The notes under the pieces were generated by a model. It was not told the DNA's origin, did no database searches, and saw only the letters and a program-made list of their open reading frames with translations. From Terriglobales bacterium (lineage in GTDB: Bacteria; Acidobacteriota; Terriglobia; Terriglobales; Acidobacteriaceae), in NCBI GenBank assembly GCA_035561515.1, contig DATMXP010000040.1, positions 62,001-126,000 on the forward strand: 64,000 nucleotides of DNA, in the 5' to 3' direction. Made by a program: the position numbers and the translations under genes. Below are positions 1 through 64,000 of this stretch, piece after piece (positions within the stretch are counted from its first letter, which is position 1; the number at the start of each line of letters is the position of its first letter).

Positions 1-339
1 GCTGTACCAGTCGTGCCCATTCGAGTCGTTCTCCACATAAATGGCCACCGTCGGTATGGCTAACATCATTCCGCCGATATTCACCATCATCCCGTAAGGT
101 CCGCCGGATGAGACGTAAGTGCCCGTGTTGGGATCTGGATAGGGAAAGGTATCAGGTGACTGCGAGTCGAAAATGAAGTTGCCTGTAAGCTGCGTTCCGT
201 TCTGTATCGCCGTTTCGAAAGGATTATCTGGACTGAACATCGTGTACCGAACCGTTCCCGAGAATGTGAACTTCACTGGAGCGGCATACATCTGTAGGTA
301 ACACGCAAACACGAACAGCAGTACGAGGAACTTTCTCAT
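1..339 (-). CDS. Secreted protein of unknown function, C-terminus cut by window edge
   Basis: An open frame starts at the ATG at 339 and runs off the left edge, so only about 113 residues are visible. The first 20 or so residues (MRKFLVLLFVFACYLQMYAA) form a Sec signal peptide. The rest is rich in Gly, Thr, Asn and aromatics, with the segments FTFSGTVRY and GNFIFDSQSPDTF, the look of beta-rich exported proteins that often end in a PEP-CTERM tail in this lineage; the tail itself would lie outside the window. A strong GGAGGG lies just upstream of the ATG. The function is unknown and the PEP-CTERM link is inference. Confidence 0.7.
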   Translation of the reverse strand, partial: MRKFLVLLFVFACYLQMYAAPVKFTFSGTVRYTMFSPDNPFETAIQNGTQLTGNFIFDSQSPDTFPYPDPNTGTYVSSGGPYGMMVNIGGMMLAIPTVAIYVENDSNGHDWYS

Positions 340-671
340 AGCATTCCCTCCGTTCAGTTAGGAAAGGGCGACTCCCTTGGGAGGGACGACGAGTTTGCAA
401 GAAAGGGGAGTATCCCGGGCCGTACTACTGCATGAACAACCCGGGATCAACGCATCGCCTCTGGCCAGAAGAGATTCGCGATGTATTCCCAGGTTCGGTC
501 GGCCTGCCAGTGTTTTGAACCGATGGCTGGATTCTGTTACCACGGCAGGGCGGGGTCAATGGGAATCTGAGGTCGGCTAGGCAGCCTAGTTCCAAATTGG
601 TCTCATACGATCCCGTCCATTTAGGCGCTTGAGAACGATTTGTGTCTCGTTCACCGCTCGGACGGCACCGC
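340..671. other. Intergenic stretch without a recognised gene
   Basis: About 330 bases separate the 3' end of the dehalogenase-like gene from the start of the secreted protein. The open frames on both strands here are short, overlap one another and have no recognisable protein features. I see no tRNA and no obvious terminator hairpin. It probably holds the promoter of the leftward secreted-protein gene, but I cannot place it. Confidence 0.5.
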
Positions 672-1523
672 CTACGCTGCCACGTTCTGTGAGGCGTACT
701 GCGGGAAGCTTCTTTGCCAGACGGCCGCAACCAGCGCGAACTGCGGCGCTAGCCGCGCGAAGTTGTCCACCATCTCCTCGACATCGCGCCACTGATCGGG
801 GGACATATCTTTCAAATGCTTCCGGTGGTCGCGCACTGGCAATCCTGCAACCAACCCAAGCGAACGCCGCGAGACCTCGTCTTTTGCACGCACGAATGTC
901 GGTTGGCTCATCAATTTTTTGGAATCCATCCAGACTGAGGCGAGGTACCCCGGGTAAGGCGAGATCACCCGGAAGAGAGTCGATACATTTTTCATGCCGA
1001 AGGCTTTGCGGATGTCGTTGTAGATGAGCCATGTTCGGATGCCAGCTTCTCGTTCGTTCGGCACGTTCAGTGTCATCATGCGTGCGAGTGCCGAAGCCTG
1101 TTTCCCCGCGGAGACTCTTCCACTTTGGCCGCCGGAATATCCACGCTGCATCAGCCGGGAAAAAAGGACGAGCTTCGGGATGGACCGCAGAAACACGCTC
1201 AGGATTCCGCCTAGTTGTTCAATGTCCCCAATGGAAAACTTCTGCGCTGCCAGAAGCCGAGCCTGAGAGGAAAAATGCCATCCATCGCTCACTGCAAGCG
1301 AGCGCACGAACTCCTCGAGTGCGCGAGATGCCGTCTGGAACTCTTTCGATCGTGCCACCGGCCCTAGGTCATCCCACATTGTCTTCAGGTACGCGGGACA
1401 TCCGGCGGCTAGTTTGAAGGTGCTGGGAACCCAGGGAACGTCGAAACTTGCTCGGATATCGCCGTAAACGCGCTGGAGGTCGGAGGAAACTTCCGTTTCT
1501 TCATACATCCGGGTAAGGGGCAT
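672..1523 (-). CDS. DehI-like (group I) 2-haloacid dehalogenase family protein
   Basis: The 283-residue product has the internal duplication typical of the DehI family: RVYGDIRASFDVPWVPSTF near residue 18 is echoed by LIYNDIRKAFGMKNVSTLF near residue 165, each followed by a P-A/G-YL-W segment. DehI enzymes hydrolyse the carbon-halogen bond of D- and L-2-haloacids; many genomic homologues are untested. I chose the ATG at 1523 because it gives a family-like N-terminus and has GAGAG upstream; an in-frame GTG at 1586 would add 21 residues. It stands alone, leftward. Family membership is recognised from the repeat; dehalogenase activity is inference. Confidence 0.65.
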   Translation of the reverse strand: MPLTRMYEETEVSSDLQRVYGDIRASFDVPWVPSTFKLAAGCPAYLKTMWDDLGPVARSKEFQTASRALEEFVRSLAVSDGWHFSSQARLLAAQKFSIGDIEQLGGILSVFLRSIPKLVLFSRLMQRGYSGGQSGRVSAGKQASALARMMTLNVPNEREAGIRTWLIYNDIRKAFGMKNVSTLFRVISPYPGYLASVWMDSKKLMSQPTFVRAKDEVSRRSLGLVAGLPVRDHRKHLKDMSPDQWRDVEEMVDNFARLAPQFALVAAVWQRSFPQYASQNVAA

Positions 1524-1596
1524 CGCAGAGCTCTCAACAACTATGACGTCCAGAGACGCTGGCCGGTTGTGCGCAATACTCTGCACACCCTGCGAA

Positions 1597-1632
1597 CAAA
1601 AACCCCGAGCACACGCACGTGTACTCGGGGTT
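1597..1632 (-). terminator. Rho-independent terminator after rplS
   Basis: On the minus strand a 9-bp stem (AACCCCGAG at 1601-1609 pairing with CTCGGGGTT at 1624-1632) is followed by a run of five T. It closes the rpsP-to-rplS operon. Confidence 0.8.
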
Positions 1633-1658
1633 CAATCTTCCAGCCAGAGCTGCTGCCG

Positions 1659-2030
1659 TTAGGCTTTCGCTGCGGTCTGGCGGGTATCCAGTTCCTTCAG
1701 GCGGGCAGCCTTGCCACGCAGTCCGCGCAGATAGTACAGCTTCGCGCGGCGAACCTTCGCCTGGCGGGTGACTTCAATCTTGTCGATGACGCGGGTGTTC
1801 ATCGGGAAGATACGCTCCACGCCGTGTCCGAAGCTCATCTTGCGGACCGTGAAGCTGGCCTGCGCGCCCGACGTCTTCTTGATCACAACGCCTTCGAACG
1901 CCTGCAGACGTTCCTTGTCGCCTTCCTTGATCTTGACCTGTACGCGTACGGTGTCGCCCGGCTTGAAGTTCGGCAGATCGGTGCGCTGCGCCTTGGCGAT
2001 GAGTCGCTGAAGAATGGGTGATGTAGACAT
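1659..2030 (-). CDS. rplS: 50S ribosomal protein L19
   Basis: The 123-residue protein shows the L19 pattern throughout: [20 protein letters not shown], then [10 protein letters not shown], then [17 protein letters not shown] and the C-terminal [21 protein letters not shown]19 sits at the interface between the ribosomal subunits. It is the last gene of the conserved rpsP-khpA-rimM-trmD-rplS order, separated from trmD by about 95 bases that include a hairpin repeat, and followed by a strong terminator. Length is normal for the family. Confidence 0.98.
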
Positions 2031-2091
2031 TTTTCTTTTCCTTTACCTTCTGCGCCGTGCGCAGGATCTTTTACTTCTGAACTTGTTCTCG

Positions 2092-2124
2092 GGTGCCCCA
2101 TCCTTCGCGCAGCGAAGGGTGGGA
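2092..2124. repeat. Dispersed hairpin repeat, family A copy 1 (short form)
   Basis: The sequence begins GGTGCCCCATCC and continues with CCTTCGC-GCA-GCGAAGG, then GTGGG, so CCCCATCC pairs broadly with GGGTGGG. It lies between trmD and rplS and touches the trmD stop. The same head and tail recur at 33184, 35117 and 35323 with a different inner stem, and in diverged form at 3753. Confidence 0.75.
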
Positions 2125-2931
2125 TCACACCGTCTCTAATTCCCGCCGAAGCTCATCCAGCAGCTTCCGGTCTTCCTTACTCAATTCCGATTCGTCCAGC
2201 AACTCTGGACGGTTCCGCAGGGTTTTTGCCAGCGCCTCTTTGCGCCGCCACCGGCGAATCTCATCGTGGTTGCCGTTCAGCAGCGCCTCCGGCACACTCA
2301 TGCCGCGGTAATCCGCCGGACGCGTGTAATGCGGATAATCCAGCAATCCACCTGACCCGCAGGTCGAATCCGGCTCGCCGTCGAGCACATGCTCGTCTGC
2401 CGTGAACGACTCCTGCTTCGCCGACGCCACATTCCCGAGCGCACCCGGGATGAGCCTCGTAACCGTGTCCACGATCAGCGCCGCTCCGAGTTCGCCGCCG
2501 CTCAGCACGAAATCGCCGACCGAAACTTCGCGATCAGCAATGTGCTGGGCCACGCGCTCGTCCACCCCTTCGTACCGGCCGCAGATCACCGTTACCCGCT
2601 CCAGCCTCACCAACTCAGACGCCATCCTCTGATCGAACCGGCGTCCGCCGGGCGAAAGCAGGATTACCGACTCGCGGTTCGTATCCCGCTGCGCTTTCGA
2701 CGTAACCCGCAGAAACTCAACACAATCAAAGATCGGTTCCGGCTTCAGCACCATGCCTTCGCCGCCGCCAAATGGGCGGTCATCCACCGTTCTGTGCTTG
2801 TCTTTGGTAAAGACCCGCAGATCGTGGATGTTGATCTCGACCAGTCCGGCCTCTTTCGCCCGCCGGATAATGCCGAAATCGAATGGGCCACGAAAGAAGT
2901 CGGGAAAAATCGTGATGATCTCGAACTTCAT
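2125..2931 (-). CDS. trmD: tRNA (guanine37-N1)-methyltransferase
   Basis: TrmD transfers a methyl group from S-adenosylmethionine to N1 of G37 in tRNAs, preventing +1 frameshifting. The 268-residue protein begins MKFEIITIFPDFF and carries the SPOUT trefoil-knot motifs: DDRPFGGGEGMV near residue 50, ICGRYEGVDERV near 115, and VGDFVLSGGELGA near 137, then YTRPADYRG. The C-terminal helical domain NGNHDEIRRWRRKEAL is intact. The start overlaps the end of rimM by 4 bases (ATGA), indicating translational coupling. Confidence 0.97.
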   Translation of the reverse strand: MKFEIITIFPDFFRGPFDFGIIRRAKEAGLVEINIHDLRVFTKDKHRTVDDRPFGGGEGMVLKPEPIFDCVEFLRVTSKAQRDTNRESVILLSPGGRRFDQRMASELVRLERVTVICGRYEGVDERVAQHIADREVSVGDFVLSGGELGAALIVDTVTRLIPGALGNVASAKQESFTADEHVLDGEPDSTCGSGGLLDYPHYTRPADYRGMSVPEALLNGNHDEIRRWRRKEALAKTLRNRPELLDESELSKEDRKLLDELRRELETV

Positions 2932-3488
2932 TCGTTGCCTTGCCTCTGCTTCTCATCCGAGGAAAGCGGAGCATTAATCTCCAGCATCCCTTCGGGCAGA
3001 TGCAACTGAATCTTCTTTGCTGCTGTGTCCACCAGCTTCGTGTACTGCTCGGCCAACGGAATCATGTGCTCCGTTTGGCCCTGGCGAACCAGCAACACCG
3101 GCGCCTCTCCAGCGCCAAACTCCACGTCGGCCACCGTGCCGACCTCGCGTGCCTGGTCAAAAACCACACAGCCGATCAGGTCGCTCACATACCAACCTTC
3201 TTCGAGCTTTGTCCGCTCCGTGGCTGGTACCTGGATCTCGCACTTCAGCAGCGTTTCCGCATCGCTGATCGAATCAATCCCGGCAAACTTCAGGACCATG
3301 TAGTCCTTATGTGGCCAGAAGTCCTCGACCTGCAACTCGCGCCGCTGGTCTTTCTGATCCAACGCAAAAACCCTGCGACGATCCTCGAACCGCTCGGGAA
3401 AGTCGCTGAACATCTCGACGGCCACTTCGCCGCGCCGGCCCTGCGTCTTCACGACGCGCGCGATGGTGACGAAATCGTTATTCGACAA
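2928..3488 (-). CDS. rimM: Ribosome maturation factor RimM
   Basis: RimM binds S19 in the head of the 30S subunit and assists late 16S rRNA processing. The product shows an N-terminal RimM barrel (VVKTQGRRGEVAVEMFSDFP) and a C-terminal PRC-barrel (EEGWYVSDLIGCVV, then GAGEAPVLLVR and IPLAEQYTKLVD). I choose a TTG start at 3488, which gives 186 residues, the family length, and overlaps the end of khpA by 11 bases; longer readings extend back inside khpA and have no family support. It is coupled to trmD downstream. Confidence 0.88.
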   Translation of the reverse strand: MSNNDFVTIARVVKTQGRRGEVAVEMFSDFPERFEDRRRVFALDQKDQRRELQVEDFWPHKDYMVLKFAGIDSISDAETLLKCEIQVPATERTKLEEGWYVSDLIGCVVFDQAREVGTVADVEFGAGEAPVLLVRQGQTEHMIPLAEQYTKLVDTAAKKIQLHLPEGMLEINAPLSSDEKQRQGNE

Positions 3489-3732
3489 TGTCGAGCACGT
3501 AGCGCTTGTTCTGCACTTCGCCGATGGCGTCAAGCACACTGCGCAATGCCTTGGCGGTGCGTCCGGACTTGCCGATCACCTTACCCATCGCCTCTTCCGG
3601 AACGGTGAGTTCGAAGACGACTTCGCCTTCTTCATCGAACTGCTCGACCTCCACACCTTCGCTGCTGCCCACCAGGGCGGTAGCGAGGTCGGTCACGAGT
3701 GTCTTCACCTGCTCGTCAGTGACTTGGGGCAT
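3478..3732 (-). CDS. khpA: KhpA-type KH-domain RNA-binding protein
   Basis: This 84-residue protein is a single type II KH domain: VVFELTVPEEAMGKVIGKSG carries the GxxG loop (GKSG) that grips single-stranded RNA, followed by RTAKALRSVLDAI. In Gram-positive bacteria KhpA pairs with KhpB and affects cell division and sRNA metabolism. It is usually found, as here, between rpsP and rimM. An acidic N-terminal stretch (EGVEVEQFDEEGEVV) precedes the loop. The call is secure; its RNA partners in this organism are unknown. Confidence 0.93.
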   Translation of the reverse strand: MPQVTDEQVKTLVTDLATALVGSSEGVEVEQFDEEGEVVFELTVPEEAMGKVIGKSGRTAKALRSVLDAIGEVQNKRYVLDIVE

Positions 3733-3752
3733 TCGTTCCCTCGAAAGTTATC

Positions 3753-3791
3753 GGTGCCCCATGTCTGCCTTCTTTGGGCAAACGTGGGACT
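3753..3791. repeat. Diverged hairpin repeat related to family A
   Basis: GGTGCCCCATGTCTGCC, a short TTCTTT loop and GGGCAAACGTGGGAC form an imperfect hairpin with G-U pairs. It shares the GGTGCCCCAT head with the family A copies and lies between rpsP and khpA, so it is inside the operon transcript. Confidence 0.6.
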
Positions 3792-3795
3792 ACAA

Positions 3796-4047
3796 CTATG
3801 CTGCGGTTGTAGCCGCGGGCAGCTTCGAAACCAACACGCGAACGCGATCGGACATCTGCGCGCCCTTGCCCACCCAGTAATCCACACGTTCCCGCTTGAT
3901 GTTCACAGTCGCGGGGTTCGTGCGCGGATTGTACTGGCCAACGACCTCAACAGAACGGCCATTGCGGGCACGGTCTTTCTCGATCACGACGACACGGTAA
4001 TACGGTTGCTTGCGCGCTCCAACGCGCGCTAAACGAATCATCAGCAC
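3796..4047 (-). CDS. rpsP: 30S ribosomal protein S16
   Basis: The 83-residue protein carries the S16 signature MIRLARVGARKQPYYRVVV at its N-terminus, followed by GRSVEVVGQYNPR and a Trp-containing C-terminus (ERVDYWVGKGAQMSDRV). S16 is an early assembly protein of the 30S subunit. A GTG at 4047 has GGA 10 bases upstream and is the likelier start; an ATG at 4041 would give the textbook MIRL start. It is the first gene of the translation operon. Confidence 0.96.
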   Translation of the reverse strand: MLMIRLARVGARKQPYYRVVVIEKDRARNGRSVEVVGQYNPRTNPATVNIKRERVDYWVGKGAQMSDRVRVLVSKLPAATTAA

Positions 4048-4169
4048 GTTAACTGATTCCTTTTGTTGAATTTCCGGATTAGACCGATTGGAACGACCGA
4101 TCAGGACAAACCGGCAACACCAGCCTGCCAGCCCTCAAGACACACTGGGAGCAGGGGTGCAAACCGTTA

Positions 4170-4198
4170 TTATTACGTAAGTTGCCCCGTTTGGGCAA
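4170..4198 (-). promoter_or_regulatory. Candidate sigma-70 promoter for the rpsP operon
   Basis: Read on the minus strand, TTGCCC (4198-4193) is followed after 17 bases by TAATAA (4175-4170), with another T just after. It lies about 120 bases upstream of rpsP, in the gap after the STAS gene. A short TTGCCC/GGGCAA inverted repeat overlaps the -35 box. This is prediction from sequence only. Confidence 0.45.
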
Positions 4199-4221
4199 GC
4201 TGAACGTACCCAACCCACCGC

Positions 4222-4581
4222 TTACGGCATCTTCGTCAGATAAGCCCCGCAGTTCTCAAACGCATTCAGCAAATGCGTTATGCCGAACAACTGCTTCACC
4301 GGCCTGCTTAGATTGTAGAGTTGCAGGCGGCATCCAGCTGACCTCGACGAGACCAGAACCTGAACCAGCGCTCCCAACCCTGAGCTATCCAGGTGCGTTA
4401 CATCACAGAGGTCCAGCACGATCCTTTGATCGGGCCGAAACATCATTTTTACGTCGGCAAGAAACCCGGATGTCGCCCCTGCCACAAGTCGGCCCTTGCA
4501 CATCACGAGCAAGCCGTTCTCAATGCTCTCCGTTCGATAGCTGAAGTCCCGCCCTGCCTGTGTTCCTGCTTGTAATGCCAT
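4222..4581 (-). CDS. STAS-domain anti-sigma factor antagonist
   Basis: The 119-residue product is a single STAS domain of the SpoIIAA/RsbV type. The phosphorylatable serine lies in DLCDVTHLDSSGLGALVQVL near residue 67. Such proteins bind and sequester anti-sigma kinases when unphosphorylated, and are reactivated by PP2C-type phosphatases. No kinase or sigma gene is adjacent; two GAF-PP2C phosphatases lie elsewhere in the window (26652 and 47575). The start is an ATG preceded by GGGGGTGAG. The family is certain, the pathway unknown. Confidence 0.9.
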   Translation of the reverse strand: MALQAGTQAGRDFSYRTESIENGLLVMCKGRLVAGATSGFLADVKMMFRPDQRIVLDLCDVTHLDSSGLGALVQVLVSSRSAGCRLQLYNLSRPVKQLFGITHLLNAFENCGAYLTKMP

Positions 4582-4643
4582 CGCTCACCCCCATCGATGT
4601 ATGCAGTATTGGTCTTACCGGGGGTGAATATGAACTTCGGAAC

Positions 4644-4946
4644 TTAGGCACGACCCCTGATTTTTGCGGCCCACCACCGCAATCCCACAAACAGGAAGCG
4701 CCAGTCGTGGAAGAATTCTGGCAACTTTCGCTCGAATGCATGGCCGATGAACTGGAGCACCCATCCCACAACAAACAGCGCTAGCGCCCACTTCCACAGT
4801 GGACGATGCCAAAAGCCCCCAACCCCCAACAGCAGAGACACCACAATCGTCGGGATCCCGAACGTGTGGCACATGCGATTTACCGGATGCTGATGGCTCG
4901 AGGCGTACTGCGCAATCCACTGCTCACTGGTCTTCCCACCCAACAT
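4644..4946 (-). CDS. Mpo1-like (DUF962) membrane protein
   Basis: The 100-residue protein has the family pattern YASSHQHPVNRMCHTFGIP near residue 15 and QFIGHAFERKLPEF near 65, with histidines flanking two hydrophobic segments. The yeast member Mpo1 is an Fe(II)-dependent dioxygenase that shortens 2-hydroxy fatty acids; bacterial homologues are mostly untested. The conserved His in HQHP, CH and GHAFE are present. It is a single leftward gene about 60 bases upstream of the STAS gene. Family assignment is good, enzymatic role inferred. Confidence 0.82.
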   Translation of the reverse strand: MLGGKTSEQWIAQYASSHQHPVNRMCHTFGIPTIVVSLLLGVGGFWHRPLWKWALALFVVGWVLQFIGHAFERKLPEFFHDWRFLFVGLRWWAAKIRGRA

Positions 4947-5044
4947 GGCGCAAGATCATACAGCGGAAATGACCGGTTGACGAGAGGGGTAAAATAAAGC
5001 CTGAAGTTTCGCCGCCGATGGTGAAGACATCGACGGCGGTGCTG

Positions 5045-5158
5045 CTACTTCCGAAGAAGCAATAGCACGATGGCTGCTAACGCCACCAGACTCACAGCGG
5101 TCGCCAGTACGAATCGATCGTCGATCCGAATGGCAAACCGGAGTCTAGAACGCTGCAT
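5045..5158 (-). CDS. 37-residue single-span membrane peptide
   Basis: A short frame encodes a basic N-terminus (MQRSRLRFAIRI), a transmembrane helix of about 20 residues (FVLATAVSLVALAAIVLLLL) and a final RK. Its support is the ribosome binding site: AAGGGAGGTGAT at 5163-5174 closely matches the anti-Shine-Dalgarno complement, with GGAGG 8 bases from the ATG at 5158. The frame also opens further upstream but without such a site. No function is recognised. A possible role as a small membrane regulator is speculation. Confidence 0.5.
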   Translation of the reverse strand: MQRSRLRFAIRIDDRFVLATAVSLVALAAIVLLLLRK

Positions 5159-5190
5159 ACGCATCACCTCCCTTCGATGGGCATATAGGA

Positions 5191-5214
5191 ACGCCCCGGT
5201 TGCGCCCGGGGCGT
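5191..5214. repeat. GC-rich perfect hairpin upstream of the small membrane peptide
   Basis: ACGCCCCGG pairs with CCGGGGCGT around a 6-base loop. On the plus strand it is followed by TTTCGTTT, a weak terminator tail; on the minus strand it precedes the strong ribosome binding site of the 37-residue peptide. The rest of the gap from 5159 to 5457 holds nothing else I recognise except the purE -10 box. Confidence 0.6.
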
Positions 5215-5445
5215 TTTCGTTTGGTGGATTCCCGCCACCAAAGAACTGTCTCCCGGCGCCCGCCACACTTCGAATGAAGGCCTTGCGATACTAAATACCA
5301 CCCGTCAGCGCCGTATGTGATATGCCGCACTGGATCTGGCATTTCGACGATCAGCTTTCCCCAATCCATCCTCCCGCCGGACACCTCCAACTTCGTCAGC
5401 AAGCGACATCATCGAAAGTCTTGTGCTCGTTCCCTGCTCTGGTGA

Positions 5446-5451
5446 AATAAT
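5446..5451 (+). promoter_or_regulatory. Candidate -10 box directly before purE
   Basis: AATAAT ends 6 bases before the purE ATG at 5458 and there is no Shine-Dalgarno between them. If this is the -10 element, transcription would begin at or next to the start codon. TTGTGC 19 bases upstream is a poor -35. Confidence 0.4.
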
Positions 5452-5457
5452 CCCGTC

Positions 5458-5958
5458 ATGGCAAACACAAACGCCGGCTCTCCGTTGGTCGGTATCATCA
5501 TGGGATCGAAGAGCGATCTGGACATGCTCACTCCCGCCTCCGAAATCCTGAAAGAATTGGGCGTGCCTCACGAGATGAAGATCGTCTCTGCCCACCGCAC
5601 TCCTGACCGGATGATCGAATACGCCGAGACTGCCGAATCGCGGGGTCTCGAAGTCATCATCGCTGGCGCGGGCGGCGCGGCTCATCTGCCGGGCATGGTG
5701 GCGGCAAAAACCACCCTGCCCGTTCTGGGAGTGCCCGTCCCCGCCACGATGTTGCAGGGCATCGACTCCCTTCTCTCCATCGTGCAGATGCCCAAGGGTG
5801 TACCCGTCGGCACACTCGCCATCGGCAAGCCTGGTGCTGCCAACGCCGGATTGTTCGCCATCTCCATACTCGCCAACAAGCGTCCTGAACTGCGCGAGAA
5901 GCTGAAGGCCTGGCGCAATGCGCGTCGTGAAGAAGTCCTCAAACAGGAGTTGCCGTAG
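5458..5958 (+). CDS. purE: N5-carboxyaminoimidazole ribonucleotide mutase
   Basis: Class I PurE moves the carboxyl group of N5-CAIR to C4 of the imidazole ring in purine synthesis. The 166-residue protein has the binding loop [13 protein letters not shown] near residue 12, the catalytic histidine in [10 protein letters not shown] near 44, and [15 protein letters not shown] near 72. Class I is expected because purK follows, overlapping by one base (TAGTG). There is a short extension at the C-terminus ([12 protein letters not shown]). Confidence 0.97.
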
Positions 5959-7097
5959 TGGCTGCTATTCTTCCCGGCTCCACCATTGGATTTTTCGGCG
6001 GAGGCCAACTCGGCCGCATGACCGCCATGGTTGCGCGCTCGTTCGGCTATCGCATCCAGGTCATCGATCCCGATCGCGACTGTCCCGCCGGATACATCGC
6101 CGATCACTCCATCGCCGCCAGTTTCAGCGACGTCGAAGCTGCCGTCACCATGGCCAAGCACTGCGATGTGCTGACACTCGAAATCGAGAAGATCGGTCTC
6201 GACGCATTGAATGCCGCGGCCCACTTCGCGCCGGTACGCCCTTCAGCGCGAGTGCTTGAAATTATCCAGGACCGTGCCAAGCAGAAAGATTGGCTCGCGA
6301 AGCACGGCTTTCCTATCGGTGACTACCGCAAAGCTGCTTCGGTTCAGGAACTCGCCGAAGCCATCGAGCAAGTCGGACCCCGCGTGTTCGCCAAGGCTGC
6401 TTTTGGTGGGTACGACGGCCGGGGCCAGTTCGAGATCACTTCACCCACCCAAGCCGCGGAAGCCTGGGATGCGCTCCACGCACCCTTGGTCGTCGCCGAG
6501 AAAACTCTCGACCTCGAGTGCGAAGTCTCCATGATGGTCGCCCGCCGTCCGTCCGGACAGACCATGGTCTTTCCTCCGGCGATGAACTACCACGAGCAGC
6601 GCATCCTCGCGTGGTCCGTAACGCCTGCCCCGGTTTCCGAACGCATCACCAAAGACGCTTCTGAAATTGCCAACGAGATCGCCCGCAAAATCGAGATCGA
6701 AGGCCTGCTCGCCATCGAAATGTTCGTCACCACGGACGGCCGCCTGCTCGTCAACGAACTCGCTCCTCGACCGCACAACAGCTTTCATGCCACCCAGCGT
6801 GCGTGCGTCACCAGCCAGTTCGAGCAACTGATGCGCGCCGTCTGCGATCTGCCGCTGGGCTCAGTGGAATTGCTTCGTCCTGCTGCTATCGCAAATTTGC
6901 TCGGCGACCTCTGGCTCGAAGGAAGTCATCCGGATTTCGAATCTGCCCTGGCGATCCCCGGCGTTCGTCTGCACCTTTACGAGAAACACACGCCGCGCCC
7001 GGGAAGAAAGATGGGACACCTCAGCGCGATCGGTGACACCGTCGAAGAGGCACTCGACCGCGTGAAGCACGCCTACCACTGTCTCGAAAAGTGTTGA
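5958..7097 (+). CDS. purK: 5-(carboxyamino)imidazole ribonucleotide synthase
   Basis: PurK uses ATP and bicarbonate to carboxylate AIR to N5-CAIR, the substrate of PurE. The 379-residue ATP-grasp protein begins with the nucleotide-binding GFFGGGQLGRMTAM and has AKAAFGGYDGRGQFEI near residue 146 (ATP-grasp loop), ECEVSMMVAR near 188, and the metal-binding LLVNELAPRPHNSFHAT near 263. It starts at a GTG overlapping the purE stop. Nothing unusual beyond the GTG start. Confidence 0.97.
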   Translation: MAAILPGSTIGFFGGGQLGRMTAMVARSFGYRIQVIDPDRDCPAGYIADHSIAASFSDVEAAVTMAKHCDVLTLEIEKIGLDALNAAAHFAPVRPSARVLEIIQDRAKQKDWLAKHGFPIGDYRKAASVQELAEAIEQVGPRVFAKAAFGGYDGRGQFEITSPTQAAEAWDALHAPLVVAEKTLDLECEVSMMVARRPSGQTMVFPPAMNYHEQRILAWSVTPAPVSERITKDASEIANEIARKIEIEGLLAIEMFVTTDGRLLVNELAPRPHNSFHATQRACVTSQFEQLMRAVCDLPLGSVELLRPAAIANLLGDLWLEGSHPDFESALAIPGVRLHLYEKHTPRPGRKMGHLSAIGDTVEEALDRVKHAYHCLEKC

Positions 7098-7106
7098 AGT
7101 CGTTCG

Positions 7107-8495
7107 TCAGGCGAGCGACTTCAGTACCAACTCTCCGAACAGCGTGTTCGCCCAGGCGAACCATGGGCGCGTGAATTTTGCGGGATCGTCCTTATCGAAC
7201 GACTCGTGCATAAATCCGGTCCCAGCGTGTGTGCGCTGAAGCGTGCTGAGGCACATACTCATTTCCGCTTTGTCATTCGCCGTCAGGCCGCGAACAATAA
7301 TCGAGAGCGGCCAAACCATGTTCATTCCGATGTGCGGCCCCCCGATTCCTTCCGCAGCTTTTCCCTTGAAGAAGTACGGATTATCTTCGCTGAGCACGAA
7401 CGTCCGCGTATTGCGATACACCGGATCATCGTTGTTCGCAGCGCCCAGGTACGGAAGCGCCAGCAGGCTCGGCACGTTGGCGTCATCCATGAATAGCTGA
7501 TTCCCGAAGCCATCCACCTCATACGCATAGATCTGGCCGTACTTCGGATGCTGTGCAACTCCGAACTTCATCACCGCCGCATGAACCTGATCGGAAAGAC
7601 CAAGCGCGTTCTTCGCCAGTTCATCATCGTGGACACGCTGCGCGAGATCATGCAATTGCCGCAGCGATACCACCGCAAACAGGTTCGACGGAATGAGGAA
7701 CGGATAAATGCAGGCATCGTCACTCGGACGAAAACCGCTCGCGATAAGTCCGCATGGCCGGACAGGATTGCCGAAGCCGTTCAGGTTGAGCGTATCGTTC
7801 GGCGTTGTAGTCTTGCGACGGAAGGAATAAGGTCCGCGTCCATCAAATCGCTGCTGTTCGCGGAAGGTCTTCAGGACCAGCCTCATCGCCTCTTTCCAAC
7901 GGGCGTCGAAGGGCGACACGTCATTCGTGACTCGCGCGTATTCGTGTGCCAGCCGAATCGGGTAGCAGAGCGAGTCGATCTCCCACTTGCGCTCGTGCAA
8001 TTCCGGCTTCATCGCCGTGAGGTCGTCTTTCCATTCACCGCCCTCAGATCCGAAATTGAATGCGTTTGCATAGGGGTCGATAAGAATGGACCGCGTCTGG
8101 CGGTTGATAACCCCCGCCACTAGGTCGCGCAGCTTTGCATCCTCTTTCGCCAGCGGCAAGTAGGGCCAGACCTGTGCGCTGGAATCGCGCAGCCACATTG
8201 CAGGGATATCGCCGGTGATGACGAATGCATCCGGGCGTCCGTCAAGCGTCTGGTAGCGGACTGTCGTATCGAGCGTATTCGGGAAGCAGTTCCCGAACAG
8301 CCACGCAAGTTCGGTATCACCGAGTCTCTTCCTCACTTCGGCGATCTTCGCCTCAACCGCTTCGCTCACGAACTTGCGTTGATGTGCGGGAGGTCGCTTC
8401 GAAACAAAGCTCTCGGCGAACAGATTCGAATGGTTGAAGATGGCGATGGAAGCGGCTGTCCCAACAGTTAGCTTGATGGCTTCGCGACGGTGCAT
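7107..8495 (-). CDS. GH125 exo-alpha-1,6-mannosidase, exported
   Basis: The roughly 462-residue protein belongs to glycoside hydrolase family 125 (formerly DUF1237), inverting enzymes that remove alpha-1,6-linked mannose. Diagnostic segments are ITGDIPAMWLRDSSAQVWPY near residue 95, FMDDANVPSLLALPYLG near 336 and AAEGIGGPHIGMNMVWP near 382; the Asp of DDAN and the Glu of EGIGGPH are the likely catalytic acids. The N-terminus has an RREAIK twin-arginine-like motif and a short hydrophobic segment, suggesting Tat export. An in-frame GTG at 8501 is an alternative start. It is divergent from the next gene. Confidence 0.9.
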   Translation of the reverse strand: MHRREAIKLTVGTAASIAIFNHSNLFAESFVSKRPPAHQRKFVSEAVEAKIAEVRKRLGDTELAWLFGNCFPNTLDTTVRYQTLDGRPDAFVITGDIPAMWLRDSSAQVWPYLPLAKEDAKLRDLVAGVINRQTRSILIDPYANAFNFGSEGGEWKDDLTAMKPELHERKWEIDSLCYPIRLAHEYARVTNDVSPFDARWKEAMRLVLKTFREQQRFDGRGPYSFRRKTTTPNDTLNLNGFGNPVRPCGLIASGFRPSDDACIYPFLIPSNLFAVVSLRQLHDLAQRVHDDELAKNALGLSDQVHAAVMKFGVAQHPKYGQIYAYEVDGFGNQLFMDDANVPSLLALPYLGAANNDDPVYRNTRTFVLSEDNPYFFKGKAAEGIGGPHIGMNMVWPLSIIVRGLTANDKAEMSMCLSTLQRTHAGTGFMHESFDKDDPAKFTRPWFAWANTLFGELVLKSLA

Positions 8496-8631
8496 GGTCA
8501 CGAATTGTACCGCTGATGTTTGCCCCTCGCCGTGGCGCCCGAATTATCACCTGCGCGCGTGACTGTTCTCCTTGCAGTGAACCGCTCCCGGGCCTAGCGT
8601 CGCTCGCAACTCAGAGAGCGGAGGTACCGCC

Positions 8632-10266
8632 ATGCCCTCTTCCGACTGCAAACGTCGCGACTTCCTCAAAACCCTGATCGCATCCGCCGCGTTCGTCGGA
8701 CTCGACTGGGATTCTCTTCCCTTCGCCGACGCTTCCACGCTTCCCGAGAATCAATATGACGCCGTCATCATCGGCTCCGGTCTCGGCGGCCTGAGTTGCG
8801 CGGCTGCCTTCGCGCGCCAGGGCTTTAAGCCTCTCGTACTCGAACAGCACGACCGCCCTGGCGGATATGCGACAAGCTTCCAGCGGCCCGGCGGCTTCGA
8901 GTTCGACGTCTCTCTGCACTCCACCACCGTCGGCGACCGCAACGGAGTTTTCAATCTGATTCCCGGCTTCCCCGAAATCACCGACGTGGAATTTGTTCCG
9001 CACCCGACTCTCTTCCGCGCCATCTTTCCGCAACACGATTTCACCGTCGCCAATCGCAACATCAACTCCTTCGTCGATCAGCTCACGAAGGCATTCCCCG
9101 CCGAAAAGGACTCGATCAAGACGCTGTTCGACGACATGGCAGGCCTCGCGAACGATTTCGGCAAGTTGTTTCAAGCGCGTGGCAACGTCGACTTCAGTCG
9201 CTTCCCCATCGACTTCCCGCACCTCTATAAGTATTCCGGCAGCACCTGGGCACAGATCGTCGACCCCATCATCAAAGATCCGAAGCTCAAGGGCATCATC
9301 TCCGCGCAGTGGGGATATTACGGACTGCCACCCTCCAAGCTTGCTAGCACGTATTACGCCGGACCGCTTTACTCGTACCTGACCTCCGGCGGCTTTTACC
9401 CGCGTGGACGCTCGCAGACCATCAGCAACGCTTTCGTGAAATTTATCGAGTCGCGTGGCGGCAAAGTAATGTTGAACAGCCAGGTCGAGAAGATCCTTGT
9501 GAAAGACGGCAAGGCCTATGGCGTTGCGACCGCCGACAAGACCGAATACCTCGGCAAAGTCGTGGTCTCGAATGCCAGTGGCTATTCCACCTTCCACACC
9601 ATGCTCGATCCGAAACAGCTTCCGGCGGACTACCTGACCAAGCTCGATAGCTACAGCGTCAGCCTCTCCTGCTTCCAGGTCTTTCTCGGGTTGAAGAAAG
9701 ACCTCGTCCGCGAAGTCGGTATCAAGGACGCCGAAATCTTCTACAACACCAGCTACGATCCCGAAGCCGACTACAAAGCAGCCCTGAACTGCGACACCAC
9801 CAATCCCGGATTCGGCCTCTCGCTCTACGACAACCTGTTCGAAGGCTACTCACCGAAAGGGAAGAACACCGTCAATATCCTCACGCTCCAGGGATACGAG
9901 CACTGGAAACCCTTCGAGGCCGATTACTGGAAGGGCAACAAGACCGCTTACAACAAGGAGAAGTACCGTATTGCCGAAATTCTCATCAAGCAGGCTGAGA
10001 AGGTACTGCCGGGGCTCGGTAAGGCTATCGAGGTGAAGGAAATCGGCACGCCGCTCACCAACATTCGGTACACCGGAAATTACCGAGGAGCCATTTACGG
10101 CTTCGACCAGACGCTCGACAATTCCAACCCGCGTCGGATCGGCCACACCACTCCTATCAAGAACCTCTATCTTGCGGGCGCGTGGACCAAACCGGGACAC
10201 GGCTACGGAGCTGTGATTCCGAGCGGACTCGAATGCTTCGGGGAAATCATGAAGAACTGGGCCTGA
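8632..10266 (+). CDS. Tat-exported FAD oxidoreductase, carotenoid isomerase/retinol saturase type
   Basis: The 544-residue protein starts with a clear twin-arginine signal (CKRRDFLKTLIASAAF). A dinucleotide-binding fold follows: DAVIIGSGLGGLSCAAAFAR near residue 42 and LEQHDRPGGYATSF near 67. The C-terminus has the matching FAD segment NLYLAGAWTKPGHGYGAVIP. The overall pattern fits the CrtI/CrtISO/all-trans-retinol 13,14-reductase superfamily. The substrate is unknown. It is divergent from the exported GH125 gene, which may share a regulatory region. No carotenoid genes are near. Confidence 0.85.
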   Translation: MPSSDCKRRDFLKTLIASAAFVGLDWDSLPFADASTLPENQYDAVIIGSGLGGLSCAAAFARQGFKPLVLEQHDRPGGYATSFQRPGGFEFDVSLHSTTVGDRNGVFNLIPGFPEITDVEFVPHPTLFRAIFPQHDFTVANRNINSFVDQLTKAFPAEKDSIKTLFDDMAGLANDFGKLFQARGNVDFSRFPIDFPHLYKYSGSTWAQIVDPIIKDPKLKGIISAQWGYYGLPPSKLASTYYAGPLYSYLTSGGFYPRGRSQTISNAFVKFIESRGGKVMLNSQVEKILVKDGKAYGVATADKTEYLGKVVVSNASGYSTFHTMLDPKQLPADYLTKLDSYSVSLSCFQVFLGLKKDLVREVGIKDAEIFYNTSYDPEADYKAALNCDTTNPGFGLSLYDNLFEGYSPKGKNTVNILTLQGYEHWKPFEADYWKGNKTAYNKEKYRIAEILIKQAEKVLPGLGKAIEVKEIGTPLTNIRYTGNYRGAIYGFDQTLDNSNPRRIGHTTPIKNLYLAGAWTKPGHGYGAVIPSGLECFGEIMKNWA

Positions 10267-10337
10267 ACTGCCTGCATCTCACCTTTTGGCGGGATCGTGC
10301 CCGGTTCGCACGGTCCCGCGATTCCCGCTGCTCCCGA

Positions 10338-10343
10338 TATAAT
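10338..10343 (+). promoter_or_regulatory. Consensus -10 box immediately before ffh
   Basis: A perfect TATAAT ends 6 bases before the GTG start of ffh and no Shine-Dalgarno is present in between. No clear -35 box is visible 17 bases upstream. The spacing predicts a leaderless transcript. Confidence 0.5.
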
Positions 10344-10349
10344 TGAACT

Positions 10350-11717
10350 GTGTTTGACAATTTAACCGAGAAACTTCAACGAACATTCAAGAACCTGCGC
10401 GGACAGGGCAAGCTCACCGAAGAGAATATCGGCGAAGCCCTGCGCGAAATCCGTTTGGCCCTGCTCGAAGCCGACGTCAACGTCAAGGTCGTCAAAGACC
10501 TTACGGATCACATCCGCGAAAAAGCCCTCGGCACTGAGGTGATGACCGCCCTCTCGCCCGGCGAGCAACTCGTAAAGGTCGTCCGCGACGAACTCGCCGG
10601 CCTGCTCGGGCGCGACACCGCAAAATTCAAGTTCTCGTCCCAACCGCCCACGGTCGTTCTTATGGCTGGACTGCAAGGTTCCGGTAAGACCACCACCTCC
10701 GGCAAGCTCGCGAACTGGCTGAAGAAGGGCGGACACCGCCCCATGCTCGTGTCGGTCGACGTATACCGTCCCGCCGCCCGCGACCAGTTGAAAGTTGTCG
10801 CCGACGCCATCAAGGCTCCCATTTATGTTGGCAAGCTGGAGAAGGCGGACACTGAAAACGTCGTTCGCCTGGCAAAAGAAGCTCGTCGCGAAGCCGCCAC
10901 CTTCGGCTGCGACGTGCTCATCGTCGACACCGCTGGCCGTCTCCACATCGACGAACAGTTGATGGAAGAAATGCAGGCGCTCAAGGCTCAGCTCAACCCG
11001 AGCGAGATCCTCTTCGTCGCCGACTCCATGACCGGTCAGGACGCCGTCAAGTCAGCCGACGAATTCCACAAGCGCCTCACGCTTACCGGCGTCGTCCTCA
11101 CCAAGATGGACGGTGACGCACGCGGCGGCGCGGCGCTCTCCATTCGCAGCGTGACCGGCCAGCCAATCAAGTTCATCGGCATCGGCGAAAAGTACGACGC
11201 GCTCGAGCCGTTCCACCCCGATCGCATCGTCGGACGCATCCTCGGTATGGGCGACATCATGTCGCTGATCGAAAAGGCCGAGCAGAACATCGATAAGAAG
11301 AAAGCCGAAGACTTCGCCAAGAAGGCTCTCGGCGGCGACGGCTTCTCCCTCGAAGACTTCCGCGATCAACTCCGGCAGGTTCGAAAGATGGGCTCGTTCT
11401 CCAGCTTGCTCGGAATGTTGCCGAAAGTCGGGCCGCTTGCCGGACTTCAGGCCGCAGCCGACAACTTCGACGAGAAGGAACTCGTGCGCGTGGAAGCCAT
11501 CATCAACTCGATGACGAAGTACGAGCGGGATCACCACGACGTCATCAACGGCCAACGCCGCAAGCGCATCGCGCGCGGATCAGGCACCACGATTCAGGAC
11601 GTTAACAACCTGCTTCGCCAGTATGCCCAGATGCGCAAGATGTTCAAGGACATGGGCAAGGCAAGCTTCTCGCGCAAGCTCGCCGGCATGAGAATGCCGA
11701 GCGGCTTCGGAAGATAA
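10350..11717 (+). CDS. ffh: Signal recognition particle protein
   Basis: Ffh binds signal peptides on nascent chains and delivers ribosomes to FtsY. The 455-residue protein shows the N domain, then the SRP GTPase with P-loop GLQGSGKTTTSGKLA near residue 107, DVYRPAARDQL, DTAGRLHIDEQLM near 191 and TKMDGDARGGAALS near 249, and the methionine-rich M domain with RRKRIARGSGTTIQDVNNLL near 407 for 4.5S RNA binding. It starts at a GTG with no ribosome binding site. A terminator follows directly. Confidence 0.98.
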   Translation: MFDNLTEKLQRTFKNLRGQGKLTEENIGEALREIRLALLEADVNVKVVKDLTDHIREKALGTEVMTALSPGEQLVKVVRDELAGLLGRDTAKFKFSSQPPTVVLMAGLQGSGKTTTSGKLANWLKKGGHRPMLVSVDVYRPAARDQLKVVADAIKAPIYVGKLEKADTENVVRLAKEARREAATFGCDVLIVDTAGRLHIDEQLMEEMQALKAQLNPSEILFVADSMTGQDAVKSADEFHKRLTLTGVVLTKMDGDARGGAALSIRSVTGQPIKFIGIGEKYDALEPFHPDRIVGRILGMGDIMSLIEKAEQNIDKKKAEDFAKKALGGDGFSLEDFRDQLRQVRKMGSFSSLLGMLPKVGPLAGLQAAADNFDEKELVRVEAIINSMTKYERDHHDVINGQRRKRIARGSGTTIQDVNNLLRQYAQMRKMFKDMGKASFSRKLAGMRMPSGFGR

Positions 11718-11735
11718 CCCAGCCCAGAATGCAGG

Positions 11736-11764
11736 AAAGGCGCGGAGTGATCCGCGCCTTTTGT
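11736..11764 (+). terminator. Rho-independent terminator after ffh
   Basis: AAAGGCGCGGA pairs with TCCGCGCCTTT around a GTGA loop and runs into TTTTGTG. It lies between ffh and the convergent catalase gene. Confidence 0.85.
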
Positions 11765-11768
11765 GTTT

Positions 11769-12737
11769 CTAGCTCGCCTTCTTCATCGGCGAATCCAGTT
11801 GGGTCTGCGGATATGCCGACCACTGATTCTCGCCCTTCGGAACTTTGCTCTTAATTTCCTCGCTTCGCATTTTGCTCAGCTTCTCGTCCATCTTCTGGAT
11901 GTCTTTCTCAGAGGCCGGATCGGTCTGCGGAAAGTCCACCAGACCTCCGGTTTTTACAACTGCCTCCCGAGGATTGCCGACGTACTCCCACTTGCCTCCG
12001 TCTGCCCACGGTCCCGAGCCTTCATTCCATGGCCCGCGCGCGCTCGCGCCATCCGACATATTGAAGTATGCGTGCGTGAACCGCGGATCGCCCTGCAGAA
12101 TTCCCGGCGGGAAGTTTGGCTGAATCGTATCCAGCGCCGCTTGAAACATCTGAAAGTGCGAGATCTCGCGCGTCATCAGGAATCGCAGTGATTCGAGCAC
12201 AAGCGGATCATCCGTGAACTGCATCAGGTACTCGTAAACGATCTTCGCTCGCGATTCCGCTGCGATGTTCGACCGCAGGTCCACCGTCAGATCTCCGTTC
12301 GCGTTTACGTAATTTCCGTTCCAGGGAATTCCGGCGGCATTCGTTACCGTCGGCCCGCCGCCACTCAGGACCAGAAATTCGGGATTCGTCGCCGCTTCGT
12401 GGATCATCTCCGCGCGTTCGGTCATGGACTTCGTCACATTCTTCATGACCTTCTGCTCAGTAGCGTCTTTCAACTCCGCATTCGCGCTGCCCATCAGCAT
12501 CGTGATCGTCGCACCCACGATCTCCAGGTGACTGAACTCTTCCGTCGCAATATCCATGAGCATGTCGTACTTCTCCGGATACGCCTGTCGGCAACCGAAT
12601 GCCTGTGTGAAGTACTGCATGGCTGCTTTCAGTTCACCGTTACCTCCTCCGAACTGCTCCAGAAGCAACTTCGCGAACCGTGGGTCGGGTCCGGAAACAC
12701 GTGCATTGAACTGCAATTCTTTAACATGATGAAACAT
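11769..12737 (-). CDS. Manganese (non-haem) catalase
   Basis: The 322-residue protein breaks down hydrogen peroxide with a dimanganese centre. Ligand regions of the family are present: GELKAAMQYF (Glu35), TEEFSHLEIVG (ExxH near residues 67-70), AKIVYEYLM, and REISHFQMF with the second ExxH near 190. The start is the ATG at 12737 (MFHHVKELQF, as in the family). The C-terminal third is hydrophilic and Lys-rich. It is divergent from a peroxiredoxin-like gene, suggesting a shared peroxide-defence locus. Confidence 0.93.
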   Translation of the reverse strand: MFHHVKELQFNARVSGPDPRFAKLLLEQFGGGNGELKAAMQYFTQAFGCRQAYPEKYDMLMDIATEEFSHLEIVGATITMLMGSANAELKDATEQKVMKNVTKSMTERAEMIHEAATNPEFLVLSGGGPTVTNAAGIPWNGNYVNANGDLTVDLRSNIAAESRAKIVYEYLMQFTDDPLVLESLRFLMTREISHFQMFQAALDTIQPNFPPGILQGDPRFTHAYFNMSDGASARGPWNEGSGPWADGGKWEYVGNPREAVVKTGGLVDFPQTDPASEKDIQKMDEKLSKMRSEEIKSKVPKGENQWSAYPQTQLDSPMKKAS

Positions 12738-12866
12738 AGGACTCCTCTATAGGCTTGGGGTTGGAAAGATTAAGGTCAGCAGACCTCAGCGGTTGCGAAG
12801 GGTTTTGAGGTTCCGATGATTCTCGGTGGAGTCGGGTTGACTTGTCAGCCCGCGAATGTCGGCAAC

Positions 12867-12875
12867 TGCTATGAT
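12867..12875 (+). promoter_or_regulatory. Candidate extended -10 element for the peroxiredoxin-like gene
   Basis: TGC-TATGAT is an extended -10 motif about 18 bases upstream of the ATG at 12894. No good -35 hexamer is seen at the expected distance, which is common for extended -10 promoters. Confidence 0.4.
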
Positions 12876-12893
12876 TCGTGCAGGGGATGGCCG

Positions 12894-13577
12894 ATGAAGT
12901 GGCGTGGTGTTTCTGAATCAGAACCGGAACCGTTGAAAGCAACGTTGCGCGACGAACTGGATGAACGTCGCACTCTCATGCGCCGCTTTGTTCCCGCCGC
13001 AACTCAGGCGGTCAACGATCGCGCCACTGAAGAGTTCCGCCATGCCGCTCTCGCGCAACGCGCTCTCAAAATCGGCGACAAAGCTCCGACATTCACTCTG
13101 TCTGACGCACGCGGCAAGACCGTCAAATCCGCCGATCTACTATCGCAAGGGCCGCTCATCGTTACCTTCATCCGTGGGCGCTGGTGTCCCTTCTGTTGCG
13201 CCACTCTCGAAGCCTGGCAGGGAGCGCTGCCACAGGTGAAAGCTGCAGGCTCAAACATCGTTGCCGTTACGCCCATGTCCGTCCCGCAATGCGACTTCAT
13301 GCGCGACCAGCACAAGATCGCCTTCCCCATCCTCAGCGATCCCGGTAACAAAGTCGCTTCACAATTTGGGATTGCGTATCAGGTTCCCGATTACCAGCAG
13401 CAGTTGTTCGCCACCGTGTTCATCAACCTGCCGCACATCAACGGAGACGATTCCTGGTCGCTCCCGCTGCCTGCCACCTTCGCCATCGCTCCGGACGGCA
13501 CCATCCGCTACTCCTGGGCAAACGAGGACTACACCCTCCGCGCGGAACCGGCAGAAGTTCTCGCCAGCCTTAAGTAG
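12894..13577 (+). CDS. Peroxiredoxin-like AhpC/TSA family protein
   Basis: The 227-residue product has a helical N-terminus of about 60 residues and then a thioredoxin-fold peroxiredoxin domain: GDKAPTFTLSDARGKTVK, VTFIRGRWCPFCCATLEAWQ with the redox cysteines, and LPATFAIAPDGTIRYSW. The RGRWCPFC motif is typical of a peroxiredoxin-like subgroup rather than classical AhpC (which has T-x-x-C). The start at 12894 has GGGG about 8 bases upstream; a longer in-frame start at 12816 lacks support. It faces away from the Mn catalase gene and its 3' end overlaps the convergent MFS gene by 8 bases. Confidence 0.85.
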   Translation: MKWRGVSESEPEPLKATLRDELDERRTLMRRFVPAATQAVNDRATEEFRHAALAQRALKIGDKAPTFTLSDARGKTVKSADLLSQGPLIVTFIRGRWCPFCCATLEAWQGALPQVKAAGSNIVAVTPMSVPQCDFMRDQHKIAFPILSDPGNKVASQFGIAYQVPDYQQQLFATVFINLPHINGDDSWSLPLPATFAIAPDGTIRYSWANEDYTLRAEPAEVLASLK

Positions 13578-14862
13578 CTTCCGGCTTCCGGATTCTCGTC
13601 GAGAGCACCAGTAATCCCGCCACAAACATGCAGACCGCCAGCATCGCATACGCGGGCTTGAAAGTATGCGAGTTCTGCGTGATGTACCCCATCAACGCCG
13701 GACCGAAGAACCCGCCCAGCATTCCAATCGAGTTGATGAACCCTGTCGCCGACGCTCCCGCCGCCTCGCCCAGTATCGTGCTCGGAATCGCCCAGAATGT
13801 CGGCAGGATCGCCTGGTAACTTGCGGTGAGCAGCACCAGCACGGTCATCATCGCAACCGTACTCAACTCCGCCGTGTACATCACCGACAGCCACACACCC
13901 GCGAGCATCAGCGGAATTGCCGTATGCCACAACCTTTCATTTGTCTTGTCCGAGTGCCACCCGTTGATCTGCATTACCACCGTCGAAACCGCATACGGAA
14001 TCGCCGACAACAGCATCACGTTAAGGTTCGATTCGCCGGACACACCCTTCACAATCGTCGGCAGCCACACGCCAATCCCGTACACCAGCATTCCGAACAG
14101 GAAGTAAACAGCCGTCAACGTCAGCACTTCGCGCTGGTAGAAGACTTCAAACACGCCATACTTGCGGACCTTCAACTTGGCTTGCTTCTCGTGCTCCAGT
14201 TGATTGACCAGCCATTCGCGTTCTTCCGTCTTCAGCCACTTCGCCTCATGCGGCCAGTCGGTCAAATAGAACAGCGTGACGATTCCGAAGATCACCGCCG
14301 GAATTCCTTCCAGGATGAACAACCAATGCCATCCTTCGAGACCAAACCAGCGCACCCCCAGCAACCACCCCGCGAGCGGCGCGCCCAGCACGGACGAAAC
14401 CGGAATCGCCGCCATGAAATATGCAGCCGCTTTCGCCCGATCTTCATTCGGAAACCAGTGCGTCAGGTACACCACGATGCCTGGGAAGAAACCCGCTTCG
14501 GCGAAACCCAACAGGAACCGCACTACGTAGAACTGCGTCGGCGTTCGCACGAACGCCGTCATCATCGTCACCAGTCCCCACAGCACCATGATGGCGCAGA
14601 TCAGTTTGCGCGCGCTCGACTTCTCGACAATCAGGGCTCCAGGAATATTCAGCGCGAAATAGCCAATGAAGAAAATGCCTGAGCCGATCCCCAGCACTTC
14701 CTTATCGAAAGGCATCTCCAGCGCCGCCGCCGACACGTTCATCCGATCGATGAAGTTAATGATGTACAGCAGGAACACATACGGAAGTATGCGAAAGAAA
14801 ATCCGCCTGCGCGTGCGATGCGAAACCTCTGCCATGTGGGAAGCCGGAACAACTGTATTCAT
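13570..14862 (-). CDS. MFS transporter, anion:cation symporter (ACS) type
   Basis: The 430-residue membrane protein has about 12 hydrophobic spans and ACS-family motifs: FLLYIINFIDRMNVSAAA near residue 32, the loop GFAEAGFFPGIVVYLTHWFP near 118, and PEYFMAAIP-like AAAYFMAAIPVSSVLGAPL. ACS members import sugar acids, tartrate, phthalate and similar organic anions with protons. The substrate here cannot be told, since no catabolic genes are adjacent. The N-terminus is cytoplasmic and basic (HRTRRRIFFRI). It is convergent with the peroxiredoxin-like gene. Confidence 0.88.
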   Translation of the reverse strand: MNTVVPASHMAEVSHRTRRRIFFRILPYVFLLYIINFIDRMNVSAAALEMPFDKEVLGIGSGIFFIGYFALNIPGALIVEKSSARKLICAIMVLWGLVTMMTAFVRTPTQFYVVRFLLGFAEAGFFPGIVVYLTHWFPNEDRAKAAAYFMAAIPVSSVLGAPLAGWLLGVRWFGLEGWHWLFILEGIPAVIFGIVTLFYLTDWPHEAKWLKTEEREWLVNQLEHEKQAKLKVRKYGVFEVFYQREVLTLTAVYFLFGMLVYGIGVWLPTIVKGVSGESNLNVMLLSAIPYAVSTVVMQINGWHSDKTNERLWHTAIPLMLAGVWLSVMYTAELSTVAMMTVLVLLTASYQAILPTFWAIPSTILGEAAGASATGFINSIGMLGGFFGPALMGYITQNSHTFKPAYAMLAVCMFVAGLLVLSTRIRKPEAT

Positions 14863-14983
14863 GGGTGCACTTCGAATCTGCGCAACGCAGCCGCAGAAAG
14901 ATGCACGACAGTATATACAGGTTTTGTTTGAGTCTCGTACGAATTTGTCTTAATTCGCCCGCGCCGCATGCACTCGCTTCTTT

Positions 14984-15018
14984 GGAAACTAAGAAGCCCG
15001 GCTCGCGACCGGGCTTCT
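14984..15018 (-). terminator. Terminator after the M61 peptidase gene
   Basis: A perfect 10-bp stem (AGAAGCCCGG at 14992-15001, CCGGGCTTCT at 15009-15018) is followed on the minus strand by TTAGTTTCC. It sits just past the stop of the leftward peptidase gene. Confidence 0.65.
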
Positions 15019-15035
15019 CGTTTACAGCCTTAGCG

Positions 15036-16940
15036 TTACTTCGTCGCGTGCGGCTTGATGATGTCCGTCAAGACGTCCGGCTTTTCATTCCTCTGCAGCA
15101 GCGGATACTTCTCACCTTCGTGATAATCCAGCTTGTATGTCTTGAAGAATTCCGCATTCTGGATCAGCAACTCGATTGGCTGCTGAGTTCCTTTCGCCTC
15201 GCGAATCGCCGTGCGAAGAATGTGTGGAGAAAACTTCCTTCCATTCACCGCAATCAATTTCATCCCCGGCATGATCCCCGCCTGCGCCGCCGGTTTCGTA
15301 AACCACGAGTCTGAAATCGTGCCATCTTCCTTGATTTGGAGCCCAATCGAGAAGCTCACGTCCGTGTACTGCTGGATGTCTTCTTTCGTCCGCAGCGCTG
15401 CGGGAATCTGGTCTGTATAGATCAACCGCCACCCGCCGCCTTCGATTCCTCCCAAAGGCGCGCGTGGCGAAGTCGAGGTCAGTCGGTCGTTAAGGAACTT
15501 CTTCCAGTCATACGGCGCCACCTGATTCAGCGTGTTCACCACATCGTCAAACGTATACGGCTTGGCTGCCGGAATCTGGTTGGCTCCCAGCGAGGGTGCT
15601 CCGAAGAACAAATGAGCGAAGTCATCCATCGACTTTTGCCCCTTCGTCAACTGCCGGATCGTGACATCCGCTTCCAGCCAGATGAGGTTTCCTTCTTCGT
15701 AATAATCCACGGTGCGTCGCCAGTCAGTCCACGAACGCGGCGCGTAGTTCAGGGTTTGCACGCTCACCGCTGTATCCACCAAGGGACGCCATGTCCTGCC
15801 TGACCGGTTATCCAGTTCCGCCGCCATAAGCGCCAGGTTCTCGCGGTACCGATCCGGAGTCCACAAGCCGGTTCTCGGCATAAGGATCTCGCCGAAGTAA
15901 TCGGTCATGCCCTCGTAAACCCAGAGCAGTTCTCCTTTCATGGGCTGCTCATAATCCGGCGTATTCAATCCCGCCGGACGCCGGTACTTCCCGTTCCACG
16001 AGTGCACGTACTCGTGCGGAATCACGCTTCCCATGATCCGGTAGTAATCGGCACTGGTCATGGTTCTTTCGGGAATCCGTGTGTCGTTCGATTCGTGATG
16101 CTCCAGCCCGAAGTGCGCAACGTGGTCGCTAAGGGACAGCAGGAAGTGATAGTCGCGATAGTGAGTCGCGCCGAACAGCGCCAGTGCTTCGCCCGGCAGA
16201 TTCTTCAGATGTTGGTCTGTTTCCGCCGAAAACTTCAACGCATCCTGGCTGTCGGCGGCCACATGCATTTGCACCGGAGGATTCTCAGCCGCCCCGGTTA
16301 ACCGCAAAGTCCTGAAGTTCTCGCCCATGATCACCGGCGAATCCACCAGCGTGTACAGCGACGCCGGTTTGAAGTCCATCGTGTCTCCGGTTTGTGTCGC
16401 CAGCGGCAGCGCTGTTCCGGCTTTCCAGCCTGTCGGAATCTTCAGCGCCGGCTTATACGTGATCTGGTCCGCCCGGTATCCCGCCGGATACAACAGCAGG
16501 GTGTTCCAACTCACTACGCCCATCTTCGCGCTCGCCGTCGGCCCGCCGGTATAAATGCCCTGATCCACGGGTGACGTGTAGTCGAGTGCCACATCCAGCG
16601 AGTTTGCTCCCGCCGGGACATCAACGTGAATCGCATACATCTCCACGTCGTCTCGCCGCCACGCCAGCGGCTGTCCGTTGGCCGTTATCTTCAGTCCAGT
16701 CAGGTCCACCACCGGTCCCGTGGGGCCGTGTTCACCCGGAATCCACTTCGGATAAAGCAGTGTCATCGGACCTTGCTTCACCGGGATCGACATCTTTGCG
16801 TGGAAGAGGCGGGTGGGCGCGGCCGAAGCGTCAACCGTAAGTTGAATTGTCCCCGGATACGGTTGCTGTGAGTTCGGCTCCTGGATTTGCGCGCTACAGA
16901 CCGATACGACGAGAAGCAGAAATGCGGCGAACTTTTTCAT
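15036..16940 (-). CDS. M61-family (glycyl aminopeptidase-like) metallopeptidase with PDZ domain, secreted
   Basis: The 634-residue protein begins with a Sec signal peptide (MKKFAAFLLLVVSVCSA). After an N-terminal beta domain comes the zinc site SVIPHEYVHSWNGKYRRP near residues 305-322 with the HExxH motif, and the third ligand Glu in LWVYEGMTDYFGE near 343. A PDZ domain follows near 525-600 (SFSIGLQIKEDG, GIMPGMKLIAVNGRKF). M61 enzymes release N-terminal Gly or Ala. The ATG at 16940 is preceded by GGGAG at 5 bases; the longer in-frame start is unlikely. Transcribed alone. Confidence 0.9.
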   Translation of the reverse strand: MKKFAAFLLLVVSVCSAQIQEPNSQQPYPGTIQLTVDASAAPTRLFHAKMSIPVKQGPMTLLYPKWIPGEHGPTGPVVDLTGLKITANGQPLAWRRDDVEMYAIHVDVPAGANSLDVALDYTSPVDQGIYTGGPTASAKMGVVSWNTLLLYPAGYRADQITYKPALKIPTGWKAGTALPLATQTGDTMDFKPASLYTLVDSPVIMGENFRTLRLTGAAENPPVQMHVAADSQDALKFSAETDQHLKNLPGEALALFGATHYRDYHFLLSLSDHVAHFGLEHHESNDTRIPERTMTSADYYRIMGSVIPHEYVHSWNGKYRRPAGLNTPDYEQPMKGELLWVYEGMTDYFGEILMPRTGLWTPDRYRENLALMAAELDNRSGRTWRPLVDTAVSVQTLNYAPRSWTDWRRTVDYYEEGNLIWLEADVTIRQLTKGQKSMDDFAHLFFGAPSLGANQIPAAKPYTFDDVVNTLNQVAPYDWKKFLNDRLTSTSPRAPLGGIEGGGWRLIYTDQIPAALRTKEDIQQYTDVSFSIGLQIKEDGTISDSWFTKPAAQAGIMPGMKLIAVNGRKFSPHILRTAIREAKGTQQPIELLIQNAEFFKTYKLDYHEGEKYPLLQRNEKPDVLTDIIKPHATK

Positions 16941-17104
16941 GCGTGCTCCCGTTGGCCACATCGTGGCCAGGCGCCCTATCGTAAATGATGGCGGCCGTTG
17001 CTGCAGGATACTCTGGTGCTATCTTGTGACGTTTCCCGCAATTTCCGGGGCGACCCGCGAATCCTTCTGCTCGATTCGACCTCACGGAGAACGCTTTCGC
17101 CCTC

Positions 17105-17113
17105 TGCTATGAT
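17105..17113 (+). promoter_or_regulatory. Extended -10 box immediately before tmk
   Basis: TGC-TATGAT ends 8 bases before the GTG start of tmk, with no ribosome binding site between. This matches the arrangement before ffh and purE and predicts a leaderless transcript. Confidence 0.45.
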
Positions 17114-17121
17114 GGCCGCTC

Positions 17122-17793
17122 GTGAGCCCCACACAGCGCGGAAAGTTCATCACCTTCGAAGGTCTCGACGGATGCGGCAAAAGTACTCAGCTCAACCGCC
17201 TCGCCGACGTGCTTCGTGCTGAAGGACTCGACGTCGTCACCGCCCGTGAACCCGGCACCACCGCAATCGGCGAACAAATTCGCTCCATTCTCTTGAATTC
17301 CCGCACCCAGGGCCTTGCGCCTCGGGCTGAGTTGGCGCTGATGTTTGCTTCCCGGGCGCAGTTGATTCACGAGATCATTGAACCAGCACTCACCGCCGGT
17401 AAGTACGTGCTCGTCGACCGCTACACCGATTCGTCCGAGGCCTACCAGGGCGGAGGCCGCGAACTCGGCACGGAGACTGTGCTTGCCGTTCATCGCGCCG
17501 TCGCCAGACTCAACCCCGATCTGACCGTTTTGATGGACTCCGAGGTGAGTGCCAGCGTCGCTCGCGCCCGTCGCCGCAACCAGCAGACCACCAGGAAATC
17601 TGGGGAAGACGCCGACGAAAATCGATTTGAGCGTGAGAATAGAAAGTTCTTCGAGCGCGTTCACGAAGCCTATTTGAGAATCGCCGCCCGCGAACCGCAG
17701 CGCGTCTACATGGTTGACGCCCGTCGCGAACAGGACGTGGTGCACGCCGACATCGTCGCCGAAGTAAGAAGGCGCCTCTTAAGTCCCTCCTAG
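17122..17793 (+). CDS. tmk: Thymidylate kinase
   Basis: Tmk phosphorylates dTMP to dTDP with ATP. The 223-residue protein has the P-loop FEGLDGCGKSTQLNRL near residue 13, the AREPG motif near 41, the DRYTDSSEAYQGGGRELG segment near 100 and a lid region with arginines (VARARRRNQQ) near 149. The start is a GTG and lacks a Shine-Dalgarno. It is followed 26 bases later by holB, a pairing common in bacteria. Confidence 0.96.
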   Translation: MSPTQRGKFITFEGLDGCGKSTQLNRLADVLRAEGLDVVTAREPGTTAIGEQIRSILLNSRTQGLAPRAELALMFASRAQLIHEIIEPALTAGKYVLVDRYTDSSEAYQGGGRELGTETVLAVHRAVARLNPDLTVLMDSEVSASVARARRRNQQTTRKSGEDADENRFERENRKFFERVHEAYLRIAAREPQRVYMVDARREQDVVHADIVAEVRRRLLSPS

Positions 17794-17819
17794 TTCCCGA
17801 TTACAATTAGAAACTACGT

Positions 17820-18911
17820 ATGCCTTTCTCCGATTTTCATGGCAATCCGGCCACCGTCGATCTCGTGCGCAGCATGATGTCACGCGACCGCTTTCCGCAT
17901 GCCATGATCATCTCCGGCCCCGAAGGCTCCGGCAAATACACGCTCGCGCAGATGATCGCCAAGGCGATGAACTGCCAGAACCCGCCGCTGACCGGCGAAC
18001 CTGACTTCTGCGGACATTGCGAAAACTGCCTTGAGATCGCCCAAGCCGACGACCTGGAGAAGCGTTTCGACGAAGCCGTCGAAACCCGCGAGGGTCTCCG
18101 CGAAACCGACAAGAAAGACACGCGAATCTTCGTCCAAACCCATCCCGACGTCCTCATCATCCCTCCCGATCCTCCGCAGATGATGATCAAAGTCGACCAG
18201 GTCCGCCATGTCATCGGCCAGATCTACAAGCGGCCGCGCAAGGGCGACCACGCCGTCTACATCTTTACTGACTCGGCGTTCATGAAAGAAGCTGCGAATT
18301 CCCTGCTCAAGGTTTTAGAAGAGCCACCCGAGTTCGCCACCATCTTTCTTCTTACCACCAACCCCGGCGAGTTCCTGCCGACCATCCGTTCCCGCTGTGT
18401 CACGCTGCAATTGGCGCCTCTGACCGTTGCCGAAGTAGAGCAGTATCTGGCAAAGAAGCGTCCCGACTGGAACGCCCCCACGCGCTCGCTCGTCGCCCGC
18501 CTCTGTGGCGGCGCTTGCGGCAAAGCCATTACTTTCGACCTTGAACGCTACACCGCCGCTCGCAAAGACGCACTCACGCTCTTAATGTCGGCCGTCAACC
18601 CCGACGACCACTCACCTCTCTTCCGCACCACGGAAACTTATCGGGCGGGAGCCGAAGGTAAGGAAAAAACCGAGCAACTCCTCCGCGCCAGTTATTCGAT
18701 TCTCGAAGACCTGCTTTTCCTGAAAGAAGGAACCTCGAACCTTCTTCGGAATTCCGATATATCCCCTGAATTGAACCGTCTCGCCGCCTCTGTGGATTTC
18801 GACTGGATCTCCATGGCCGCCCAGCGCCTTCACGATGTGGAATCCGGCATGCGCCGCAACGTCCTGCGCTCCCTCTCCCTGGACGCCTTCGCGGGCAGTT
18901 TGGAACGCTAA
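17820..18911 (+). CDS. holB: DNA polymerase III delta-prime subunit
   Basis: The clamp loader's delta-prime subunit helps open the sliding clamp. The 363-residue protein has an AAA+ fold with MIISGPEGSGKYTLAQMIAK near residue 29 (P-loop with Tyr after GK), a zinc-binding cysteine cluster CGHCENC near 64, and the downstream HPDVLIIPPD, NSLLKVLEEPPEFATIFLLT and TIRSRCVTLQL segments. The last is the SRC-containing sensor region. A Glu/Lys-rich insertion (EKRFDEAVETREGLRETDKK) follows the zinc module. It lies downstream of tmk. Confidence 0.92.
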   Translation: MPFSDFHGNPATVDLVRSMMSRDRFPHAMIISGPEGSGKYTLAQMIAKAMNCQNPPLTGEPDFCGHCENCLEIAQADDLEKRFDEAVETREGLRETDKKDTRIFVQTHPDVLIIPPDPPQMMIKVDQVRHVIGQIYKRPRKGDHAVYIFTDSAFMKEAANSLLKVLEEPPEFATIFLLTTNPGEFLPTIRSRCVTLQLAPLTVAEVEQYLAKKRPDWNAPTRSLVARLCGGACGKAITFDLERYTAARKDALTLLMSAVNPDDHSPLFRTTETYRAGAEGKEKTEQLLRASYSILEDLLFLKEGTSNLLRNSDISPELNRLAASVDFDWISMAAQRLHDVESGMRRNVLRSLSLDAFAGSLER

Positions 18912-19082
18912 TTTCCGCCAGAGTTACGCAAGTGCCTGTCGTCATTGCCCCGTCCGGCCCTCTGTGATACGGTTATCGCAAGCTCACCCAGCGTGACACC
19001 CTTGCATCCGTGATCGGGCTCCACTATGGGTGCTTTTGCGCTCCCGTCGCGTTCGAGCGTTTTTACTTTTACGGGGTATCTA

Positions 19083-19463
19083 ATGAAGGACTCTTTCGAT
19101 TCAACCGCCGTCGGTCGGGCGCCTGAACCGGAATCGTTCACCAGCCGGAAGCTGATCCGTCCCACGCTTGCCGCCAATGGCAATCGCGGAGACGCCCAGC
19201 GTCCTGAAGGCGAACGTCGTGACCGGTCCACCGCGGGCAAGAAGACCCCGCCTGCGGAACAAACGCACGCCGAGAATTTCTACTACCAAAAGCAGATCTC
19301 GACCAGAACGCCGCTGGTAGTCGTTCTCCAGGACGGCGAATCTGTCCACGGTATCCTCGAGTGGTATGACCGCTGCTGCATCAAAGTCAACCGCTCAGGC
19401 CAACCCAATCTCCTGATTTACAAACAGGCCATTCGCTACATGTACAAGGAATCTGAAGGCTAA
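19083..19463 (+). CDS. hfq: Hfq-like RNA chaperone with long N-terminal extension
   Basis: The last 60 residues form an Sm-like fold: FYYQKQISTRTPLVVVLQDG, GILEWYDRCCIKVNRS and LIYKQAIRYMYKESEG, matching Hfq Sm1 and Sm2 where classical proteins have YKHAIS. Before it lies a 65-residue hydrophilic, probably disordered extension rich in Arg, Pro and Glu. Hfq hexamers pair sRNAs with mRNAs. Classical Hfq has its tail at the C-terminus, so the placement is unusual. The ATG at 19083 has GGGG 7 bases upstream; an earlier ATG at 19026 is possible. A terminator follows. Confidence 0.82.
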   Translation: MKDSFDSTAVGRAPEPESFTSRKLIRPTLAANGNRGDAQRPEGERRDRSTAGKKTPPAEQTHAENFYYQKQISTRTPLVVVLQDGESVHGILEWYDRCCIKVNRSGQPNLLIYKQAIRYMYKESEG

Positions 19464-19487
19464 GATTTCATTCTGCACTCATATGCG

Positions 19488-19511
19488 AAGGGCGCCGCAA
19501 GGCGCCTTTTG
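19488..19511 (+). terminator. Terminator after the hfq-like gene
   Basis: GGCGCC, a GCAA tetraloop and GGCGCC are followed by TTTTG. It lies 25 bases after the stop codon. Confidence 0.75.
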
Positions 19512-19711
19512 TACTTGGAGCCCTTCTCCTCCCTAGTGTGCAAGCCCTTGCACTATCTCTTCTCACGACGACTCTAACCCCTTGATTCCACGATTCCCAA
19601 AATGGAACTGAAAGTGCACCTAGCCTTCCAATCAGCGACGCCCCGTCGCTCTTGATTGCCAACTACCCAGTGGGGATTCGGGCCTAAAAACGTCACCGTC
19701 GGAGGCTATCC

Positions 19712-20299
19712 ATGAGACGCCTTTTGGTCTCGTTCTTTGCGCTGTTCCTTCTCACCGCCGTTTCGCACGCAGACCAGTTCCTTTATTACGCCGATCTCAC
19801 GGGCGCAGCCGAATCACCATCCAACGCATCCGCTGGCACTGGCTCAACCCTCGTTACCTACGACTCCGTCGCGCACACGCTCCGCGTTGAAATCCAGTGG
19901 TCTGGCCTGTCCTCCGGCACCACCGCGTCCCATATCCACTGTTGCGTCGCCAACCCGTTCGATACAACACTCAATGCACCTGTCGCGACGCAGGTCCCGC
20001 GGTTCGTTGGATTCCCCACCGGGGTGACCTCCGGCAGCTACGACCATCTTTTCGATCTCACTGACGCCGCCAGTTGGAACGCGACCTTCATCACTGCCAA
20101 TGGCGGAAGTGTCAGTGGCGCTGAGAGTGCGCTAGCCGCTGGAATGGCCGCCGGCAAAGCCTACCTGAATATCCACACAACGAATTACCCCGGCGGCGAA
20201 ATTCGCGGATTCCTCGCGCCTGCACCGGAGCCGGCCTCCATGGCGATTTTCGGAAGCATGCTGGCTGGCCTGATCGCCGTTCGCCGTAAATCGAAATAG
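19712..20299 (+). CDS. CHRD-domain protein with PEP-CTERM sorting signal
   Basis: The 195-residue protein has a signal peptide (MRRLLVSFFALFLLTAVSHA), a CHRD domain of about 120 residues (YADLTGAAESPSNASAGTGS; ASHIHCC; YLNIHTTNYPGGEIRGFL), and a C-terminal PEP-CTERM tail: PAPEPASM, a hydrophobic helix and RRKSK. PEP-CTERM proteins are processed by exosortase and exported, often with exopolysaccharide. CHRD domains occur in secreted and matrix proteins but their role is not settled. No exosortase is in the window. A terminator follows. Confidence 0.9.
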   Translation: MRRLLVSFFALFLLTAVSHADQFLYYADLTGAAESPSNASAGTGSTLVTYDSVAHTLRVEIQWSGLSSGTTASHIHCCVANPFDTTLNAPVATQVPRFVGFPTGVTSGSYDHLFDLTDAASWNATFITANGGSVSGAESALAAGMAAGKAYLNIHTTNYPGGEIRGFLAPAPEPASMAIFGSMLAGLIAVRRKSK

Positions 20300-20317
20300 C
20301 CTCCCCAGAATGCCGAA

Positions 20318-20349
20318 AGCCGCCCATCCGTGGGCGGCTTCTTCATTTC
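20318..20349 (+). terminator. Terminator after the CHRD/PEP-CTERM gene
   Basis: AAGCCGCCCA, a TCCG loop and TGGGCGGCTT are followed by CTTCATTT. It lies between convergent genes. Confidence 0.75.
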
Positions 20350-20356
20350 CGATGGG

Positions 20357-20932
20357 CTACTCCCCCCTTCTCAATACCCTGATCCTCAACCCTTTCCCGG
20401 AATCTGAGATCAACTCCTCCAGCCTCTTGCGCCGCGTCTCTTCCCGTTTGGCGGACATCATCCAGAACATCGCCGTTCGCCGATATCCCGGCGGCTGACT
20501 CTGAAAAAACTCCCAAGCCTTAGCCTTCGCCCGGAATATCTTCTCGTCCGGCGGCTCAAACTTGGTGGGCTTATTCTCGAACGAATACCTCCGGGTAAGG
20601 TCTTCATGTCTCGTCTCAAAGACCTTCAGCCCCTCCGGCACCATTTGCCCCAGCTTCGTCAATTCCTTCACCCGGGCAATATTCACGGCGCTCCAAATGC
20701 TTTTTGCCTTCCGCGGAGTGAACCGGATGCAGTAGCTCACCTCATCTATGTTCCGCCGCACACCGTCGATCCACCCGAAGCAAAGCGCCTGGTCCCGGGC
20801 TTCCGGATAGGTGATGCTCGGCCGCCCGGACTCCTTCTTGTAGAACCCCACCACTAATTCCTTTTCGCTGTCGTGGTTTTTAGCCAGCCAGTGCCGAAAC
20901 TCGTCCGATGATCGGAAGAAAACCGTAGTCAT
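20357..20932 (-). CDS. YdeI/OmpD-associated family protein
   Basis: The 191-residue protein matches the YdeI-like family: FRSSDEFRHWLAKNHDSEKE at the N-terminus, YPEARDQALCFGWIDGVRRN near 43, RFTPRKAKSIWSAVNIAR near 70, and a C-terminal RRTAMFWMMSAKREETRRKR segment. Homologues are linked to resistance to antimicrobial peptides in Bacillus and Salmonella, but the biochemical activity is unknown. It is a leftward monocistronic gene with ATG start, convergent with the CHRD gene. Confidence 0.87.
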   Translation of the reverse strand: MTTVFFRSSDEFRHWLAKNHDSEKELVVGFYKKESGRPSITYPEARDQALCFGWIDGVRRNIDEVSYCIRFTPRKAKSIWSAVNIARVKELTKLGQMVPEGLKVFETRHEDLTRRYSFENKPTKFEPPDEKIFRAKAKAWEFFQSQPPGYRRTAMFWMMSAKREETRRKRLEELISDSGKGLRIRVLRRGE

Positions 20933-21040
20933 GTCTCTATTCCTAACCAGCCAATGCTGAGACTGTGCCTCTCTGCCAAAAAGACTATAAAATTGAGACT
21001 TGCTGCCTCAGTCTAAAATCCCGCCACGGAGCATCTCGTA

Positions 21041-22885
21041 ATGCGTCAACTTCTGCGCCTGCTCCGATACGTCATTCCTTACCTGGCGCAGCTTATTCCA
21101 GCAGTCGTCATGCTGGCCTCAGTCGGCTTCCTGGAAGCCTTCCGTCTGCTGCTAATCGGCCCCATTTTCGATCGCGTGCTCAACCCGGCGTCCCAATCGA
21201 AGAACATCCTGCTGGTCACGCTGCCCTGGAACCACGAGCCGATCTACCTCCAGCAGTTCATGCCGGAACGCTTTCAGAACGCCTGGACGATCGTTGCCGT
21301 AGCGCTCGTCGCGTCCACTCTTCTCAAAGGCGTGCTGGACTACGCCGGCACATACCTCGTGAATTACGCCGGATACGGCCTTATCACCGATCTCCGCGAC
21401 GACCTCTACAACAGCATCCTCCGCCGCTCGGCCGCGTTCTTTCACAAGCACACCACCGGAACCCTGCTATCCACTCTGATCAACGATATCGAGCGCGTTC
21501 AGGTCGCCATGTCCTCGGTTCTCGCCGAGTTCCTCCAGCAGACCTTCACTCTGGTGTTCCTCTCGCTTGCCGTCATCAGCCTCGGTGGCAAACTGTCCTG
21601 GGTTCTGGCGCTGTTCATTCCCGCCGTTCTGCTGTCCGCGCGCCGCATCGGGAAGCGCGTTCGCAAGACCACCCGCTCCGGTCAAGACAAGCTCGCGGAA
21701 ATCCAGAACATACTCCACGAGACCATCACCGGCAATCGCATCGTGAAAGCCTTCGGCATGGAGATGTGGGAGTCCTTCCGCTTCCGTGGTGCCGCGCAAC
21801 GCCTCTTCCGCGCCAACATGCGTTCCGTTCGCGCCAGTTCCCTGAGTTCTCCCCTGATGGACTTCTTCGGATCCATCGCCATTGCCCTGCTCATCCTGCT
21901 GGGCCGCGACCAGATCAAAGCCGGACACATGACCCCCGGCATCTTCGTCACCTTCCTATTCGCCGTTGTCCGCCTCTACGATCCGGTCCGTAAGTTCGCC
22001 ATCTTCAACAACAGCTTCCAGCAGGCCCTCGGCGCGTCTTCCTCGATCTTCGCTTTCATGGACGCCGAAGACGACGTGAAAGAAAAGGCTCACCCGAAGG
22101 TCGTAAAGCAGTTCCGTGACAGCATTCGCTTCGACAACGTCAGCTTTTCCTACGACAAAGAAAATCCGCGTGGCGTTCTTCAGGACATCAACCTCGAAGT
22201 GAAGAAGGGTGAGGTCCTCGCTATCGTCGGTTCCAGTGGTGCCGGTAAGAGCACCCTTGTGCACCTGATACCGCGCTTCTTCGATGTAACCGAGGGGCGC
22301 CTTCTGCTCGACGGCACCGACATTCGCGACCTCTCCCTGAGCTCCTTGCGATCCCTTGTCGCCGTCGTCACCCAGGACACTATCCTCTTCAACGACACCG
22401 TCCGCAACAACATCGCCTACGGCCAGCCCCACGTGTCGGAAGACAAGGTCATCACCGCTGCCAAGGCGGCACTCGCAGACGAGTTCATCCGCGAAATGCC
22501 CGAGGGCTACAACACCATCATCGGCGAGCGGGGATTGCGTCTCTCCGGAGGCCAGCGCCAGCGCCTTACCATTGCGCGCGCCATCCTCAAGAACGCTCCG
22601 ATCCTCATCCTCGACGAGGCCACCTCTGCGCTCGATACCGAGTCCGAGGCCCTCGTCCAGTCCGCCATCGAGAACCTGATGGAAGGTCGCACCGTCTTCG
22701 TGATTGCTCACCGTCTTTCCACTGTCCGCCGTGCCGACCGCATCATGGTCCTGGAAAATGGCACGATTGCTGACATGGGCACCCACGAAGACCTGCTGAA
22801 TCGCCTCGGGACATATCGCAGGTTGTATGATTTGCAGTTCGTTGACATCGAATCGGCAAAGGTACCGTCCAATGACGCACGCTAG
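21041..22885 (+). CDS. MsbA-like ABC exporter, fused membrane and ATPase domains
   Basis: The 614-residue half-transporter has six membrane spans in the first 330 residues (type IV ABC exporter fold, with SILRRSAAFFHKHTTGTLLS and the coupling-helix region), then a nucleotide-binding domain: Walker A IVGSSGAGKSTLVHL near 402, signature LSGGQRQRLTIARAI near 505, Walker B ILILDEATSALDTESE near 528 and the switch histidine in VIAHRLST. The architecture and sequence resemble lipid A/glycolipid flippases such as MsbA. Lipid substrate is inference. It precedes yicC by about 50 bases. Confidence 0.88.
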   Translation: MRQLLRLLRYVIPYLAQLIPAVVMLASVGFLEAFRLLLIGPIFDRVLNPASQSKNILLVTLPWNHEPIYLQQFMPERFQNAWTIVAVALVASTLLKGVLDYAGTYLVNYAGYGLITDLRDDLYNSILRRSAAFFHKHTTGTLLSTLINDIERVQVAMSSVLAEFLQQTFTLVFLSLAVISLGGKLSWVLALFIPAVLLSARRIGKRVRKTTRSGQDKLAEIQNILHETITGNRIVKAFGMEMWESFRFRGAAQRLFRANMRSVRASSLSSPLMDFFGSIAIALLILLGRDQIKAGHMTPGIFVTFLFAVVRLYDPVRKFAIFNNSFQQALGASSSIFAFMDAEDDVKEKAHPKVVKQFRDSIRFDNVSFSYDKENPRGVLQDINLEVKKGEVLAIVGSSGAGKSTLVHLIPRFFDVTEGRLLLDGTDIRDLSLSSLRSLVAVVTQDTILFNDTVRNNIAYGQPHVSEDKVITAAKAALADEFIREMPEGYNTIIGERGLRLSGGQRQRLTIARAILKNAPILILDEATSALDTESEALVQSAIENLMEGRTVFVIAHRLSTVRRADRIMVLENGTIADMGTHEDLLNRLGTYRRLYDLQFVDIESAKVPSNDAR

Positions 22886-22937
22886 TTCTATGCGCATTTC
22901 AGTCGATCCTTGCCCACGAGCAACCAATAACTAACTT

Positions 22938-23825
22938 ATGTCTATTCGCTCTATGACCGGATTCGCGCAGGTGAAAGGCCAGATCACCGACCACCTCGCC
23001 TTCACGCTGTCGCTCAAATCCGTAAATCACCGTTTCCTTGACCTCCACCTCCGTATGCCGGCCGATACCGACGCGCTCGAAATGAAAATTCGTCGGGTCC
23101 TCAAAGACAAGCTCGCCCGCGGACACGTCGAACTCACCTTCTCGCTCGACCGCGGCTCAGCCAATGGCTTCGCGCTCAACCGCCAGATCGTCAACGGATA
23201 CGTGCAGGCATACCGCGCTGCCGCCGCCGAGCACGGCATCACCTCCGATCCTGACCTGAACGCCATCTTCAAGGTTCCCGGCGCTCTGGAAGGTGCAGTT
23301 GAGATTGATCCCGAGCAGGTGGAAGCCGCCGTGCTCCCCAAGCTCGAAGAGGCTATCTCCAAGCTCGATCACATGCGTGCCGACGAAGGCCACGCCATCG
23401 AGAAGGAATTGCGCGACCGCATCGCTCGGCTCACGAAAGCCGTCGCCGAAATCGACCAGGTCCGCAGCATCGTCCTCAACGCCTATATGGAGAAGCTCCA
23501 GGCACGGATCTCCGAGCTCATCGGCGGTCAGGCCAATCCCGACCGCATCCTGCAGGAAGCCGCCATGCTGGCCGAGCGTAGCGACATTCAGGAAGAAGTC
23601 GTGCGCATGCAAACGCACATCAAGCACTTCCTTCAGCACATCGAAGGCGCGAAAGAAGTCGGCAAGAAACTCGACTTCCTCCTCCAGGAAATGGGCCGCG
23701 AATCCAACACCATCCTGTCGAAGACCAGCGGCGTCGCCGGCGAAGCGCTGAAGATCACCGAATACGGACTTGCCATGAAAGCCGAGATCGAAAAACTCCG
23801 GGAGCAGGTGCAGAACATCGAATGA
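22938..23825 (+). CDS. yicC: YicC-family endoribonuclease-like protein
   Basis: The 295-residue protein begins MSIRSMTGFAQ, the family hallmark, and ends with the DUF1732 region (KKLDFLLQEMGRESNTILSK). YicC proteins are reported to act as endoribonucleases affecting sRNA turnover. The central part is helical and Glu/Lys-rich. It overlaps gmk by 4 bases (ATGA), a conserved pairing. The start has no obvious Shine-Dalgarno. Confidence 0.93.
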   Translation: MSIRSMTGFAQVKGQITDHLAFTLSLKSVNHRFLDLHLRMPADTDALEMKIRRVLKDKLARGHVELTFSLDRGSANGFALNRQIVNGYVQAYRAAAAEHGITSDPDLNAIFKVPGALEGAVEIDPEQVEAAVLPKLEEAISKLDHMRADEGHAIEKELRDRIARLTKAVAEIDQVRSIVLNAYMEKLQARISELIGGQANPDRILQEAAMLAERSDIQEEVVRMQTHIKHFLQHIEGAKEVGKKLDFLLQEMGRESNTILSKTSGVAGEALKITEYGLAMKAEIEKLREQVQNIE

Positions 23826-24532
23826 TCGGCCAGCAGAAGCCCGGAACGGTTTTCATCATCTCGGCCCCCAGCGGATCGGGCAAAACCACGCTCACCAATC
23901 GCCTGCTCAGCCTGGTTCCCGGACTCCAGTTCTCCATCTCCTATACCACCCGTGAGCCCCGTGGAAGCGAAGAGCACGGCCGTGAATACTTCTTCGTCAC
24001 CCGCGGCGAGTTCGCAGCCATGCGCGATGCCGGAGAATTCCTCGAGCACGCCGAAGTCTTCGGCAACTGTTACGGCACGGCCCGCCGCTTTCTCGCCGAA
24101 GCTACCGCAAAGGGTAAGGACCTCATCCTCGACATCGATGTTCAGGGCGCCCAGCAGGTAAAGGAGAAGATGCCCGAAGCCATCAGTATCTTCATCCTTC
24201 CACCGTCCCGCTCGGAACTCGAGATGCGCCTTACCAGCCGCTCTCAGGCGGAACACGTAACTTCCCGGGAAGTTATCCGTAGACGGCTCGAAGAAGCCGC
24301 CCGTGAGATTGAGAAATACCCAAAATACGACTATATTTTGGTTAACGACCATCTAGAAGAGTCGATCGACCAGCTCAAATCGATTGTGCTGGCGGAACGT
24401 GCGAAACGTAGCGGAAGTACCTCCCCAGACGAAAAGACCTTGGCAAAGGCCAATGCCTTACTACTTCCGAACATGCGTCAGCGTGCGCAACAAATTTTCG
24501 AGTCCTTTGGACTCGCACCGGCCCCGCAATAA
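23822..24532 (+). CDS. gmk: Guanylate kinase
   Basis: Gmk converts GMP to GDP. The 236-residue protein carries the P-loop IISAPSGSGKTTLTNRLL near residue 12, the GMP-binding SYTTREPRGSEEHGREYFFV near 40, FGNCYGTAR near 79 and DIDVQGAQQVKEKMPEAISI near 102. About 30 residues at the C-terminus (SPDEKTLAKANALL and onward) extend past the usual length. It is translationally coupled to yicC and followed 17 bases later by rpoZ. Confidence 0.97.
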   Translation: MIGQQKPGTVFIISAPSGSGKTTLTNRLLSLVPGLQFSISYTTREPRGSEEHGREYFFVTRGEFAAMRDAGEFLEHAEVFGNCYGTARRFLAEATAKGKDLILDIDVQGAQQVKEKMPEAISIFILPPSRSELEMRLTSRSQAEHVTSREVIRRRLEEAAREIEKYPKYDYILVNDHLEESIDQLKSIVLAERAKRSGSTSPDEKTLAKANALLLPNMRQRAQQIFESFGLAPAPQ

Positions 24533-24549
24533 GAATTGAGGACTTACAA

Positions 24550-24783
24550 ATGAAGTTGATGGAAGGCTTCGATAGCAACTATCGCTACATCCTTGTAGCT
24601 GCCCGCCGCGCCCGCCAACTGCAATCCGGCGCTCGCCCGCTAGTTGAAACCATCACCCGCAAGCCCTGCAAAATCGCTCGGGAGGAGATTCGCGCAGGTA
24701 AGATCAAGTGGTCGATTACCGCGAACGAGAAGTCGGCCGTCGAACAGGCCAGCGAACTTTTGGACGGCGCAGCGGAAGCATAG
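24550..24783 (+). CDS. rpoZ: RNA polymerase omega subunit
   Basis: Omega helps fold and assemble the beta-prime subunit. The 77-residue product has YRYILVAARRARQLQSGARP near residue 12, where enterobacterial omega has RFDLVLVAARRARQMQ, and a C-terminal KPCKIAREEIRAGKI with VEQASELL. GAGGA lies 7 bases upstream of the ATG. The position between gmk and coaBC is the standard bacterial arrangement. The N-terminus is shortened compared with enteric omega. Confidence 0.93.
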   Translation: MKLMEGFDSNYRYILVAARRARQLQSGARPLVETITRKPCKIAREEIRAGKIKWSITANEKSAVEQASELLDGAAEA

Positions 24784-24891
24784 CAATCACCGGTTAGCGG
24801 ATAACCAGGGCGACCGGTCCCATTTTTCCAGCCGCCAACCTTATCCGCTACCCCTTTGCTCCCATGTTCGTCGTCGTCTCATCCAATAACC

Positions 24892-26115
24892 ATGAACATC
24901 GCACTCGGCGTTACCGGCGGCATTGCGGCGTATAAAGCGGCAGAGGTCCTGCGCTTACTTCAGGATCGCGGAGTACGTTCGCAGGTCATCATGACCCGCG
25001 CCGCCCAGGAGTTTGTTCGGCCCCTCACCTTCGCCGCCCTTTCCGGACAGAAGGTCATCACCGAGATGTTCAGCTCCGACTACGGCGGACAGGCCAATCT
25101 CGATTCCGCCGTTGAACACATCTCTGTAGCCGAATCCATTCAGGCTCTCGTCGTTGTTCCGGCCACAGCCGACATCATTGCCAAGTTCGCCAATGGAGTT
25201 GCCGACGACTTCCTCTCCACGCTCTACCTCGCTACCACCGCTCCTGTCGTTGTCGCACCGGCGATGAACGTCAACATGTGGAATCATCCCGCGACTCAGG
25301 CCAATCTGGAAGTCTTGCGGAAGCGCGGCGTTCGCATCGTCGAACCCGGTAGCGGATACCTGGCCTGCGGCATGATCGGCGCCGGACGCCTCGCCGCCAA
25401 CGAGAACATCGTCGAAGCCGTACTCGACGTGCTCCAAACCACCAAGGACCTCGTCGGTGAAACCGTTCTCGTCACCGCAGGCCCGACTCGCGAGCCCATT
25501 GACCCCGTCCGCTACATTTCCAATCGATCCAGCGGAAAAATGGGATATGCGCTGGCTGAAGAAGCATCACGCCGCGGAGCGAAAGTTATTCTCGTCAGCG
25601 GCCCGGTTTCACTGAACCCACCGGTCAACGTCGAGATCGTCCGAGTAGAAACCGCGAAAGAGATGCGCGACGCCGTCTTCGCGCGTAAAGACGAAGCCTC
25701 GGTCATCATCAAGTCCGCCGCCGTCGCCGATTACACTCCCGCGAAACCCGAAGGCAAAAAGATGAAGCGGCACGACGCCTTCTCGCTCGACCTCACCCCG
25801 ACAGACGACATCGCAACACTGCTTTCGAAGCGCCGCGATGGCCAGTTGCTTATCGGCTTCGCCGCCGAAACCAACGACGTCCTCGAGCACGCCCGCCAGA
25901 AGATGCTGAAGAAGCGCATGGACGCCATCGTCGCCAACGACGTCTCTCGCAAAGACATCGGCTTCGACAGCGACCAGAACGCCGTCACCATCATCACCGC
26001 CACCGATGTTCAGGAAATTCCAGTAACCTCGAAGCGCGAAGTCGCCGGGCGGATACTTGACACAGTCAAAGCGCTTCGGCAGCGTACCCCAGCAGCCGCC
26101 AAGAAGAACGCGTAA
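24892..26115 (+). CDS. coaBC: Bifunctional phosphopantothenoylcysteine decarboxylase/synthetase
   Basis: CoaBC makes 4'-phosphopantetheine from phosphopantothenate and cysteine for coenzyme A. The 407-residue protein has the CoaC flavoprotein half: GVTGGIAAYKAAEVLRLLQD, AVEHISVAES with the catalytic His, PAMNVNMWNHPATQANL and the ACGMIGAGRLA loop with its Cys. The CoaB half follows with TAGPTREPIDPVRYISNRSS near 198 and the KMKR loop. I choose ATG 24892 because it gives the family N-terminus (MNIALGVTGG); an upstream in-frame ATG at 24856 adds 12 unlikely residues. No Shine-Dalgarno is evident. Confidence 0.95.
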   Translation: MNIALGVTGGIAAYKAAEVLRLLQDRGVRSQVIMTRAAQEFVRPLTFAALSGQKVITEMFSSDYGGQANLDSAVEHISVAESIQALVVVPATADIIAKFANGVADDFLSTLYLATTAPVVVAPAMNVNMWNHPATQANLEVLRKRGVRIVEPGSGYLACGMIGAGRLAANENIVEAVLDVLQTTKDLVGETVLVTAGPTREPIDPVRYISNRSSGKMGYALAEEASRRGAKVILVSGPVSLNPPVNVEIVRVETAKEMRDAVFARKDEASVIIKSAAVADYTPAKPEGKKMKRHDAFSLDLTPTDDIATLLSKRRDGQLLIGFAAETNDVLEHARQKMLKKRMDAIVANDVSRKDIGFDSDQNAVTIITATDVQEIPVTSKREVAGRILDTVKALRQRTPAAAKKNA

Positions 26116-26151
26116 GCGTCCGCGAATCTCCGCTTCATCCGCGGCCCGTCT

Positions 26152-26535
26152 TTACCCCACCACCCACTCCCACTGTTCCTTCGTCAGCGGCACCACCGAA
26201 AGCCTTCCAATCTTGATCAGCGGAGAATCCGCAAACACCTTCTCCGCCTTGATCTCATCCAGCGACTTCGGCGTCTTCAGCGCCTTCCCCACTTTGATCG
26301 CAACTTTCGGATTTTTGGCATCCGTCGCGTCCACCGATACTACCTGTGCAGTACCCACCGCCCGGCGTTCATCGCCCGTGTGATAGATGACGAGTTCGTC
26401 GCCTTTCGTCATCCCGCGCAGGTTCTTGACCGCTACTGGATTGGTGACACCGTCCCAGATCGTGGTCTTATCACGCTGCAGGTCGGCAAACGAATACGCA
26501 CTGGCTTCAGTTTTCAGGAGGTAATACATGCGAGA
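26152..26535 (-). CDS. EVE-domain protein
   Basis: The protein of about 127 residues is a single EVE domain, a PUA/YTH-like fold: YYLLKTEASAYSFADLQRD, WDGVTNPVAVKNLRGM, GDELVIYHTGDERRAVGTA and the C-terminal SVVPLTKEQWEWVVG. EVE domains bind modified nucleobases in DNA or RNA and are found both in housekeeping contexts and fused to defence modules. Here it is solitary, between coaBC and a phosphatase gene, so no defence context is implied. The start may be 26535 or 26553. Confidence 0.9.
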   Translation of the reverse strand, partial: SRMYYLLKTEASAYSFADLQRDKTTIWDGVTNPVAVKNLRGMTKGDELVIYHTGDERRAVGTAQVVSVDATDAKNPKVAIKVGKALKTPKSLDEIKAEKVFADSPLIKIGRLSVVPLTKEQWEWVVG

Positions 26536-26651
26536 CATTGTAAGCCGTTCCATTTCAGGAATTTCCAGCTCCTTTAATTTTCCGTTTCATGCACACATTT
26601 CGCAGCTAAAATTCGCTGCGCACATCCAATAAGGATCAGCAGGGAGGGCCC

Positions 26652-27926
26652 ATGGCTACCAGTCCGCTTCCACGCACCGAGTCCTCGATTCGCCCGCACT
26701 CGGAATGGTTTGTGCACGATCTTCTTAAGCTTCAGAAAGCCGCGCAAGCCATCAGTTCTACGCTCGACCTCGACGAACTTCTAAACAAGATCGTCAACGA
26801 AGTGGCCGCCTGGTTCGACTGTATCGAGAGTTCCATCTGGCTTCATGACGAGTCCACCAACGAGATGGTCCTCGCCGCCGTGAAGGGATGCACCATGTTC
26901 ACCTGCTGCGGCGCGCGTCTCAAAGTCGGTGAGCAGGGAATGATCGGCCACGTAGCCGCAGTAGGCACCACCTGCTACGCCCCGGACGTCAGCAGAGACC
27001 CCTACTTCGTTCCCTGCGAAGAAGGCACGAACAGCGAACTCGATATCCCGCTGAAGATCGGCAACAAGGTCATCGGCGTCTTCTCGACCGCGCACCACGA
27101 ACTCGATGGCTTTCCACTCAGCCAGCGCCGGTTGCTGGAAGTTCTCTGCCAGCACATCGCCGTCGCCGTTCAGAATGCTCAGGCATATCGCAGCGAAGTG
27201 CGCCAACGGGAACAGATGCAGCGCGAAGCCCGAGAGGCCCGTGTCATCCAGCAGTCGCTGCTGCCGAAATCTTCCCCGTTCCTCCCCGGACTCGCGCTTG
27301 AAGCCACCAGCGTCCCCGCCGGAGAAGTCGGTGGAGACTGGTACGACTACATCGATCTCGGCGACGACCGCTGGGGCATCGTGCTCGCCGATGTCGCCGG
27401 TAAGGGCATGGCCGCCGCGCTCCTGATGTCCGCCACCCGCGGCATTCTGCGTTCGCTCGCGCGCGCTTACGATAGCCCCGCCGAAGTCTTAAGCAAGTTG
27501 AATCTCGTTCTCCGCGACGACTTCCCCGCCGGACGCTACGTCACCATGATTTACGGTGTGCTCGACGCACAACGCCATACAATTACCTTCGCCAACGCGG
27601 GACACCCTCACCCGGTGCTCGTTCACGGCTCCGAAGCGAAGTCCATCGATGCCGGTTCCGGTCTCCCCCTCGGACTTGCCGAAACGCTCTATAACGACCA
27701 CGTCGTGGAACTCGCACACGGCAACAAAGTGGTCTTCTATACCGATGGCATTAGTGAAGCGGAAGACCGGAAACAGGACGAATTCGGCACCCGCCGCATT
27801 TGCGAGCACATGCTTCAGCCGCACGCGTCAGCCGATAGTCTGCTCAAGGCCGCCTGCGCTCATTCGCCCGGGCCGCCAGCGGACGACGCAACCGTCATCC
27901 TCCTCCGTTGCACTGCAACGGCCTAG
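26652..27926 (+). CDS. GAF-domain PP2C/SpoIIE-type serine phosphatase
   Basis: The 424-residue protein has a GAF sensor at about residues 30-175 (LDLDELLNKIVNEVAAWFDC; VGEQGMIGHVAAVG) and a SpoIIE/RsbU phosphatase domain from about 200. Metal ligands lie in EVGGDWYDYIDLG, DVAGKGMAAALLMSATRG and the final PADDATVILLR. The linker carries the usual QREAREARVIQQSLLPKSSP helix. Such enzymes dephosphorylate STAS anti-sigma antagonists in response to a signal. Two closely spaced cysteines (MFTCCGARLK) in the GAF pocket may matter for sensing; that is inference. Confidence 0.9.
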   Translation: MATSPLPRTESSIRPHSEWFVHDLLKLQKAAQAISSTLDLDELLNKIVNEVAAWFDCIESSIWLHDESTNEMVLAAVKGCTMFTCCGARLKVGEQGMIGHVAAVGTTCYAPDVSRDPYFVPCEEGTNSELDIPLKIGNKVIGVFSTAHHELDGFPLSQRRLLEVLCQHIAVAVQNAQAYRSEVRQREQMQREAREARVIQQSLLPKSSPFLPGLALEATSVPAGEVGGDWYDYIDLGDDRWGIVLADVAGKGMAAALLMSATRGILRSLARAYDSPAEVLSKLNLVLRDDFPAGRYVTMIYGVLDAQRHTITFANAGHPHPVLVHGSEAKSIDAGSGLPLGLAETLYNDHVVELAHGNKVVFYTDGISEAEDRKQDEFGTRRICEHMLQPHASADSLLKAACAHSPGPPADDATVILLRCTATA

Positions 27927-27937
27927 TCATCAAACGA

Positions 27938-27966
27938 AAAACGCCCTCCTTTATGGAGGGCGTTTT
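27938..27966. terminator. Bidirectional terminator between phosphatase and small membrane gene
   Basis: AAAACGCCCTCC and GGAGGGCGTTTT form a perfect 12-bp stem with a TTTAT loop. The A and T arms serve both the rightward phosphatase gene and the leftward gene that ends at 27980. Confidence 0.88.
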
Positions 27967-27979
27967 CAACTGCAATCTT

Positions 27980-28162
27980 TTAATGCTTCAACAGCCACAT
28001 GGCCCATCCGGCCACGATCACACCGCCAACGAATAGCGAGAAGCAATACAAGCCGTACTTCACCATCTCGCGGGGCGTATTCCGTTGCGTAATTCCAAAC
28101 ACGATGGACGCAAACACTGCAAAGATCAGTGCTGCTGAAAAGTGGGAAAGTTCAATGTTCAT
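27980..28162 (-). CDS. Two-span small membrane protein
   Basis: The 60-residue product is nearly all hydrophobic: FSAALIFAVFASIVFGI and YGLYCFSLFVGGVIVAGWAM form two membrane helices joined by a basic loop (TQRNTPREMVK). It overlaps the upstream gene at 28159 by 4 bases (ATGA), which strongly suggests co-translation. No family recognised. Confidence 0.72.
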   Translation of the reverse strand: MNIELSHFSAALIFAVFASIVFGITQRNTPREMVKYGLYCFSLFVGGVIVAGWAMWLLKH

Positions 28163-28590
28163 GGCTTCTTCCCCATTGCGATGTGGTGTGCATCAATGGC
28201 GGCAATCACGTTTAGCAGTCCGGAAACCACAATGAACTTCGTCCCGTAATCGGCGACGGCCCGGTGAATCGCGCCCTGTCCTGCATCCAGCGTGCGCGTC
28301 ACAATGTACAGCCCACCCGCGCCCAGGTCGCCAATGAAGCCCAGCATGTCCAGCAGGTCACCGCTGTTCGGACGGTACACCTTCCCCTGCATCGCCAGTC
28401 CCAGCAGGAACATGGTCACGATGGAAGCCATCAGCAGCAGGCCGCGCCCCCACCGTTTCTGGATCAGGTGCCCCATTCCCGGAATCAGCCAGCCGACCGC
28501 GGGCGCCACAATCGCCATCGTCGGATTCGGCGTGCCGACGTATGCCGGCTTCTCTGCCATAGAAATGTCGTTTGTCTTAGAAGAGGCCAT
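28159..28590 (-). CDS. Membrane protein of the DUF6677 type
   Basis: The 143-residue protein has a short hydrophilic N-terminus and three or four membrane spans, with the segment PAVGWLIPGMGHLIQKRWGRGL near residue 30 that is typical of small membrane proteins with a conserved GxxH-x-K/R-W loop. The DUF6677 assignment is from memory of that pattern and should be treated as tentative. Function unknown. It is followed, with a 4-base overlap, by the two-span protein, and sits just downstream of the M24 peptidase gene. Confidence 0.65.
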   Translation of the reverse strand: MASSKTNDISMAEKPAYVGTPNPTMAIVAPAVGWLIPGMGHLIQKRWGRGLLLMASIVTMFLLGLAMQGKVYRPNSGDLLDMLGFIGDLGAGGLYIVTRTLDAGQGAIHRAVADYGTKFIVVSGLLNVIAAIDAHHIAMGKKP

Positions 28591-28602
28591 TCGTAAGTTG
28601 AA

Positions 28603-29769
28603 CTAGATCAGTACGATCTCTTTCTGAATTTTACCTGTTACCTCGGCGGAACGCTCGCGGACCATCATGTTTACTTCGCTGCGCACGCCAAAATCGGGAA
28701 AGTACAGTCCCGGCTCAATCGAGAAACACGAGTTCGGCAGCACCTGCCGCTCATCATGGATCTCCAGGTTGTCCATGTTCGCGCCGTTCGCGTGGACTTC
28801 CGACCCGATCGAATGACCGGTCCGGTGAATGAAGTTTCGCCCGTATCCCGACTTCTCGATCGTGTTCCGTGTCGCCTCATCCACCATCCAGCCTTCCAGC
28901 TTCTGTCCGGCTGCAATCGCCGCCTTCACCTTCTCGACGCCTGCATCACGTGCCGACGTCACGATCTTGAAGATCTCGCGGTGCCTGTCCGACGGATTCG
29001 GTCCCACGAACCCCGTCCACGTGATGTCGTAATAAACGGCCTTCGGCTTGTCCAGCTTCGCCCACACGTCCAGCAGCACCCAGTCGCCTTCCTTGATCGC
29101 CGCCGAATGCGTCTCGTCCGGCCCGTAATGCGGATTCCCGCTATTTGCATTCACCGCCACGATCGGCGCTTCGTCCGTAAACAACCCCTCGCGCTCGAAC
29201 TGCTCCAGGAACCACTTCTGGATCTCGTACTCGTGCGTCCCGCCACTCCGGACACGGTTTCCGATCTCCTTGAACGCCGCAGCCACAATAGCGTCGATCT
29301 TGTCCTTGGCTTCGTAATGGGTCTTGATCTGTTCGTCTGTCAGCGTCGCCTCAAACCGCGCCACCAGGTCGCCCGAACTCACGATCTCTTTTCCCAGGCC
29401 CCGCACGAACTCCACCGTTCCCGCGTCGGTCAGCGACACATAGAACACCACGTTGTTCGGCGAGTACTGCATCGCCACTTTCTTGTACGGCTTCAGGATG
29501 GTCTCAATGCCTTCAAACAACTCCTGCCAGGCCGAATACTCCCGCTTGCTTCCCGGCAGAGAATCCAGGTGCCCGGCTTCAATCCGGTGTACCAGCTTCT
29601 GCGGCTCGCCATTCGCCGGAATCACGTAATACCAGCGCCTTGTCACGAACAGCGAATCCGGCAGGCCAAGCACGCGATAGGCAATCGCATCGCGGTGGTG
29701 ATGGTCGTAGAACAGCCAGGCATCAATGTTGCGCTCGCGGAGCGCCGTCTGAATCGCGGAAAGGTTCAT
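28603..29769 (-). CDS. M24-family Xaa-Pro-type metallopeptidase
   Basis: The 388-residue protein has a creatinase-like N-terminal domain and a pita-bread C-terminal domain. Metal ligands of the family appear: the two Asp of DVWAKLDKPKAVYYD, the His in NFIHRTGHSIGSEVH, and the Glu residues in FSIEPGLYFP and GVRSEVNMMVRE. M24B enzymes cleave the bond before proline at peptide N-termini. The substrate is unspecified. It is leftward, with about a dozen bases before the DUF6677-like gene. Confidence 0.9.
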   Translation of the reverse strand: MNLSAIQTALRERNIDAWLFYDHHHRDAIAYRVLGLPDSLFVTRRWYYVIPANGEPQKLVHRIEAGHLDSLPGSKREYSAWQELFEGIETILKPYKKVAMQYSPNNVVFYVSLTDAGTVEFVRGLGKEIVSSGDLVARFEATLTDEQIKTHYEAKDKIDAIVAAAFKEIGNRVRSGGTHEYEIQKWFLEQFEREGLFTDEAPIVAVNANSGNPHYGPDETHSAAIKEGDWVLLDVWAKLDKPKAVYYDITWTGFVGPNPSDRHREIFKIVTSARDAGVEKVKAAIAAGQKLEGWMVDEATRNTIEKSGYGRNFIHRTGHSIGSEVHANGANMDNLEIHDERQVLPNSCFSIEPGLYFPDFGVRSEVNMMVRERSAEVTGKIQKEIVLI

Positions 29770-29793
29770 AAACTTGCTCGTAGGTAAGACCCG

Positions 29794-30558
29794 CTATTGT
29801 ATCGCGTGGACCCGCTTTGAGCCCCTCTTTCGGCCCACCGTCGCCCCGCAGACCTTCACCTTCTCGTCAATCGGCAGCGTTTCGCACGCTGTTCTCAGCA
29901 CCAGTCTGGGCGCTTTATCGCGGATCTTCATCAAGTACGGAAGGGTCACATCATGGTCGGCCTTCGCGGCCACCCGCAGCAGCCAGCCCAATCCCTTCTG
30001 CACCATATCGTCTTCATCCTTCAATAACAGGTTCGATATCTGCACCACCTCGCGACGGCACTTCTGCTGCTGGATCGCCCTTATCAACGACACCGCCGCC
30101 GCCCTCCGATGCCACCGGTCCCGCGACTTCGCCCACGTAAACACCGCCTTGGCCCGCTTCGGTTCCGCCGCGATCATCGGCCCCAGCAGGTACGACGCCA
30201 GCGCGTCATGATCCGCCCACGTGCTCACCCGCGCAATCCACGACGCGAACAGCTTGAACTCCGCGTCTCCAAACTGCTTCACCACCCCTTGCAGCAGGAT
30301 GACCGCGAACACCTTCTCTTCCAGCACCCGTCCGCGAAATAACTTGTCCGCCACCGCGATCAGGAACTCCTGTCCGCAATCATTCAGCAGCGCCTTGCGA
30401 AACCGCACCGCCACCTTCCGCAGCTCATCTGTGTACCAGCCACGCGACTGGATCTCTTCCTTGAAAAACCGTTGGACTTCTTCTGTATGCGGGGCCGAAG
30501 CGCCGTTCGCCAGCACACGACGAATATGCGCAGCAATATAGGCGGGTGTCTTTTTCAT
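29794..30558 (-). CDS. AlkD-like DNA alkylation repair protein
   Basis: The 254-residue protein is built of HEAT-like helical repeats in the pattern of AlkC/AlkD 3-methyladenine DNA glycosylases: EKVFAVILLQGVVKQF, WARVSTWADHDALASYLLGP-type helices, SRDRWHRRAAAVSLIRAI near residue 147 and DDMVQKGLGWLLRVAA near 185. The W-x-R-R-A-A-A and V-Q-K-G-x-G-W-x-L-R segments are family landmarks that line the DNA groove. These enzymes excise cationic alkylpurines. It is leftward, upstream of the M24 gene. Confidence 0.86.
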   Translation of the reverse strand: MKKTPAYIAAHIRRVLANGASAPHTEEVQRFFKEEIQSRGWYTDELRKVAVRFRKALLNDCGQEFLIAVADKLFRGRVLEEKVFAVILLQGVVKQFGDAEFKLFASWIARVSTWADHDALASYLLGPMIAAEPKRAKAVFTWAKSRDRWHRRAAAVSLIRAIQQQKCRREVVQISNLLLKDEDDMVQKGLGWLLRVAAKADHDVTLPYLMKIRDKAPRLVLRTACETLPIDEKVKVCGATVGRKRGSKRVHAIQ

Positions 30559-30663
30559 GATTTCATTACGCCGGCAGGCTTCACCTGCGGCTTGGGCGAG
30601 CAGACTACCGCACCCGTCCGCTCTCAGGCTGTGACAAAACTCAATTCCGGATAGATCGCTCGC

Positions 30664-32067
30664 TTATCTCGCCGCCGCCTCATCCGGATGCGCCGGCCGC
30701 GCCACTCTGTCATAGATGAACAGGATCAGCGCCGTCGCCAGGCCGACGCCGGTGAACACCAGCCACATACCGCTCGGCTTGTTCACCACCTCGCCATAGT
30801 AGTGGGCCATCTTTCCGCCGAACCATCCGCCAATCAGCGAGCCAATCCCAATCGGCAGAAACGCGAATCCCATGTACGTGCCCTGCTGTCCCGGAGGCGC
30901 TAACCGCGAAATGTATTCGTAGTATCGCGGAGACTGCGTAATCTCTCCCAACGCCAGTACGAAGATCGAAAGCACCGCGCCCCACACCGTCGGCACCAGC
31001 GCCAGCACCACCCACGCCATCGACGTAATCACCGTCCCGACAATCACCGCCATCAGCGCCGGAATCTTTCGCGTCAGCGCGTTCACCGCGATCGTCAGCG
31101 TGATCACCGTCAACCCATCCACCGCCAGGATCAACTCCACGCTCACATCCGGATCAATAAACCGGTGCACATATCCCGGCACGCTGATGAACTGCTGCCA
31201 GAACACGATCCAGTACCCCGTGAACAGCACCAGGAACCACATAAACTTGCTGATCCCCGCCAGGAACGCCGCCACCAGGATGAGCCACGCCCACCACGGC
31301 ACCGAGAAGTGCCATACCATCGACGCGATCCCCACCAGCACCGCGATCGCCAGCACCGGCAGCACCAGCCGATAATTTCCCAGCACCACGCAGAAGTTCC
31401 GCGCCACCTCGGCCACCGACGGAGGCGGAGCATCACCCGCTTTTCGCGGCTCTTTGAAGAAGAACAGCACCACGAAGAACATCGCGAACACTGCAATCGC
31501 CGCCACCCGATACACGTTCTGCACGCCCATGTGCTTGTGTGCCCATGCGGCGACCAGCGGTCCCAGGAATCCGCCCACGTTCACCATCGTGTAGTAAATT
31601 GAGTAGCCGATCGACCGCACGTTCTCGCTCGACGCCCTTGCCGTCGTCCCCACAATGCACGGCTTCACCAGCGCCACGCCGATCGCCGGCAGCGCCAGGA
31701 TCACTCCCACAAACAGCCCGAGCGGCACCATATCTCGCACCGGCGCCAGCCACGGAGCGCCAATCGACCCAATCAGGAAGTACGCTACCCCCAGCACCAG
31801 GTACGCGATCGACAACGCGCGCCGGAACCCCAACCGGTCCGCCGCGGCCCCGCCGAACACGGCCATGAACCACACCAGTCCGCCGAAGATTCCCGTCAGC
31901 GTTCCCGTCTGTTGGGTTGAGAAGTTGAGTGTTTCCTGCAGGTAGATCGCGAGCGACGAAAAAGCGCCGTAATAGGCGATGCGCTCGAAAATTTCCGTTA
32001 CGTTCGCTACCCAGAACGGACGCTCGAATCCCGTCCGTATCTCCTGCCACCGCTGCGAAATGCTCAA
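30664..32067 (-). CDS. MFS transporter of proton-dependent oligopeptide (POT)-like type
   Basis: The 467-residue protein has about 12 membrane spans. It opens with PFWVANVTEIFERIAYYGAF, echoing the ExxER signature of POT peptide transporters, and has the MFS loop GAAADRLGFRRAL near residue 73. POT proteins import di- and tripeptides with protons. The match is partial, so a different substrate is possible. It starts immediately upstream of nothing on its own strand; the YggU gene lies 19 bases beyond its start. Confidence 0.8.
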   Translation of the reverse strand: MSISQRWQEIRTGFERPFWVANVTEIFERIAYYGAFSSLAIYLQETLNFSTQQTGTLTGIFGGLVWFMAVFGGAAADRLGFRRALSIAYLVLGVAYFLIGSIGAPWLAPVRDMVPLGLFVGVILALPAIGVALVKPCIVGTTARASSENVRSIGYSIYYTMVNVGGFLGPLVAAWAHKHMGVQNVYRVAAIAVFAMFFVVLFFFKEPRKAGDAPPPSVAEVARNFCVVLGNYRLVLPVLAIAVLVGIASMVWHFSVPWWAWLILVAAFLAGISKFMWFLVLFTGYWIVFWQQFISVPGYVHRFIDPDVSVELILAVDGLTVITLTIAVNALTRKIPALMAVIVGTVITSMAWVVLALVPTVWGAVLSIFVLALGEITQSPRYYEYISRLAPPGQQGTYMGFAFLPIGIGSLIGGWFGGKMAHYYGEVVNKPSGMWLVFTGVGLATALILFIYDRVARPAHPDEAAAR

Positions 32068-32085
32068 GTGGATCTCCTTGGGCGG

Positions 32086-32382
32086 TCAGCTTGTAACTGT
32101 TCGCAACCGCGCTTCTACCTGTGCGGCCGTCAGGCCGTGCACTCGTATCACTTTATTTCGGCTGGTTTCTCCGGCGGCTATGGTAACCGACGAACGTGGA
32201 ACTCTCAAAAATTCTGCGAAGAACCGGATACACGCCTCGTTCGCCTTCCCTTCCACCGGAGGCGCCGTCAACGCCACCTTCAACGCGTCGCCCACCTCAC
32301 CCGCAATCGCATCCTTCTTCGCCCGCGGATGCACCTTCACCGCAAAAGTCGCCCCTTGCGCAGTGTCTCGAATCGGGATCAT
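32086..32382 (-). CDS. DUF167 (YggU-like) protein
   Basis: The 98-residue protein carries the DUF167 pattern TFAVKVHPRAKKDAIAGE, VALTAPPVEGKANEACIRFF near residue 37 and VTIAAGETSRNKVIRV. Function is unknown, although homologues are nearly always beside yggS. The ATG at 32382 overlaps the yggS stop (ATGA), so I prefer it to the longer reading that begins inside yggS. This is the normal gene neighbourhood. Confidence 0.87.
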   Translation of the reverse strand: MIPIRDTAQGATFAVKVHPRAKKDAIAGEVGDALKVALTAPPVEGKANEACIRFFAEFLRVPRSSVTIAAGETSRNKVIRVHGLTAAQVEARLRTVTS

Positions 32383-33083
32383 GGACGAGGCCGCTCCCCG
32401 AATATCGCCGTTCCCACCCTCACGCACGTCGATCCTTCTTCAATCGCGACTTCGAAATCGTGCGACATCCCCATCGACAGCGTCTCCATCTCCACCGCCG
32501 GAAACTCCCTCCGCACAATCTCGTCGCGCAACTCGCGCAATTGCCTGAAGTAATCGCGCGCTCCCTCCGGATCTTCCGTATAAGGCGGAACCGTCATCAA
32601 CCCGCGGATCCTCAGGCTCTCCCACCTCGGCGCATTCGCCAGCAACGGCTCAATCTCCGTCCAGTCCAGCGTCAAGCCGCTCTTCGCCTCTTCCCCGCCG
32701 ACGTTAATCTCCAGCAGCACGGGCAACGTCTTCTTCAACTCCCCCGCCGCCGCATTCAGCCGATCCGCCAGCTTCACCGAATCCACCGACTCCACCGCAT
32801 CGAACAACTCCACCGCTCTCCGCGCCTTGTTCGACTGCAAATGTCCGATCATGTGGAACTCGGCATCGCTCAAGTCCGCCAGAGCCGGAGCCTTTCCCTC
32901 AAACTCCTGCACCCGATTCTCGCCAAACAACCGCTGACCCGCCTCGTACGCCTCCCGAATCGCCTCCGCCGGAAACGTTTTGCACACCGCGACCAGCGTC
33001 ACACCTTTCGGATCGCGCCCACACCTCCGCGCCGCCTCAGCGACCCGCTCTCGCACCTGCTCCAGATTCTCAGCAATCGACAT
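32379..33083 (-). CDS. yggS: YggS-family PLP homeostasis protein
   Basis: The 234-residue fold-type III PLP protein shows the lysine loop TLVAVCKTFPAEAIREAYEA near residue 29, FGENRVQEFEGKA near 53, HMIGHLQSNKARRAVE near 78 and the phosphate-binding LSMGMSHDFEVAIEEGSTCV near 196. YggS buffers free pyridoxal phosphate and has no known enzymatic reaction. It is coupled to the DUF167 gene. Confidence 0.93.
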   Translation of the reverse strand: MSIAENLEQVRERVAEAARRCGRDPKGVTLVAVCKTFPAEAIREAYEAGQRLFGENRVQEFEGKAPALADLSDAEFHMIGHLQSNKARRAVELFDAVESVDSVKLADRLNAAAGELKKTLPVLLEINVGGEEAKSGLTLDWTEIEPLLANAPRWESLRIRGLMTVPPYTEDPEGARDYFRQLRELRDEIVRREFPAVEMETLSMGMSHDFEVAIEEGSTCVRVGTAIFGERPRP

Positions 33084-33132
33084 CGCCCAAAGCTTACCAC
33101 CCCACCGGATTTCCTTTGTTCTGCTTGTGTGG

Positions 33133-33152
33133 CGCGGACACTCCTGTCCGCG
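33133..33152. repeat. Hairpin repeat family B, copy 1
   Basis: CGCGGACA-CTCC-TGTCCGCG is a perfect 8-bp hairpin. An identical 20-base copy lies at 34196. Confidence 0.75.
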
Positions 33153-33183
33153 GCCTTTGACTTATGAAGTGGCCTGTGTGCGG

Positions 33184-33223
33184 GGTGCCCCATCCTATTC
33201 GCGCCAGCGAATAGGATGGTGAC
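33184..33223. repeat. Hairpin repeat family A, copy 2
   Basis: GGTGCCCCATCCTATTCGC, then GCCA and GCGAATAGGATGGTGACA, forms a long inverted repeat around CCTATTCGC/GCGAATAGG. It closely matches the copies at 35117 and 35323. Confidence 0.8.
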
Positions 33224-33255
33224 AGAAGCGGTCTTTGATTTAACGCAAGCCCGAC

Positions 33256-33287
33256 AACAAAAAGAGCCACGTTAAACCGTGGCTCTT
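33256..33287 (-). terminator. Terminator after the 33.3-kb PEP-CTERM gene
   Basis: AAGAGCCACG, a TTAAAC loop and CGTGGCTCTT form a 10-bp stem; on the minus strand it is followed by TTTTTG. Confidence 0.85.
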
Positions 33288-33330
33288 GTAATGACGCTCC
33301 TATGAATTGTGAACCAGACCGAAGTCGGTC

Positions 33331-34008
33331 TTACCGCTTCTTGCGCAACAGCGGCAAGCCTCCCAGTCCGGCAGCCAGCAACAGCAGCGACGCCGGTTCG
33401 GGCACCGATGTCGTCGGCGCAAACGTTCCCACCGTGAATCCGTACCAGTTTTCGAATACCGGATTCGTCCAACTGATCGAGCTAAACGTACCGTTGAACT
33501 GAATCGTGCCGTTGCCTTCTACGCCACAGATTGTCGTCCCGCCACTGCACGATACGATCGAGAGCCCGCCATACTCGTTCGAGCCCCCGCCGCTCTGGAC
33601 CGTGAATGGCTCGGAGCTGCCGAACAGGAACTGCGCATTAACGCCGCCCTGCCCAAGACTCCAGATCGCCATCACCGGGTTCGTTACCGCCTGCGAAAAC
33701 GTGATCGTGTTAACCACCTGGCCGTTCCCGCCAAACAGTTTCACAATCCCACCGCTCGAGGGCGGCGCATTCGAAATCGTGCCACCGCTGAACGTGCTGG
33801 CAGGTCCCCAGCTCGGATAGTTGAAAAGCAGGCTCTCCAACTCGCCCGAATACCCTACCGATATACTCCCCGAAGTGCCGCTGGCGCTCCCCGCCGAAGC
33901 GCTCGTCGTGAACGTGTTCGACCACTGCGTCCAGTTCACGGTGTCAGCCGAAACCGGCAATGCCGCCAGCAAGCATACTGCCAGGCCCACCATCAGGAAC
34001 TTCTTCAT
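33331..34008 (-). CDS. PEP-CTERM secreted protein
   Basis: The 225-residue protein has a signal peptide (MKKFLMVGLAVCLLAALPVSA), a Ser/Gly/Thr-rich beta-type body and a PEP-CTERM tail (SVPEPASLLLLAAGLGGLPL then RKKR). One cysteine pair lies near SCSGGTTICG. The tail marks it for exosortase processing and surface release. No catalytic motif is visible; similar proteins are thought to be extracellular matrix components. Confidence 0.88.
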   Translation of the reverse strand: MKKFLMVGLAVCLLAALPVSADTVNWTQWSNTFTTSASAGSASGTSGSISVGYSGELESLLFNYPSWGPASTFSGGTISNAPPSSGGIVKLFGGNGQVVNTITFSQAVTNPVMAIWSLGQGGVNAQFLFGSSEPFTVQSGGGSNEYGGLSIVSCSGGTTICGVEGNGTIQFNGTFSSISWTNPVFENWYGFTVGTFAPTTSVPEPASLLLLAAGLGGLPLLRKKR

Positions 34009-34195
34009 GCCCCAACCTCCACAATGCGTGTTGCGTACAACCAGCTAACTAACGCACGTGACGGGCCACGAGTGTCCCTGATAACAAAAGAGTTACACAA
34101 CACTACGAGTTAAACGATGCAGTTATTTGCAACACTTGGGCAAACCGATTCTCTTTACACCAACTCAGTTCCATTTTGGGAATGCGACCGCGTAG

Positions 34196-34215
34196 CGCGG
34201 ACACTCCTGTCCGCG
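34196..34215. repeat. Hairpin repeat family B, copy 2
   Basis: CGCGGACA-CTCC-TGTCCGCG, identical to the copy at 33133. It lies between the PEP-CTERM and PEGA genes. Confidence 0.75.
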
Positions 34216-34235
34216 AGGCAGACACCATTCCTCAA

Positions 34236-34261
34236 CATAAAAGCCTGGCCGTAGCCAGGCT
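34236..34261 (-). terminator. Terminator after the PEGA-domain gene
   Basis: AGCCTGGC-CGTA-GCCAGGCT stem, followed on the minus strand by TTTTATG. Confidence 0.8.
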
Positions 34262-34280
34262 CCTTGTAGGTCGATGTCAC

Positions 34281-34982
34281 CTACTGCTTCTCTAACGTCG
34301 GCGACACATTCACCGTCCCGCTCATCACCTTGATCTTTCGCTGCCACGTCTTGTAGCCCGACTTCGTGATCTTGATATCGTGCTCGCCCGGTGTGACCTC
34401 GAACTTGCTCGGCGTCGTACCGACAAACGTGCCATCTATCTCAACTTCCGCCCCATTCATTTCCTGCGGAGCTATCCACAATTGCGGCGTGCCCACAGTT
34501 GTCGCCACAGGTTGTGCAGCCGCGGACGGTTCTTGTTCCTTCTGTGCTGCGGGCACCACCGGACCGCGCTTTTCCCAGTCGGCCACAATTGCCTTGCATC
34601 CTTCTTCCACCGAGTTGCCCAGGCTGCGCGTAGATTTGCTGATGATCGCGTCGCCTTCCTTATTGAATACGGCTACCTTGTTGTCCTTGCGGATCCAACC
34701 CTTGCCCCCCTCATGGTCGAGCACGATCACGTAATCCGCCTTCTCGCGGATGTTATTCACCACCACTTCCGAGCACCGCTCGCCGAACGTCTTCACGATC
34801 TCCGCCGTCTGCGGACGCGCGCCGCCGCTCGTTCCACCGCCGAACCCGGAACTCGATCCGCCACCCCCGCCCGACATCGACCACGACTGGCTGTCGGTTA
34901 CAAACACCCTCGGCTTCTCGGCCGCTAAACTTATCGCCGCAAACGCCATCATCACTACGAACACAACACCACGAACTTTCAC
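34281..34982 (-). CDS. Secreted PEGA-domain protein
   Basis: The 233-residue product starts at a GTG with GGAGG 8 bases upstream (a longer reading from 35045 is less likely). It has a signal peptide (KVRGVVFVVMMAFAAISLAA), a glycine-serine linker, a region with VFVTDSQSW and KTFGERCSEVVVNNIREKAD resembling LpxC-like or FlgT-like lipoprotein cores, then a C-terminal PEGA domain (EIDGTFVGTTPSKFEVTPGE, then HDIKITKSGYKTWQRKI). PEGA domains are beta-rich surface modules. Function unknown. Confidence 0.78.
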   Translation of the reverse strand: MKVRGVVFVVMMAFAAISLAAEKPRVFVTDSQSWSMSGGGGGSSSGFGGGTSGGARPQTAEIVKTFGERCSEVVVNNIREKADYVIVLDHEGGKGWIRKDNKVAVFNKEGDAIISKSTRSLGNSVEEGCKAIVADWEKRGPVVPAAQKEQEPSAAAQPVATTVGTPQLWIAPQEMNGAEVEIDGTFVGTTPSKFEVTPGEHDIKITKSGYKTWQRKIKVMSGTVNVSPTLEKQ

Positions 34983-35116
34983 GGAATGACCTCCATGCAA
35001 AATGCGGGGGATATCAACGGCAGAGTACTTCCCCACGGCACCCAAGACAACACGAAAGTTACTCGTCAGCCACCGTCAGTCACTGACCTTCCGACTGCTG
35101 CCCCTATCCGACGACG

Positions 35117-35159
35117 GGTGCCCCATCCTATTCGCCCCAGCGAATAGGGTGGGGTGAGA
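35117..35159. repeat. Hairpin repeat family A, copy 3
   Basis: GGTGCCCCATCCTATTCGC, CCCA and GCGAATAGGGTGGGGTGAGA. The long arms CCCCATCCTATTCGC and GCGAATAGGGTGGGG pair with one wobble. Confidence 0.82.
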
Positions 35160-35239
35160 CGCCGCCTGCACCATGCGAACTTCCGTGTGCGCGAACATCA
35201 CTTGCGTTAACCTCGCGCACGCAAGGTGACACTACTGGG

Positions 35240-35259
35240 AGCCCAACGCGCAAGCGTTG
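35240..35259. repeat. Perfect GCAA-loop hairpin
   Basis: CCCAACGC-GCAA-GCGTTGGG is a perfect 8-bp stem with a GNRA tetraloop. It lies between family A copies 3 and 4, and is not followed by a T-run. Confidence 0.7.
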
Positions 35260-35290
35260 GGTAATCCAACAGACAGTCTTTGTCCGTTTG

Positions 35291-35305
35291 CGGTGCGCAG
35301 CACCG
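35291..35305. repeat. Short perfect hairpin
   Basis: CGGTGC-GCA-GCACCG forms a 6-bp stem. It is one of several hairpins clustered from 35117 to 35365. Confidence 0.55.
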
Positions 35306-35322
35306 CTGGGTGCTGGGAACTG

Positions 35323-35365
35323 GGTGCCCCATCCTATTCGCGCCAGCGAATAGGGTGGGGTGAGA
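35323..35365. repeat. Hairpin repeat family A, copy 4
   Basis: GGTGCCCCATCCTATTCGC, GCCA and GCGAATAGGGTGGGGTGAGA, differing from copy 3 at only one or two positions. From 35366 to 35681 I see no gene; the sequence becomes markedly more AT-rich. Confidence 0.82.
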
Positions 35366-35681
35366 ACGCTAGTGAACTAACGTCTGTCCGTGTTTGACGT
35401 GAGGGTCTATCTCAACCGGTACTACCAATCAGGTTAGCCCAAGACGAAGCTCCCGGAGGCCTTTTGTTGTTTTAGACATAGATCACGTCCGACTTCCTGT
35501 TGCACGGACTACCTTTTGTGTTATAAGCGTGCGTTAACCGAATCGCGATGCTGCATGAGAGCCTCTGGCTCTTACGCAAGTTTGTCGAAGACTTGAGAGA
35601 AAGCCGGGTTTTGTGACTGGCCGTTTTCGTGTCACTCGCTCGTGACGGTAGTAACTATTCGACGTTAAGAGGACGAAACAA

Positions 35682-35774
35682 ATGGAGATTACAGAAGAGG
35701 CAATCCGCAAGAACATCATCGAACGAGCAAACGTTGCCGGAATGAAGACTAATTCGCCTGAAATATATCCCTAG
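35682..35774 (+). CDS. Possible 30-residue gene remnant
   Basis: A short frame begins at an ATG with AGAGGA about 8 bases upstream and encodes MEITEEAIRKNIIERANVAG and ten more residues before a stop. The amphipathic, Glu/Ile/Arg-rich composition looks like a protein N-terminus that is cut short, so it could be the head of a broken gene. No family is recognised. It lies at the AT-rich edge of the island, about 170 bases before the toxin gene. Confidence 0.3.
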   Translation: MEITEEAIRKNIIERANVAGMKTNSPEIYP

Positions 35775-35929
35775 TGGTTTTGCTTTTGGCGTACATCGAC
35801 AACGATTTTTCTCAAATTGAAGCAACAGAGGGTAGTTGGTTTCGCGCTAAGCCTGGTCTGCTTTCTTGAACACCTGGCCTCCTTGCAATTCGAGAATGTG
35901 TAAAGAGTAATTCGAAACTGTCTAAAGAC

Positions 35930-35945
35930 ATCACAATTTTGTGAT
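35930..35945. promoter_or_regulatory. Candidate operator palindrome abutting the toxin start
   Basis: ATCACAA-TT-TTGTGAT is a perfect 7-bp inverted repeat that ends at the base before the toxin ATG (35946). A second, shorter inverted repeat (TGTCT-AA-AGACA) lies at 35919-35930. Toxin-antitoxin operons are usually autorepressed by the antitoxin at such sites; binding here is inference. Confidence 0.6.
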
Positions 35946-36365
35946 ATGCTCATCTGGACGTTTTATGAATTCGTTCATGGCGTTTCCACTGATCGCGGAA
36001 TCATCAGCACTGATATGCCCGCCGGCGCGCAAGCCGAACTGGACGTCATCCTCTCGGAAGAGTTGGGGCGCATTCCCTATCATGAATGGGGTGTCCCGAG
36101 TTTTAAGCCCTTGGGTCATGGAATGGGCGAAATTAGGTTTAAGTATGGTGGCGCCCAGTACCGGGTATTCGGCGCGTTGGGACATGGTGGTGGTAACTAC
36201 AACTTTTGGATGGTCGCAACTAAGAATCGAAAACGGAAGAATCTCCAGGCGACAGATCCGCCAAATGCAATTGAAACGGCGCATAAAAGGAAGAGCGCTT
36301 ACGAACTTCGGAGAGAAGGCAGGCTAAGGAAATATGATCCCTCGGGGGCTAGTGAAGAAACTTAG
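35946..36365 (+). CDS. HigB/RelE-superfamily toxin-like protein
   Basis: The 139-residue protein follows the pattern of HigB/Gp49-type toxins: TFYEFVHGVS at the N-terminus, AELDVILSEELGRIPYHEWG near 30, GMGEIRFKYGGAQYRVFGAL near 60, FWMVATKNRKRKN near 87, then DPPNAIETAHKRKSAYELRR. RelE-fold toxins cleave mRNA, often on the ribosome; the basic residues and the final helix fit. The ATG has no Shine-Dalgarno and a palindrome abuts it. The gene overlaps the antitoxin gene by 32 bases. Toxicity is inferred from family. Confidence 0.8.
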   Translation: MLIWTFYEFVHGVSTDRGIISTDMPAGAQAELDVILSEELGRIPYHEWGVPSFKPLGHGMGEIRFKYGGAQYRVFGALGHGGGNYNFWMVATKNRKRKNLQATDPPNAIETAHKRKSAYELRREGRLRKYDPSGASEET

Positions 36366-36954
36366 CAATATTGAATATCGGCGGCAGTTCGTTTCGGCTC
36401 AAGTTAGACGAACTATTACGTCGCAGATGCGTAAGTTACGCATACAACGGAATTGGGACCAAGCAGAGTTGGGCCAGCAGTCAGGAATGAAACCGCACGC
36501 AATTTCTCGGTTGGAGAATCCTGATTACGGAAATTTTACAGTTAACACCCTACTTCGGATCGCAAACGCCTTTGACGTCGGTCTGATTGTCAGATTCGCT
36601 CCATTTTCCGACCTCGCTAAATGGAACCAATCTGTAACAGAAACCGATTTCACCCCCCCGAGTTTTAGTGATGATCGGGGACTTTGGCCGATTAAAAGAG
36701 AGAACCAGGGTGCGTTCTATCGTCCTTCTCCGCTTGAAAGAGAGTTTAGAAACGCAAAAGCTCTAGGGGTAGTTCCTCCGGTAAGGGAGGCTGAAAACCC
36801 AGATGTTCGAACTGTATATGCTGGGATTGCATCGAATCCCACCAACGTAAAACCGGGCACCCAACTGGAACCCCCCGCCGTTCACCCGGTTTCTTTTACG
36901 TATTTATCGCAGGCTGCCGCATTTAGAGAGGATTCGAGATGGCCGACACAGTAA
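36334..36954 (+). CDS. XRE-type antitoxin-like DNA-binding protein with long C-terminal tail
   Basis: The 206-residue protein has a helix-turn-helix domain at about residues 30-85 (QMRKLRIQRNWDQAELGQQS, MKPHAISRLENPDYGNF, then LLRIANAFDVGLIVRFAPFS). The VGLIVRF-x-PFS-x-L-x-W ending is typical of XRE antitoxins paired with HigB toxins. The remaining 100 or more residues (for example FRNAKALGVVPPVREAENPD) are Pro-rich and not part of the usual antitoxin. AAGGA lies just upstream of its ATG. It overlaps the toxin by 32 bases and the third gene by 16. Confidence 0.82.
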   Translation: MIPRGLVKKLSNIEYRRQFVSAQVRRTITSQMRKLRIQRNWDQAELGQQSGMKPHAISRLENPDYGNFTVNTLLRIANAFDVGLIVRFAPFSDLAKWNQSVTETDFTPPSFSDDRGLWPIKRENQGAFYRPSPLEREFRNAKALGVVPPVREAENPDVRTVYAGIASNPTNVKPGTQLEPPAVHPVSFTYLSQAAAFREDSRWPTQ

Positions 36955-37304
36955 GAACCCCGGACTTTAAGTCGTTTTATGCTAACAATGTGCGTTTCGA
37001 ATCTACGGTGTTCGATCTACGCTTGTTTTTTGGAGAACTCGATCATCGAGAAGACGAGAGTTGGATCATCTCCCAGAAGGCGTCAGTCGTCATGGCTTGG
37101 TCGCAGGCCAAGATAGCTGCGTTGTTTTTACTCGTCAACGTAATGGCACACGAACAACAGAACGGACCAGTAGATCTCCCTGCGAATCTATTGCCACCGT
37201 GGTTGCTACCCGAAGATTCAGAGCTGTCGCTAGAGGAGTTGGTCGGAACCGTGGCCGATAAGTTCAATTCGTTCGTCGCACAACAACAAGAACAGCAGAA
37301 GTGA
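36939..37304 (+). CDS. DUF3467-like protein, third gene of the toxin-antitoxin cluster
   Basis: The 121-residue acidic protein resembles DUF3467: FYANNVRFESTVFDLRLFFG near residue 13, then a run WIISQKASVVMAWSQAKIAA with a hydrophobic helix and a Gln-rich C-terminus (FVAQQQEQQK). AGAGGA lies about 6 bases before the ATG. DUF3467 has no known biochemical role. The overlap with the antitoxin gene (16 bases) argues for co-translation, so it may be part of the system. The domain call is by pattern only. Confidence 0.65.
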   Translation: MADTVRTPDFKSFYANNVRFESTVFDLRLFFGELDHREDESWIISQKASVVMAWSQAKIAALFLLVNVMAHEQQNGPVDLPANLLPPWLLPEDSELSLEELVGTVADKFNSFVAQQQEQQK

Positions 37305-37422
37305 AAACAGATAAACAATTCGAGACGTTCCTAAAATAGGCCGCCCGGGCCCGATTCCATGCCTCAGTGATATGGCACTGAGACTCCGCTCCCACTACCC
37401 GCCACCGTCTCCCCAAAAAGTT

Positions 37423-37453
37423 CAGGCCGCCGAAAATCGGCGGCCTGCTTTAA
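37423..37453. terminator. Bidirectional terminator after the three-gene cluster
   Basis: CAGGCCGCCGA, a three-A loop and TCGGCGGCCTG form a perfect 11-bp stem followed by CTTTAAC on plus; on minus it is followed by AACTTTTTGG. It serves the rightward cluster and the leftward gene ending at 37479. Confidence 0.85.
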
Positions 37454-37478
37454 CAACCGAAACTTACATTAGTTGCCT

Positions 37479-38156
37479 TTACCGCCCGATTGGCTTAACT
37501 TCCACTATCTCCGCTGGCCAGTAGTCCCTTCCCGGCGTCGCATGCCAGTTAGCCAATGGTGTTCTCTGCACGATGCGAAGGAAGCCCATCGACTCGGCCG
37601 GGAGTTCGAAATACTCCCGCAACAACCCTTGTCCGTATGCATCCACCAGCAGGCTTGTAACTACTCCGCCCTCCCCGCTGAGAATTCTTCCCAAGTCGGG
37701 TAATGCCCCGCCTACAGGTTGGTTACTGATTAGGTCGACCACCAGGGTGAAATGACCAAGCATCGCAGGCGCGCCGTAATAGCAAACCTCGGCAAAGCCG
37801 TGGCCGATCACCGGCGTGCCGTCTTCGCCCAGGAAACTCCTCATAAATGCGTTCTTCCCTTGCAGCACGATGTGGACCTGCGTCCTTCCATCAGCCAATG
37901 CCTTCTCGGTTATGTCTCCGTTGAAGGTCGGACCAAAACCCGGTACCCCGCATTGTTCGATGAGCAGATACCGATTATTAACACCCGCTATATCGAGCAC
38001 TCCCCAGTAGGGTGAATTCAACGCCATCCAGAACGTGAGGTTTTCCTGTGCGCTGATGAAGTCCTCGATCGGACGATGACTCACTTGCGCTACAAGCATG
38101 CTGGAGGCCAGCAATAAGAGCAACGATACCGTCAACACTGTGCATGAGCGACGCAT
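37479..38156 (-). CDS. Secreted protein of unknown function
   Basis: The 225-residue protein has a Sec signal peptide (CTVLTVSLLLLLASSMLVAQ) and a soluble body with Gly-rich segments (FLGEDGTPVIGHGFAEVCYY) and three cysteines. AAGGA lies 6 bases before the ATG. No domain is recognised. It could be a periplasmic or surface protein, but there is no basis for a specific role. It is leftward, convergent with the toxin-antitoxin cluster. Confidence 0.7.
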   Translation of the reverse strand: MRRSCTVLTVSLLLLLASSMLVAQVSHRPIEDFISAQENLTFWMALNSPYWGVLDIAGVNNRYLLIEQCGVPGFGPTFNGDITEKALADGRTQVHIVLQGKNAFMRSFLGEDGTPVIGHGFAEVCYYGAPAMLGHFTLVVDLISNQPVGGALPDLGRILSGEGGVVTSLLVDAYGQGLLREYFELPAESMGFLRIVQRTPLANWHATPGRDYWPAEIVEVKPIGR

Positions 38157-38495
38157 CGCGTTTCCTTTCTGACGTGCAGCGCACGTCTAACTTCTTCCTG
38201 GGATAATGTCCGCGTGAGAGCCCATTAGGCCGGTGGGTATCGAGAGCCGTCTCAGGGGGTGTGCATATCCGAATTGGGGCATTGCGCTTCGGAGAGACTG
38301 GTTCGGCTTGAGTGTGGTTCCCTCGATTAACTGTGTCAACGTGATCCAGCAGTTAGAATGCGGCTCCGTTCCGAATCGGGAAGCCTGGGGTGAGGCCCTA
38401 CCATCCGCCCTCACAAAAACTTCTCATCCCCTGTCGATTCCCCCCACCCCCACTCGACATACTATGGAAGTCACCTGACTGACGAGGATTCACAC
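38157..38495. other. Intergenic region without a recognised gene
   Basis: About 340 bases separate the leftward secreted-protein gene from the rightward YCII gene. The frames here are short and lack protein-like composition. It must hold divergent promoters, but I cannot identify a convincing pair of boxes. No hairpins stand out. Confidence 0.45.
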
Positions 38496-38900
38496 ATGAA
38501 GTTCGTATGTCTTGGATACATCGCCCCCGGCAAGTTCGAGAACATGTCCGAAGCCCAGCAGAACGCCATGGTCGACGAGTGTTTTGCCTACGACGACCAG
38601 CTCCGCGCTGGCGGCCACTTCGGCCATGGCGAAGCGCTTCAGCCCGCCTCCTCCGCCCGTACCCTGCGCTGGAAGGGCGGCAAGGTCGCCGTCACCGACG
38701 GTCCTTATGCCGAAACCAAGGAGCAGATTGGAGGACTGTTTATCCTCGAGGCGCGCGACCTCGATCACGCCGTCGAGTTGATGTCCAAACATCCGGCCGT
38801 CAACGGCGGTCCCTCAACCTTCGAGATCCGCCCCGTCGCCGACCTCAGCGCCATGGTCCAGGCCAGCGAGCAACGCCGCGCCAAAAACCAGACGGCTTGA
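38496..38900 (+). CDS. YCII-related (DGPF) domain protein
   Basis: The 134-residue protein is a DGPF/YCII-type domain: [15 protein letters not shown] at the N-terminus, then [20 protein letters not shown] near residue 68 and [17 protein letters not shown] near 90. DGPF proteins often accompany ECF sigma factors, although none is adjacent here. The domain fold resembles dimeric alpha/beta barrels; the reaction is unknown. GAGGA lies 8 bases before the ATG. Confidence 0.9.
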
Positions 38901-38909
38901 CTTGGGTGG

Positions 38910-38944
38910 CCGGTCCTTTCGGCGTCCTGTGCCGAAAGGGCCGG
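38910..38944. repeat. Long hairpin after the YCII gene
   Basis: CCGGTCCTTTCGGC (38910-38923) and GCCGAAAGGGCCGG (38931-38944) form a 14-bp stem with one wobble pair and a 7-base loop. It starts 10 bases after the YCII stop but has no T-run, so it looks more like a mobile hairpin repeat than a terminator. Confidence 0.7.
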
Positions 38945-38974
38945 ACTACCACCAGCGTTGGCAGCCAGTCTTTT

Positions 38975-39004
38975 CAAATTACCCAATTACAAATTACCCA
39001 ATTA
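38975..39004. repeat. Tandem 15-bp repeat
   Basis: Two perfect head-to-tail copies of CAAATTACCCAATTA, followed by a partial CCAATTG. It is AT-rich against the surrounding sequence. Confidence 0.75.
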
Positions 39005-39249
39005 CCAATTGCTCCCTCCGGAGCATGTCAAGGGGGTCACCGAGCCCTTTTCCCCGCAAAGTCCTGAAAACACTCGCAAAATAAATTTCTAAACTGTGGC
39101 ATGATGCCCCCACCCAAATTGCTATTCTGAAAATGTAGGTGGTTTTAGCTTTGTCACCACCGGTTTTTCAGGAGGAGAGCTTTTGCCGACGACCAACGAC
39201 TGACGGTCGCCGACTAAGTACTAACAACTAACGACTTTTTATTTAACTC

Positions 39250-39358
39250 CTTTGTTCTCATATACAAGCCGTATGCTCTTGATTCCAAAGGAATTACAGG
39301 CCCTTTGTTTTCATATATGTAGAATTCCACGTTCGCGTAACTGCTTTGTTTTGTTATA
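39250..39358. repeat. Three near-identical AT-rich motifs upstream of the cold-shock gene
   Basis: CTTTGTTCTCATATA (39250), CTTTGTTTTCATATA (39303) and CTTTGTTTTGTTATA (39344) recur at 53- and 41-base spacing in a locally AT-rich region. They end 170 bases upstream of the cold-shock start. They may be binding sites or parts of an RNA leader; nothing in the sequence decides this. Confidence 0.5.
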
Positions 39359-39371
39359 GGAACGAAAAACC

Positions 39372-39399
39372 GGGGGGAGGGGGGAGGGGGTACCTCCCC
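39372..39399 (+). other. G-tract: possible G-quadruplex or hairpin
   Basis: Three runs of 6, 6 and 5 guanines, separated by single A, occupy 39372-39390 on the plus strand and are followed by TACCTCCCC, which can also pair with GGGGAGG as a 7-bp hairpin. It lies about 130 bases upstream of the cold-shock start. G4 formation is inferred from the run pattern. Confidence 0.55.
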
Positions 39400-39527
39400 A
39401 ACCGCGGCAACTCCGGGCAATAACCCTCCAGGAGTAAAGATTCTTTCTCTCCTACACCCACCGCCATGTTTTTGCTACGCTGTGCCTTGCGCGACAAGTT
39501 TCACGCAGAAGGAAGTTGCATCATCGT

Positions 39528-39728
39528 ATGGAACAAGGAACAGTGAAGTGGTTCAACGACGCTAAAGGCTACGGCTTCATCACCCGCCAGAATGGTGAAG
39601 ACGTCTTCGTCCACTACTCGGCGATCCAGACACAGGGCTTCCGCAGCCTGCAGGAAGGTCAGGCGGTGCAGTTCGAAGTCGTCAAGGGACCAAAGGGCTG
39701 GCAGGCCGAAAACGTCCAGGTACTCTGA
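39528..39728 (+). CDS. Cold-shock domain protein (CspA family)
   Basis: The 66-residue protein is one cold-shock domain: [20 protein letters not shown] carries RNP1 (KGYGFIT), and VFVHYSAI is RNP2. Cold-shock proteins bind single-stranded nucleic acids and act as RNA chaperones. The ATG at 39528 gives the normal length; a TTG four codons earlier is in frame but too close to GGAAG. An unusually long, AT- and G-rich upstream region precedes it, and a terminator with a UUCG-type loop follows. Confidence 0.95.
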
Positions 39729-39746
39729 AGATTCTCCACTTCGCAC

Positions 39747-39769
39747 CGGCGGCTTCGGCCGCCGATTTT
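39747..39769 (+). terminator. Terminator after the cold-shock gene
   Basis: CGGCGGC, a TTCG tetraloop and GCCGCCG are followed by ATTTTGC. The UUCG loop is exceptionally stable. Confidence 0.85.
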
Positions 39770-39887
39770 GCTTGGGGCCTACGTCGTTCGTAACTTCGAA
39801 CGAAAGTGCACCTTCGGTAACTCCGCCGTCGTAACCTGTTCGTAATTACCCCATCGTCCTACAGTGTCATCTGCTGTAGGAGACTTT

Positions 39888-42503
39888 ATGTCAGCCGCGC
39901 TTGCCCTCTCCCCAACGGACAAGCTAACCGGTGCGAAGGCATTCGCCCGTAGCTTGAATATCCTGCTGAAGCATGTGCGCCTGTACGGATTGGCCCACAA
40001 GCGGTCCACCGATCAGTTCGATCAAGCCTGGACCTTGTTACAGTCTGTCCTCACGGGCGACAACGGATTCCTCCTCGGAATCTCCGGCGACAAGTTACTG
40101 CTCGATGGTGTTCCGCTCGAGTCCGGCCCCGCCGAGCAATCGTTCGCAAAAATGCTCGCCGCCTCCGGCATCGCCAGCATTCACTTTTCAAATTCGGTGA
40201 CCGCCAACGACCTGCAGAGCATCGTCACAACATTCGCCAATTCGCGCCCTTCCGAACTGCTCGCTAATCTGCAATCGATCGCGCAGCATTCGCCAACACA
40301 AGGCGTGAAAGTAAACGAAGTCCGCTTCGTCCCGCACGACAGCGTGCATGACGATGCTGCCGTTCCAATGGCGAGCCTCATCACCGCGAACACGATCAAC
40401 GAACTCGGACCGCAAGTCACCGACTGGATTAAAGATCCGAAGAAACTGCTCCAGTTGATCTCCGCAGCCGAAGGCACAAAAGGCGGTCACGACGACGGAA
40501 CCGGAAATGGCAACGGTGAACTTCAGGCGGAAATCGTTCCCGCCTACGAAAATCATCCTGCGCCGCTCGAAGAAGACGAAGTCATCAGCGTCATCCGCTT
40601 CATGACTCGCATGGGCACATTGAAACAGCACTGCGAGTCAGCGCCGGATTCGGCGACCATGCAGCACGAACTCTCCGAGCTCACGCCGAGCGCTCACAGC
40701 GCGCTTTACCAGATGCTGTTCAATACCGTCGCGAACTCCTTCGACGGACAAGATTCGCCCGACCTGCTCAAGTTGGCCGAGCACCTGGCGATTCGCTTCG
40801 CCGTCGAGAGCTTCGAGCGCGGCGAAGTGAAGATCAACGCTGTCCAGCAGATGATCGAGCGCCTGAACAAGGAACTCGAGTCGCTGCGCAGCGTGCTGCA
40901 TTCGCATGAAGACCAGATGTCTCGCGCAGGCCTTCTCGTCGAAAGCCAGTCGGAGATTCTCGACCGGCAGTTCTGGGCTTCCGTTCCCGATTGGGGCAAA
41001 AAGAACGTCCTGCTCTCGGAAGATAGTTGGTGCATTCCTGCCCGCAATGTTCGCAGCTATGTCGAGCAGTTGATCGAGCGTCGCGATGGCGACACAGCGA
41101 TCTCCATTCTTGCCAACTTCACTTCCGGCGTCGAAAGCACCGACATGGAAGCTCGCCGCAAAGTCGCAACTGGACTCACGGAACTTGCCGAGCTCTGTGG
41201 TCGCGTCGATCACGGGCTCCTGCAGCAGTGCATCCTGCGCGTCGGACGCCAACTCGCAGCGGAGCAGTCACTCGAGATCCAGACTCTACTCAGCGCCGCC
41301 TTTGTGCGACTCAGCCAGGAAGCAAGCGCCAAGCGCGATTACCCAGCGCTTGAGCAGTCGATGTGCAGCCTCGCGCGTGTCGAGAAGTCGCAGCCGAACC
41401 TTGTGCGCGACATGCGTCCGCGCATATCTGTCCAGAGCCGACTGCACGATTTCGTCGCCGAAGTACATCAGGGCGAAACGCTGCCCAAAGGTCTTGTCGA
41501 CGTGCTTCGTCGCACGCCTGGTCCTGCTGCCGAGGAAATCGCCAGCCAGTTCGCACGTTGCAGCACGCTTCAGGAAACTGAACGTTATCTCGATCTGCTG
41601 AATCAGATCGGCTCGCCGGCAATTGAGCACTTGCGCGAACTGCTGCTGCAAGGACCAGCCGCAGAAGGCATTATCGGCATCGGCGTACTGACGCGCCTCG
41701 ACATCGAACTGATGCTCAATGAGCTGCCAAAGCGGGCTTGTGAATGGTCGCGATTGCAACAGGATTCGGTCGTTCGTCAAATCGCCTCTTCTGGCGCGGA
41801 ACTCCGCGGCGAACTGCTACTGTCTCTGCTTGAGCATCTCGATCCGCTCATCATTCCGGAAGCGATCGACGAGATAGGGCTTTCCGGAAACTCGACTACG
41901 GTCATTTCCCTGCTCGACCTCGCTTCCGGTGAAGGCGCAGCTGCAAGCTCCCAATTTGCGCAGCTAAAGGCTGTGGAAGCTGTCGGTCGTCTGCGCATCA
42001 ACGACGCGGAAGACATGTTGGCCGAAATCATCCAGCAGCGCTCGCTGATAGGCTTCTCGAACGCGCGCGAGCTACGCCTCGCCGCGATGCAGGCACTTCA
42101 GAACATCAATCCGGAGCGCGCGAAACGGTTGTTGGTCAAGTCCGGACTCGACGAGCAGGAACTGAACATCCGTCCGTTGGACGCAACCGATACCAATTGG
42201 CTGCGGCAGCGCCGCTACGAACGCGTCGTGCCGAATACAACCATCAACGCCACCGCAATTACCGCCAAAGGACGTTGCCCAGTTGCGCTTGAGCGCATCT
42301 CGCTCGGTGGCGGACTCGCCGTGCGCAATGGTCGCGGCCAGTTCGGTTCTGAAGCACTCCTCGAGATGCAACTCGGTATGCGTCATTTGCGTAGTCGCGT
42401 GCTGATACGCGAAGCAAATGCCGGTGTGATGTTCGAAATCGCCGATATTGGCATGGATGAGCGGAATCGGCTCAGGAAGCTGATTGCTGCTCAGATGAGA
42501 TAG
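39888..42503 (+). CDS. Large HEAT-like protein of unknown function
   Basis: The 871-residue product has no family I recognise. The N-terminal part contains FARSLNILLKHVRLYGLAHK, and the residues up to about 170 look like a helical domain of the type seen in chemotaxis- or PilZ-linked proteins. The middle is a long series of helical repeats (for example EALVQ-type runs and MLNELPKRACEWSRLQQDSV), consistent with HEAT or armadillo folding. The C-terminal 80 residues (ERISLGGGLAVRNGRGQFGS, then MFEIADIGMDERNRLRKLIA) resemble a degenerate PilZ domain. AGGAG lies 6 bases before the ATG. Confidence 0.6.
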   Translation: MSAALALSPTDKLTGAKAFARSLNILLKHVRLYGLAHKRSTDQFDQAWTLLQSVLTGDNGFLLGISGDKLLLDGVPLESGPAEQSFAKMLAASGIASIHFSNSVTANDLQSIVTTFANSRPSELLANLQSIAQHSPTQGVKVNEVRFVPHDSVHDDAAVPMASLITANTINELGPQVTDWIKDPKKLLQLISAAEGTKGGHDDGTGNGNGELQAEIVPAYENHPAPLEEDEVISVIRFMTRMGTLKQHCESAPDSATMQHELSELTPSAHSALYQMLFNTVANSFDGQDSPDLLKLAEHLAIRFAVESFERGEVKINAVQQMIERLNKELESLRSVLHSHEDQMSRAGLLVESQSEILDRQFWASVPDWGKKNVLLSEDSWCIPARNVRSYVEQLIERRDGDTAISILANFTSGVESTDMEARRKVATGLTELAELCGRVDHGLLQQCILRVGRQLAAEQSLEIQTLLSAAFVRLSQEASAKRDYPALEQSMCSLARVEKSQPNLVRDMRPRISVQSRLHDFVAEVHQGETLPKGLVDVLRRTPGPAAEEIASQFARCSTLQETERYLDLLNQIGSPAIEHLRELLLQGPAAEGIIGIGVLTRLDIELMLNELPKRACEWSRLQQDSVVRQIASSGAELRGELLLSLLEHLDPLIIPEAIDEIGLSGNSTTVISLLDLASGEGAAASSQFAQLKAVEAVGRLRINDAEDMLAEIIQQRSLIGFSNARELRLAAMQALQNINPERAKRLLVKSGLDEQELNIRPLDATDTNWLRQRRYERVVPNTTINATAITAKGRCPVALERISLGGGLAVRNGRGQFGSEALLEMQLGMRHLRSRVLIREANAGVMFEIADIGMDERNRLRKLIAAQMR

Positions 42504-42505
42504 CG

Positions 42506-43513
42506 CTAGTAGCCGGCTTTCTTGTCGACCGTTCCGAGAAGCGGCATGCCGGCGCGATAACGGCGCAGGTTGTCGCTGAGCAGCTTGTATTGCCGCTGCC
42601 AAAGTTTGCGAGCGAAGCCGGCTTGATGAGGCGTAATCAGGACGTTATCCAAATCCCACAGCGGAGAGTTTTCCGGTAGCGGTTCTGTCTCGAACACATC
42701 GAGCGCCGCGCCAGCAATTCGTTTCTGCTGAAGTACTTCGACCAAAGCCTTCTCGTCGACAAGAGCGCCGCGCGCAACGTTAATGAGAAATGCATCTGGT
42801 TTAATCTGCGAGAGTGCTTCCCTGTCGATCAGCTTGTCGGTCGCGCCGGTCAAAGGCGCACTCACCACGACGAAATCTCCGTCCTTCAGCGCACGATGCA
42901 AATCCTTCGGTCCGAAGACTCGATGCTGTGCTCGCTCCGGGTCGCCATCCGGAAGCCAGTCAACGCCCTTCTTAGGATTCGCTCGCACAGCAAACACGCG
43001 CATGCCAAGCGTCGCTGCCACGCGCGCCACCTCATGACCAATGGAGCCGACACCAATCAGAACGAGAGTCGCGTCCCGTAGCTCCTGCGGCGAATCAGCT
43101 CCGCCAAGATCCTCTTTGCCCCACTCGTGCCTGGTCTGAGCGCGAACCGCAGCTGGTAGTCGCTTAGCGAGGGCGAACATCAACGCGAGAACATGCTCGG
43201 CGACAGGAAGTCCGTGAACTGCGCGCGCATTCGTCAGAATGATGTCGCTGTTGACGATCTCCGGAATCAGCAACTGATGCACAGCAGCGGTGGTTGAATG
43301 AATCCAGCGCAACCGCGGAGCCAGACGAACCTGCTCGGGACGCAGCGAAGACGTAACGATCACATCTGCGTCCCGAATGTCCTGCTCAATGTTGTCGTAC
43401 GAGCGCAGGTACACGAACTCGACATCAGAAAACTCGGCCCGCAGTTTTTCCAGAAACCAGTCAGGCGCCGTCCAATGCGCCGCGCGATGTTTAAGAATGA
43501 TGACGACTTTCAT
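42506..43513 (-). CDS. D-2-hydroxyacid dehydrogenase (NAD-dependent)
   Basis: The 335-residue protein belongs to the D-isomer specific 2-hydroxyacid dehydrogenases. It has the Rossmann motif [20 protein letters not shown] near residue 150, the catalytic Arg in [17 protein letters not shown] near 247, Glu in [13 protein letters not shown] and His in ITPHQAGFA near 300. Members reduce 2-keto acids such as glyoxylate, hydroxypyruvate or phosphohydroxypyruvate; the substrate is not decided by sequence. It overlaps gpmI by 4 bases. Confidence 0.9.
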
Positions 43514-45126
43514 CTACCGTTCTTCGGGATCCTCAAATCATGTCCGGTCATCTCTTTGGGCTGCGGGATTCCGAGCAGTCCGAGAACTGTCGGCGAGATG
43601 TCCTGTAATGCACCGTCTTTGCGCAACGTGTACTTATTCGAATCCTCACCTACCACGATGAACGGAACCGGATTCGTCGTGTGGTACGTGTGCGGCCCAC
43701 CCGTCACTGGATCGACCATCATCTCGGCGTTTCCGTGATCGGCGGTGATCAACATAGCGCCTCCGTGCTGGCGGACTGCGGAATAGATGCGTCCGAGGCA
43801 GTGATCGACAGTCTCAACCGCCTTAATGGTCGGCTCGATCTTGCCGGAGTGCCCCACCATGTCGGCGTTGGCAAAGTTCACCACGATCACATCAAAAGCC
43901 GTGTCGTTGATGGCCTTCACCACGCCATCAGCAATTTGTTCGGCGCTCATCTCCGGTTTCAGATCGTAGGTCGCGACCTTTGGCGATTGAACAAGCAACC
44001 GGTCTTCGCCAGGGAATGGCTTTTCGACGCCGCCGTTGAAAAAGTACGTGACGTGAGCGTATTTCTCAGTTTCGGCCACGCGCAGGTTGCGCATGTTCAC
44101 CTGTCCCATGACATTCGCAAGAATGTTGTCGAGCGACTCCGGGGGCACTACGTAGGGCAGCGTGAACTTCGCGTCGTACTGGGTCATGGTGACGTATTTC
44201 AGCTTCTTCGGTTCGTCGTCGCGCGGAATTGTTTGATCCAGCGACTCCCATCCATCAAGATCGCGTCCGGCTTCTTTACTGATGCTACTATTCCGGCACA
44301 ACGCACGGGTAATTTCGCGGACACGATCGGCACGGAAGTTGAGACAGATGCACGAGTCTTCGTCGCCGATCGTCGCGACCGGATTTCCCTTGCCATCCAC
44401 GCAAACGAATGGAAGCACAAACTCGTCGGTCACGCCCTTGTTGTATGACTCCTTAATTCCCTGCACCGCATCGGTGAACGTTCCGCCCTCGCCCTTGCCG
44501 TGTACCATCGCGTCGAACGCTTTCTTCGTACGTTCCCAGCGTTTATCGCGGTCCATCGCGTAATAGCGCCCGGAAACCGACGCGATCTTGCCGACACCGT
44601 ACTCACGCATCTTCTGTTCCAGTTGCGCAACGTAGGTGGCGCCGGAGTTTGGTGGAGTATCGCGGCCGTCCATGAAGCAATGAATGAATACCCGCTCTAC
44701 GCCTTGCTGCTTGCACATCTTGAGCAACGCATAGAGATGCGTATTCATTGAGTGCACGCCGCCGTCGGAGATCAGCCCGAAAATGTGCAGTTTCCGGCCG
44801 TTCACTTGGGTGCTTTTCATGGCATCGAGCAGCACCGGATGTTTAAAGAAGGTACCGTTCTCGATCATTAGATCGATACGAACGATGTCCATGTAGACGA
44901 CGCGCCCGGCGCCGATATTCAGGTGTCCAACTTCGCTGTTCCCCATTTGGCCGTCGGGCAACCCGACGTAGCGCCCACTGGTGTAGATCAGGGTGTTTGG
45001 ATATTCACTCAGCAGTTTGTCGTAGGTGGGCTTGCGCGCGAGCGCGATCGCGTTATTTTCCGTTTTCGGGGAGTATCCCCAGCCGTCGAGAATAGTCAGT
45101 ACCAGCGGTTTCGGACGAACAGTCAT
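43510..45126 (-). CDS. gpmI: Cofactor-independent phosphoglycerate mutase
   Basis: GpmI interconverts 3- and 2-phosphoglycerate using two manganese ions and a catalytic serine. The 538-residue protein begins with [18 protein letters not shown] and has the catalytic serine in [18 protein letters not shown] near residue 62, the metal site [10 protein letters not shown] near 150, and C-terminal metal motifs [13 protein letters not shown] and ITADHGNAE. It precedes the D-2-hydroxyacid dehydrogenase in the same direction. Length is normal. Confidence 0.96.
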
Positions 45127-45183
45127 GGATTTCCGGTATCTCTTTGTCGAGAAGATTAGGATAATTACGACTTCGAATTCTAA

Positions 45184-46095
45184 ATGATGCGACCCTCCCC
45201 GCTCCGATCTGCGAAGACGTCTCTGCTGATTGCAGCCTTGTTGCTCTCGCTCGGCGTTCGCGGCTACTGCCAGGAGCCTGATGCTTCCGAGCCGCCGACC
45301 GCACAGGAGATTGTCAGACGCTCCCTAGCTCATTGGCGACGTAATCTCGACGCCATCCGGAACTACACGTTTCAGCAACGCACAGTGGATCAGCAACTGG
45401 AGAAGAACGGCTCACCCAAGAAGACGGAGATCAAGACGTATGAGATTTCCATCATCTACGGCGAACCATACAGAAAGTTGATTGCTCGAGACGATCAACC
45501 TTTGAGCGAAAAAGACCAGAAGAAAGAAGAAGAAAAGCTAGAAGACTTCTTCAAGAAGCAGAGCAAGAGAACAGACGCTGATCGCGAGCGCGAACGCGAG
45601 AAAGATCGCGAAAAGTTCCAGCACGAGATCGCCGACGAACTGCCCCTGATGCTGAATTACGAACTGCTTGGAGAAGATAACTTCAACGGCCAAGGCGTAT
45701 GGGTACTTCGCGCCACACCGCGCAGTGACTACAAGTCGAGTTCCAGGGCTGGTAAGTTGCTATCGAAGCTGAGCGGCACAGTTTGGATCACCAAAGCCGA
45801 CTACCAGTGGGTGAAAGTGGAAGCCGATCTCTCCGATGACTTCAGCGTCGGATGGTTCCTCTTCAAACTTCACAAAGGCACGCATCTGGAATTCGAGCAG
45901 ACGCGCGTGAACGACGAGGTCTGGCTACCAAAACGAGTGTTCATCCAGGGCAGCGGACGAGTTGCCGTAGCCACCGGACGCTTCCGCAACGAAGCCACCT
46001 ACAGTGATTATCACAAGTTCACGGCTGAATCGAAGATCACCGGAGTTGTAGAGGAACCGGCTAGGGACCTGCCGCCAACCGAGCCAGCAAAATAG
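45184..46095 (+). CDS. Secreted protein with LolA-like body
   Basis: The 303-residue protein has a signal peptide ([19 protein letters not shown]) and then a region that may adopt the LolA/LppX-like half-barrel ([20 protein letters not shown], then [20 protein letters not shown] and VDE-x-W-x-P-type strands [13 protein letters not shown]). A strongly charged stretch ([15 protein letters not shown]) sits in the middle. LolA folds carry lipids or lipoproteins through the periplasm. The resemblance is structural inference. It is divergent from gpmI and convergent with enolase. Confidence 0.6.
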
Positions 46096-46098
46096 AAA

Positions 46099-46121
46099 TG
46101 CCCGGCCAGAGCGGCCGGGCA
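46099..46121. terminator. Terminator hairpin between convergent genes
   Basis: TGCCCGGCC-AGAGC-GGCCGGGCA is a perfect 9-bp stem. On the minus strand it is followed by TTTCTATTTT, so it most likely ends the enolase transcript; it could also serve the gene ending at 46095. Confidence 0.7.
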
Positions 46122-46138
46122 GTGCCAAGGGATCGAAC

Positions 46139-47482
<1,344 letters not shown>

Positions 47483-47574
47483 TCACTGCGTCAAACCCGC
47501 GATTATATAAAACTCCCGGCCAGTCAGGTGTAACGAAGGCACTTTCGGTTGTGATTTAGGGAACGATCTCGCTG

Positions 47575-48993
47575 TTAGTTCTTCTTTAGGGCTATCACTG
47601 TGATGTCGTCGTGCTGTCGAATGCCGCTTGACCATGCGGTGACTTCGGCGATCACGCGGTCGAGAATGTCTTGAGCGGAGCCGCTGCAAGCTGCGGCAAT
47701 CGCGGCACGGAGGCGCTCCTCCCCGAATTCCTCGCCGCTGGAGTTCAGTGCTTCCGTTACCCCGTCGGTGTATGCGAACAGCACATCGCCCGTGTTGAGG
47801 GCGCATGCCTGCTCGGTGAAGTTGGCTTCAGGCAAGACGCCCAGAACTGGGCCGCTGCTATCCAGCATCTGGAACTCTGCGGTAGCGGCGCTGTAAAGGA
47901 TCGGCGGATTGTGACCGGCATTCACGAAGCGAACGCCATTTTGGCGCTGGTCGAGTTGGGCATAGAAGAAAGTTACGTATCGAGCGGTGGATACCGATCC
48001 GCTGATCAATCGGTTTAGAAGTCCCACCATTTCCCCGAGACTGTGCGTTCCGTTGCTGCCGAGGAGTTGTCCGCGAAGCGATGCCTGCACTACGGACATG
48101 AGCAGAGCAGCGGAAATCCCTTTACCGGCGACATCGGCGATGGCGATTCCTGTAGAGTGTTCGCCCACGGAGACGAAATCGTAGTAATCGCCTCCCACCT
48201 GTTGGGCTGGCTTGCAGAATCCGCAAAGATCGAAATCGCGCATGGTTGGCGCACGATGGGGAAGGAGGCTTCGCTGGACCTCGGCAGCGAGTTCCAGTTC
48301 GGCTTGAAGACGCTGATGCTCGACCAGGCGTTCGAGCAGTTTCGCGTTTTCGATTATTAGCGCGAGTTGTCCCGCCACGCCCTTTAAGGCCTGCTGATCA
48401 CGCGGGCTGAAGCGCCCGTAGTTGCTCTCCCCCAGACACAGAATGCCAATCAACTCGTTGCGCGTTTTCAACTGGACGAGTAGCGACGTTCGGGTGCGCT
48501 CCAGCGTTTCCCTTTCGCGCATGCGCTTCTCGAACACTTCACGCGGCGCATCCTGGAGCGCGTCGGCCCAAGCCTTCAGGTCGCCGGCGTCGACGGAGAA
48601 AGGTGAGTCAAGTCCGCGAAGACGCCGAACGACGAAAGCGTCGCGCGCAAGGGCCGGGGTGGATCCATCGCCCTCGCCCGGAATGGTGGAGATCCGACAC
48701 GGATAGTTGCCGGTTTCGTCATCGCGGATGAACAGGCTGACTGCTTTCGACGGGAATGTCGCGTTTACGGTGCGGATCAGTGATTGGAAGAGGTCCTCGA
48801 CGGATGTCGCCCTGCGGACGGCTTGCGCAAGATCGAGGCTCGGCACAGCGCCGAGAATCTGTTCCGCCGGAGATGGCTGGTGGTCGCGCTTTAGCCTCAA
48901 GCTCAGGAAGCTTAATCCCGCGGCGAATCTTGCGAGCAAGCGATGACTGCCGTGTTCGCTGTCGGGCCGTCGCGTTCGGCGGAATAACTTCAC
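47575..48993 (-). CDS. GAF-domain PP2C/SpoIIE-type serine phosphatase
   Basis: The 472-residue protein (GTG at 48993, with GGGGA 9 bases upstream) has a GAF domain near residues 60-215 and the SpoIIE domain near 245-470. Key metal-site segments are QVGGDYYDFVSVG, ADVAGKGISAALLMSVVQ and RQHDDITVIALKKN. It is a second, differently arranged paralogue of the protein at 26652: longer N-terminus, a different GAF pocket and no cysteine pair. The frame stays open upstream to 49248 but without a credible start. Confidence 0.88.
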   Translation of the reverse strand: MKLFRRTRRPDSEHGSHRLLARFAAGLSFLSLRLKRDHQPSPAEQILGAVPSLDLAQAVRRATSVEDLFQSLIRTVNATFPSKAVSLFIRDDETGNYPCRISTIPGEGDGSTPALARDAFVVRRLRGLDSPFSVDAGDLKAWADALQDAPREVFEKRMRERETLERTRTSLLVQLKTRNELIGILCLGESNYGRFSPRDQQALKGVAGQLALIIENAKLLERLVEHQRLQAELELAAEVQRSLLPHRAPTMRDFDLCGFCKPAQQVGGDYYDFVSVGEHSTGIAIADVAGKGISAALLMSVVQASLRGQLLGSNGTHSLGEMVGLLNRLISGSVSTARYVTFFYAQLDQRQNGVRFVNAGHNPPILYSAATAEFQMLDSSGPVLGVLPEANFTEQACALNTGDVLFAYTDGVTEALNSSGEEFGEERLRAAIAAACSGSAQDILDRVIAEVTAWSSGIRQHDDITVIALKKN

Positions 48994-49570
48994 CGGACTT
49001 CTTCCCCATACCGACTGTGCGGTAGCGGCCGCTTGCGTCCCAAAATCGAACACTTTTTGCGAATCTATTGAGTCAAATCGCTGCACATCAATGAGATAGC
49101 AAACAGGATGCCATCGGCACGTGTGAGTTGGACGGATGCGAGGGCTCTTTGTTGGTGGAATGTCTACAGATTCTGGATGGCGGCTGGTAAGTTCACGACT
49201 GCCACTCGAAAAGCTAAATGTTCGTCTCCATGGATTGTTGAGAAACACGACAGTGTTTTTACTTAGCTGAGCTCAACACGTCACTGCTTTCCGTTATGCG
49301 CCATTACGCGCCAATCTCTTGTGTTTTCAGCCAGTTGCGCTAAATTTCCACATTGATGTTTTATGCGCCCGACCCTTTTAACATTGACTCTTTAGGAAAA
49401 TTGCCCTAAGATCGGTAGTTTCGTCGGGGACTCTTGGTCGTACTGGTAAGGTCAAGCAAAGTCAAGACTTAGGGCCCATCCACTGAATCCATTTTCGGCC
49501 CCGGTGAATCCAATCAGTACCAACGGGTATTTTCTACCTTTCTAATCAAGCGAGGCAGGACGAATTAATC
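48994..49570. other. Intergenic region, AT-rich in its right half
   Basis: About 575 bases lie between the leftward phosphatase gene and the rightward 75-residue gene. From about 49310 the sequence turns AT-rich. It contains a good promoter at 49384 (below). I see no hairpin repeats, tRNA or protein-like frames. Confidence 0.5.
49384..49412 (+). promoter_or_regulatory. Strong sigma-70 promoter candidate
   Basis: TTGACT (49384-49389), a spacer of exactly 17 bases and TAAGAT (49407-49412) make one of the best -35/-10 pairs in the window. The start codon of the 75-residue gene is about 160 bases downstream, leaving a long 5' leader. Confidence 0.6.
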
Positions 49571-49798
49571 ATGGCAAAGCGACGTGGAAATCCTAACTGG
49601 GGTAAGCCCGAGCCGATCGGCCCCATCGTTCCCACTGTAACCGAGTTCGAACAGGTCGTGAAAGAGTTCAAGTTGACGCCCGACCAGTACATCCGTTCGA
49701 CTCGGCTTCGTGAGTGGGCGCGCAAGAATCGGAATTCGAAGTACATTCCTGAGCCTTTGCTCGAGGCTTGGGGCTTCGAGATTGAATCGGCGCTTTAA
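49571..49798 (+). CDS. Small basic conserved-looking protein of unknown function
   Basis: The 75-residue protein has a basic N-terminus (MAKRRGNPNWGKPEPIG) and a helical C-terminal half (FEQVVKEFKLTPDQYIRSTR, then LREWARKNRNSKYIPEPLLE). The composition resembles small nucleic-acid-binding proteins, but no family is recognised. It has a strong promoter with a 160-base leader, and an excellent terminator 17 bases after the stop, so it is probably expressed as its own unit. Confidence 0.75.
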   Translation: MAKRRGNPNWGKPEPIGPIVPTVTEFEQVVKEFKLTPDQYIRSTRLREWARKNRNSKYIPEPLLEAWGFEIESAL

Positions 49799-49814
49799 GA
49801 TTATTCTGCCGATG

Positions 49815-49843
49815 AAGGCCACCTGCAAAGGTGGCCTTTTTCG
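49815..49843 (+). terminator. Terminator after the 75-residue gene
   Basis: AAGGCCACC, a short loop and GGTGGCCTT run into TTTCG. Confidence 0.88.
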
Positions 49844-49901
49844 TTGCCGTCGCGGAACCAATCGCATCAGATTACGTACATTCTGAGGAGCAGCGCTTCT
49901 T

Positions 49902-50513
49902 ATGCACTTCAGCGACAAAGATCTGTTCGGATTGATTGTCGGAACCAGCTTCGCGGCTGGACTGAATGTGTATGCCACGCTTGCCACCCTGGGGCTTCTC
50001 TCACGTGCACACATTGTCGAGATTCCTGCTTCCCTGAGCCTTGTCGAAAGCTGGTGGGTGATAGGAATTTCGGGCGTGCTGTTCGTCATAGAGTTCTTCG
50101 CCGACAAAATTCCTGTCTTCGACCTGATCTGGAACGCACTGCACACATTCGTGCGCATTCCGGTTGCTGCCCTGCTTGCGTATCATGCCTCGGCGCAGTT
50201 GCCTCCGCACGTCCAGATGATCGCAGCCGTAGCCGGCGGCGCCATAGCGTTCGCGGCGCACGGAGGCAAGACGGCCGCCCGGGCCGCCGTAACGCCATCG
50301 CCTGAGCCGCTTTCCAACTCTGCGCTCAGTATTGGCGAGGATGTCGCGGCCATCGGCCTGACGTGGTTCGCGACGCAGCATCCTTATGTCGCCGCCGCCA
50401 CGGTGGCCGTCTTGTTGGTTTTTGTTTTTCTGTTTGTCAGATTCGTTGTCCGAGCTCTGAAGCGGCTCTTCCGGGGCGCAGAGAAAAGCTGGGAAAAAGT
50501 TCGTGCCGCATAA
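49902..50513 (+). CDS. DUF4126 membrane protein
   Basis: The 203-residue protein has about five membrane spans and the DUF4126 pattern: GLNVYATLATLGLLSR near residue 20, ESWWVIGISGVLFVIEFFAD near 49, then KIPVFDLIWNALHTFVRIP and the GGAIAFAAHGGKTAARA stretch near 112. Function is unknown. It precedes the DUF47-PiT pair by 140 bases in the same direction. Confidence 0.85.
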   Translation: MHFSDKDLFGLIVGTSFAAGLNVYATLATLGLLSRAHIVEIPASLSLVESWWVIGISGVLFVIEFFADKIPVFDLIWNALHTFVRIPVAALLAYHASAQLPPHVQMIAAVAGGAIAFAAHGGKTAARAAVTPSPEPLSNSALSIGEDVAAIGLTWFATQHPYVAAATVAVLLVFVFLFVRFVVRALKRLFRGAEKSWEKVRAA

Positions 50514-50656
50514 TGGCGCACTCCGCATTTTAAGAGTGTGCTTGTCAAGTTTGACCCCACCCACCTCGCATGAGATATTTATCAGCCCCTTACATTTCAA
50601 GGGCGCTGACATACCTAATCCGATTCTGTGTACCGTCTGAAGGAGCCCTGATACCG

Positions 50657-51271
50657 ATGGTCCGCTTGATTCCGCGGGAAACTAAGTTCTTCGACATGTT
50701 CGTCGAGATGGCCCAGAACCTGATCGAAGGCGCTCGACTGATGAAAGCGCTGCTGGAGAATTTCCAGGATGTCCCGGCCCAGGTCGCTCGACTGAAAGAC
50801 ATCGAGCACCACGGTGACGACATGACCCATGCCGTCATCACCAAGCTCAACCAGACCTTCATTACTCCTTTCGACCGCGAAGACATACACCGTTTGGCTT
50901 CTTCCATCGACGATGTGCTTGACCTGCTGAACGCCGCGGGAGACCGGATCATGGTGTACAAGATCACCGCCGTCCCGGGCGACTCCGCGAAACTGGCTTC
51001 CCTGATCCTGCAGCAGGCGGAAGAACTTGCAAGGGCGCTTGCCAATCTGGAAAAGCAGCAGCATGTGCTGGAACACTGCGTGGAAATCAACCGCCTCGAA
51101 AACGAAGCGGACCAGGTTACCCGCGCCGCCGTCGGATACCTCTTCGAAAACGAAAAGGACCCGATTCAGCTGATCAAGATCAAAGAGTTGTTCGAAGTAC
51201 TGGAATTGGCGACCGATAAGGCGGAGGACGCCGCCAACGTTCTGGAATCGGTGATTCTCAAAAGCGCATAA
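50657..51271 (+). CDS. DUF47 (PhoU-like) regulator of phosphate transport
   Basis: The 204-residue helical protein has the DUF47 pattern: MVRLIPRETKFFDMFVEMAQ at the N-terminus, DIEHHGDDMTHAVITKLNQT near 54 and FDREDIHRLASSIDDVLDLL near 78. These PhoU-like proteins sit beside PiT transporters and are thought to regulate or couple them. The ATG at 50657 gives the family start; AGGAG is 12 bases upstream, further than usual. It is followed 51 bases later by the PiT gene. Confidence 0.9.
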   Translation: MVRLIPRETKFFDMFVEMAQNLIEGARLMKALLENFQDVPAQVARLKDIEHHGDDMTHAVITKLNQTFITPFDREDIHRLASSIDDVLDLLNAAGDRIMVYKITAVPGDSAKLASLILQQAEELARALANLEKQQHVLEHCVEINRLENEADQVTRAAVGYLFENEKDPIQLIKIKELFEVLELATDKAEDAANVLESVILKSA

Positions 51272-51322
51272 ACCACTGGCTGCACTTAAAGTTCTTGGGT
51301 TAATTATTCGAGGCAACTACTG

Positions 51323-52363
51323 GTGGAAACCGGTCTACTGCTTGTAATCATAACGATTGCTGTCGCGTTAACATTCGACTTTCTTAATGGCTTTCACGAT
51401 GCTGCAAATAGCATCGCAACTGTAGTTTCTACTCGAGTTCTTTCGCCGAAACTTGCTGTCCTCTGGGCTGCATTCTTCAATTTTGTCGCCGCATTCTTCC
51501 TGGGTACCGCCGTTGCCAAAACCATAGGCAAAGGGATGATCCATCTCGAGATGGGCGGCGTGCAGGTCGTGACGCAATACGTTGTCCTTGCCGGGCTTCT
51601 CGGAGCCATCGTCTGGGACCTTCTGACCTGGTTGTGGGGGCTGCCGACGTCCTCGTCGCATGCTCTGATTGGTGGTTACGCCGGGGCAGCCGTCGCAAAG
51701 GCAGGCTATGCGGTCATCATCGCATCAGGATGGACGAAGACTCTTATCTTCATCGTGGTGGCTCCGTTCCTTGGACTGCTGCTCGGCTGGTTACTGATGG
51801 TAGCGGTGTTCTGGATCTTCAGAAGGTACTCGCCGCGCAACGTAGACAGTCTGTTCCGAAAGCTTCAGTTGGTATCGGCGGGCCTCTATAGCCTGGGACA
51901 TGGGGGAAACGACGCCCAGAAAACAATGGGCATCATCGCCAGCGCTCTCTACACCGGCGGCCTGATGAGCAAGACCGATATCGCCCAGGACTGGGGCAAT
52001 TACCACTGGCCGATCATCTTGAGCGCGCACACTGCCATCGCGCTTGGCACTTACTTCGGCGGCTGGCGCATCGTGCACACGATGGGTTCGAAGATCACGA
52101 AGCTGAAACCCGTGGGTGGTTTCTGCGCTGAAACCGCCGGCGCCATCACTTTGTTTGGAACAGCGATCGCCGGCATTCCCGTCAGCACCACGCATACGAT
52201 TACGGGCGCCATCATCGGCGTGGGTGCCACGAACCGTCTCTCAGCCGTCCGTTGGGGCGTGGCGAAACGAATTGTCTGGGCTTGGGTCTTGACGATCCCT
52301 GCTTCAGCGGCGGTATCAGCACTCACATACTGGTTGATCGCCTTCTTCAAGCCTGGCGCCTAA
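51323..52363 (+). CDS. Low-affinity inorganic phosphate transporter (PiT family)
   Basis: The 346-residue membrane protein carries both PiT signature repeats: FDFLNGFHDAANSIATVVST near residue 15 and PVSTTHTITGAIIGVG near 290, with GGNDAQKTMGIIAS in the middle. PiT proteins import metal-phosphate with protons. The start is a GTG. The length is shorter than E. coli PitA (about 500), matching the compact bacterial subgroup. It forms a pair with the DUF47 gene. Confidence 0.93.
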   Translation: METGLLLVIITIAVALTFDFLNGFHDAANSIATVVSTRVLSPKLAVLWAAFFNFVAAFFLGTAVAKTIGKGMIHLEMGGVQVVTQYVVLAGLLGAIVWDLLTWLWGLPTSSSHALIGGYAGAAVAKAGYAVIIASGWTKTLIFIVVAPFLGLLLGWLLMVAVFWIFRRYSPRNVDSLFRKLQLVSAGLYSLGHGGNDAQKTMGIIASALYTGGLMSKTDIAQDWGNYHWPIILSAHTAIALGTYFGGWRIVHTMGSKITKLKPVGGFCAETAGAITLFGTAIAGIPVSTTHTITGAIIGVGATNRLSAVRWGVAKRIVWAWVLTIPASAAVSALTYWLIAFFKPGA

Positions 52364-52409
52364 GATTCAGAGCTGCTCTGATAAAATTGGGAGCAGTCCA
52401 GTCCCTTTT

Positions 52410-53570
52410 ATGTCGCCTACAGCCCCGTTTTCCGACGTCCCCACAGCTCTCGAAGAACTTCGCGCCGGACGCATGATCGTCCTTGTGGACGACGAGGACC
52501 GCGAGAATGAAGGGGACCTTGTACTGGCTGCCGAGAAGGTCACCCCTGAACTGATCAATTTCATGGCCAAGTACGGCCGCGGCTTGATCTGCCTGGCGCT
52601 GACAGAGGAGCGTTGTAACCAGCTTCGCCTCGGTCCTATGTCGGCGGAGAATACGGCGACATTCGGCACGGCATTTTGTGAAGCCATTGACGCTCGCGAA
52701 GGCGTAACTACCGGCATTTCCGCCTACGACCGCGCTCGCACTATCAAGGTGGCTCTCGATCCGGCGACTCGGCCTTCGGACCTGGCGCGCCCCGGACATG
52801 TCTTCCCTCTCCGCGCGCGTAAAGGTGGTGTGCTGGTCCGCGCTGGACAAACTGAAGGATCGGTTGATCTCGCACGTCTGGCCGGGATGATTCCCGCCGG
52901 CATCATTTGCGAAATTATGAACGAAGACGGCACCATGTCGCGCGTGCCCGATCTCATCAAGTTCTGCGAACAGCACAGCCTGAAGATGCTGACCGTGGCC
53001 GAGTTGATCCGCTACCGGATGTCGCACGAGCGCTACATCCGCCGGGTCGGCGAAGCCATGATGCCAACCAAGTACGGTGAATTCCGAATGATCGCCTACG
53101 AAAGCGAGGTCAACGGCGGAGAAACGCATGTTGCCCTCGTACGCGGTGACATCGGCGGTGACGACCCGGTACTCGTGCGCATGCACGCGCACTGCCTGGT
53201 GGGAGACGTGTTCGGAGCAACCTGGTGCGAATGCAACGAGACGCTCGATCGTGCGATGCAGACGATCGCGCATGCCGACCGCGGGGCCATCATCTACCTG
53301 CACCAGAACTCAAAGGGCTTCAACGTAGACCATCTCGGCGAACGCAACGTGCTGGTCTTTCATAAAGAACGCCGCCTGCCCACCATCCCCGCCAATCAAC
53401 GCGCCATTCAGCGCGAAATCGGAATTGGGGCGCAGATCTTGTCGGATTTGAACCTCCGCCGAATCAGGCTGCTGACCAATCATCCACGTCGCGTCGCAGC
53501 ACTCGAAGGCTTCGAGATCGAGATCGTCGAGAACGTGCCATTGCGTTCTGCGCAGGTGACAAAGGCGTAG
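52410..53570 (+). CDS. ribBA: Bifunctional RibBA: DHBP synthase with a diverged GTP cyclohydrolase II half
   Basis: The RibB half (1-205) makes 3,4-dihydroxy-2-butanone-4-phosphate: VLVDDEDRENEGDLVLAAEK near residue 25, then MSAENTATFGTAF and RKGGVLVRAGQTEGSVDLAR. The RibA half (206-386) keeps the zinc cysteines (RMHAHCLVGDVFGATWCECN) and GIGAQIL, but the YLRQEGRGIGL-type motif is replaced by YLHQNSKGFNVDHL and the LGFxxDxRxY segment is shortened, so GTP cyclohydrolase II activity is doubtful. TGATAAAAT lies upstream as a possible -10. Confidence 0.92.
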   Translation: MSPTAPFSDVPTALEELRAGRMIVLVDDEDRENEGDLVLAAEKVTPELINFMAKYGRGLICLALTEERCNQLRLGPMSAENTATFGTAFCEAIDAREGVTTGISAYDRARTIKVALDPATRPSDLARPGHVFPLRARKGGVLVRAGQTEGSVDLARLAGMIPAGIICEIMNEDGTMSRVPDLIKFCEQHSLKMLTVAELIRYRMSHERYIRRVGEAMMPTKYGEFRMIAYESEVNGGETHVALVRGDIGGDDPVLVRMHAHCLVGDVFGATWCECNETLDRAMQTIAHADRGAIIYLHQNSKGFNVDHLGERNVLVFHKERRLPTIPANQRAIQREIGIGAQILSDLNLRRIRLLTNHPRRVAALEGFEIEIVENVPLRSAQVTKA

Positions 53571-53654
53571 TTCCTCGCACAGTGCGCTGAGGAGCAAAAA
53601 AACACCACTTTCTCTCTCTTTATACCTCTGCTCCTCTGCGAACTCTGCGTGGAC

Positions 53655-53696
53655 GTCAAAAAGAAAAAGCGCGCCAACTTTCGCGAGTTGACGCGC
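53655..53696 (-). terminator. Terminator after the 53.7-kb cysteine-rich gene
   Basis: On the minus strand an 11-bp stem (GCGCGTCAACT with AGTTGGCGCGC, one wobble) is followed by TTTTTCTTTTT. Confidence 0.8.
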
Positions 53697-53718
53697 CTTC
53701 GCGTACCTCATCAAGGAC

Positions 53719-53982
53719 TTAAAAAGGTTTTCTCACCATAATGTCGTCATCGCGCAGGAAGAACTGTGCGCAGCACGTATCCGAGCCACAAATAATCGGC
53801 AACAATCCGACCACCTGTTTCCGAGTCACCAATCCAAGAGTTGCGCATTCCGGACAGGCAAGCACCGCCCAGTACGGATCCTGGCTTTCCCCCATATCGC
53901 CGGCATTTTCTAGCACGAATATAGTTCCCGGACCCATCTGTTCCGGAATCCACTCGCTGAGAACTGTAATTTGGCCGACCAT
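53719..53982 (-). CDS. Small cysteine-rich protein of unknown function
   Basis: The 87-residue protein has two cysteine clusters, CPEC near residue 43 and CGSDTCC near 65, suggesting a zinc ribbon. The N-terminus is hydrophobic-to-acidic (MVGQITVLSEWIPEQMG). GGAGG lies 7 bases before the ATG. No family recognised. It lies 37 bases downstream of the MerR gene, in the same direction, so the two may be co-transcribed. Confidence 0.72.
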   Translation of the reverse strand: MVGQITVLSEWIPEQMGPGTIFVLENAGDMGESQDPYWAVLACPECATLGLVTRKQVVGLLPIICGSDTCCAQFFLRDDDIMVRKPF

Positions 53983-54019
53983 CCATACACCTCCGAGTCC
54001 CTGAAATTCGATCTGACGT

Positions 54020-54556
54020 TCACATGACGGCCCGACGTCCGCGCGCTCCCACTCCGACCACCGCTTTGCGGCGTCTTTCTGGGACGTCGCGGCCCGTTCG
54101 AGTCGAGGCTGGCTGTGCTTCCGCGTTTTCCGGCTGCTTTGGCGCCGAAGAAAGTTCCGACTGGATCTGCCTGACCGTATCGCTCAGGCAAACTGCCAGC
54201 ATCGGTTGACGCGAGTTCTTCAGAATGTCGATCACCTGTTCGGCGGAATCCTTCAGATAAATCCGGTTTCCGTCTGTAAGCAGGTGGTACTCCGAATACG
54301 CGGAGACTGTGTCGACCAGGCGCTTCTTGAATTCCTTCTGCAGCAGGCGCATTACCTTGCGCACCCTCTGCAAAGAGAATCCCCGCCCGCGCAGTTCGCA
54401 AATCACCGCGACTTCTGCCAGATCGTCCACTGAATAAAGGCGACGGTGGCCTTCACGCGATGGAACGACAATGCCCCGTTCGTCCCACCACTGCAGTTGG
54501 CGCGCGGTGATACCGGTTCGCGCCATCACCTCCGCCGATGTAAACAGCCCTGCCAT
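54020..54556 (-). CDS. MerR-family transcriptional regulator
   Basis: The 178-residue protein has a winged-helix N-terminus of the MerR type: TSAEVMARTGITARQLQWWD, ERGIVVPSREGHRRLYSVDD and LAEVAVICELRGRGFSLQRV. The C-terminal part (DGNRIYLKDSAEQVIDILKN) does not carry the classic metal-binding cysteines, so the effector is unknown. A 19-bp perfect palindrome lies 34 bases upstream and may be its own operator or control the divergent arginine decarboxylase. Confidence 0.88.
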   Translation of the reverse strand: MAGLFTSAEVMARTGITARQLQWWDERGIVVPSREGHRRLYSVDDLAEVAVICELRGRGFSLQRVRKVMRLLQKEFKKRLVDTVSAYSEYHLLTDGNRIYLKDSAEQVIDILKNSRQPMLAVCLSDTVRQIQSELSSAPKQPENAEAQPASTRTGRDVPERRRKAVVGVGARGRRAVM

Positions 54557-54589
54557 TCGCCTTTTTCCAGTTCAAAACAAAATCGAACG

Positions 54590-54608
54590 AAAATGTTTGA
54601 AACATTTT
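54590..54608. promoter_or_regulatory. 19-bp perfect palindrome between MerR and arginine decarboxylase
   Basis: AAAATGTTT-G-AAACATTTT, with perfect 9-bp arms around one base. It is 34 bases upstream of the MerR start and about 200 upstream of the decarboxylase. MerR proteins bind such dyads, but the usual site spans a 19-20 bp spacer between promoter boxes; whether this one does is not visible. Confidence 0.65.
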
Positions 54609-54805
54609 AGGCCGAGAGTGTTGGGTGTCAATGTGGAAATCGGGAGTATATAGAAAGGCACGTCCCTGTCTCGCTGCGCCAACCCAGGGAGAAACCCAAA
54701 CGCCTTCTTCGGAAAAATTTCACCGATGCGCAGATTTTTTATGTTGAAGATGGCTCCAGCGTGTTATTTATTGTGATTCCATAGTCATCACGGAGGACAC
54801 CTGAA

Positions 54806-55363
54806 TTGGGCAAAGACATGGTCCCGAAGCGACTCTTCCTTACCAAGGGCGTAGGGAAACACAGAGAGCGCCTCACTTCTTTCGAGCTGGCGCTTCGGGA
54901 TGCCGGCATCGCGGCACAGAATCTGGTTCGAGTTTCGTCGATCTTTCCACCACACTGCAAGATCATCCCGCGTAAGGAAGGCCTTAAGTTCCTGAATCCC
55001 GGTGAAGTCGTCTTTGCCGTGGTGGCCGAGAACTCCACGCGGGAACCACACCGTCTCACGGCGTCCAGCATCGGTGTTGCCATACCGGCCGACCGCTCTA
55101 CTTACGGCTATCTCAGCGAGCACCATTCTTTCGGCGAGACCGAAGATGCCGCTGGCGATTACGCTGAGGAACTCGCGGCGGAAATGCTGGCTACTACGCT
55201 GAACGTGGAATTCGATCCGGACAAGAGCTGGGACGAGAAGAAGCAGATCTACCGGCTCTCGAACAAGATTGTCCGCACCATGAACATGACGCAGTCGGCT
55301 GTCGGCGACAAAAAAGGTCTCTGGACCACCGTCATCGCCGCCGCCATCATGATCTTCGAATAG
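54806..55363 (+). CDS. Pyruvoyl-dependent arginine decarboxylase
   Basis: The 185-residue protein converts arginine to agmatine using a pyruvoyl group made by self-cleavage. The cleavage motif [13 protein letters not shown] near residues 40-52 is intact (the second serine becomes the pyruvoyl). Other family segments are [20 protein letters not shown] near 13 and [19 protein letters not shown] near 67. The start is a TTG at 54806, supported by GGAGG 9 bases upstream; an ATG at 54818 would give a shorter protein. It opens a route to polyamines. Confidence 0.93.
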
Positions 55364-55381
55364 AGTACGCCGGAAGAACCA

Positions 55382-55412
55382 AAGCTCCTCCTCGCGAGGA
55401 GCTTTTCCCTTT
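55382..55412 (+). terminator. Terminator after the arginine decarboxylase gene
   Basis: AAGCTCCTC, a CTCGC loop and GAGGAGCTT run into TTCCCTTTTT. Confidence 0.8.
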
Positions 55413-55472
55413 TTCCGTCATTACACCGCCCCTTCGCGGCATCTAATACTCTGCCAGGCATGGAGTGTTGTC

Positions 55473-55721
55473 ATGATCGCGAGTTCGGACGTCTCTACGT
55501 GTGCGCATCCGAAGTGCGAATCGAAGTTCAAACGCTTCGGAGATGGCGAGTTGTTCGTTTTCAATATCTCTGATCCGGCGGCATGGGGCCTGCACGATCA
55601 TGTGCGGCAGAAAGTCTTCTGGTTATGCGAACATTGTTGTGTCAGGTACTTCGTTCGCTTCGACCGTAAACACCATTCCGCGCAGGTGCTTCATAGGCCA
55701 GCCAGGGGCAAGGCAGCTTAG
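55473..55721 (+). CDS. Small zinc-ribbon-like protein of unknown function
   Basis: The 82-residue protein has cysteine pairs CAHPKC near residue 11 and CEHCC near 52, suggesting one zinc site between the halves. The middle is soluble with aromatic residues (LFVFNISDPAAWGLHDHV), the C-terminus basic (HRPARGKAA). GGAG is 7 bases before the ATG. No family is recognised. The stop overlaps the end of the leftward treZ gene by 4 bases. Confidence 0.72.
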   Translation: MIASSDVSTCAHPKCESKFKRFGDGELFVFNISDPAAWGLHDHVRQKVFWLCEHCCVRYFVRFDRKHHSAQVLHRPARGKAA

Positions 55722-57442
55722 TTTCTGGCTGCAACCTCGTCGGACTTTACGCCGCGCTGTTGCGGCGTAACTGGCTCGATCTTCGGTTCATGCTCGCCAG
55801 TCCAAAAAGCAGTGAGGGAAATTTTTGGTTTGTCGGCAGGTATGTCCAGCCGAATTGAGTCGCTGTCGACCAGGATGGCGCGGGCCGACCTCGATTCCCT
55901 ACCGTAAACCGTTTTCCGAAGCTGAAGCAGGTGCTTGTACCACTCCAGGATGGCGCGACGCTCGGGATTGAGTTTCCAGGTAAGACGCGACCGTTCAAAC
56001 GTCGCAGGATCCTGAGGATCGGGGAAATGGTTCCCGAAGCTGCTGAAGTCCTTGAACTCTTTTCTCCGGCCTTCGCTGACGGCCTTCTGCAGCACGGGAT
56101 CCCCATAATCCGTAAAGAATTGGAACGGAGCGGGTTCGTCCGTTTCCTGCCCCATGAAGATCAGCGGAGTCTGTGGCGCAAGCAGCAGAAGGGCCGCCAG
56201 GTTCTTTCTCGCAGCATGCGATACGAGCGAAGTCAGGCGCTCTCCGAGGGCACGGTTCCCTACCTGATCATGATTCTGAATGCAGATCACGTGCGCCTCC
56301 GGTTCCATTGACACGCTTGGCTCTCCACGCGTGGTACCCCAAAATTTGAAGTGCTCTCCCTGGAAGGCAAAACCTTCGTTGATCGCCCGGACAAGCTGCT
56401 CAGGACGGCCAAAATCCTGGTAGTACCCCTCGTTTTCTCCCGTTGCGAGCGCATGCAGGGCGTGGTGGAAGTCGTCGCTCCAGATGGCATCCAGTCCGTA
56501 GCCGCCTTGCTTCCTCGGCTGCACGTAGCGCGGCGAATTTTCGTCCGTTTCTGCGACGAGGCAAATGGTTCGTTTCGACTGAGACTCGAATTCCCGAACC
56601 GCATCTCTGATCTCGGCAAGAATGTGCGTGGGCGAATCGTCCTGAATCGTGTGTACGGCATCGAGACGAAGTCCGTCGAGGTGATACTCATCCACCCAGT
56701 ACAAGGCGTTCTCCACGAAGTAACGGCGTACGTTCTCACTGCCGCGATCGTCGAAGTTGATGGCGTCGCCCCATGGAGTCGTGTGTTTTGAAGTGAAGTA
56801 GGGACCGAACTTGCCGAGATAATTCCCTTCATTCCCAAGGTGGTTATAGACGACGTCCAGCAGGACGGCCAGACCCTTTTCGTGTGCCGCGTTCACCAGA
56901 CGCTTCAGGCCGTCAGGCCCGCCATAGCTCTCCTGGACAGCGTAGATGGAAACGCCGTCGTAGCCCCAGTTCCGCCTGCCCGGGAACGCACCGACTGGCA
57001 TGAGTTCAATAGCCGTGATGCCCAGGTCCTTGAGGTAATCCAGTTTCTCGATGACGCCGTCGAACGTCCCAGACGGTGTGAAAGTCCCCACATGAAGTTC
57101 GTAAATGATGTAGTCGTGAAAGTCCAAACCGCGCCAGTTCTGGTCCGTCCAGCGGAAGGCCAGAGGATCAACAACTTCAGTCGGCCCGTGCACGCCGTTC
57201 GGCAATAAGCGCGAAACAGGATCGGGAATCTGCAGTGGGTCATGGTCGAGAAGGTAGAAGTACCGATCGCGAGCGCGCGCATTTATGGTCAACTCGAACT
57301 CGCCATTCCCCGATGGGATCATCGGCAGATCCTTGGTAGTTCCGTCGGCGCGCATCAACCGCAATCTCACCTGACGCGCTTTCGGAGCCCACACCCGGAA
57401 CTGCACCGTGTCACCCTGCACATTTGCGCCTAACGATGGCAT
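55718..57442 (-). CDS. treZ: Malto-oligosyltrehalose trehalohydrolase
   Basis: TreZ releases trehalose from maltooligosyltrehalose. The 574-residue GH13 enzyme has an N-terminal CBM48-like domain (VQFRVWAPKARQVRLRLM), then the catalytic barrel with the nucleophile in HLDGLRLDAVHTIQDDS near residue 253, the acid in CLVAETDENSPRY near 290 and the IQNHDQVGNRALGER motif near 381. I choose the ATG at 57442; a longer frame to 57514 is unlikely. TreY, which usually sits next to it, is not in the window. Confidence 0.92.
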   Translation of the reverse strand: MPSLGANVQGDTVQFRVWAPKARQVRLRLMRADGTTKDLPMIPSGNGEFELTINARARDRYFYLLDHDPLQIPDPVSRLLPNGVHGPTEVVDPLAFRWTDQNWRGLDFHDYIIYELHVGTFTPSGTFDGVIEKLDYLKDLGITAIELMPVGAFPGRRNWGYDGVSIYAVQESYGGPDGLKRLVNAAHEKGLAVLLDVVYNHLGNEGNYLGKFGPYFTSKHTTPWGDAINFDDRGSENVRRYFVENALYWVDEYHLDGLRLDAVHTIQDDSPTHILAEIRDAVREFESQSKRTICLVAETDENSPRYVQPRKQGGYGLDAIWSDDFHHALHALATGENEGYYQDFGRPEQLVRAINEGFAFQGEHFKFWGTTRGEPSVSMEPEAHVICIQNHDQVGNRALGERLTSLVSHAARKNLAALLLLAPQTPLIFMGQETDEPAPFQFFTDYGDPVLQKAVSEGRRKEFKDFSSFGNHFPDPQDPATFERSRLTWKLNPERRAILEWYKHLLQLRKTVYGRESRSARAILVDSDSIRLDIPADKPKISLTAFWTGEHEPKIEPVTPQQRGVKSDEVAARN

Positions 57443-57609
57443 TTCTTTTAAGAAACCCTTCCAGTCTAAGAAGTACGCTCTGCTTCCGGCATTGGATGCA
57501 ATTTCACGTCTCAAGTGCCGGAGAGGGCACCTAGCCTGACCTTAATTCCGCGCCTAGCAGCAGTCCTGCTGAACAACGTCTCAGGTGCAAAAGTCATCCA
57601 ACAACTCGC

Positions 57610-58599
57610 GTGAGAACCGTCTTTCATATCTTTGCATTCGTGTTTCTACTGGCCTTCAGCACTGCATGTCACCGTGGCACAGGAGATTTCCGCCGAAGTC
57701 TTCAAGCCGCCACGCAACTGCAAGTTGCCGAAGGTTCCCCGAAGGTCCTGGCCGCCTACCAGCCCTGGTTCGGCAACAGCAAGCACATAGATGTGGGCTA
57801 TTCCACGCAAGACCCTGCTGTCCTTGTGCGCCAAATTAACGAAGCGAAGGAACTCGGTATCAGCGGATTCGTCGTGAACTGGTACGGCCCGCGCAAGCCG
57901 TTCGAGGACAAAAGCTACATGCTTCTGCAGAAGGCCGCCGCGGAAAACAATTTCACCGTTTCGCTGATGTACGACGAAGATACTGAGTACCCGGGCCAGT
58001 CCACCGAGGCCGTCATCGTCGACCTGCAGTACGCCTACGACCGGTACATTGGCCCGCATGCGTTGCCAACCCGTTCAGCCTACTTGCGCTATAACGGACG
58101 CCCGGTCATCTTCATCTTCCCCAAACAAGCCGAGACCGACTGGAATCGCATTCGCCAGCTTGTAAACTCCTGGGAAGATCCGCCGCTGCTCATCTTCAAG
58201 GACATCTACCCGAAATACGCCAATGCGTTCGACGGTTTCTACGCTTGGGTCCAGCCCGGCAAGGAAGGATGGAAGCCGGACGGCAGCAATTGGGGCGAAC
58301 AGTATCTGACTGACTTCTACAAGCAGATGACGACCGAGTACCCGAACAAAATCGCTGTTGGCGCGGCATGGCCCGGGTTCGATGACCGTCAGGCTTCCTG
58401 GAGCCGCAATCGCCGTATGAGCGACCGCTGTGGCAAAACATTCGAAGAGTCCCTGCGGCTTTTCCGTCGTTACTACCCGGACAGTAAGCCGCTTCCATTT
58501 CTGATGGTTGTGACCTGGAATGACTACGAAGAAGGAACCGCAATTGAGCGTGGATTCTCGCGGTGCAATGTTTCAGGCGGTTCAACATCCGGACGCTGA
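57610..58599 (+). CDS. GH99-like (endomannanase-type) lipoprotein
   Basis: The 329-residue protein starts at a GTG. Its signal peptide ends in a lipobox-like FSTACH, so it is probably a lipoprotein. The rest matches the GH99-like/GH71-like domain: VLAAYQPWFGNSKHIDVGYS near 46, then INEAKELGISGFVVNWYGPR near 75, RYNGRPVIFIFPKQAET near 157 and MVVTWNDYEEGTAIE near 302. GH99 enzymes cut internal mannosidic bonds; many bacterial homologues are untested. Its stop is directly next to the stop of the leftward DUF2721 gene. Confidence 0.85.
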   Translation: MRTVFHIFAFVFLLAFSTACHRGTGDFRRSLQAATQLQVAEGSPKVLAAYQPWFGNSKHIDVGYSTQDPAVLVRQINEAKELGISGFVVNWYGPRKPFEDKSYMLLQKAAAENNFTVSLMYDEDTEYPGQSTEAVIVDLQYAYDRYIGPHALPTRSAYLRYNGRPVIFIFPKQAETDWNRIRQLVNSWEDPPLLIFKDIYPKYANAFDGFYAWVQPGKEGWKPDGSNWGEQYLTDFYKQMTTEYPNKIAVGAAWPGFDDRQASWSRNRRMSDRCGKTFEESLRLFRRYYPDSKPLPFLMVVTWNDYEEGTAIERGFSRCNVSGGSTSGR

Positions 58600-59100
58600 T
58601 CAGGTCTGTTTGATTCCGAAGCGGTCCACCGCAATTCCGACCTCTTCCTTGACGCTGGTCACCGCGATGGTGATTTCCCTCACCATGATCGCGCATCCGA
58701 ACACCAGCGCTCCAACCGCCACCACCCCTGTTCCGAGTGCAACAATGGCGAACGCTTGGAAGATCCGGTGCATTTCGTAGTACGCAAGCGACGCGCCAAT
58801 CACGGAAAGCAATGCCGATGCCGCAAAGCATCCCAGCCCTGCATAGAACAGCCGTAGAGATTGGAGCAACAGGTTCCCGCGCACGCGAAGCTTCTCCAGT
58901 TGACGCACTCTCCATTGGTAATCGTGGCTGTCGGCGGGAAGCGAGTTCAGTTCCAGTACGATGGCACGTGTGCGGTCCACGACTCGCGCGATGCGATTCC
59001 CTACACCCAGAGAGAGCACTGAGCACGCGTTCGTCAGGATGGCAGGCGCCACCACCGCCGTCAGCACTGCAAAGGGGTTGTCGGAAAGGCTGCCGACCAT
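58600..59100 (-). CDS. DUF2721 membrane protein
   Basis: The 166-residue protein has the DUF2721 pattern: LTAVVAPAILTNACSVLSLG near residue 13, GNRIARVVDRTRAIVLELNS near 33, then two C-terminal membrane spans (ALLSVIGASLAYYE and AFAIVALGTGVVAVGALVFG). Function unknown. It is convergent with the GH99-like gene, the two stop codons lying next to each other. Confidence 0.88.
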   Translation of the reverse strand: MVGSLSDNPFAVLTAVVAPAILTNACSVLSLGVGNRIARVVDRTRAIVLELNSLPADSHDYQWRVRQLEKLRVRGNLLLQSLRLFYAGLGCFAASALLSVIGASLAYYEMHRIFQAFAIVALGTGVVAVGALVFGCAIMVREITIAVTSVKEEVGIAVDRFGIKQT

Positions 59101-59141
59101 ACTATGACTTTCTATTTCGTGCGAGTTTCTGTCAATGATTC

Positions 59142-60185
59142 TCAGCCGCGACGAAGCTGCTTTGATACGTGCTCAGCGATGAGTTTCCCGTGAAATCGTC
59201 CGTTCTCGATGAAGATCTCGTTGGTGCGGGAGCCGGCCACAATTACGCCAGCCACGTAGATACCTGGCACATTGCTCTCCAGCGTTTCCGGATCGCATAC
59301 GGGACGGCACTGGTCTTTCGTCAACTCGAGCCCGAACCGCCGCAGAAGGTCGTAGTCCGGATGGTATCCGACGAGCGCGAACACGAAATCGTTCGCCAGA
59401 GTCACTTCGCCATCCGGGGTCTTGAGGACTACCGCCTCCGGAAGTATCTCCTTCACCGTGCTGCCAAAGTACGACTTGATCTCGCCGCTCTTGAGGCGGT
59501 TCTCGATGTCCGGCTTGACCCAGTACTTCACGTGGGAATGAATCCCCGATCCACGATGCACGAGAGTCACTCTCGCGCCGTGACGATACAGTTCCAGGGC
59601 TGCGATGGCCGCTGAGTTCTTCGCCCCTATCACCACTACATCACTGTCGTAGTACGGATGAGGCTCCTTGTAGTAGTGCATCACCTTGGGCAGGTCCTCG
59701 CCCGGACACCCCAGGTAATTCGGTAAATCGTAGTAGCCTGTCGCGAGCACCATCTTGCGGGTGTGATATGTCTGCGCAAATCCATGGAGATCCGTGGTAC
59801 TCACGGCGAAGTGGCCATCTTTGCCGCTCAGTTTCGTCACGGTCTCGTACTGCCGAACCTGCAGCTGATAGTGCGCCGTCACTTTGCGGTAGTACTCGAG
59901 CGCTTCTGACCGGGTGGGCTTCTGGTTGTTCTGCGTCGAAAACGGAACCTCGCCGATCTCCAGCAGTTCCGGCGTGGTAAAGAACGTCATATTCGTAGGG
60001 TAGTTGAACAACGAGTTCACCACACAGCCCTTGTCGATATTCAGGACCGCCAGCTTCCGCTTCCGCGCTTCGATCGCCGTCGCCAGGCCGCTCGGCCCTG
60101 CGCCCACGATGATCAGGTCCCATCGAATGCTGTGCGCCGACAACTGCTCCGGTTTCGGCTCTGTGACTTTTTCAGTGTCTTGCAT
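59142..60185 (-). CDS. YpdA/Bdr-type FAD disulfide reductase
   Basis: The 347-residue protein has the FAD motif DLIIVGAGPSGLATAIEARK near residue 23 and the NADPH motif DVVVIGAKNSAAIAALELYR near 187. YpdA reduces bacilliredoxins or bacillithiol disulfide in Firmicutes; other lineages with bacillithiol, including Acidobacteria, carry homologues. It lacks the CxxC of thioredoxin reductase. The start at 60185 is chosen because the longer reading is not family-like. The electron acceptor is inferred, not shown. Confidence 0.86.
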   Translation of the reverse strand: MQDTEKVTEPKPEQLSAHSIRWDLIIVGAGPSGLATAIEARKRKLAVLNIDKGCVVNSLFNYPTNMTFFTTPELLEIGEVPFSTQNNQKPTRSEALEYYRKVTAHYQLQVRQYETVTKLSGKDGHFAVSTTDLHGFAQTYHTRKMVLATGYYDLPNYLGCPGEDLPKVMHYYKEPHPYYDSDVVVIGAKNSAAIAALELYRHGARVTLVHRGSGIHSHVKYWVKPDIENRLKSGEIKSYFGSTVKEILPEAVVLKTPDGEVTLANDFVFALVGYHPDYDLLRRFGLELTKDQCRPVCDPETLESNVPGIYVAGVIVAGSRTNEIFIENGRFHGKLIAEHVSKQLRRG

Positions 60186-60424
60186 TAACAGTAATGTACC
60201 AGCCCCCTGCCCAATTCTTCGATGAATCCAGTGCAAACCGCAGAAGTATGCAATGTAGGCATCCACCAGTCGCAAGCAGACGAATCACCGTGGCATGTGA
60301 TTTTCGTGATCGTGCTCTAACATTCGCAAGCACCAAATTCGCGACACGCATCTCGCGCGTTACACGGGCCATCGAACCTCACCAGATGGGGTCAACACTC
60401 CACACGACATACAAGGGAGTTTAT

Positions 60425-60892
60425 ATGCTGGGAGGAAAGAAACTCTGGGCTCTGCTGCTGTGTGCCTGCTTCGTCTTCATCGCTGCCATGCCGGCGATGG
60501 CAGCCGATCCGCAAGTCACCGCTGACGATCTGAAGGGCATCAGTCCGCAGAGACACCGCTACATTTTCTCGGTACTTGGGGGAGCTGCTGTGGGCGCAGG
60601 CATCGGCGTTCTGCTCAGCGGCGGGAACGATATCACCAAGGGGCTGATGGTTGGAGCAGGCGGAATGTCCGCTTTTTACATGCACACGCATCGTCGCGAC
60701 AACCTCGGTGGCTGGCGCAATTTCGCTCAGATGGCTTCGTACAGCGCGCTTGGCGGAGGCCTAGGCTGGACTCTGTGTGGCTGCGACGACGGACTGGTCG
60801 CCGGAACACTCATCGGCGGCGGTGCTACCGCCGCGTGGCTCGCGTCGCATCCGCGCCGTACATCGCGAACGGCATCCAACCCTCAACCGTAA
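60425..60892 (+). CDS. Secreted glycine-zipper protein
   Basis: The 155-residue protein has a signal peptide (KLWALLLCACFVFIAAMPAM) and repeated glycine-zipper stretches (FSVLGGAAVGAGIGVLLSGG near residue 50, ALGGGLGWTLCGCDDGLVAG near 107). Such proteins insert in or associate with the outer membrane. GGGAG lies 5 bases before the ATG, much better than the earlier in-frame starts. No specific family. Confidence 0.72.
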   Translation: MLGGKKLWALLLCACFVFIAAMPAMAADPQVTADDLKGISPQRHRYIFSVLGGAAVGAGIGVLLSGGNDITKGLMVGAGGMSAFYMHTHRRDNLGGWRNFAQMASYSALGGGLGWTLCGCDDGLVAGTLIGGGATAAWLASHPRRTSRTASNPQP

Positions 60893-60900
60893 TCAACCAA

Positions 60901-60931
60901 AACAAAAACCGGCTCCGTTCAAGGAGCCGGT
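60901..60931 (-). terminator. Terminator after the lytic transglycosylase gene
   Basis: ACCGGCTCC, a GTTCAA loop and GGAGCCGGT form a 9-bp stem; on the minus strand it is followed by TTTTGTTTTGG. Confidence 0.82.
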
Positions 60932-60947
60932 CCACTCACCTTTTTTC

Positions 60948-63302
60948 CTACTGATTACTGGCAATTTCCTTCGAGTAGAGCTTCTTGTACACGCTTGCGT
61001 TCCGCATGATGGCCTGCACGTACTCGCGGGTTTCCGTAAAAGGGATCGACTCCACAAACTCCTGCGGGTCCCGGTAGGTACCGTCGGCCAGCCAGCTCTC
61101 CACGCGGGTCGAACCAGCATTGTAGGCGGCGAGCGCGTACTCCGGAGTGCCGTTGAACTTCTCCAGCAGGTGTTTGAAGTAGCGGGTCCCCAACTGCATG
61201 TTCGTGTGCGGCGTAAGCAGCAGTGCCGGCTGGAATCCGCGCAGCTTCGTTTCCTTAGCCAACTGACGTCCTGTATCAGGCAGCACTTGCATTAATCCGA
61301 GCGCATTCGCCCGCGAAATCGCTCCCGGGTTGAACTCCGATTCTTGCCGAATCAAGGACGCGACCAGATAGGGGTCTAGCTCATTCGCTTCGCTGTACCT
61401 CTTCAAGTCCGACCAGAACGGACGCGGGAAAAGCGTCTCCCAGTAGTTGCGCGGCAGAGCCGAATAATCCAGCGCAAAGTACGACGGCACCGCTCGTTTC
61501 ATGTAGTTCAAGGCACGATGATACCCGCCACTCTCCTGGTACAACCGCGCGATTTCTCCAGCTCTCCAGTCAGTGCTGTCCCCTGCACTAGCACGCTGTA
61601 TCTCTTTCACGGCGAAGTCAAACAACCCGCAGTTCTCCAGCAGGCGTGCTTTCTGGACTCGCAGATCGTCTTCCGGAGCTTCTTCGAATTCACCCGGAAC
61701 CGCCTTCAGCGGTGGGACGTGGTCAAGTAACGGGTCGTGTGCAACTGTGCCCGTACCCAGCAACTGCATCCGATCACGCGCCCGATCCGCATAGTAGTAG
61801 TTCGGATATCGTTCGGTAATTTTCTTGTAGAACGCGCGTGCCAGGGCCGGGTCCTTCTTCTCCTCCGCCATCCGCCCACGCCAATACATCGCCGCCGGAA
61901 CCTCGGCGGAATCAGGGTATCGCGCAATTTGGCTCTCGAAGGCCTCCGTTGCTGCATCAGTCCTTCCCTGGCGGAAGTCTAACCATGCGGCCTTCCAATG
62001 TGCGTAATGCCCCCACCTGCCTTTAGGAAAGCGCTGGTCGATCTCCCGGTAGAAGTCGATTGCGCGGTCGTAGTTCTTCTTCAGCAGGTACATGTTCCCC
62101 GCTGACAGCAGCGACTGCTCGAAATATCCGCTTGTGGGAGCTGCCTGCCTCAACTGATTGATGAGGTCATTGAATTGCCCCTCATCGTCTGCATCGCGTG
62201 CTAATCCGATGAGGAACCACAACTTTTGCGCATTCGCATCTCCGCTCACCTGCAACGCTGCCAGAGCCTGCTTTGCGTCCTTCACCTCGCCGCTACGATA
62301 ATCGGCGATTCCAGCCGCAACCATCAACGAGTCGCGTTGTGCAGCCGTTGGAGCAGTATTGACCAGGTCGCGATATTCCGCCGCGGCGTCGCGATAACGC
62401 CTGCCCTGCGCAAGTACGTCCGCTCGGATCTTTCGTTCGGAGTATCCCGCCGTGAGTCCTCCCAGGCTGCTCAAGTCTGCGCCGGCTTGTGAGGCCTCGC
62501 TCGCCAGCGGCATCGAATAATACACACGCCGCAACGCCTCAATGGCCTTTTGAGAATCCCCCATTTTCATGTAGGCGCGGCCGAGATTGAATTCCAGGTC
62601 CGAGCGCGGCGGATTCCGGTACTTCAGTGCCGTGGAAATTGCAGCCTGCGCGTTGTCAGTCGCGAACAATGCGTTCGCATACATCACGCCGGCATCCCGG
62701 GCGAGAATCGAGTTCCCGTATTTCGTTTGGAAATCCGCGAGTTGCTTGATCGCTCCGTCTCTGTCGCCTGAGCCACTTAAAGCTACCGCCGTGTAGTACG
62801 ACACGTAATCGCCAAGATCGCCTGCCCTCAACGCTGCTTTCTTGAGATGTGGAAGCGCTCGCACGTAGTCGTTGTCGAGGATGCGCGCGTAACCAAGAAC
62901 CAGGTTGGCCATCGCGCCTTCATCGGTTGCCGAATGTTTCTGCGCGTAGGCTTCCACTCCCGCGTAAGCCTGCGGGGTGCGGTTTTCGAGCAACTGCTTC
63001 GCCATGGGCTTGAGTGTGCTCGACGCAACAAAGGCCCGATTCATTCGCTGCATCCGGCGCAGTTCCGCCGCGGTCAGCTTTCGCTTTCTTTTTTTCGCTT
63101 TCTTCTTACTTGTGGGTCTCTTGGACTTGATCGTTGTTGCGGATTTTTTGGATGTCGCCGTGGTAACGCTCTTCTTCGCGGATGAAGGCGCTTTTTTCTT
63201 CGTCTGTGATAACAGCAAAATCGGCGAACTAATCACCGAAAAAAGCAGGACAAATGCAGCAATGGACCGGATACTCACAGTCCTTAGTTTAACGTGATTC
63301 AA
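60948..63302 (-). CDS. Slt-type lytic transglycosylase with TPR-like repeats
   Basis: The 784-residue protein has a hydrophobic signal (SIAAFVLLFSVISSPILLL), a striking lysine-rich stretch at residues 34-84 (KRPTSKKKAKKRKRKLTAAE), then about 500 residues of helical TPR-type repeats and the C-terminal goose-lysozyme-like SLT domain: SLIRQESEFNPGAISRANAL near 652 with the catalytic Glu, GLMQVLPDTGRQLA and AYNAGSTRVESW. It cleaves peptidoglycan with anhydro-muramic acid formation. The start is a TTG overlapping the TGA of the upstream gene (TTGA). The lysine region is unusual. Confidence 0.9.
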   Translation of the reverse strand: MNHVKLRTVSIRSIAAFVLLFSVISSPILLLSQTKKKAPSSAKKSVTTATSKKSATTIKSKRPTSKKKAKKRKRKLTAAELRRMQRMNRAFVASSTLKPMAKQLLENRTPQAYAGVEAYAQKHSATDEGAMANLVLGYARILDNDYVRALPHLKKAALRAGDLGDYVSYYTAVALSGSGDRDGAIKQLADFQTKYGNSILARDAGVMYANALFATDNAQAAISTALKYRNPPRSDLEFNLGRAYMKMGDSQKAIEALRRVYYSMPLASEASQAGADLSSLGGLTAGYSERKIRADVLAQGRRYRDAAAEYRDLVNTAPTAAQRDSLMVAAGIADYRSGEVKDAKQALAALQVSGDANAQKLWFLIGLARDADDEGQFNDLINQLRQAAPTSGYFEQSLLSAGNMYLLKKNYDRAIDFYREIDQRFPKGRWGHYAHWKAAWLDFRQGRTDAATEAFESQIARYPDSAEVPAAMYWRGRMAEEKKDPALARAFYKKITERYPNYYYADRARDRMQLLGTGTVAHDPLLDHVPPLKAVPGEFEEAPEDDLRVQKARLLENCGLFDFAVKEIQRASAGDSTDWRAGEIARLYQESGGYHRALNYMKRAVPSYFALDYSALPRNYWETLFPRPFWSDLKRYSEANELDPYLVASLIRQESEFNPGAISRANALGLMQVLPDTGRQLAKETKLRGFQPALLLTPHTNMQLGTRYFKHLLEKFNGTPEYALAAYNAGSTRVESWLADGTYRDPQEFVESIPFTETREYVQAIMRNASVYKKLYSKEIASNQ

Positions 63303-64000
63303 CGCGGAAAGTTTTCACCCAGCAGCGCCGGATTGTTGTCGGCGAGGATACGTATGAGTTCCTGATTGAAATAGTCGCCGTCCTTCGCCTTGGTGTTGCC
63401 ATAACGCTTGTCATAGCTCGCTCGGCTCTTCTCGATATCTTCGCGGAGGCGCTCGTACAGATCGCTGTTCTGGCGACCTTCGGTGACCTTGGCCTGGTTG
63501 TACAGCTTGATTTCGTCCACCAGCAATTTTGCGAAACGCTTCGCCTTTTTGTGCAGTTCTTCCTCGCCGGCCGGAACCGCCACCGGCGCAGCCTGGGGCG
63601 CCAGTTCAGAATTCACCGCACCGCTCTGAGTTTCGGAAACTGCCGTAACTGTGGACGGCGAGGCTGGCTGGAATGCCTCGCGGTCCGATTCCCGCCGCAA
63701 CGGGTGCATTGGCGCTGGAGCCGATACGGTCGAGGGAGATACGCCTGCCGCTGCCGCCATAGCTGCCGTACTTTCGGAGAGTGGAGCGCCAGTAACCTTC
63801 CGCGTCGCGAACACCTCAAGCCAGAGGCCCGCCACTCGGACCATCGCCTCAATCGCGGCTCGATCCATGCGATGATCGGAAGTGCCTCCATCGGCGTAGA
63901 CGATGGCCACGACCTTCTCACGAACGGTCAGCGGCAACACCATGCAAGTCTCCACCGGCGCGCCGAAGCGCTCCTCGAAGTCCATCGTGAACTCCGACGC
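63299..64000 (-). CDS. Protein of unknown function with GAF-like N-terminal part, cut by right edge
   Basis: At least 234 residues are visible and the frame stays open to the window edge, so the true start lies outside. A segment PVETCMVLPLTVREKVVAIV resembles the end of a GAF domain. Then comes a Pro/Ser/Ala-rich linker of about 60 residues and a helical C-terminal domain (RFAKLLVDEIKLYNQAKVTE, then YERLREDIEKSRASYDKR). The gene is coupled to the lytic transglycosylase by a TTGA overlap. No function is assigned. Confidence 0.65.
   Translation of the reverse strand, partial: ASEFTMDFEERFGAPVETCMVLPLTVREKVVAIVYADGGTSDHRMDRAAIEAMVRVAGLWLEVFATRKVTGAPLSESTAAMAAAAGVSPSTVSAPAPMHPLRRESDREAFQPASPSTVTAVSETQSGAVNSELAPQAAPVAVPAGEEELHKKAKRFAKLLVDEIKLYNQAKVTEGRQNSDLYERLREDIEKSRASYDKRYGNTKAKDGDYFNQELIRILADNNPALLGENFPR

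Follow-up and report, generated by a model that had tools for sequence, protein, structure and literature searches.

A three-gene module of a Terriglobales bacterium (a soil member of the Acidobacteriota) is, with a probability that we put somewhat above even, a chaperone-addicted, three-part type II toxin-antitoxin (TA) system that resembles the SecB-TAC systems and contains a DUF3467 protein in place of SecB. The DUF3467 protein is probably a built-in helper, which keeps an antitoxin carrying a long C-terminal tail functional. The module occupies positions 35946-37304 of the window, i.e. the whole stretch of 64,000 nucleotides that was analyzed, and consists of three overlapping ORFs on the + strand.

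35946-36365, + strand: toxin gene (139 aa)
36334-36954, + strand: antitoxin gene (206 aa)
36334-36666, + strand: N-terminal part of the antitoxin (residues 1-111), with the HTH_3 (XRE/HigA) DNA-binding domain and a conserved FAPFSDLAKW...PSF region
36667-36951, + strand: C-terminal tail of the antitoxin (95 residues), which may bind the third protein
36939-37304, + strand: third gene, DUF3467 protein (121 aa)
35930-35945: ATCACAATTTTGTGAT, perfect palindrome abutting the toxin start codon, candidate operator
37423-37447: hairpin (-23.8 kcal/mol, z -5.95) between the operon and a convergent gene (37479-38156, minus strand)

The overlaps of 32 bases (toxin/antitoxin) and 16 bases (antitoxin/third gene) given in the preliminary description are borne out by the ORF coordinates, and all three products had been correctly named there. 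As in SecB-TAC, the TA pair and the third gene thus form a compact operon, the order of which is kept in relatives.

Gene products and surroundings of the module

By homology, the toxin appears to be a ribosome-dependent mRNase of the HigB/RelE (Gp49-like) type. When compared with Pfam PF05973 (Gp49), the window toxin scored 19.4 bits for a cut-off of 23.9, and the toxins of two relatives passed this cut-off (L034, 24.7 bits; L104, 24.8 bits). Furthermore, a profile built from five toxin relatives matched the HigB1 structures 7nbu and 7awk (E = 5e-4). The assignment is firmer because these relatives pass the Gp49 cut-off and the profile retrieves HigB1; the best solved relative of the profile is M. 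tuberculosis HigB1, itself a TAC toxin. Residues G59, E62, R64, R73 and G76 were invariant in the alignment of the five relatives, and the catalytic residues of the window toxin were compared with those of M. tuberculosis HigB1 by their spacing only.

The antitoxin gene adjoins the toxin gene downstream, and its product contains an HTH_3 domain (PF01381) at residues 32-84 (37.2 bits, cut-off 23). The extra tail claimed for this protein is indeed present, more than 100 residues extending beyond the HTH_3 domain. In the AlphaFold2 model, confident helices were obtained for residues 13-80. Most of the tail was given a pLDDT below 50 and is predicted to be disordered, although these low values may partly reflect a shallow alignment, the model being built on seven sequences. 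Alignments showed that the tail varies in length and sequence between relatives, and no clear short tail motif was common to the antitoxin alignments across families.

The third protein, first assigned to DUF3467 by pattern only, passed the gathering cut-off of Pfam PF11950 (25.8 bits, cut-off 25, E = 1.1e-5), and the Y-A-N, D-hydrophobic-x-F-G and G-x-I pattern of this family is conserved in it. Among its relatives, scores over the cut-off were obtained for L161 (40.5 bits), L154 (37.9 bits) and L167 (25.4 bits) and scores under it for L004 (20.4 bits) and L033 (20.5 bits). Since L161 and L154 score well over the cut-off, the doubt arising from the marginal score of the window protein is removed. 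Outside the Acidobacteriota, DUF3467 is also present in Bacteroidota, Deinococcota and archaea. The AlphaFold2 model of this protein (mean pLDDT 83.6) consists of three antiparallel strands, a long helix of 22 residues, a Pro-rich loop and, at the C terminus, another helix. No significant fold match was found by Foldseek in the PDB (best E 0.34) or in a viral fold library, and a search of the PDB sequences at E up to 10 gave no match.

The module was said to lie in an AT-rich island, which is confirmed by its GC content of 0.497 compared with 0.573 for the window, placing it in the lowest 1.3% or so of stretches of the same size. The neighbouring "cluster of hairpin repeats" is reduced to two near-identical copies of 44 nt (35116-35159 and 35322-35365); the repeat exists in three copies genome-wide, all of them inside about 2.2 kb of this region. 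The case for a terminator shared by the three genes, which had also been proposed, is weak: a strong hairpin is found at 37423-37447, but its T-tract is on the minus strand and serves the convergent gene.

Co-occurrence of antitoxin tails and third genes

Many related genomes share the order of the three genes, among them genomes that keep the third gene beside HigBA homologues. About 18 distinct three-gene loci with divergent sequences were collected, all from Acidobacteriota. A search of genome contigs with the antitoxin sequence gave no match. In order to examine the association from the opposite side, relatives were searched by their antitoxin domains, and the tail length and the downstream gene were then scored.

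Thirty antitoxins of the HI1420 family were obtained in this way. Tails of 2-29 aa were observed in 28 of them, none with DUF3467 downstream, and the other two, L149 (tail of 107 residues) and L146 (117 residues), were the only ones followed by DUF3467 (p 0.0023). Sixteen loci contained an HTH domain of the window type (HigA relatives); in ten of these the tail was 52 residues or longer (the class limit being 50), and in six it was short. A third gene was present in 9/10 tailed and 0/6 short-tailed HigA relatives: it encoded DUF3467 at four loci (the window, L161, L167 and L168) and an unrelated protein of about 225 residues at five (L160, L162, L163, L165 and L166), and the tenth locus, L164, had a 70-aa tail and no recognised third gene. 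When both sets were combined, a third gene followed 11 of 12 tailed antitoxins (six DUF3467, five the ~225-residue protein) and none of 34 untailed ones, with a Fisher p of about 1e-9 which is indicative only, because the loci share descent. The coupling of the tail to the third gene is supported by this co-occurrence; the tail may contact the third protein, as suggested earlier.

The unrelated third protein (about 222-235 residues; third genes also L175-L178 and L181) has no Pfam or NCBIfam match. Its gene comes third, behind that of a tailed HigA-like antitoxin, and in L160, L162 and L163 the two genes overlap.

These data also bear on the reading in which the third gene stands beside a HigBA pair as an unrelated passenger. 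A solitary DUF3467 gene is indeed found elsewhere in the same genome (L001), so that the family has a non-TA role. However, this copy belongs to a clade of ~98-residue solitary proteins that branches separately with 100/100 support, and no HigBA-like or HI1419/20-like gene was found within 1.5 kb of any of the 93 loci fetched for this clade (some of them fetched twice). Compared with the Pfam family DUF3467 as such, the TA-linked proteins are longer (about 120-150 aa), have an extra C-terminal helix and are genetically tied to TA genes. The passenger reading, to which we give almost no credence, is refuted by the conservation of the divergent three-gene loci and by the co-occurrence of tail and third gene.

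Exchange of toxin-antitoxin partners

When loci were searched by the DUF3467 sequence alone, TA linkage not being a criterion, L004, L005, L006, L033, L034, L038, L074, L083, L104, L107 and L108 were retrieved. In each of these, DUF3467 is immediately preceded by a toxin gene, an antitoxin gene or both, in the same order. The association is broader than first described: three kinds of TA pair accompany DUF3467, namely HigB/HigA, HI1419/HI1420 and a pair made up of a CdiA-type RNase and a zinc-finger protein, and the third slot itself is exchangeable. HI1419/HI1420 pairs were identified at L004 and L005, where both TIGR02683 and TIGR02684 scored over their cut-offs, and L074 (its antitoxin by the Pfam HI1420 model) and L154 are also of this type. 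At L105, L106 and L109, a small RNase-like protein is followed by a zinc-finger protein, the C-terminal part of which is long, and then by DUF3467. The small protein of L106 matches the structure 8ey4, a PT-VENN domain toxin (E = 1e-6); the RNase/zinc-finger assignment of these three loci is less certain, above all for L109. On the DUF3467 tree, the HigBA and HI1419/20 labels each change at least twice on well-supported branches, which shows that third genes and TA pairs have recombined.

This exchange has to be weighed against the main rival explanation, in which DUF3467 would be a second regulator or co-antitoxin, acting as a tail-bound co-repressor or by direct contact with the toxin and tuning autorepression or neutralisation, with no folding or stabilising role. 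The gene overlaps would fix the stoichiometry of such a component, and operator-like palindromes are found 5' of the toxin gene. The palindrome ATCACAATTTTGTGAT taken alone is within chance, since 10% of shuffles of the upstream stretch score equally. Similar TGTGAT/ATCAC palindromes, situated 5-45 nt 5' of the toxin gene, are nevertheless found at L004, L005, L104, L107, L154 and L161, and their recurrence is consistent with autorepression. Third components with other roles are also known, in HigBA-HigX (PMC13384398), HipBST and SpoIISABC, where a TA pair is likewise accompanied by a third gene. HigX, however, works on its own and lacks conserved synteny, and the third parts of these systems are unrelated to DUF3467. 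Furthermore, DUF3467 matched no DNA-binding family in profile scans and accompanies toxins and antitoxins of differing families. As one DUF3467 family serves different TA families, the common element is the tail and not a shared toxin or operator. We thus regard a co-regulator as rather unlikely.

By eye, the frames upstream of L105 and L106 resemble ISXO2-type transposases, and L040 has lost its 5' end beside a transposase-like frame; L036 and L037 are truncated at the ends of their contigs. No TA gene was found at the DUF3467 locus L110, where a divergent DUF3467 (about 1447-1875, 71 bits) is preceded by a frame of 481 residues that has no Pfam match. Judged by eye, this frame resembles a phage tail protein, and the L110 copy may be a prophage copy. 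At L033, an MqsA-type antitoxin gene (3515-4225; TIGR03830, at cut-off) lies directly downstream of the DUF3467 module, hinting at a TA cluster.

Comparison with SecB-TAC and possible mechanism

In the TAC systems, a C-terminal extension destabilises the antitoxin and recruits a SecB-like chaperone, and the pair can be moved from one antitoxin to another (PMC5105189, PMC6377645). The present module shares with M. tuberculosis HigB1-HigA1-SecB-TA the toxin-antitoxin-third gene order and the HigBA core. Also common to both are a variable antitoxin extension that is missing from two-gene relatives, a third family serving several TA families and the occurrence of a solitary protein related to the third one. 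Two-gene HigBA and HI1419/HI1420 systems (TIGR02683/TIGR02684) possess the same toxin and antitoxin domains, but their antitoxins are short, without tail or third gene. The differences from SecB-TAC concern the partners, which include HI1419/HI1420 and RNase/zinc-finger pairs here and HicAB and MqsRA there, and the third protein, DUF3467, which has no detectable relationship to SecB: no similarity to SecB (PF02556) was found in Pfam scans with E values up to 1, and no SecB structure was among the 50 Foldseek PDB matches listed.

A SecB fold was considered for DUF3467, as the order of elements (sheet, long helix, loop, helix) is alike. SecB is made of four strands and two helices (PMC4257090), whereas the DUF3467 model has three strands, and this candidate was rejected because neither the sequence nor the fold searches supported it. 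In 120 related genomes, no SecB scored over the cut-off. The sole SecB-like match in these genomes (L158, G023:C410) reached 25.0 bits for a cut-off of 26 and is situated at a contig end.

By analogy, these loci show the TAC genomic signature: tails that go with third genes, several antitoxin families, variable tails, a compact operon and a TAC-like toxin. DUF3467 in the role of SecB is the simplest reading of this signature. Against it count the lack of similarity to SecB, the lack of a conserved tail motif, the tailed locus L164, the occurrence of the ~225-residue protein without TA genes (L179 and L180) and the restriction to one phylum.

In the mechanism that we propose, the toxin would be a ribosome-dependent RNase cutting mRNA in this strain, and the HTH half of the antitoxin would repress the operon and neutralise the toxin. 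The disordered C-terminal tail would render the antitoxin unstable or aggregation-prone unless it is bound by DUF3467. The latter, translated from the same overlapping mRNA, would bind the tail and stabilise the antitoxin. Upon loss or diversion of DUF3467 by stress, phage or competing clients, the antitoxin would be degraded and the toxin freed.

A further reading extends this mechanism by naming its trigger: DUF3467 would be the sensor of a defence module, holding the tailed antitoxin and releasing it when a phage product or a stress client competes, as proposed for TAC-like defence systems such as CmdTAC. SecB-TAC systems that defend against phages provide a precedent (PMC11618068, PMC9519451), and the variable tails, the patchy distribution and the AT-rich island would fit such a function. 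However, PADLOC gave no match for the toxin or the third protein and only weak generic HTH matches, and no defence gene was present among the scanned window genes around the module. Searches of plasmids, phages and viral contigs retrieved no relevant copy of the module, with one weak plasmid match (E 0.3). A defence sensor is therefore judged improbable.

We found no description of a coupling between DUF3467 and TA genes, which is apparently new and a variation on the TAC theme. In the literature searched, mostly outside subscription journals and without the main TAC survey, DUF3467 was never linked to TA systems and appeared in a single unrelated paper, and PF11950 in none. The family, so far without known function, gains a testable role and a candidate client, the antitoxin tail. 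This suggests that chaperone addiction is a general design open to different small proteins and not a peculiarity of SecB, and the correlation between tail and third gene offers a simple genome-mining route to more such helpers. We give about even chances to the broader proposal that DUF3467 founds a second, SecB-independent TAC class, in which small client-specific chaperones have been repeatedly captured by unrelated TA families via interchangeable disordered tails, with the ~225-residue protein as a further class. The latter protein is a second candidate helper of the same kind.

Follow-up and report, generated by a model that had tools for sequence, protein, structure and literature searches.

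The analysis points to a family of scaffold-like proteins that join HEAT-type repeats to a C-terminal PilZ domain (hereafter HEAT-PilZ) and whose abundance is, as we consider fairly probable, held low by limited translation; in one clade of relatives this would be achieved by an AUU or AUC start codon, subject, by analogy, to discrimination by IF3. The gene at the origin of this work lies in a 64,000-nucleotide stretch of a Terriglobales genome (contig DATMXP010000040.1), the whole of which we call the window. The computation supports the domain architecture of the protein, the existence of its orthologue family and the AUU/AUC start in one clade of this family. The window gene itself begins with ATG and is not a member of the non-canonical-start class, so that the start-codon argument concerns its relatives. 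The features of the locus are collected in Table 1.

Table 1. Features of the HEAT-PilZ locus (positions in the window).
Feature	Position	Strand	Basis
Cold-shock domain protein, upstream neighbour	39531..39728	+	CSD, E 3.4e-31
Terminator-like hairpin 3' of the cold-shock gene	39747..39764	+	Hairpin scan; number of sites near chance
Predicted hairpin, 3' arm overlapping the Shine-Dalgarno (SD)	39857..39881	+	9-10 pairs predicted, in one genome only
Shine-Dalgarno AGGAG, 5 nt ahead of ATG	39878..39882	+	Sequence and rule-based start call
CDS of the 871-aa HEAT-PilZ protein (P0001)	39888..42503	+	ORF translation and orthologues
N-terminal alpha/beta domain, about residues 1-200	39888..40487	+	AlphaFold model
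Helical solenoid (HEAT-like body), residues 352-761	40941..42170	+	Model, VIA-align, HEAT_2 in orthologues
PilZ-type barrel, residues 772-871	42201..42500	+	VIA-align match and PilZ in 34/42 orthologues
RxxxR motif, R775-R779 (RRYER)	42210..42224	+	Both Arg in 42/42 orthologues
DxSxxG remnant RISLGG, residues 803-808	42294..42311	+	D lost; S805 and G808 kept

The first-pass annotation, made from the sequence of the window, had described an 871-residue protein with a strong ribosome binding site, standing alone and belonging to no recognisable family. Translation reproduces this frame up to its stop, and AGGAG stands 5 nt ahead of its ATG. Among 60 genomes of the window's bacterial family (one per genus), 30, the window's own included, hold matches at E<=0.001, many of them nearly full-length, with 39-48% identity and without internal stops; this conservation indicates that the ORF is a real gene. 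A match is also present in 44 of 200 genomes of the order and in 69 of 250 genomes of the class, and tblastn with the window protein against the plasmid collection gave zero matches. The gene does stand alone: the cold-shock gene on the same strand ends 160 nt upstream, and the next ORF downstream (42506-43513) is on the opposite strand. The terminator-like hairpin behind the cold-shock gene is weak, a scan of the region giving 4 such sites against 3.5 in shuffles. Elsewhere in the window, at 26652-27926 and 47575-49248, we noticed by eye two SpoIIE/PP2C-like proteins (VGGDWYDY, VGGDYYDF).

As to the family, the earlier statement is right for the single sequence but not for its relatives. Searched alone, the window protein finds zero matches in NCBIfam and zero among PDB sequences; in Pfam it gives sub-threshold rows only, the top one being HEAT_2 (E 0.008; 16.9 bits, under the cut-off of 27.7), and a PilZ (PF07238) row is absent at E<=10, a range in which the HMMER filters drop most rows above 0.1. 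By contrast Pfam, run on each of 42 orthologues, recognises at E<=1 HEAT_2 in all 42 (best 2.4e-10), PilZ PF07238 in 34 (best 1e-8) and HEAT_PBS in 30. The family thus resembles HEAT-repeat scaffolds by this profile and by the solenoid of the model described below; it differs from them in that the window protein alone stays under the Pfam cut-off.

An AlphaFold model of the window protein, built from the 42-sequence alignment, has a mean pLDDT of 82.1 and a pTM of 0.61. Between its N-terminal domain and about residue 228 the chain forms a linker predicted with low confidence. The solenoid is mostly above pLDDT 90, with a secondary structure of stacked helical hairpins from 354 to 759; VIA-align relates the 352-761 segment to armadillo/HEAT-type and designed solenoids at Z 9-11, which indicates only an arrangement that the predicted helices share with them. 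At the C-terminal end, residues 786-870 form a six-stranded barrel plus a helix, and residues 772-871 fit chain 5y4r_D with Z 9.4 and an rmsd of 2.2 Å over 98 residues at 21% identity. The predicted fold therefore makes the C-terminal domain a PilZ domain, and in most relatives the profile agrees. Structure prediction, which the first-pass annotation had suggested, thus recovers both the HEAT-like body and the PilZ-like end that it had proposed. Neither of the outcomes that would have told against it, a fold lacking repeats or barrel or a clear family for the window protein, was observed.

The N-terminal domain received no assignment: no Pfam family was found for it in the window stretch, 34 relatives give only scattered weak rows, no Foldseek match was found at E<=0.001, and the best VIA match, at Z 6.5, covers 51 residues of a helical hairpin. 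An N-terminal stretch weakly similar to it (22-26% identity) also occurs in the large open frames of L187-L190 (737-906 aa), with ATG as the start in L188-L190. A Foldseek search of the whole model against the PDB gave TM-scores, normalised to the query length, of 0.10-0.22; the entries listed, cellulose-synthase complexes, karyopherins and importins, were discarded. In one open-access library, judging by titles and abstracts, we found neither a description of a HEAT-plus-PilZ layout nor an account of this family in Acidobacteria or of its start codon; the single paper there that mentions PilZ domains and HEAT repeats together deals with polymorphic toxins.

For the study of the 5' ends, 84,980 species were scanned, each represented by one genome, and the best 80 of 186 relatives were pooled with the loci of the genome searches; redundancy reduction at 93% identity over 150 aa left 89 orthologues. 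Many of them lack ATG, GTG and TTG in the whole interval from the upstream stop to the conserved block, and show an SD, a short spacer and then ATT or ATC (ATY). A rule-based call sorted the 89 into 54 with ATY behind an SD and no canonical codon with an SD, 13 with a canonical codon behind an SD, 18 with a canonical codon without SD, 3 with both and 1 open at a contig end. We defined a core of 50 by removing from the 54 the row L085 and four gp2 rows (ATY at codon -23), and by adding L196 from those with both. L085 was rejected as an ATY start as it sits within a clade of ATG rows. The gp2/Acidoferrales rows, which show ATT at codon -23 and SD-like bases, might have formed a second AUU group; we rejected this too, as ATG or TTG is present at -15/-16, and in L086 a stop lies between.

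The start codon in the core is ATC in 32 rows, ATT in 17 and ATA in 1; the preceding base (-1) is T in 44 and C in 6. An SD of 4-6 nt stands 5-9 nt before ATY in all 50 rows, as required for entry into the class, and it reads AGGAG or AGGAGG in 35. An in-frame stop lies 1-92 codons upstream of ATY. From this stop, or from codon -45, to codon -9, canonical codons are absent in 31 rows; the other 19 have some ATG, GTG or TTG upstream of codon -9, one of them with an SD 4-9 nt ahead. In L194, the ATA row, an in-frame ATG stands two codons earlier, at a seemingly homologous place and 3 nt after an SD-like stretch. This row probably uses that ATG, which would be a reversion, so that the safe count of non-canonical starts is 49 of 50 rather than 50.

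The pattern of substitutions also bears on the start. Mismatches at the three codon positions, taken over 678 pairs from 78 members (some being the same gene fetched twice), are 0.192/0.206/0.541 between ATY and the conserved SLN motif; for the 15 nt preceding ATY the values are 0.452/0.476/0.326. Codon periodicity thus begins at ATY. Columns -11 to -9 and -7 (the SD) and column -1 are conserved, and the A and T of ATY never differ; for the SD and the AT this is partly by construction, both being required for the call, which is not the case for -1. The computation therefore supports AUU/AUC as the putative start codon in one clade of orthologues.

In a tree of 80 proteins (SLN motif onward, quick method, arbitrary root), one clade with an SH-aLRT of 100, to which L026 belongs, unites 43 ATY rows with a row truncated at a contig end; next to this clade, a group of seven rows with ATG or GTG (support 87) contains the window protein. 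At least 9 changes between ATT and ATC occurred within the ATY clade. Such repeated changes fit the maintenance of a non-canonical start, but 9 would also be compatible with drift.

This layout is that of infC. In the window's bacterial family, 29 of 31 infC loci (L101 in the window genome, and L102-L131) could be read, and they start with ATC in 28 cases and ATA in 1, with T (22) or C (7) at -1; at the same loci, the controls rplT and rpmI start with ATG in 25/25 cases each. According to the passages of PMC5472188 on the subject, the infC start codon of E. coli is ATT and that of Streptomyces ATC. The core HEAT-PilZ genes share with infC an SD, a short spacer and then ATC or ATT, with T at -1 in most cases; they differ from it in that they encode no translation factor, which would make them clients of IF3 rather than autoregulators, and in that the window copy has ATG. 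There are further precedents. The sigR gene of Streptomyces has a GTC start and is repressed by IF3, as reported in the same passages, which also state that very few non-canonical bacterial starts have been characterised and that the full set of IF3-repressed genes is still to be found. Like sigR, the HEAT-PilZ gene of the core clade would encode a regulatory protein, with a non-canonical start and a strong SD kept across a clade; unlike sigR, it has AUU/AUC and belongs to another gene family and another phylum, and its repression by IF3 is a prediction. In S. aureus, cvfC1 (AUU) and ccpN (AUA) have an extended SD and give about 10% of the AUG output in poor medium, as described in part of PMC13009471, in the reference list of which pcnB of E. 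coli figures as an AUU case. These two also combine a conserved non-canonical start with a strong SD, but HEAT-PilZ proteins are of about 900 aa with a PilZ domain and are known here from sequence, whereas reporters were used there.

The core clade has a further feature upstream: a dyad TTAC-N4-GTAA or TGAC-N4-GTAA, 61-93 nt before ATY, in 49 of the 50 core rows (e.g. L010, L006, L011), for 0.17 of 50 expected from shuffles; the single miss, L051, has N in that stretch. It was found in none of the 38 other orthologues with upstream sequence; the 39th is L026, which has just 61 nt before the SLN motif. In many core rows a further TTACC and a -10-like TTACNCTTA can be seen by eye after the dyad. 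A role at the RNA level, through pairing of the dyad centre CTCC with the SD, was considered and rejected: the centre varies while TTAC and GTAA stay, which fits better with a protein-bound operator, although the constancy of the arms is partly by construction since the pattern was fixed as TTAC or TGAC and GTAA. The exact form TTACCTCCGTAA occurs at 66 sites in 56 genomes, 27 of them at the HEAT-PilZ gene; the 39 others compare with 29 for a reversed-pattern control, a number near chance, so that we claim no regulon and name no regulator. In the window genome the exact form occurs 3 times, and never at the HEAT-PilZ gene.

Some genes behind the exact TTACCTCCGTAA are nevertheless worth reporting. 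One and the same hybrid histidine kinase gene follows it in six genera (L268, L271, L286, L291, L293, L294); Pfam was run on five of the six, for L271 on a shorter copy, and L293 was judged by its N-terminus. The Pfam scan of 20 downstream proteins also gave a response regulator-TonB_C protein in 2 genera and HD or MASE1-like membrane proteins in 3, single cases of a GGDEF and of a PilZ protein, and TPR, FecR, E3-ligase-like, periplasmic-binding, lipid A acyltransferase, SpoIIE and unassigned proteins; in 6 of 38 stretches TTACCTCCGTAA is inside an ORF. Two observations concern the neighbourhood of the HEAT-PilZ gene itself. A gene like the CHAD-HD gene at L006:4408-5601 (Pfam on the L006 copy) precedes it, with opposite orientation, in 23 of the 50 core loci, whose flanks are short, and in none of the 39 non-core orthologue loci. 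In gp2/Acidoferrales (L065, L072, L078, L086-L089, L091 and L095) a second copy lies upstream of the HEAT-PilZ gene; in most of these second copies the start has no clear SD, but a CTACGGTACTAG-like box is found shortly ahead of it.

Could the AUU/AUC codon be something else than a start, or a start without regulatory meaning? Translation might begin at a canonical codon further in, the preceding 20 codons being untranslated; a gene finder limited to ATG, GTG and TTG would choose such a codon, and in 19 of 101 members (duplicates included) the first canonical codon is placed two codons ahead of the SLN motif. We hold this very improbable: the codon periodicity begins at AUU/AUC, the next in-frame canonical codon is preceded by an SD in 1 of the 101 members, and any codon at or after the SLN motif would cut the most conserved helix (S22, L23, N24, R31, Y33, G34). 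More serious, though still rather unlikely in our opinion, is the idea that AUU/AUC is an old accident, tolerated thanks to the strong SD, which lowers the output but regulates nothing. As the ATY rows form one clade, a single mutation followed by inheritance could suffice, the changes between ATT and ATC are too few to show selection against ATG, and L194 may be just such a mutation. At the opposite, the non-canonical start has been kept in 49 of 50 divergent lineages though one change yields ATG; T stands at -1 in 44 of 50; the third base of ATY differs in 0.22 of the pairs, against 0.54 for the third positions downstream; and ATY co-occurs with the dyad, which the other rows with upstream sequence do not have.

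A third alternative concerns the other end of the protein. According to the relevant part of a review (PMC7288161), RxxxR and DxSxxG contact c-di-GMP, and 5Y4R is entered there under MapZ with c-di-GMP and CheR1. To the first-pass annotation the RxxxR/DxSxxG motif looked broken. This is not so for RxxxR, R775 and R779 being present in 42/42 orthologues, as are R773 and R776; it is correct for DxSxxG, the Asp/Asn position of which is R803 in the window protein and holds 0 D and 1 N among the 42. The canonical c-di-GMP site, as read from the sequences, is thus without one of its defining parts (Asp/Asn). Accordingly the barrel resembles that of MapZ by its superposition on 5y4r_D and by an intact RxxxR, and differs from it by the missing Asp of DxSxxG and by its fusion to a large solenoid and an N-terminal domain. 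The PilZ end could then be a dead sensor that has lost c-di-GMP binding and does no more than contact other proteins where the solenoid ends, a possibility to be taken seriously, although we do not favour it. The loss of the Asp/Asn speaks for it; but the four invariant arginines, together with S805 in 40 of 42 orthologues and G808-G809 in all 42, make a ligand loop over-conserved for a dead site. We hold it probable that the invariant RxxxR arginines allow the PilZ barrel to respond to c-di-GMP or a related ligand.

In the window species the brake, if any, would be different, since upstream of its HEAT-PilZ gene we found neither an ATY start nor a TTAC-N4-GTAA dyad. A predicted hairpin covers the SD there: the 61-nt stretch has an MFE of -15.5 kcal/mol (z -1.76, 10 of 200 shuffles folding as well), and the mean unpaired probability of the SD stretch is 0.04. 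This hairpin, seen in the one genome that represents the genus, is a possible alternative brake on translation. Accessibility of the SD fails to distinguish core from other orthologues, with a mean of 0.33 for the 50 core rows and 0.39 for 38 others.

The mechanism that we propose is then as follows. The HEAT-like alpha-solenoid would hold partner proteins, and the C-terminal PilZ barrel would read c-di-GMP or a related ligand through RxxxR. The protein would be kept scarce at the translation level: in the related clade by AUU/AUC behind a strong SD, the infC layout presumably entailing discrimination by IF3, and in the window species, with its ordinary AUG, by the putative hairpin over the SD. 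By analogy with infC, synthesis in the core clade would be low and IF3-sensitive.

The AUU/AUC start is rare, and may keep the protein scarce and linked to the state of the translation machinery. The HEAT-PilZ family offers 50 non-redundant natural sequences for the study of such starts, with infC as positive control, rplT and rpmI as negative controls, and relatives with AUG or GUG. Gene finders assuming ATG, GTG or TTG miss non-canonical starts, as pointed out in PMC5472188 (same passages); if we are right, they would have misplaced the N-termini of the core-clade HEAT-PilZ proteins. More tentatively, this Terriglobia clade might possess a second-messenger effector under IF3 control, the synthesis of which would go up as free IF3 falls, with the dyad adding a transcriptional layer. 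If this were true, c-di-GMP-type signalling would be tied to the state of translation initiation.
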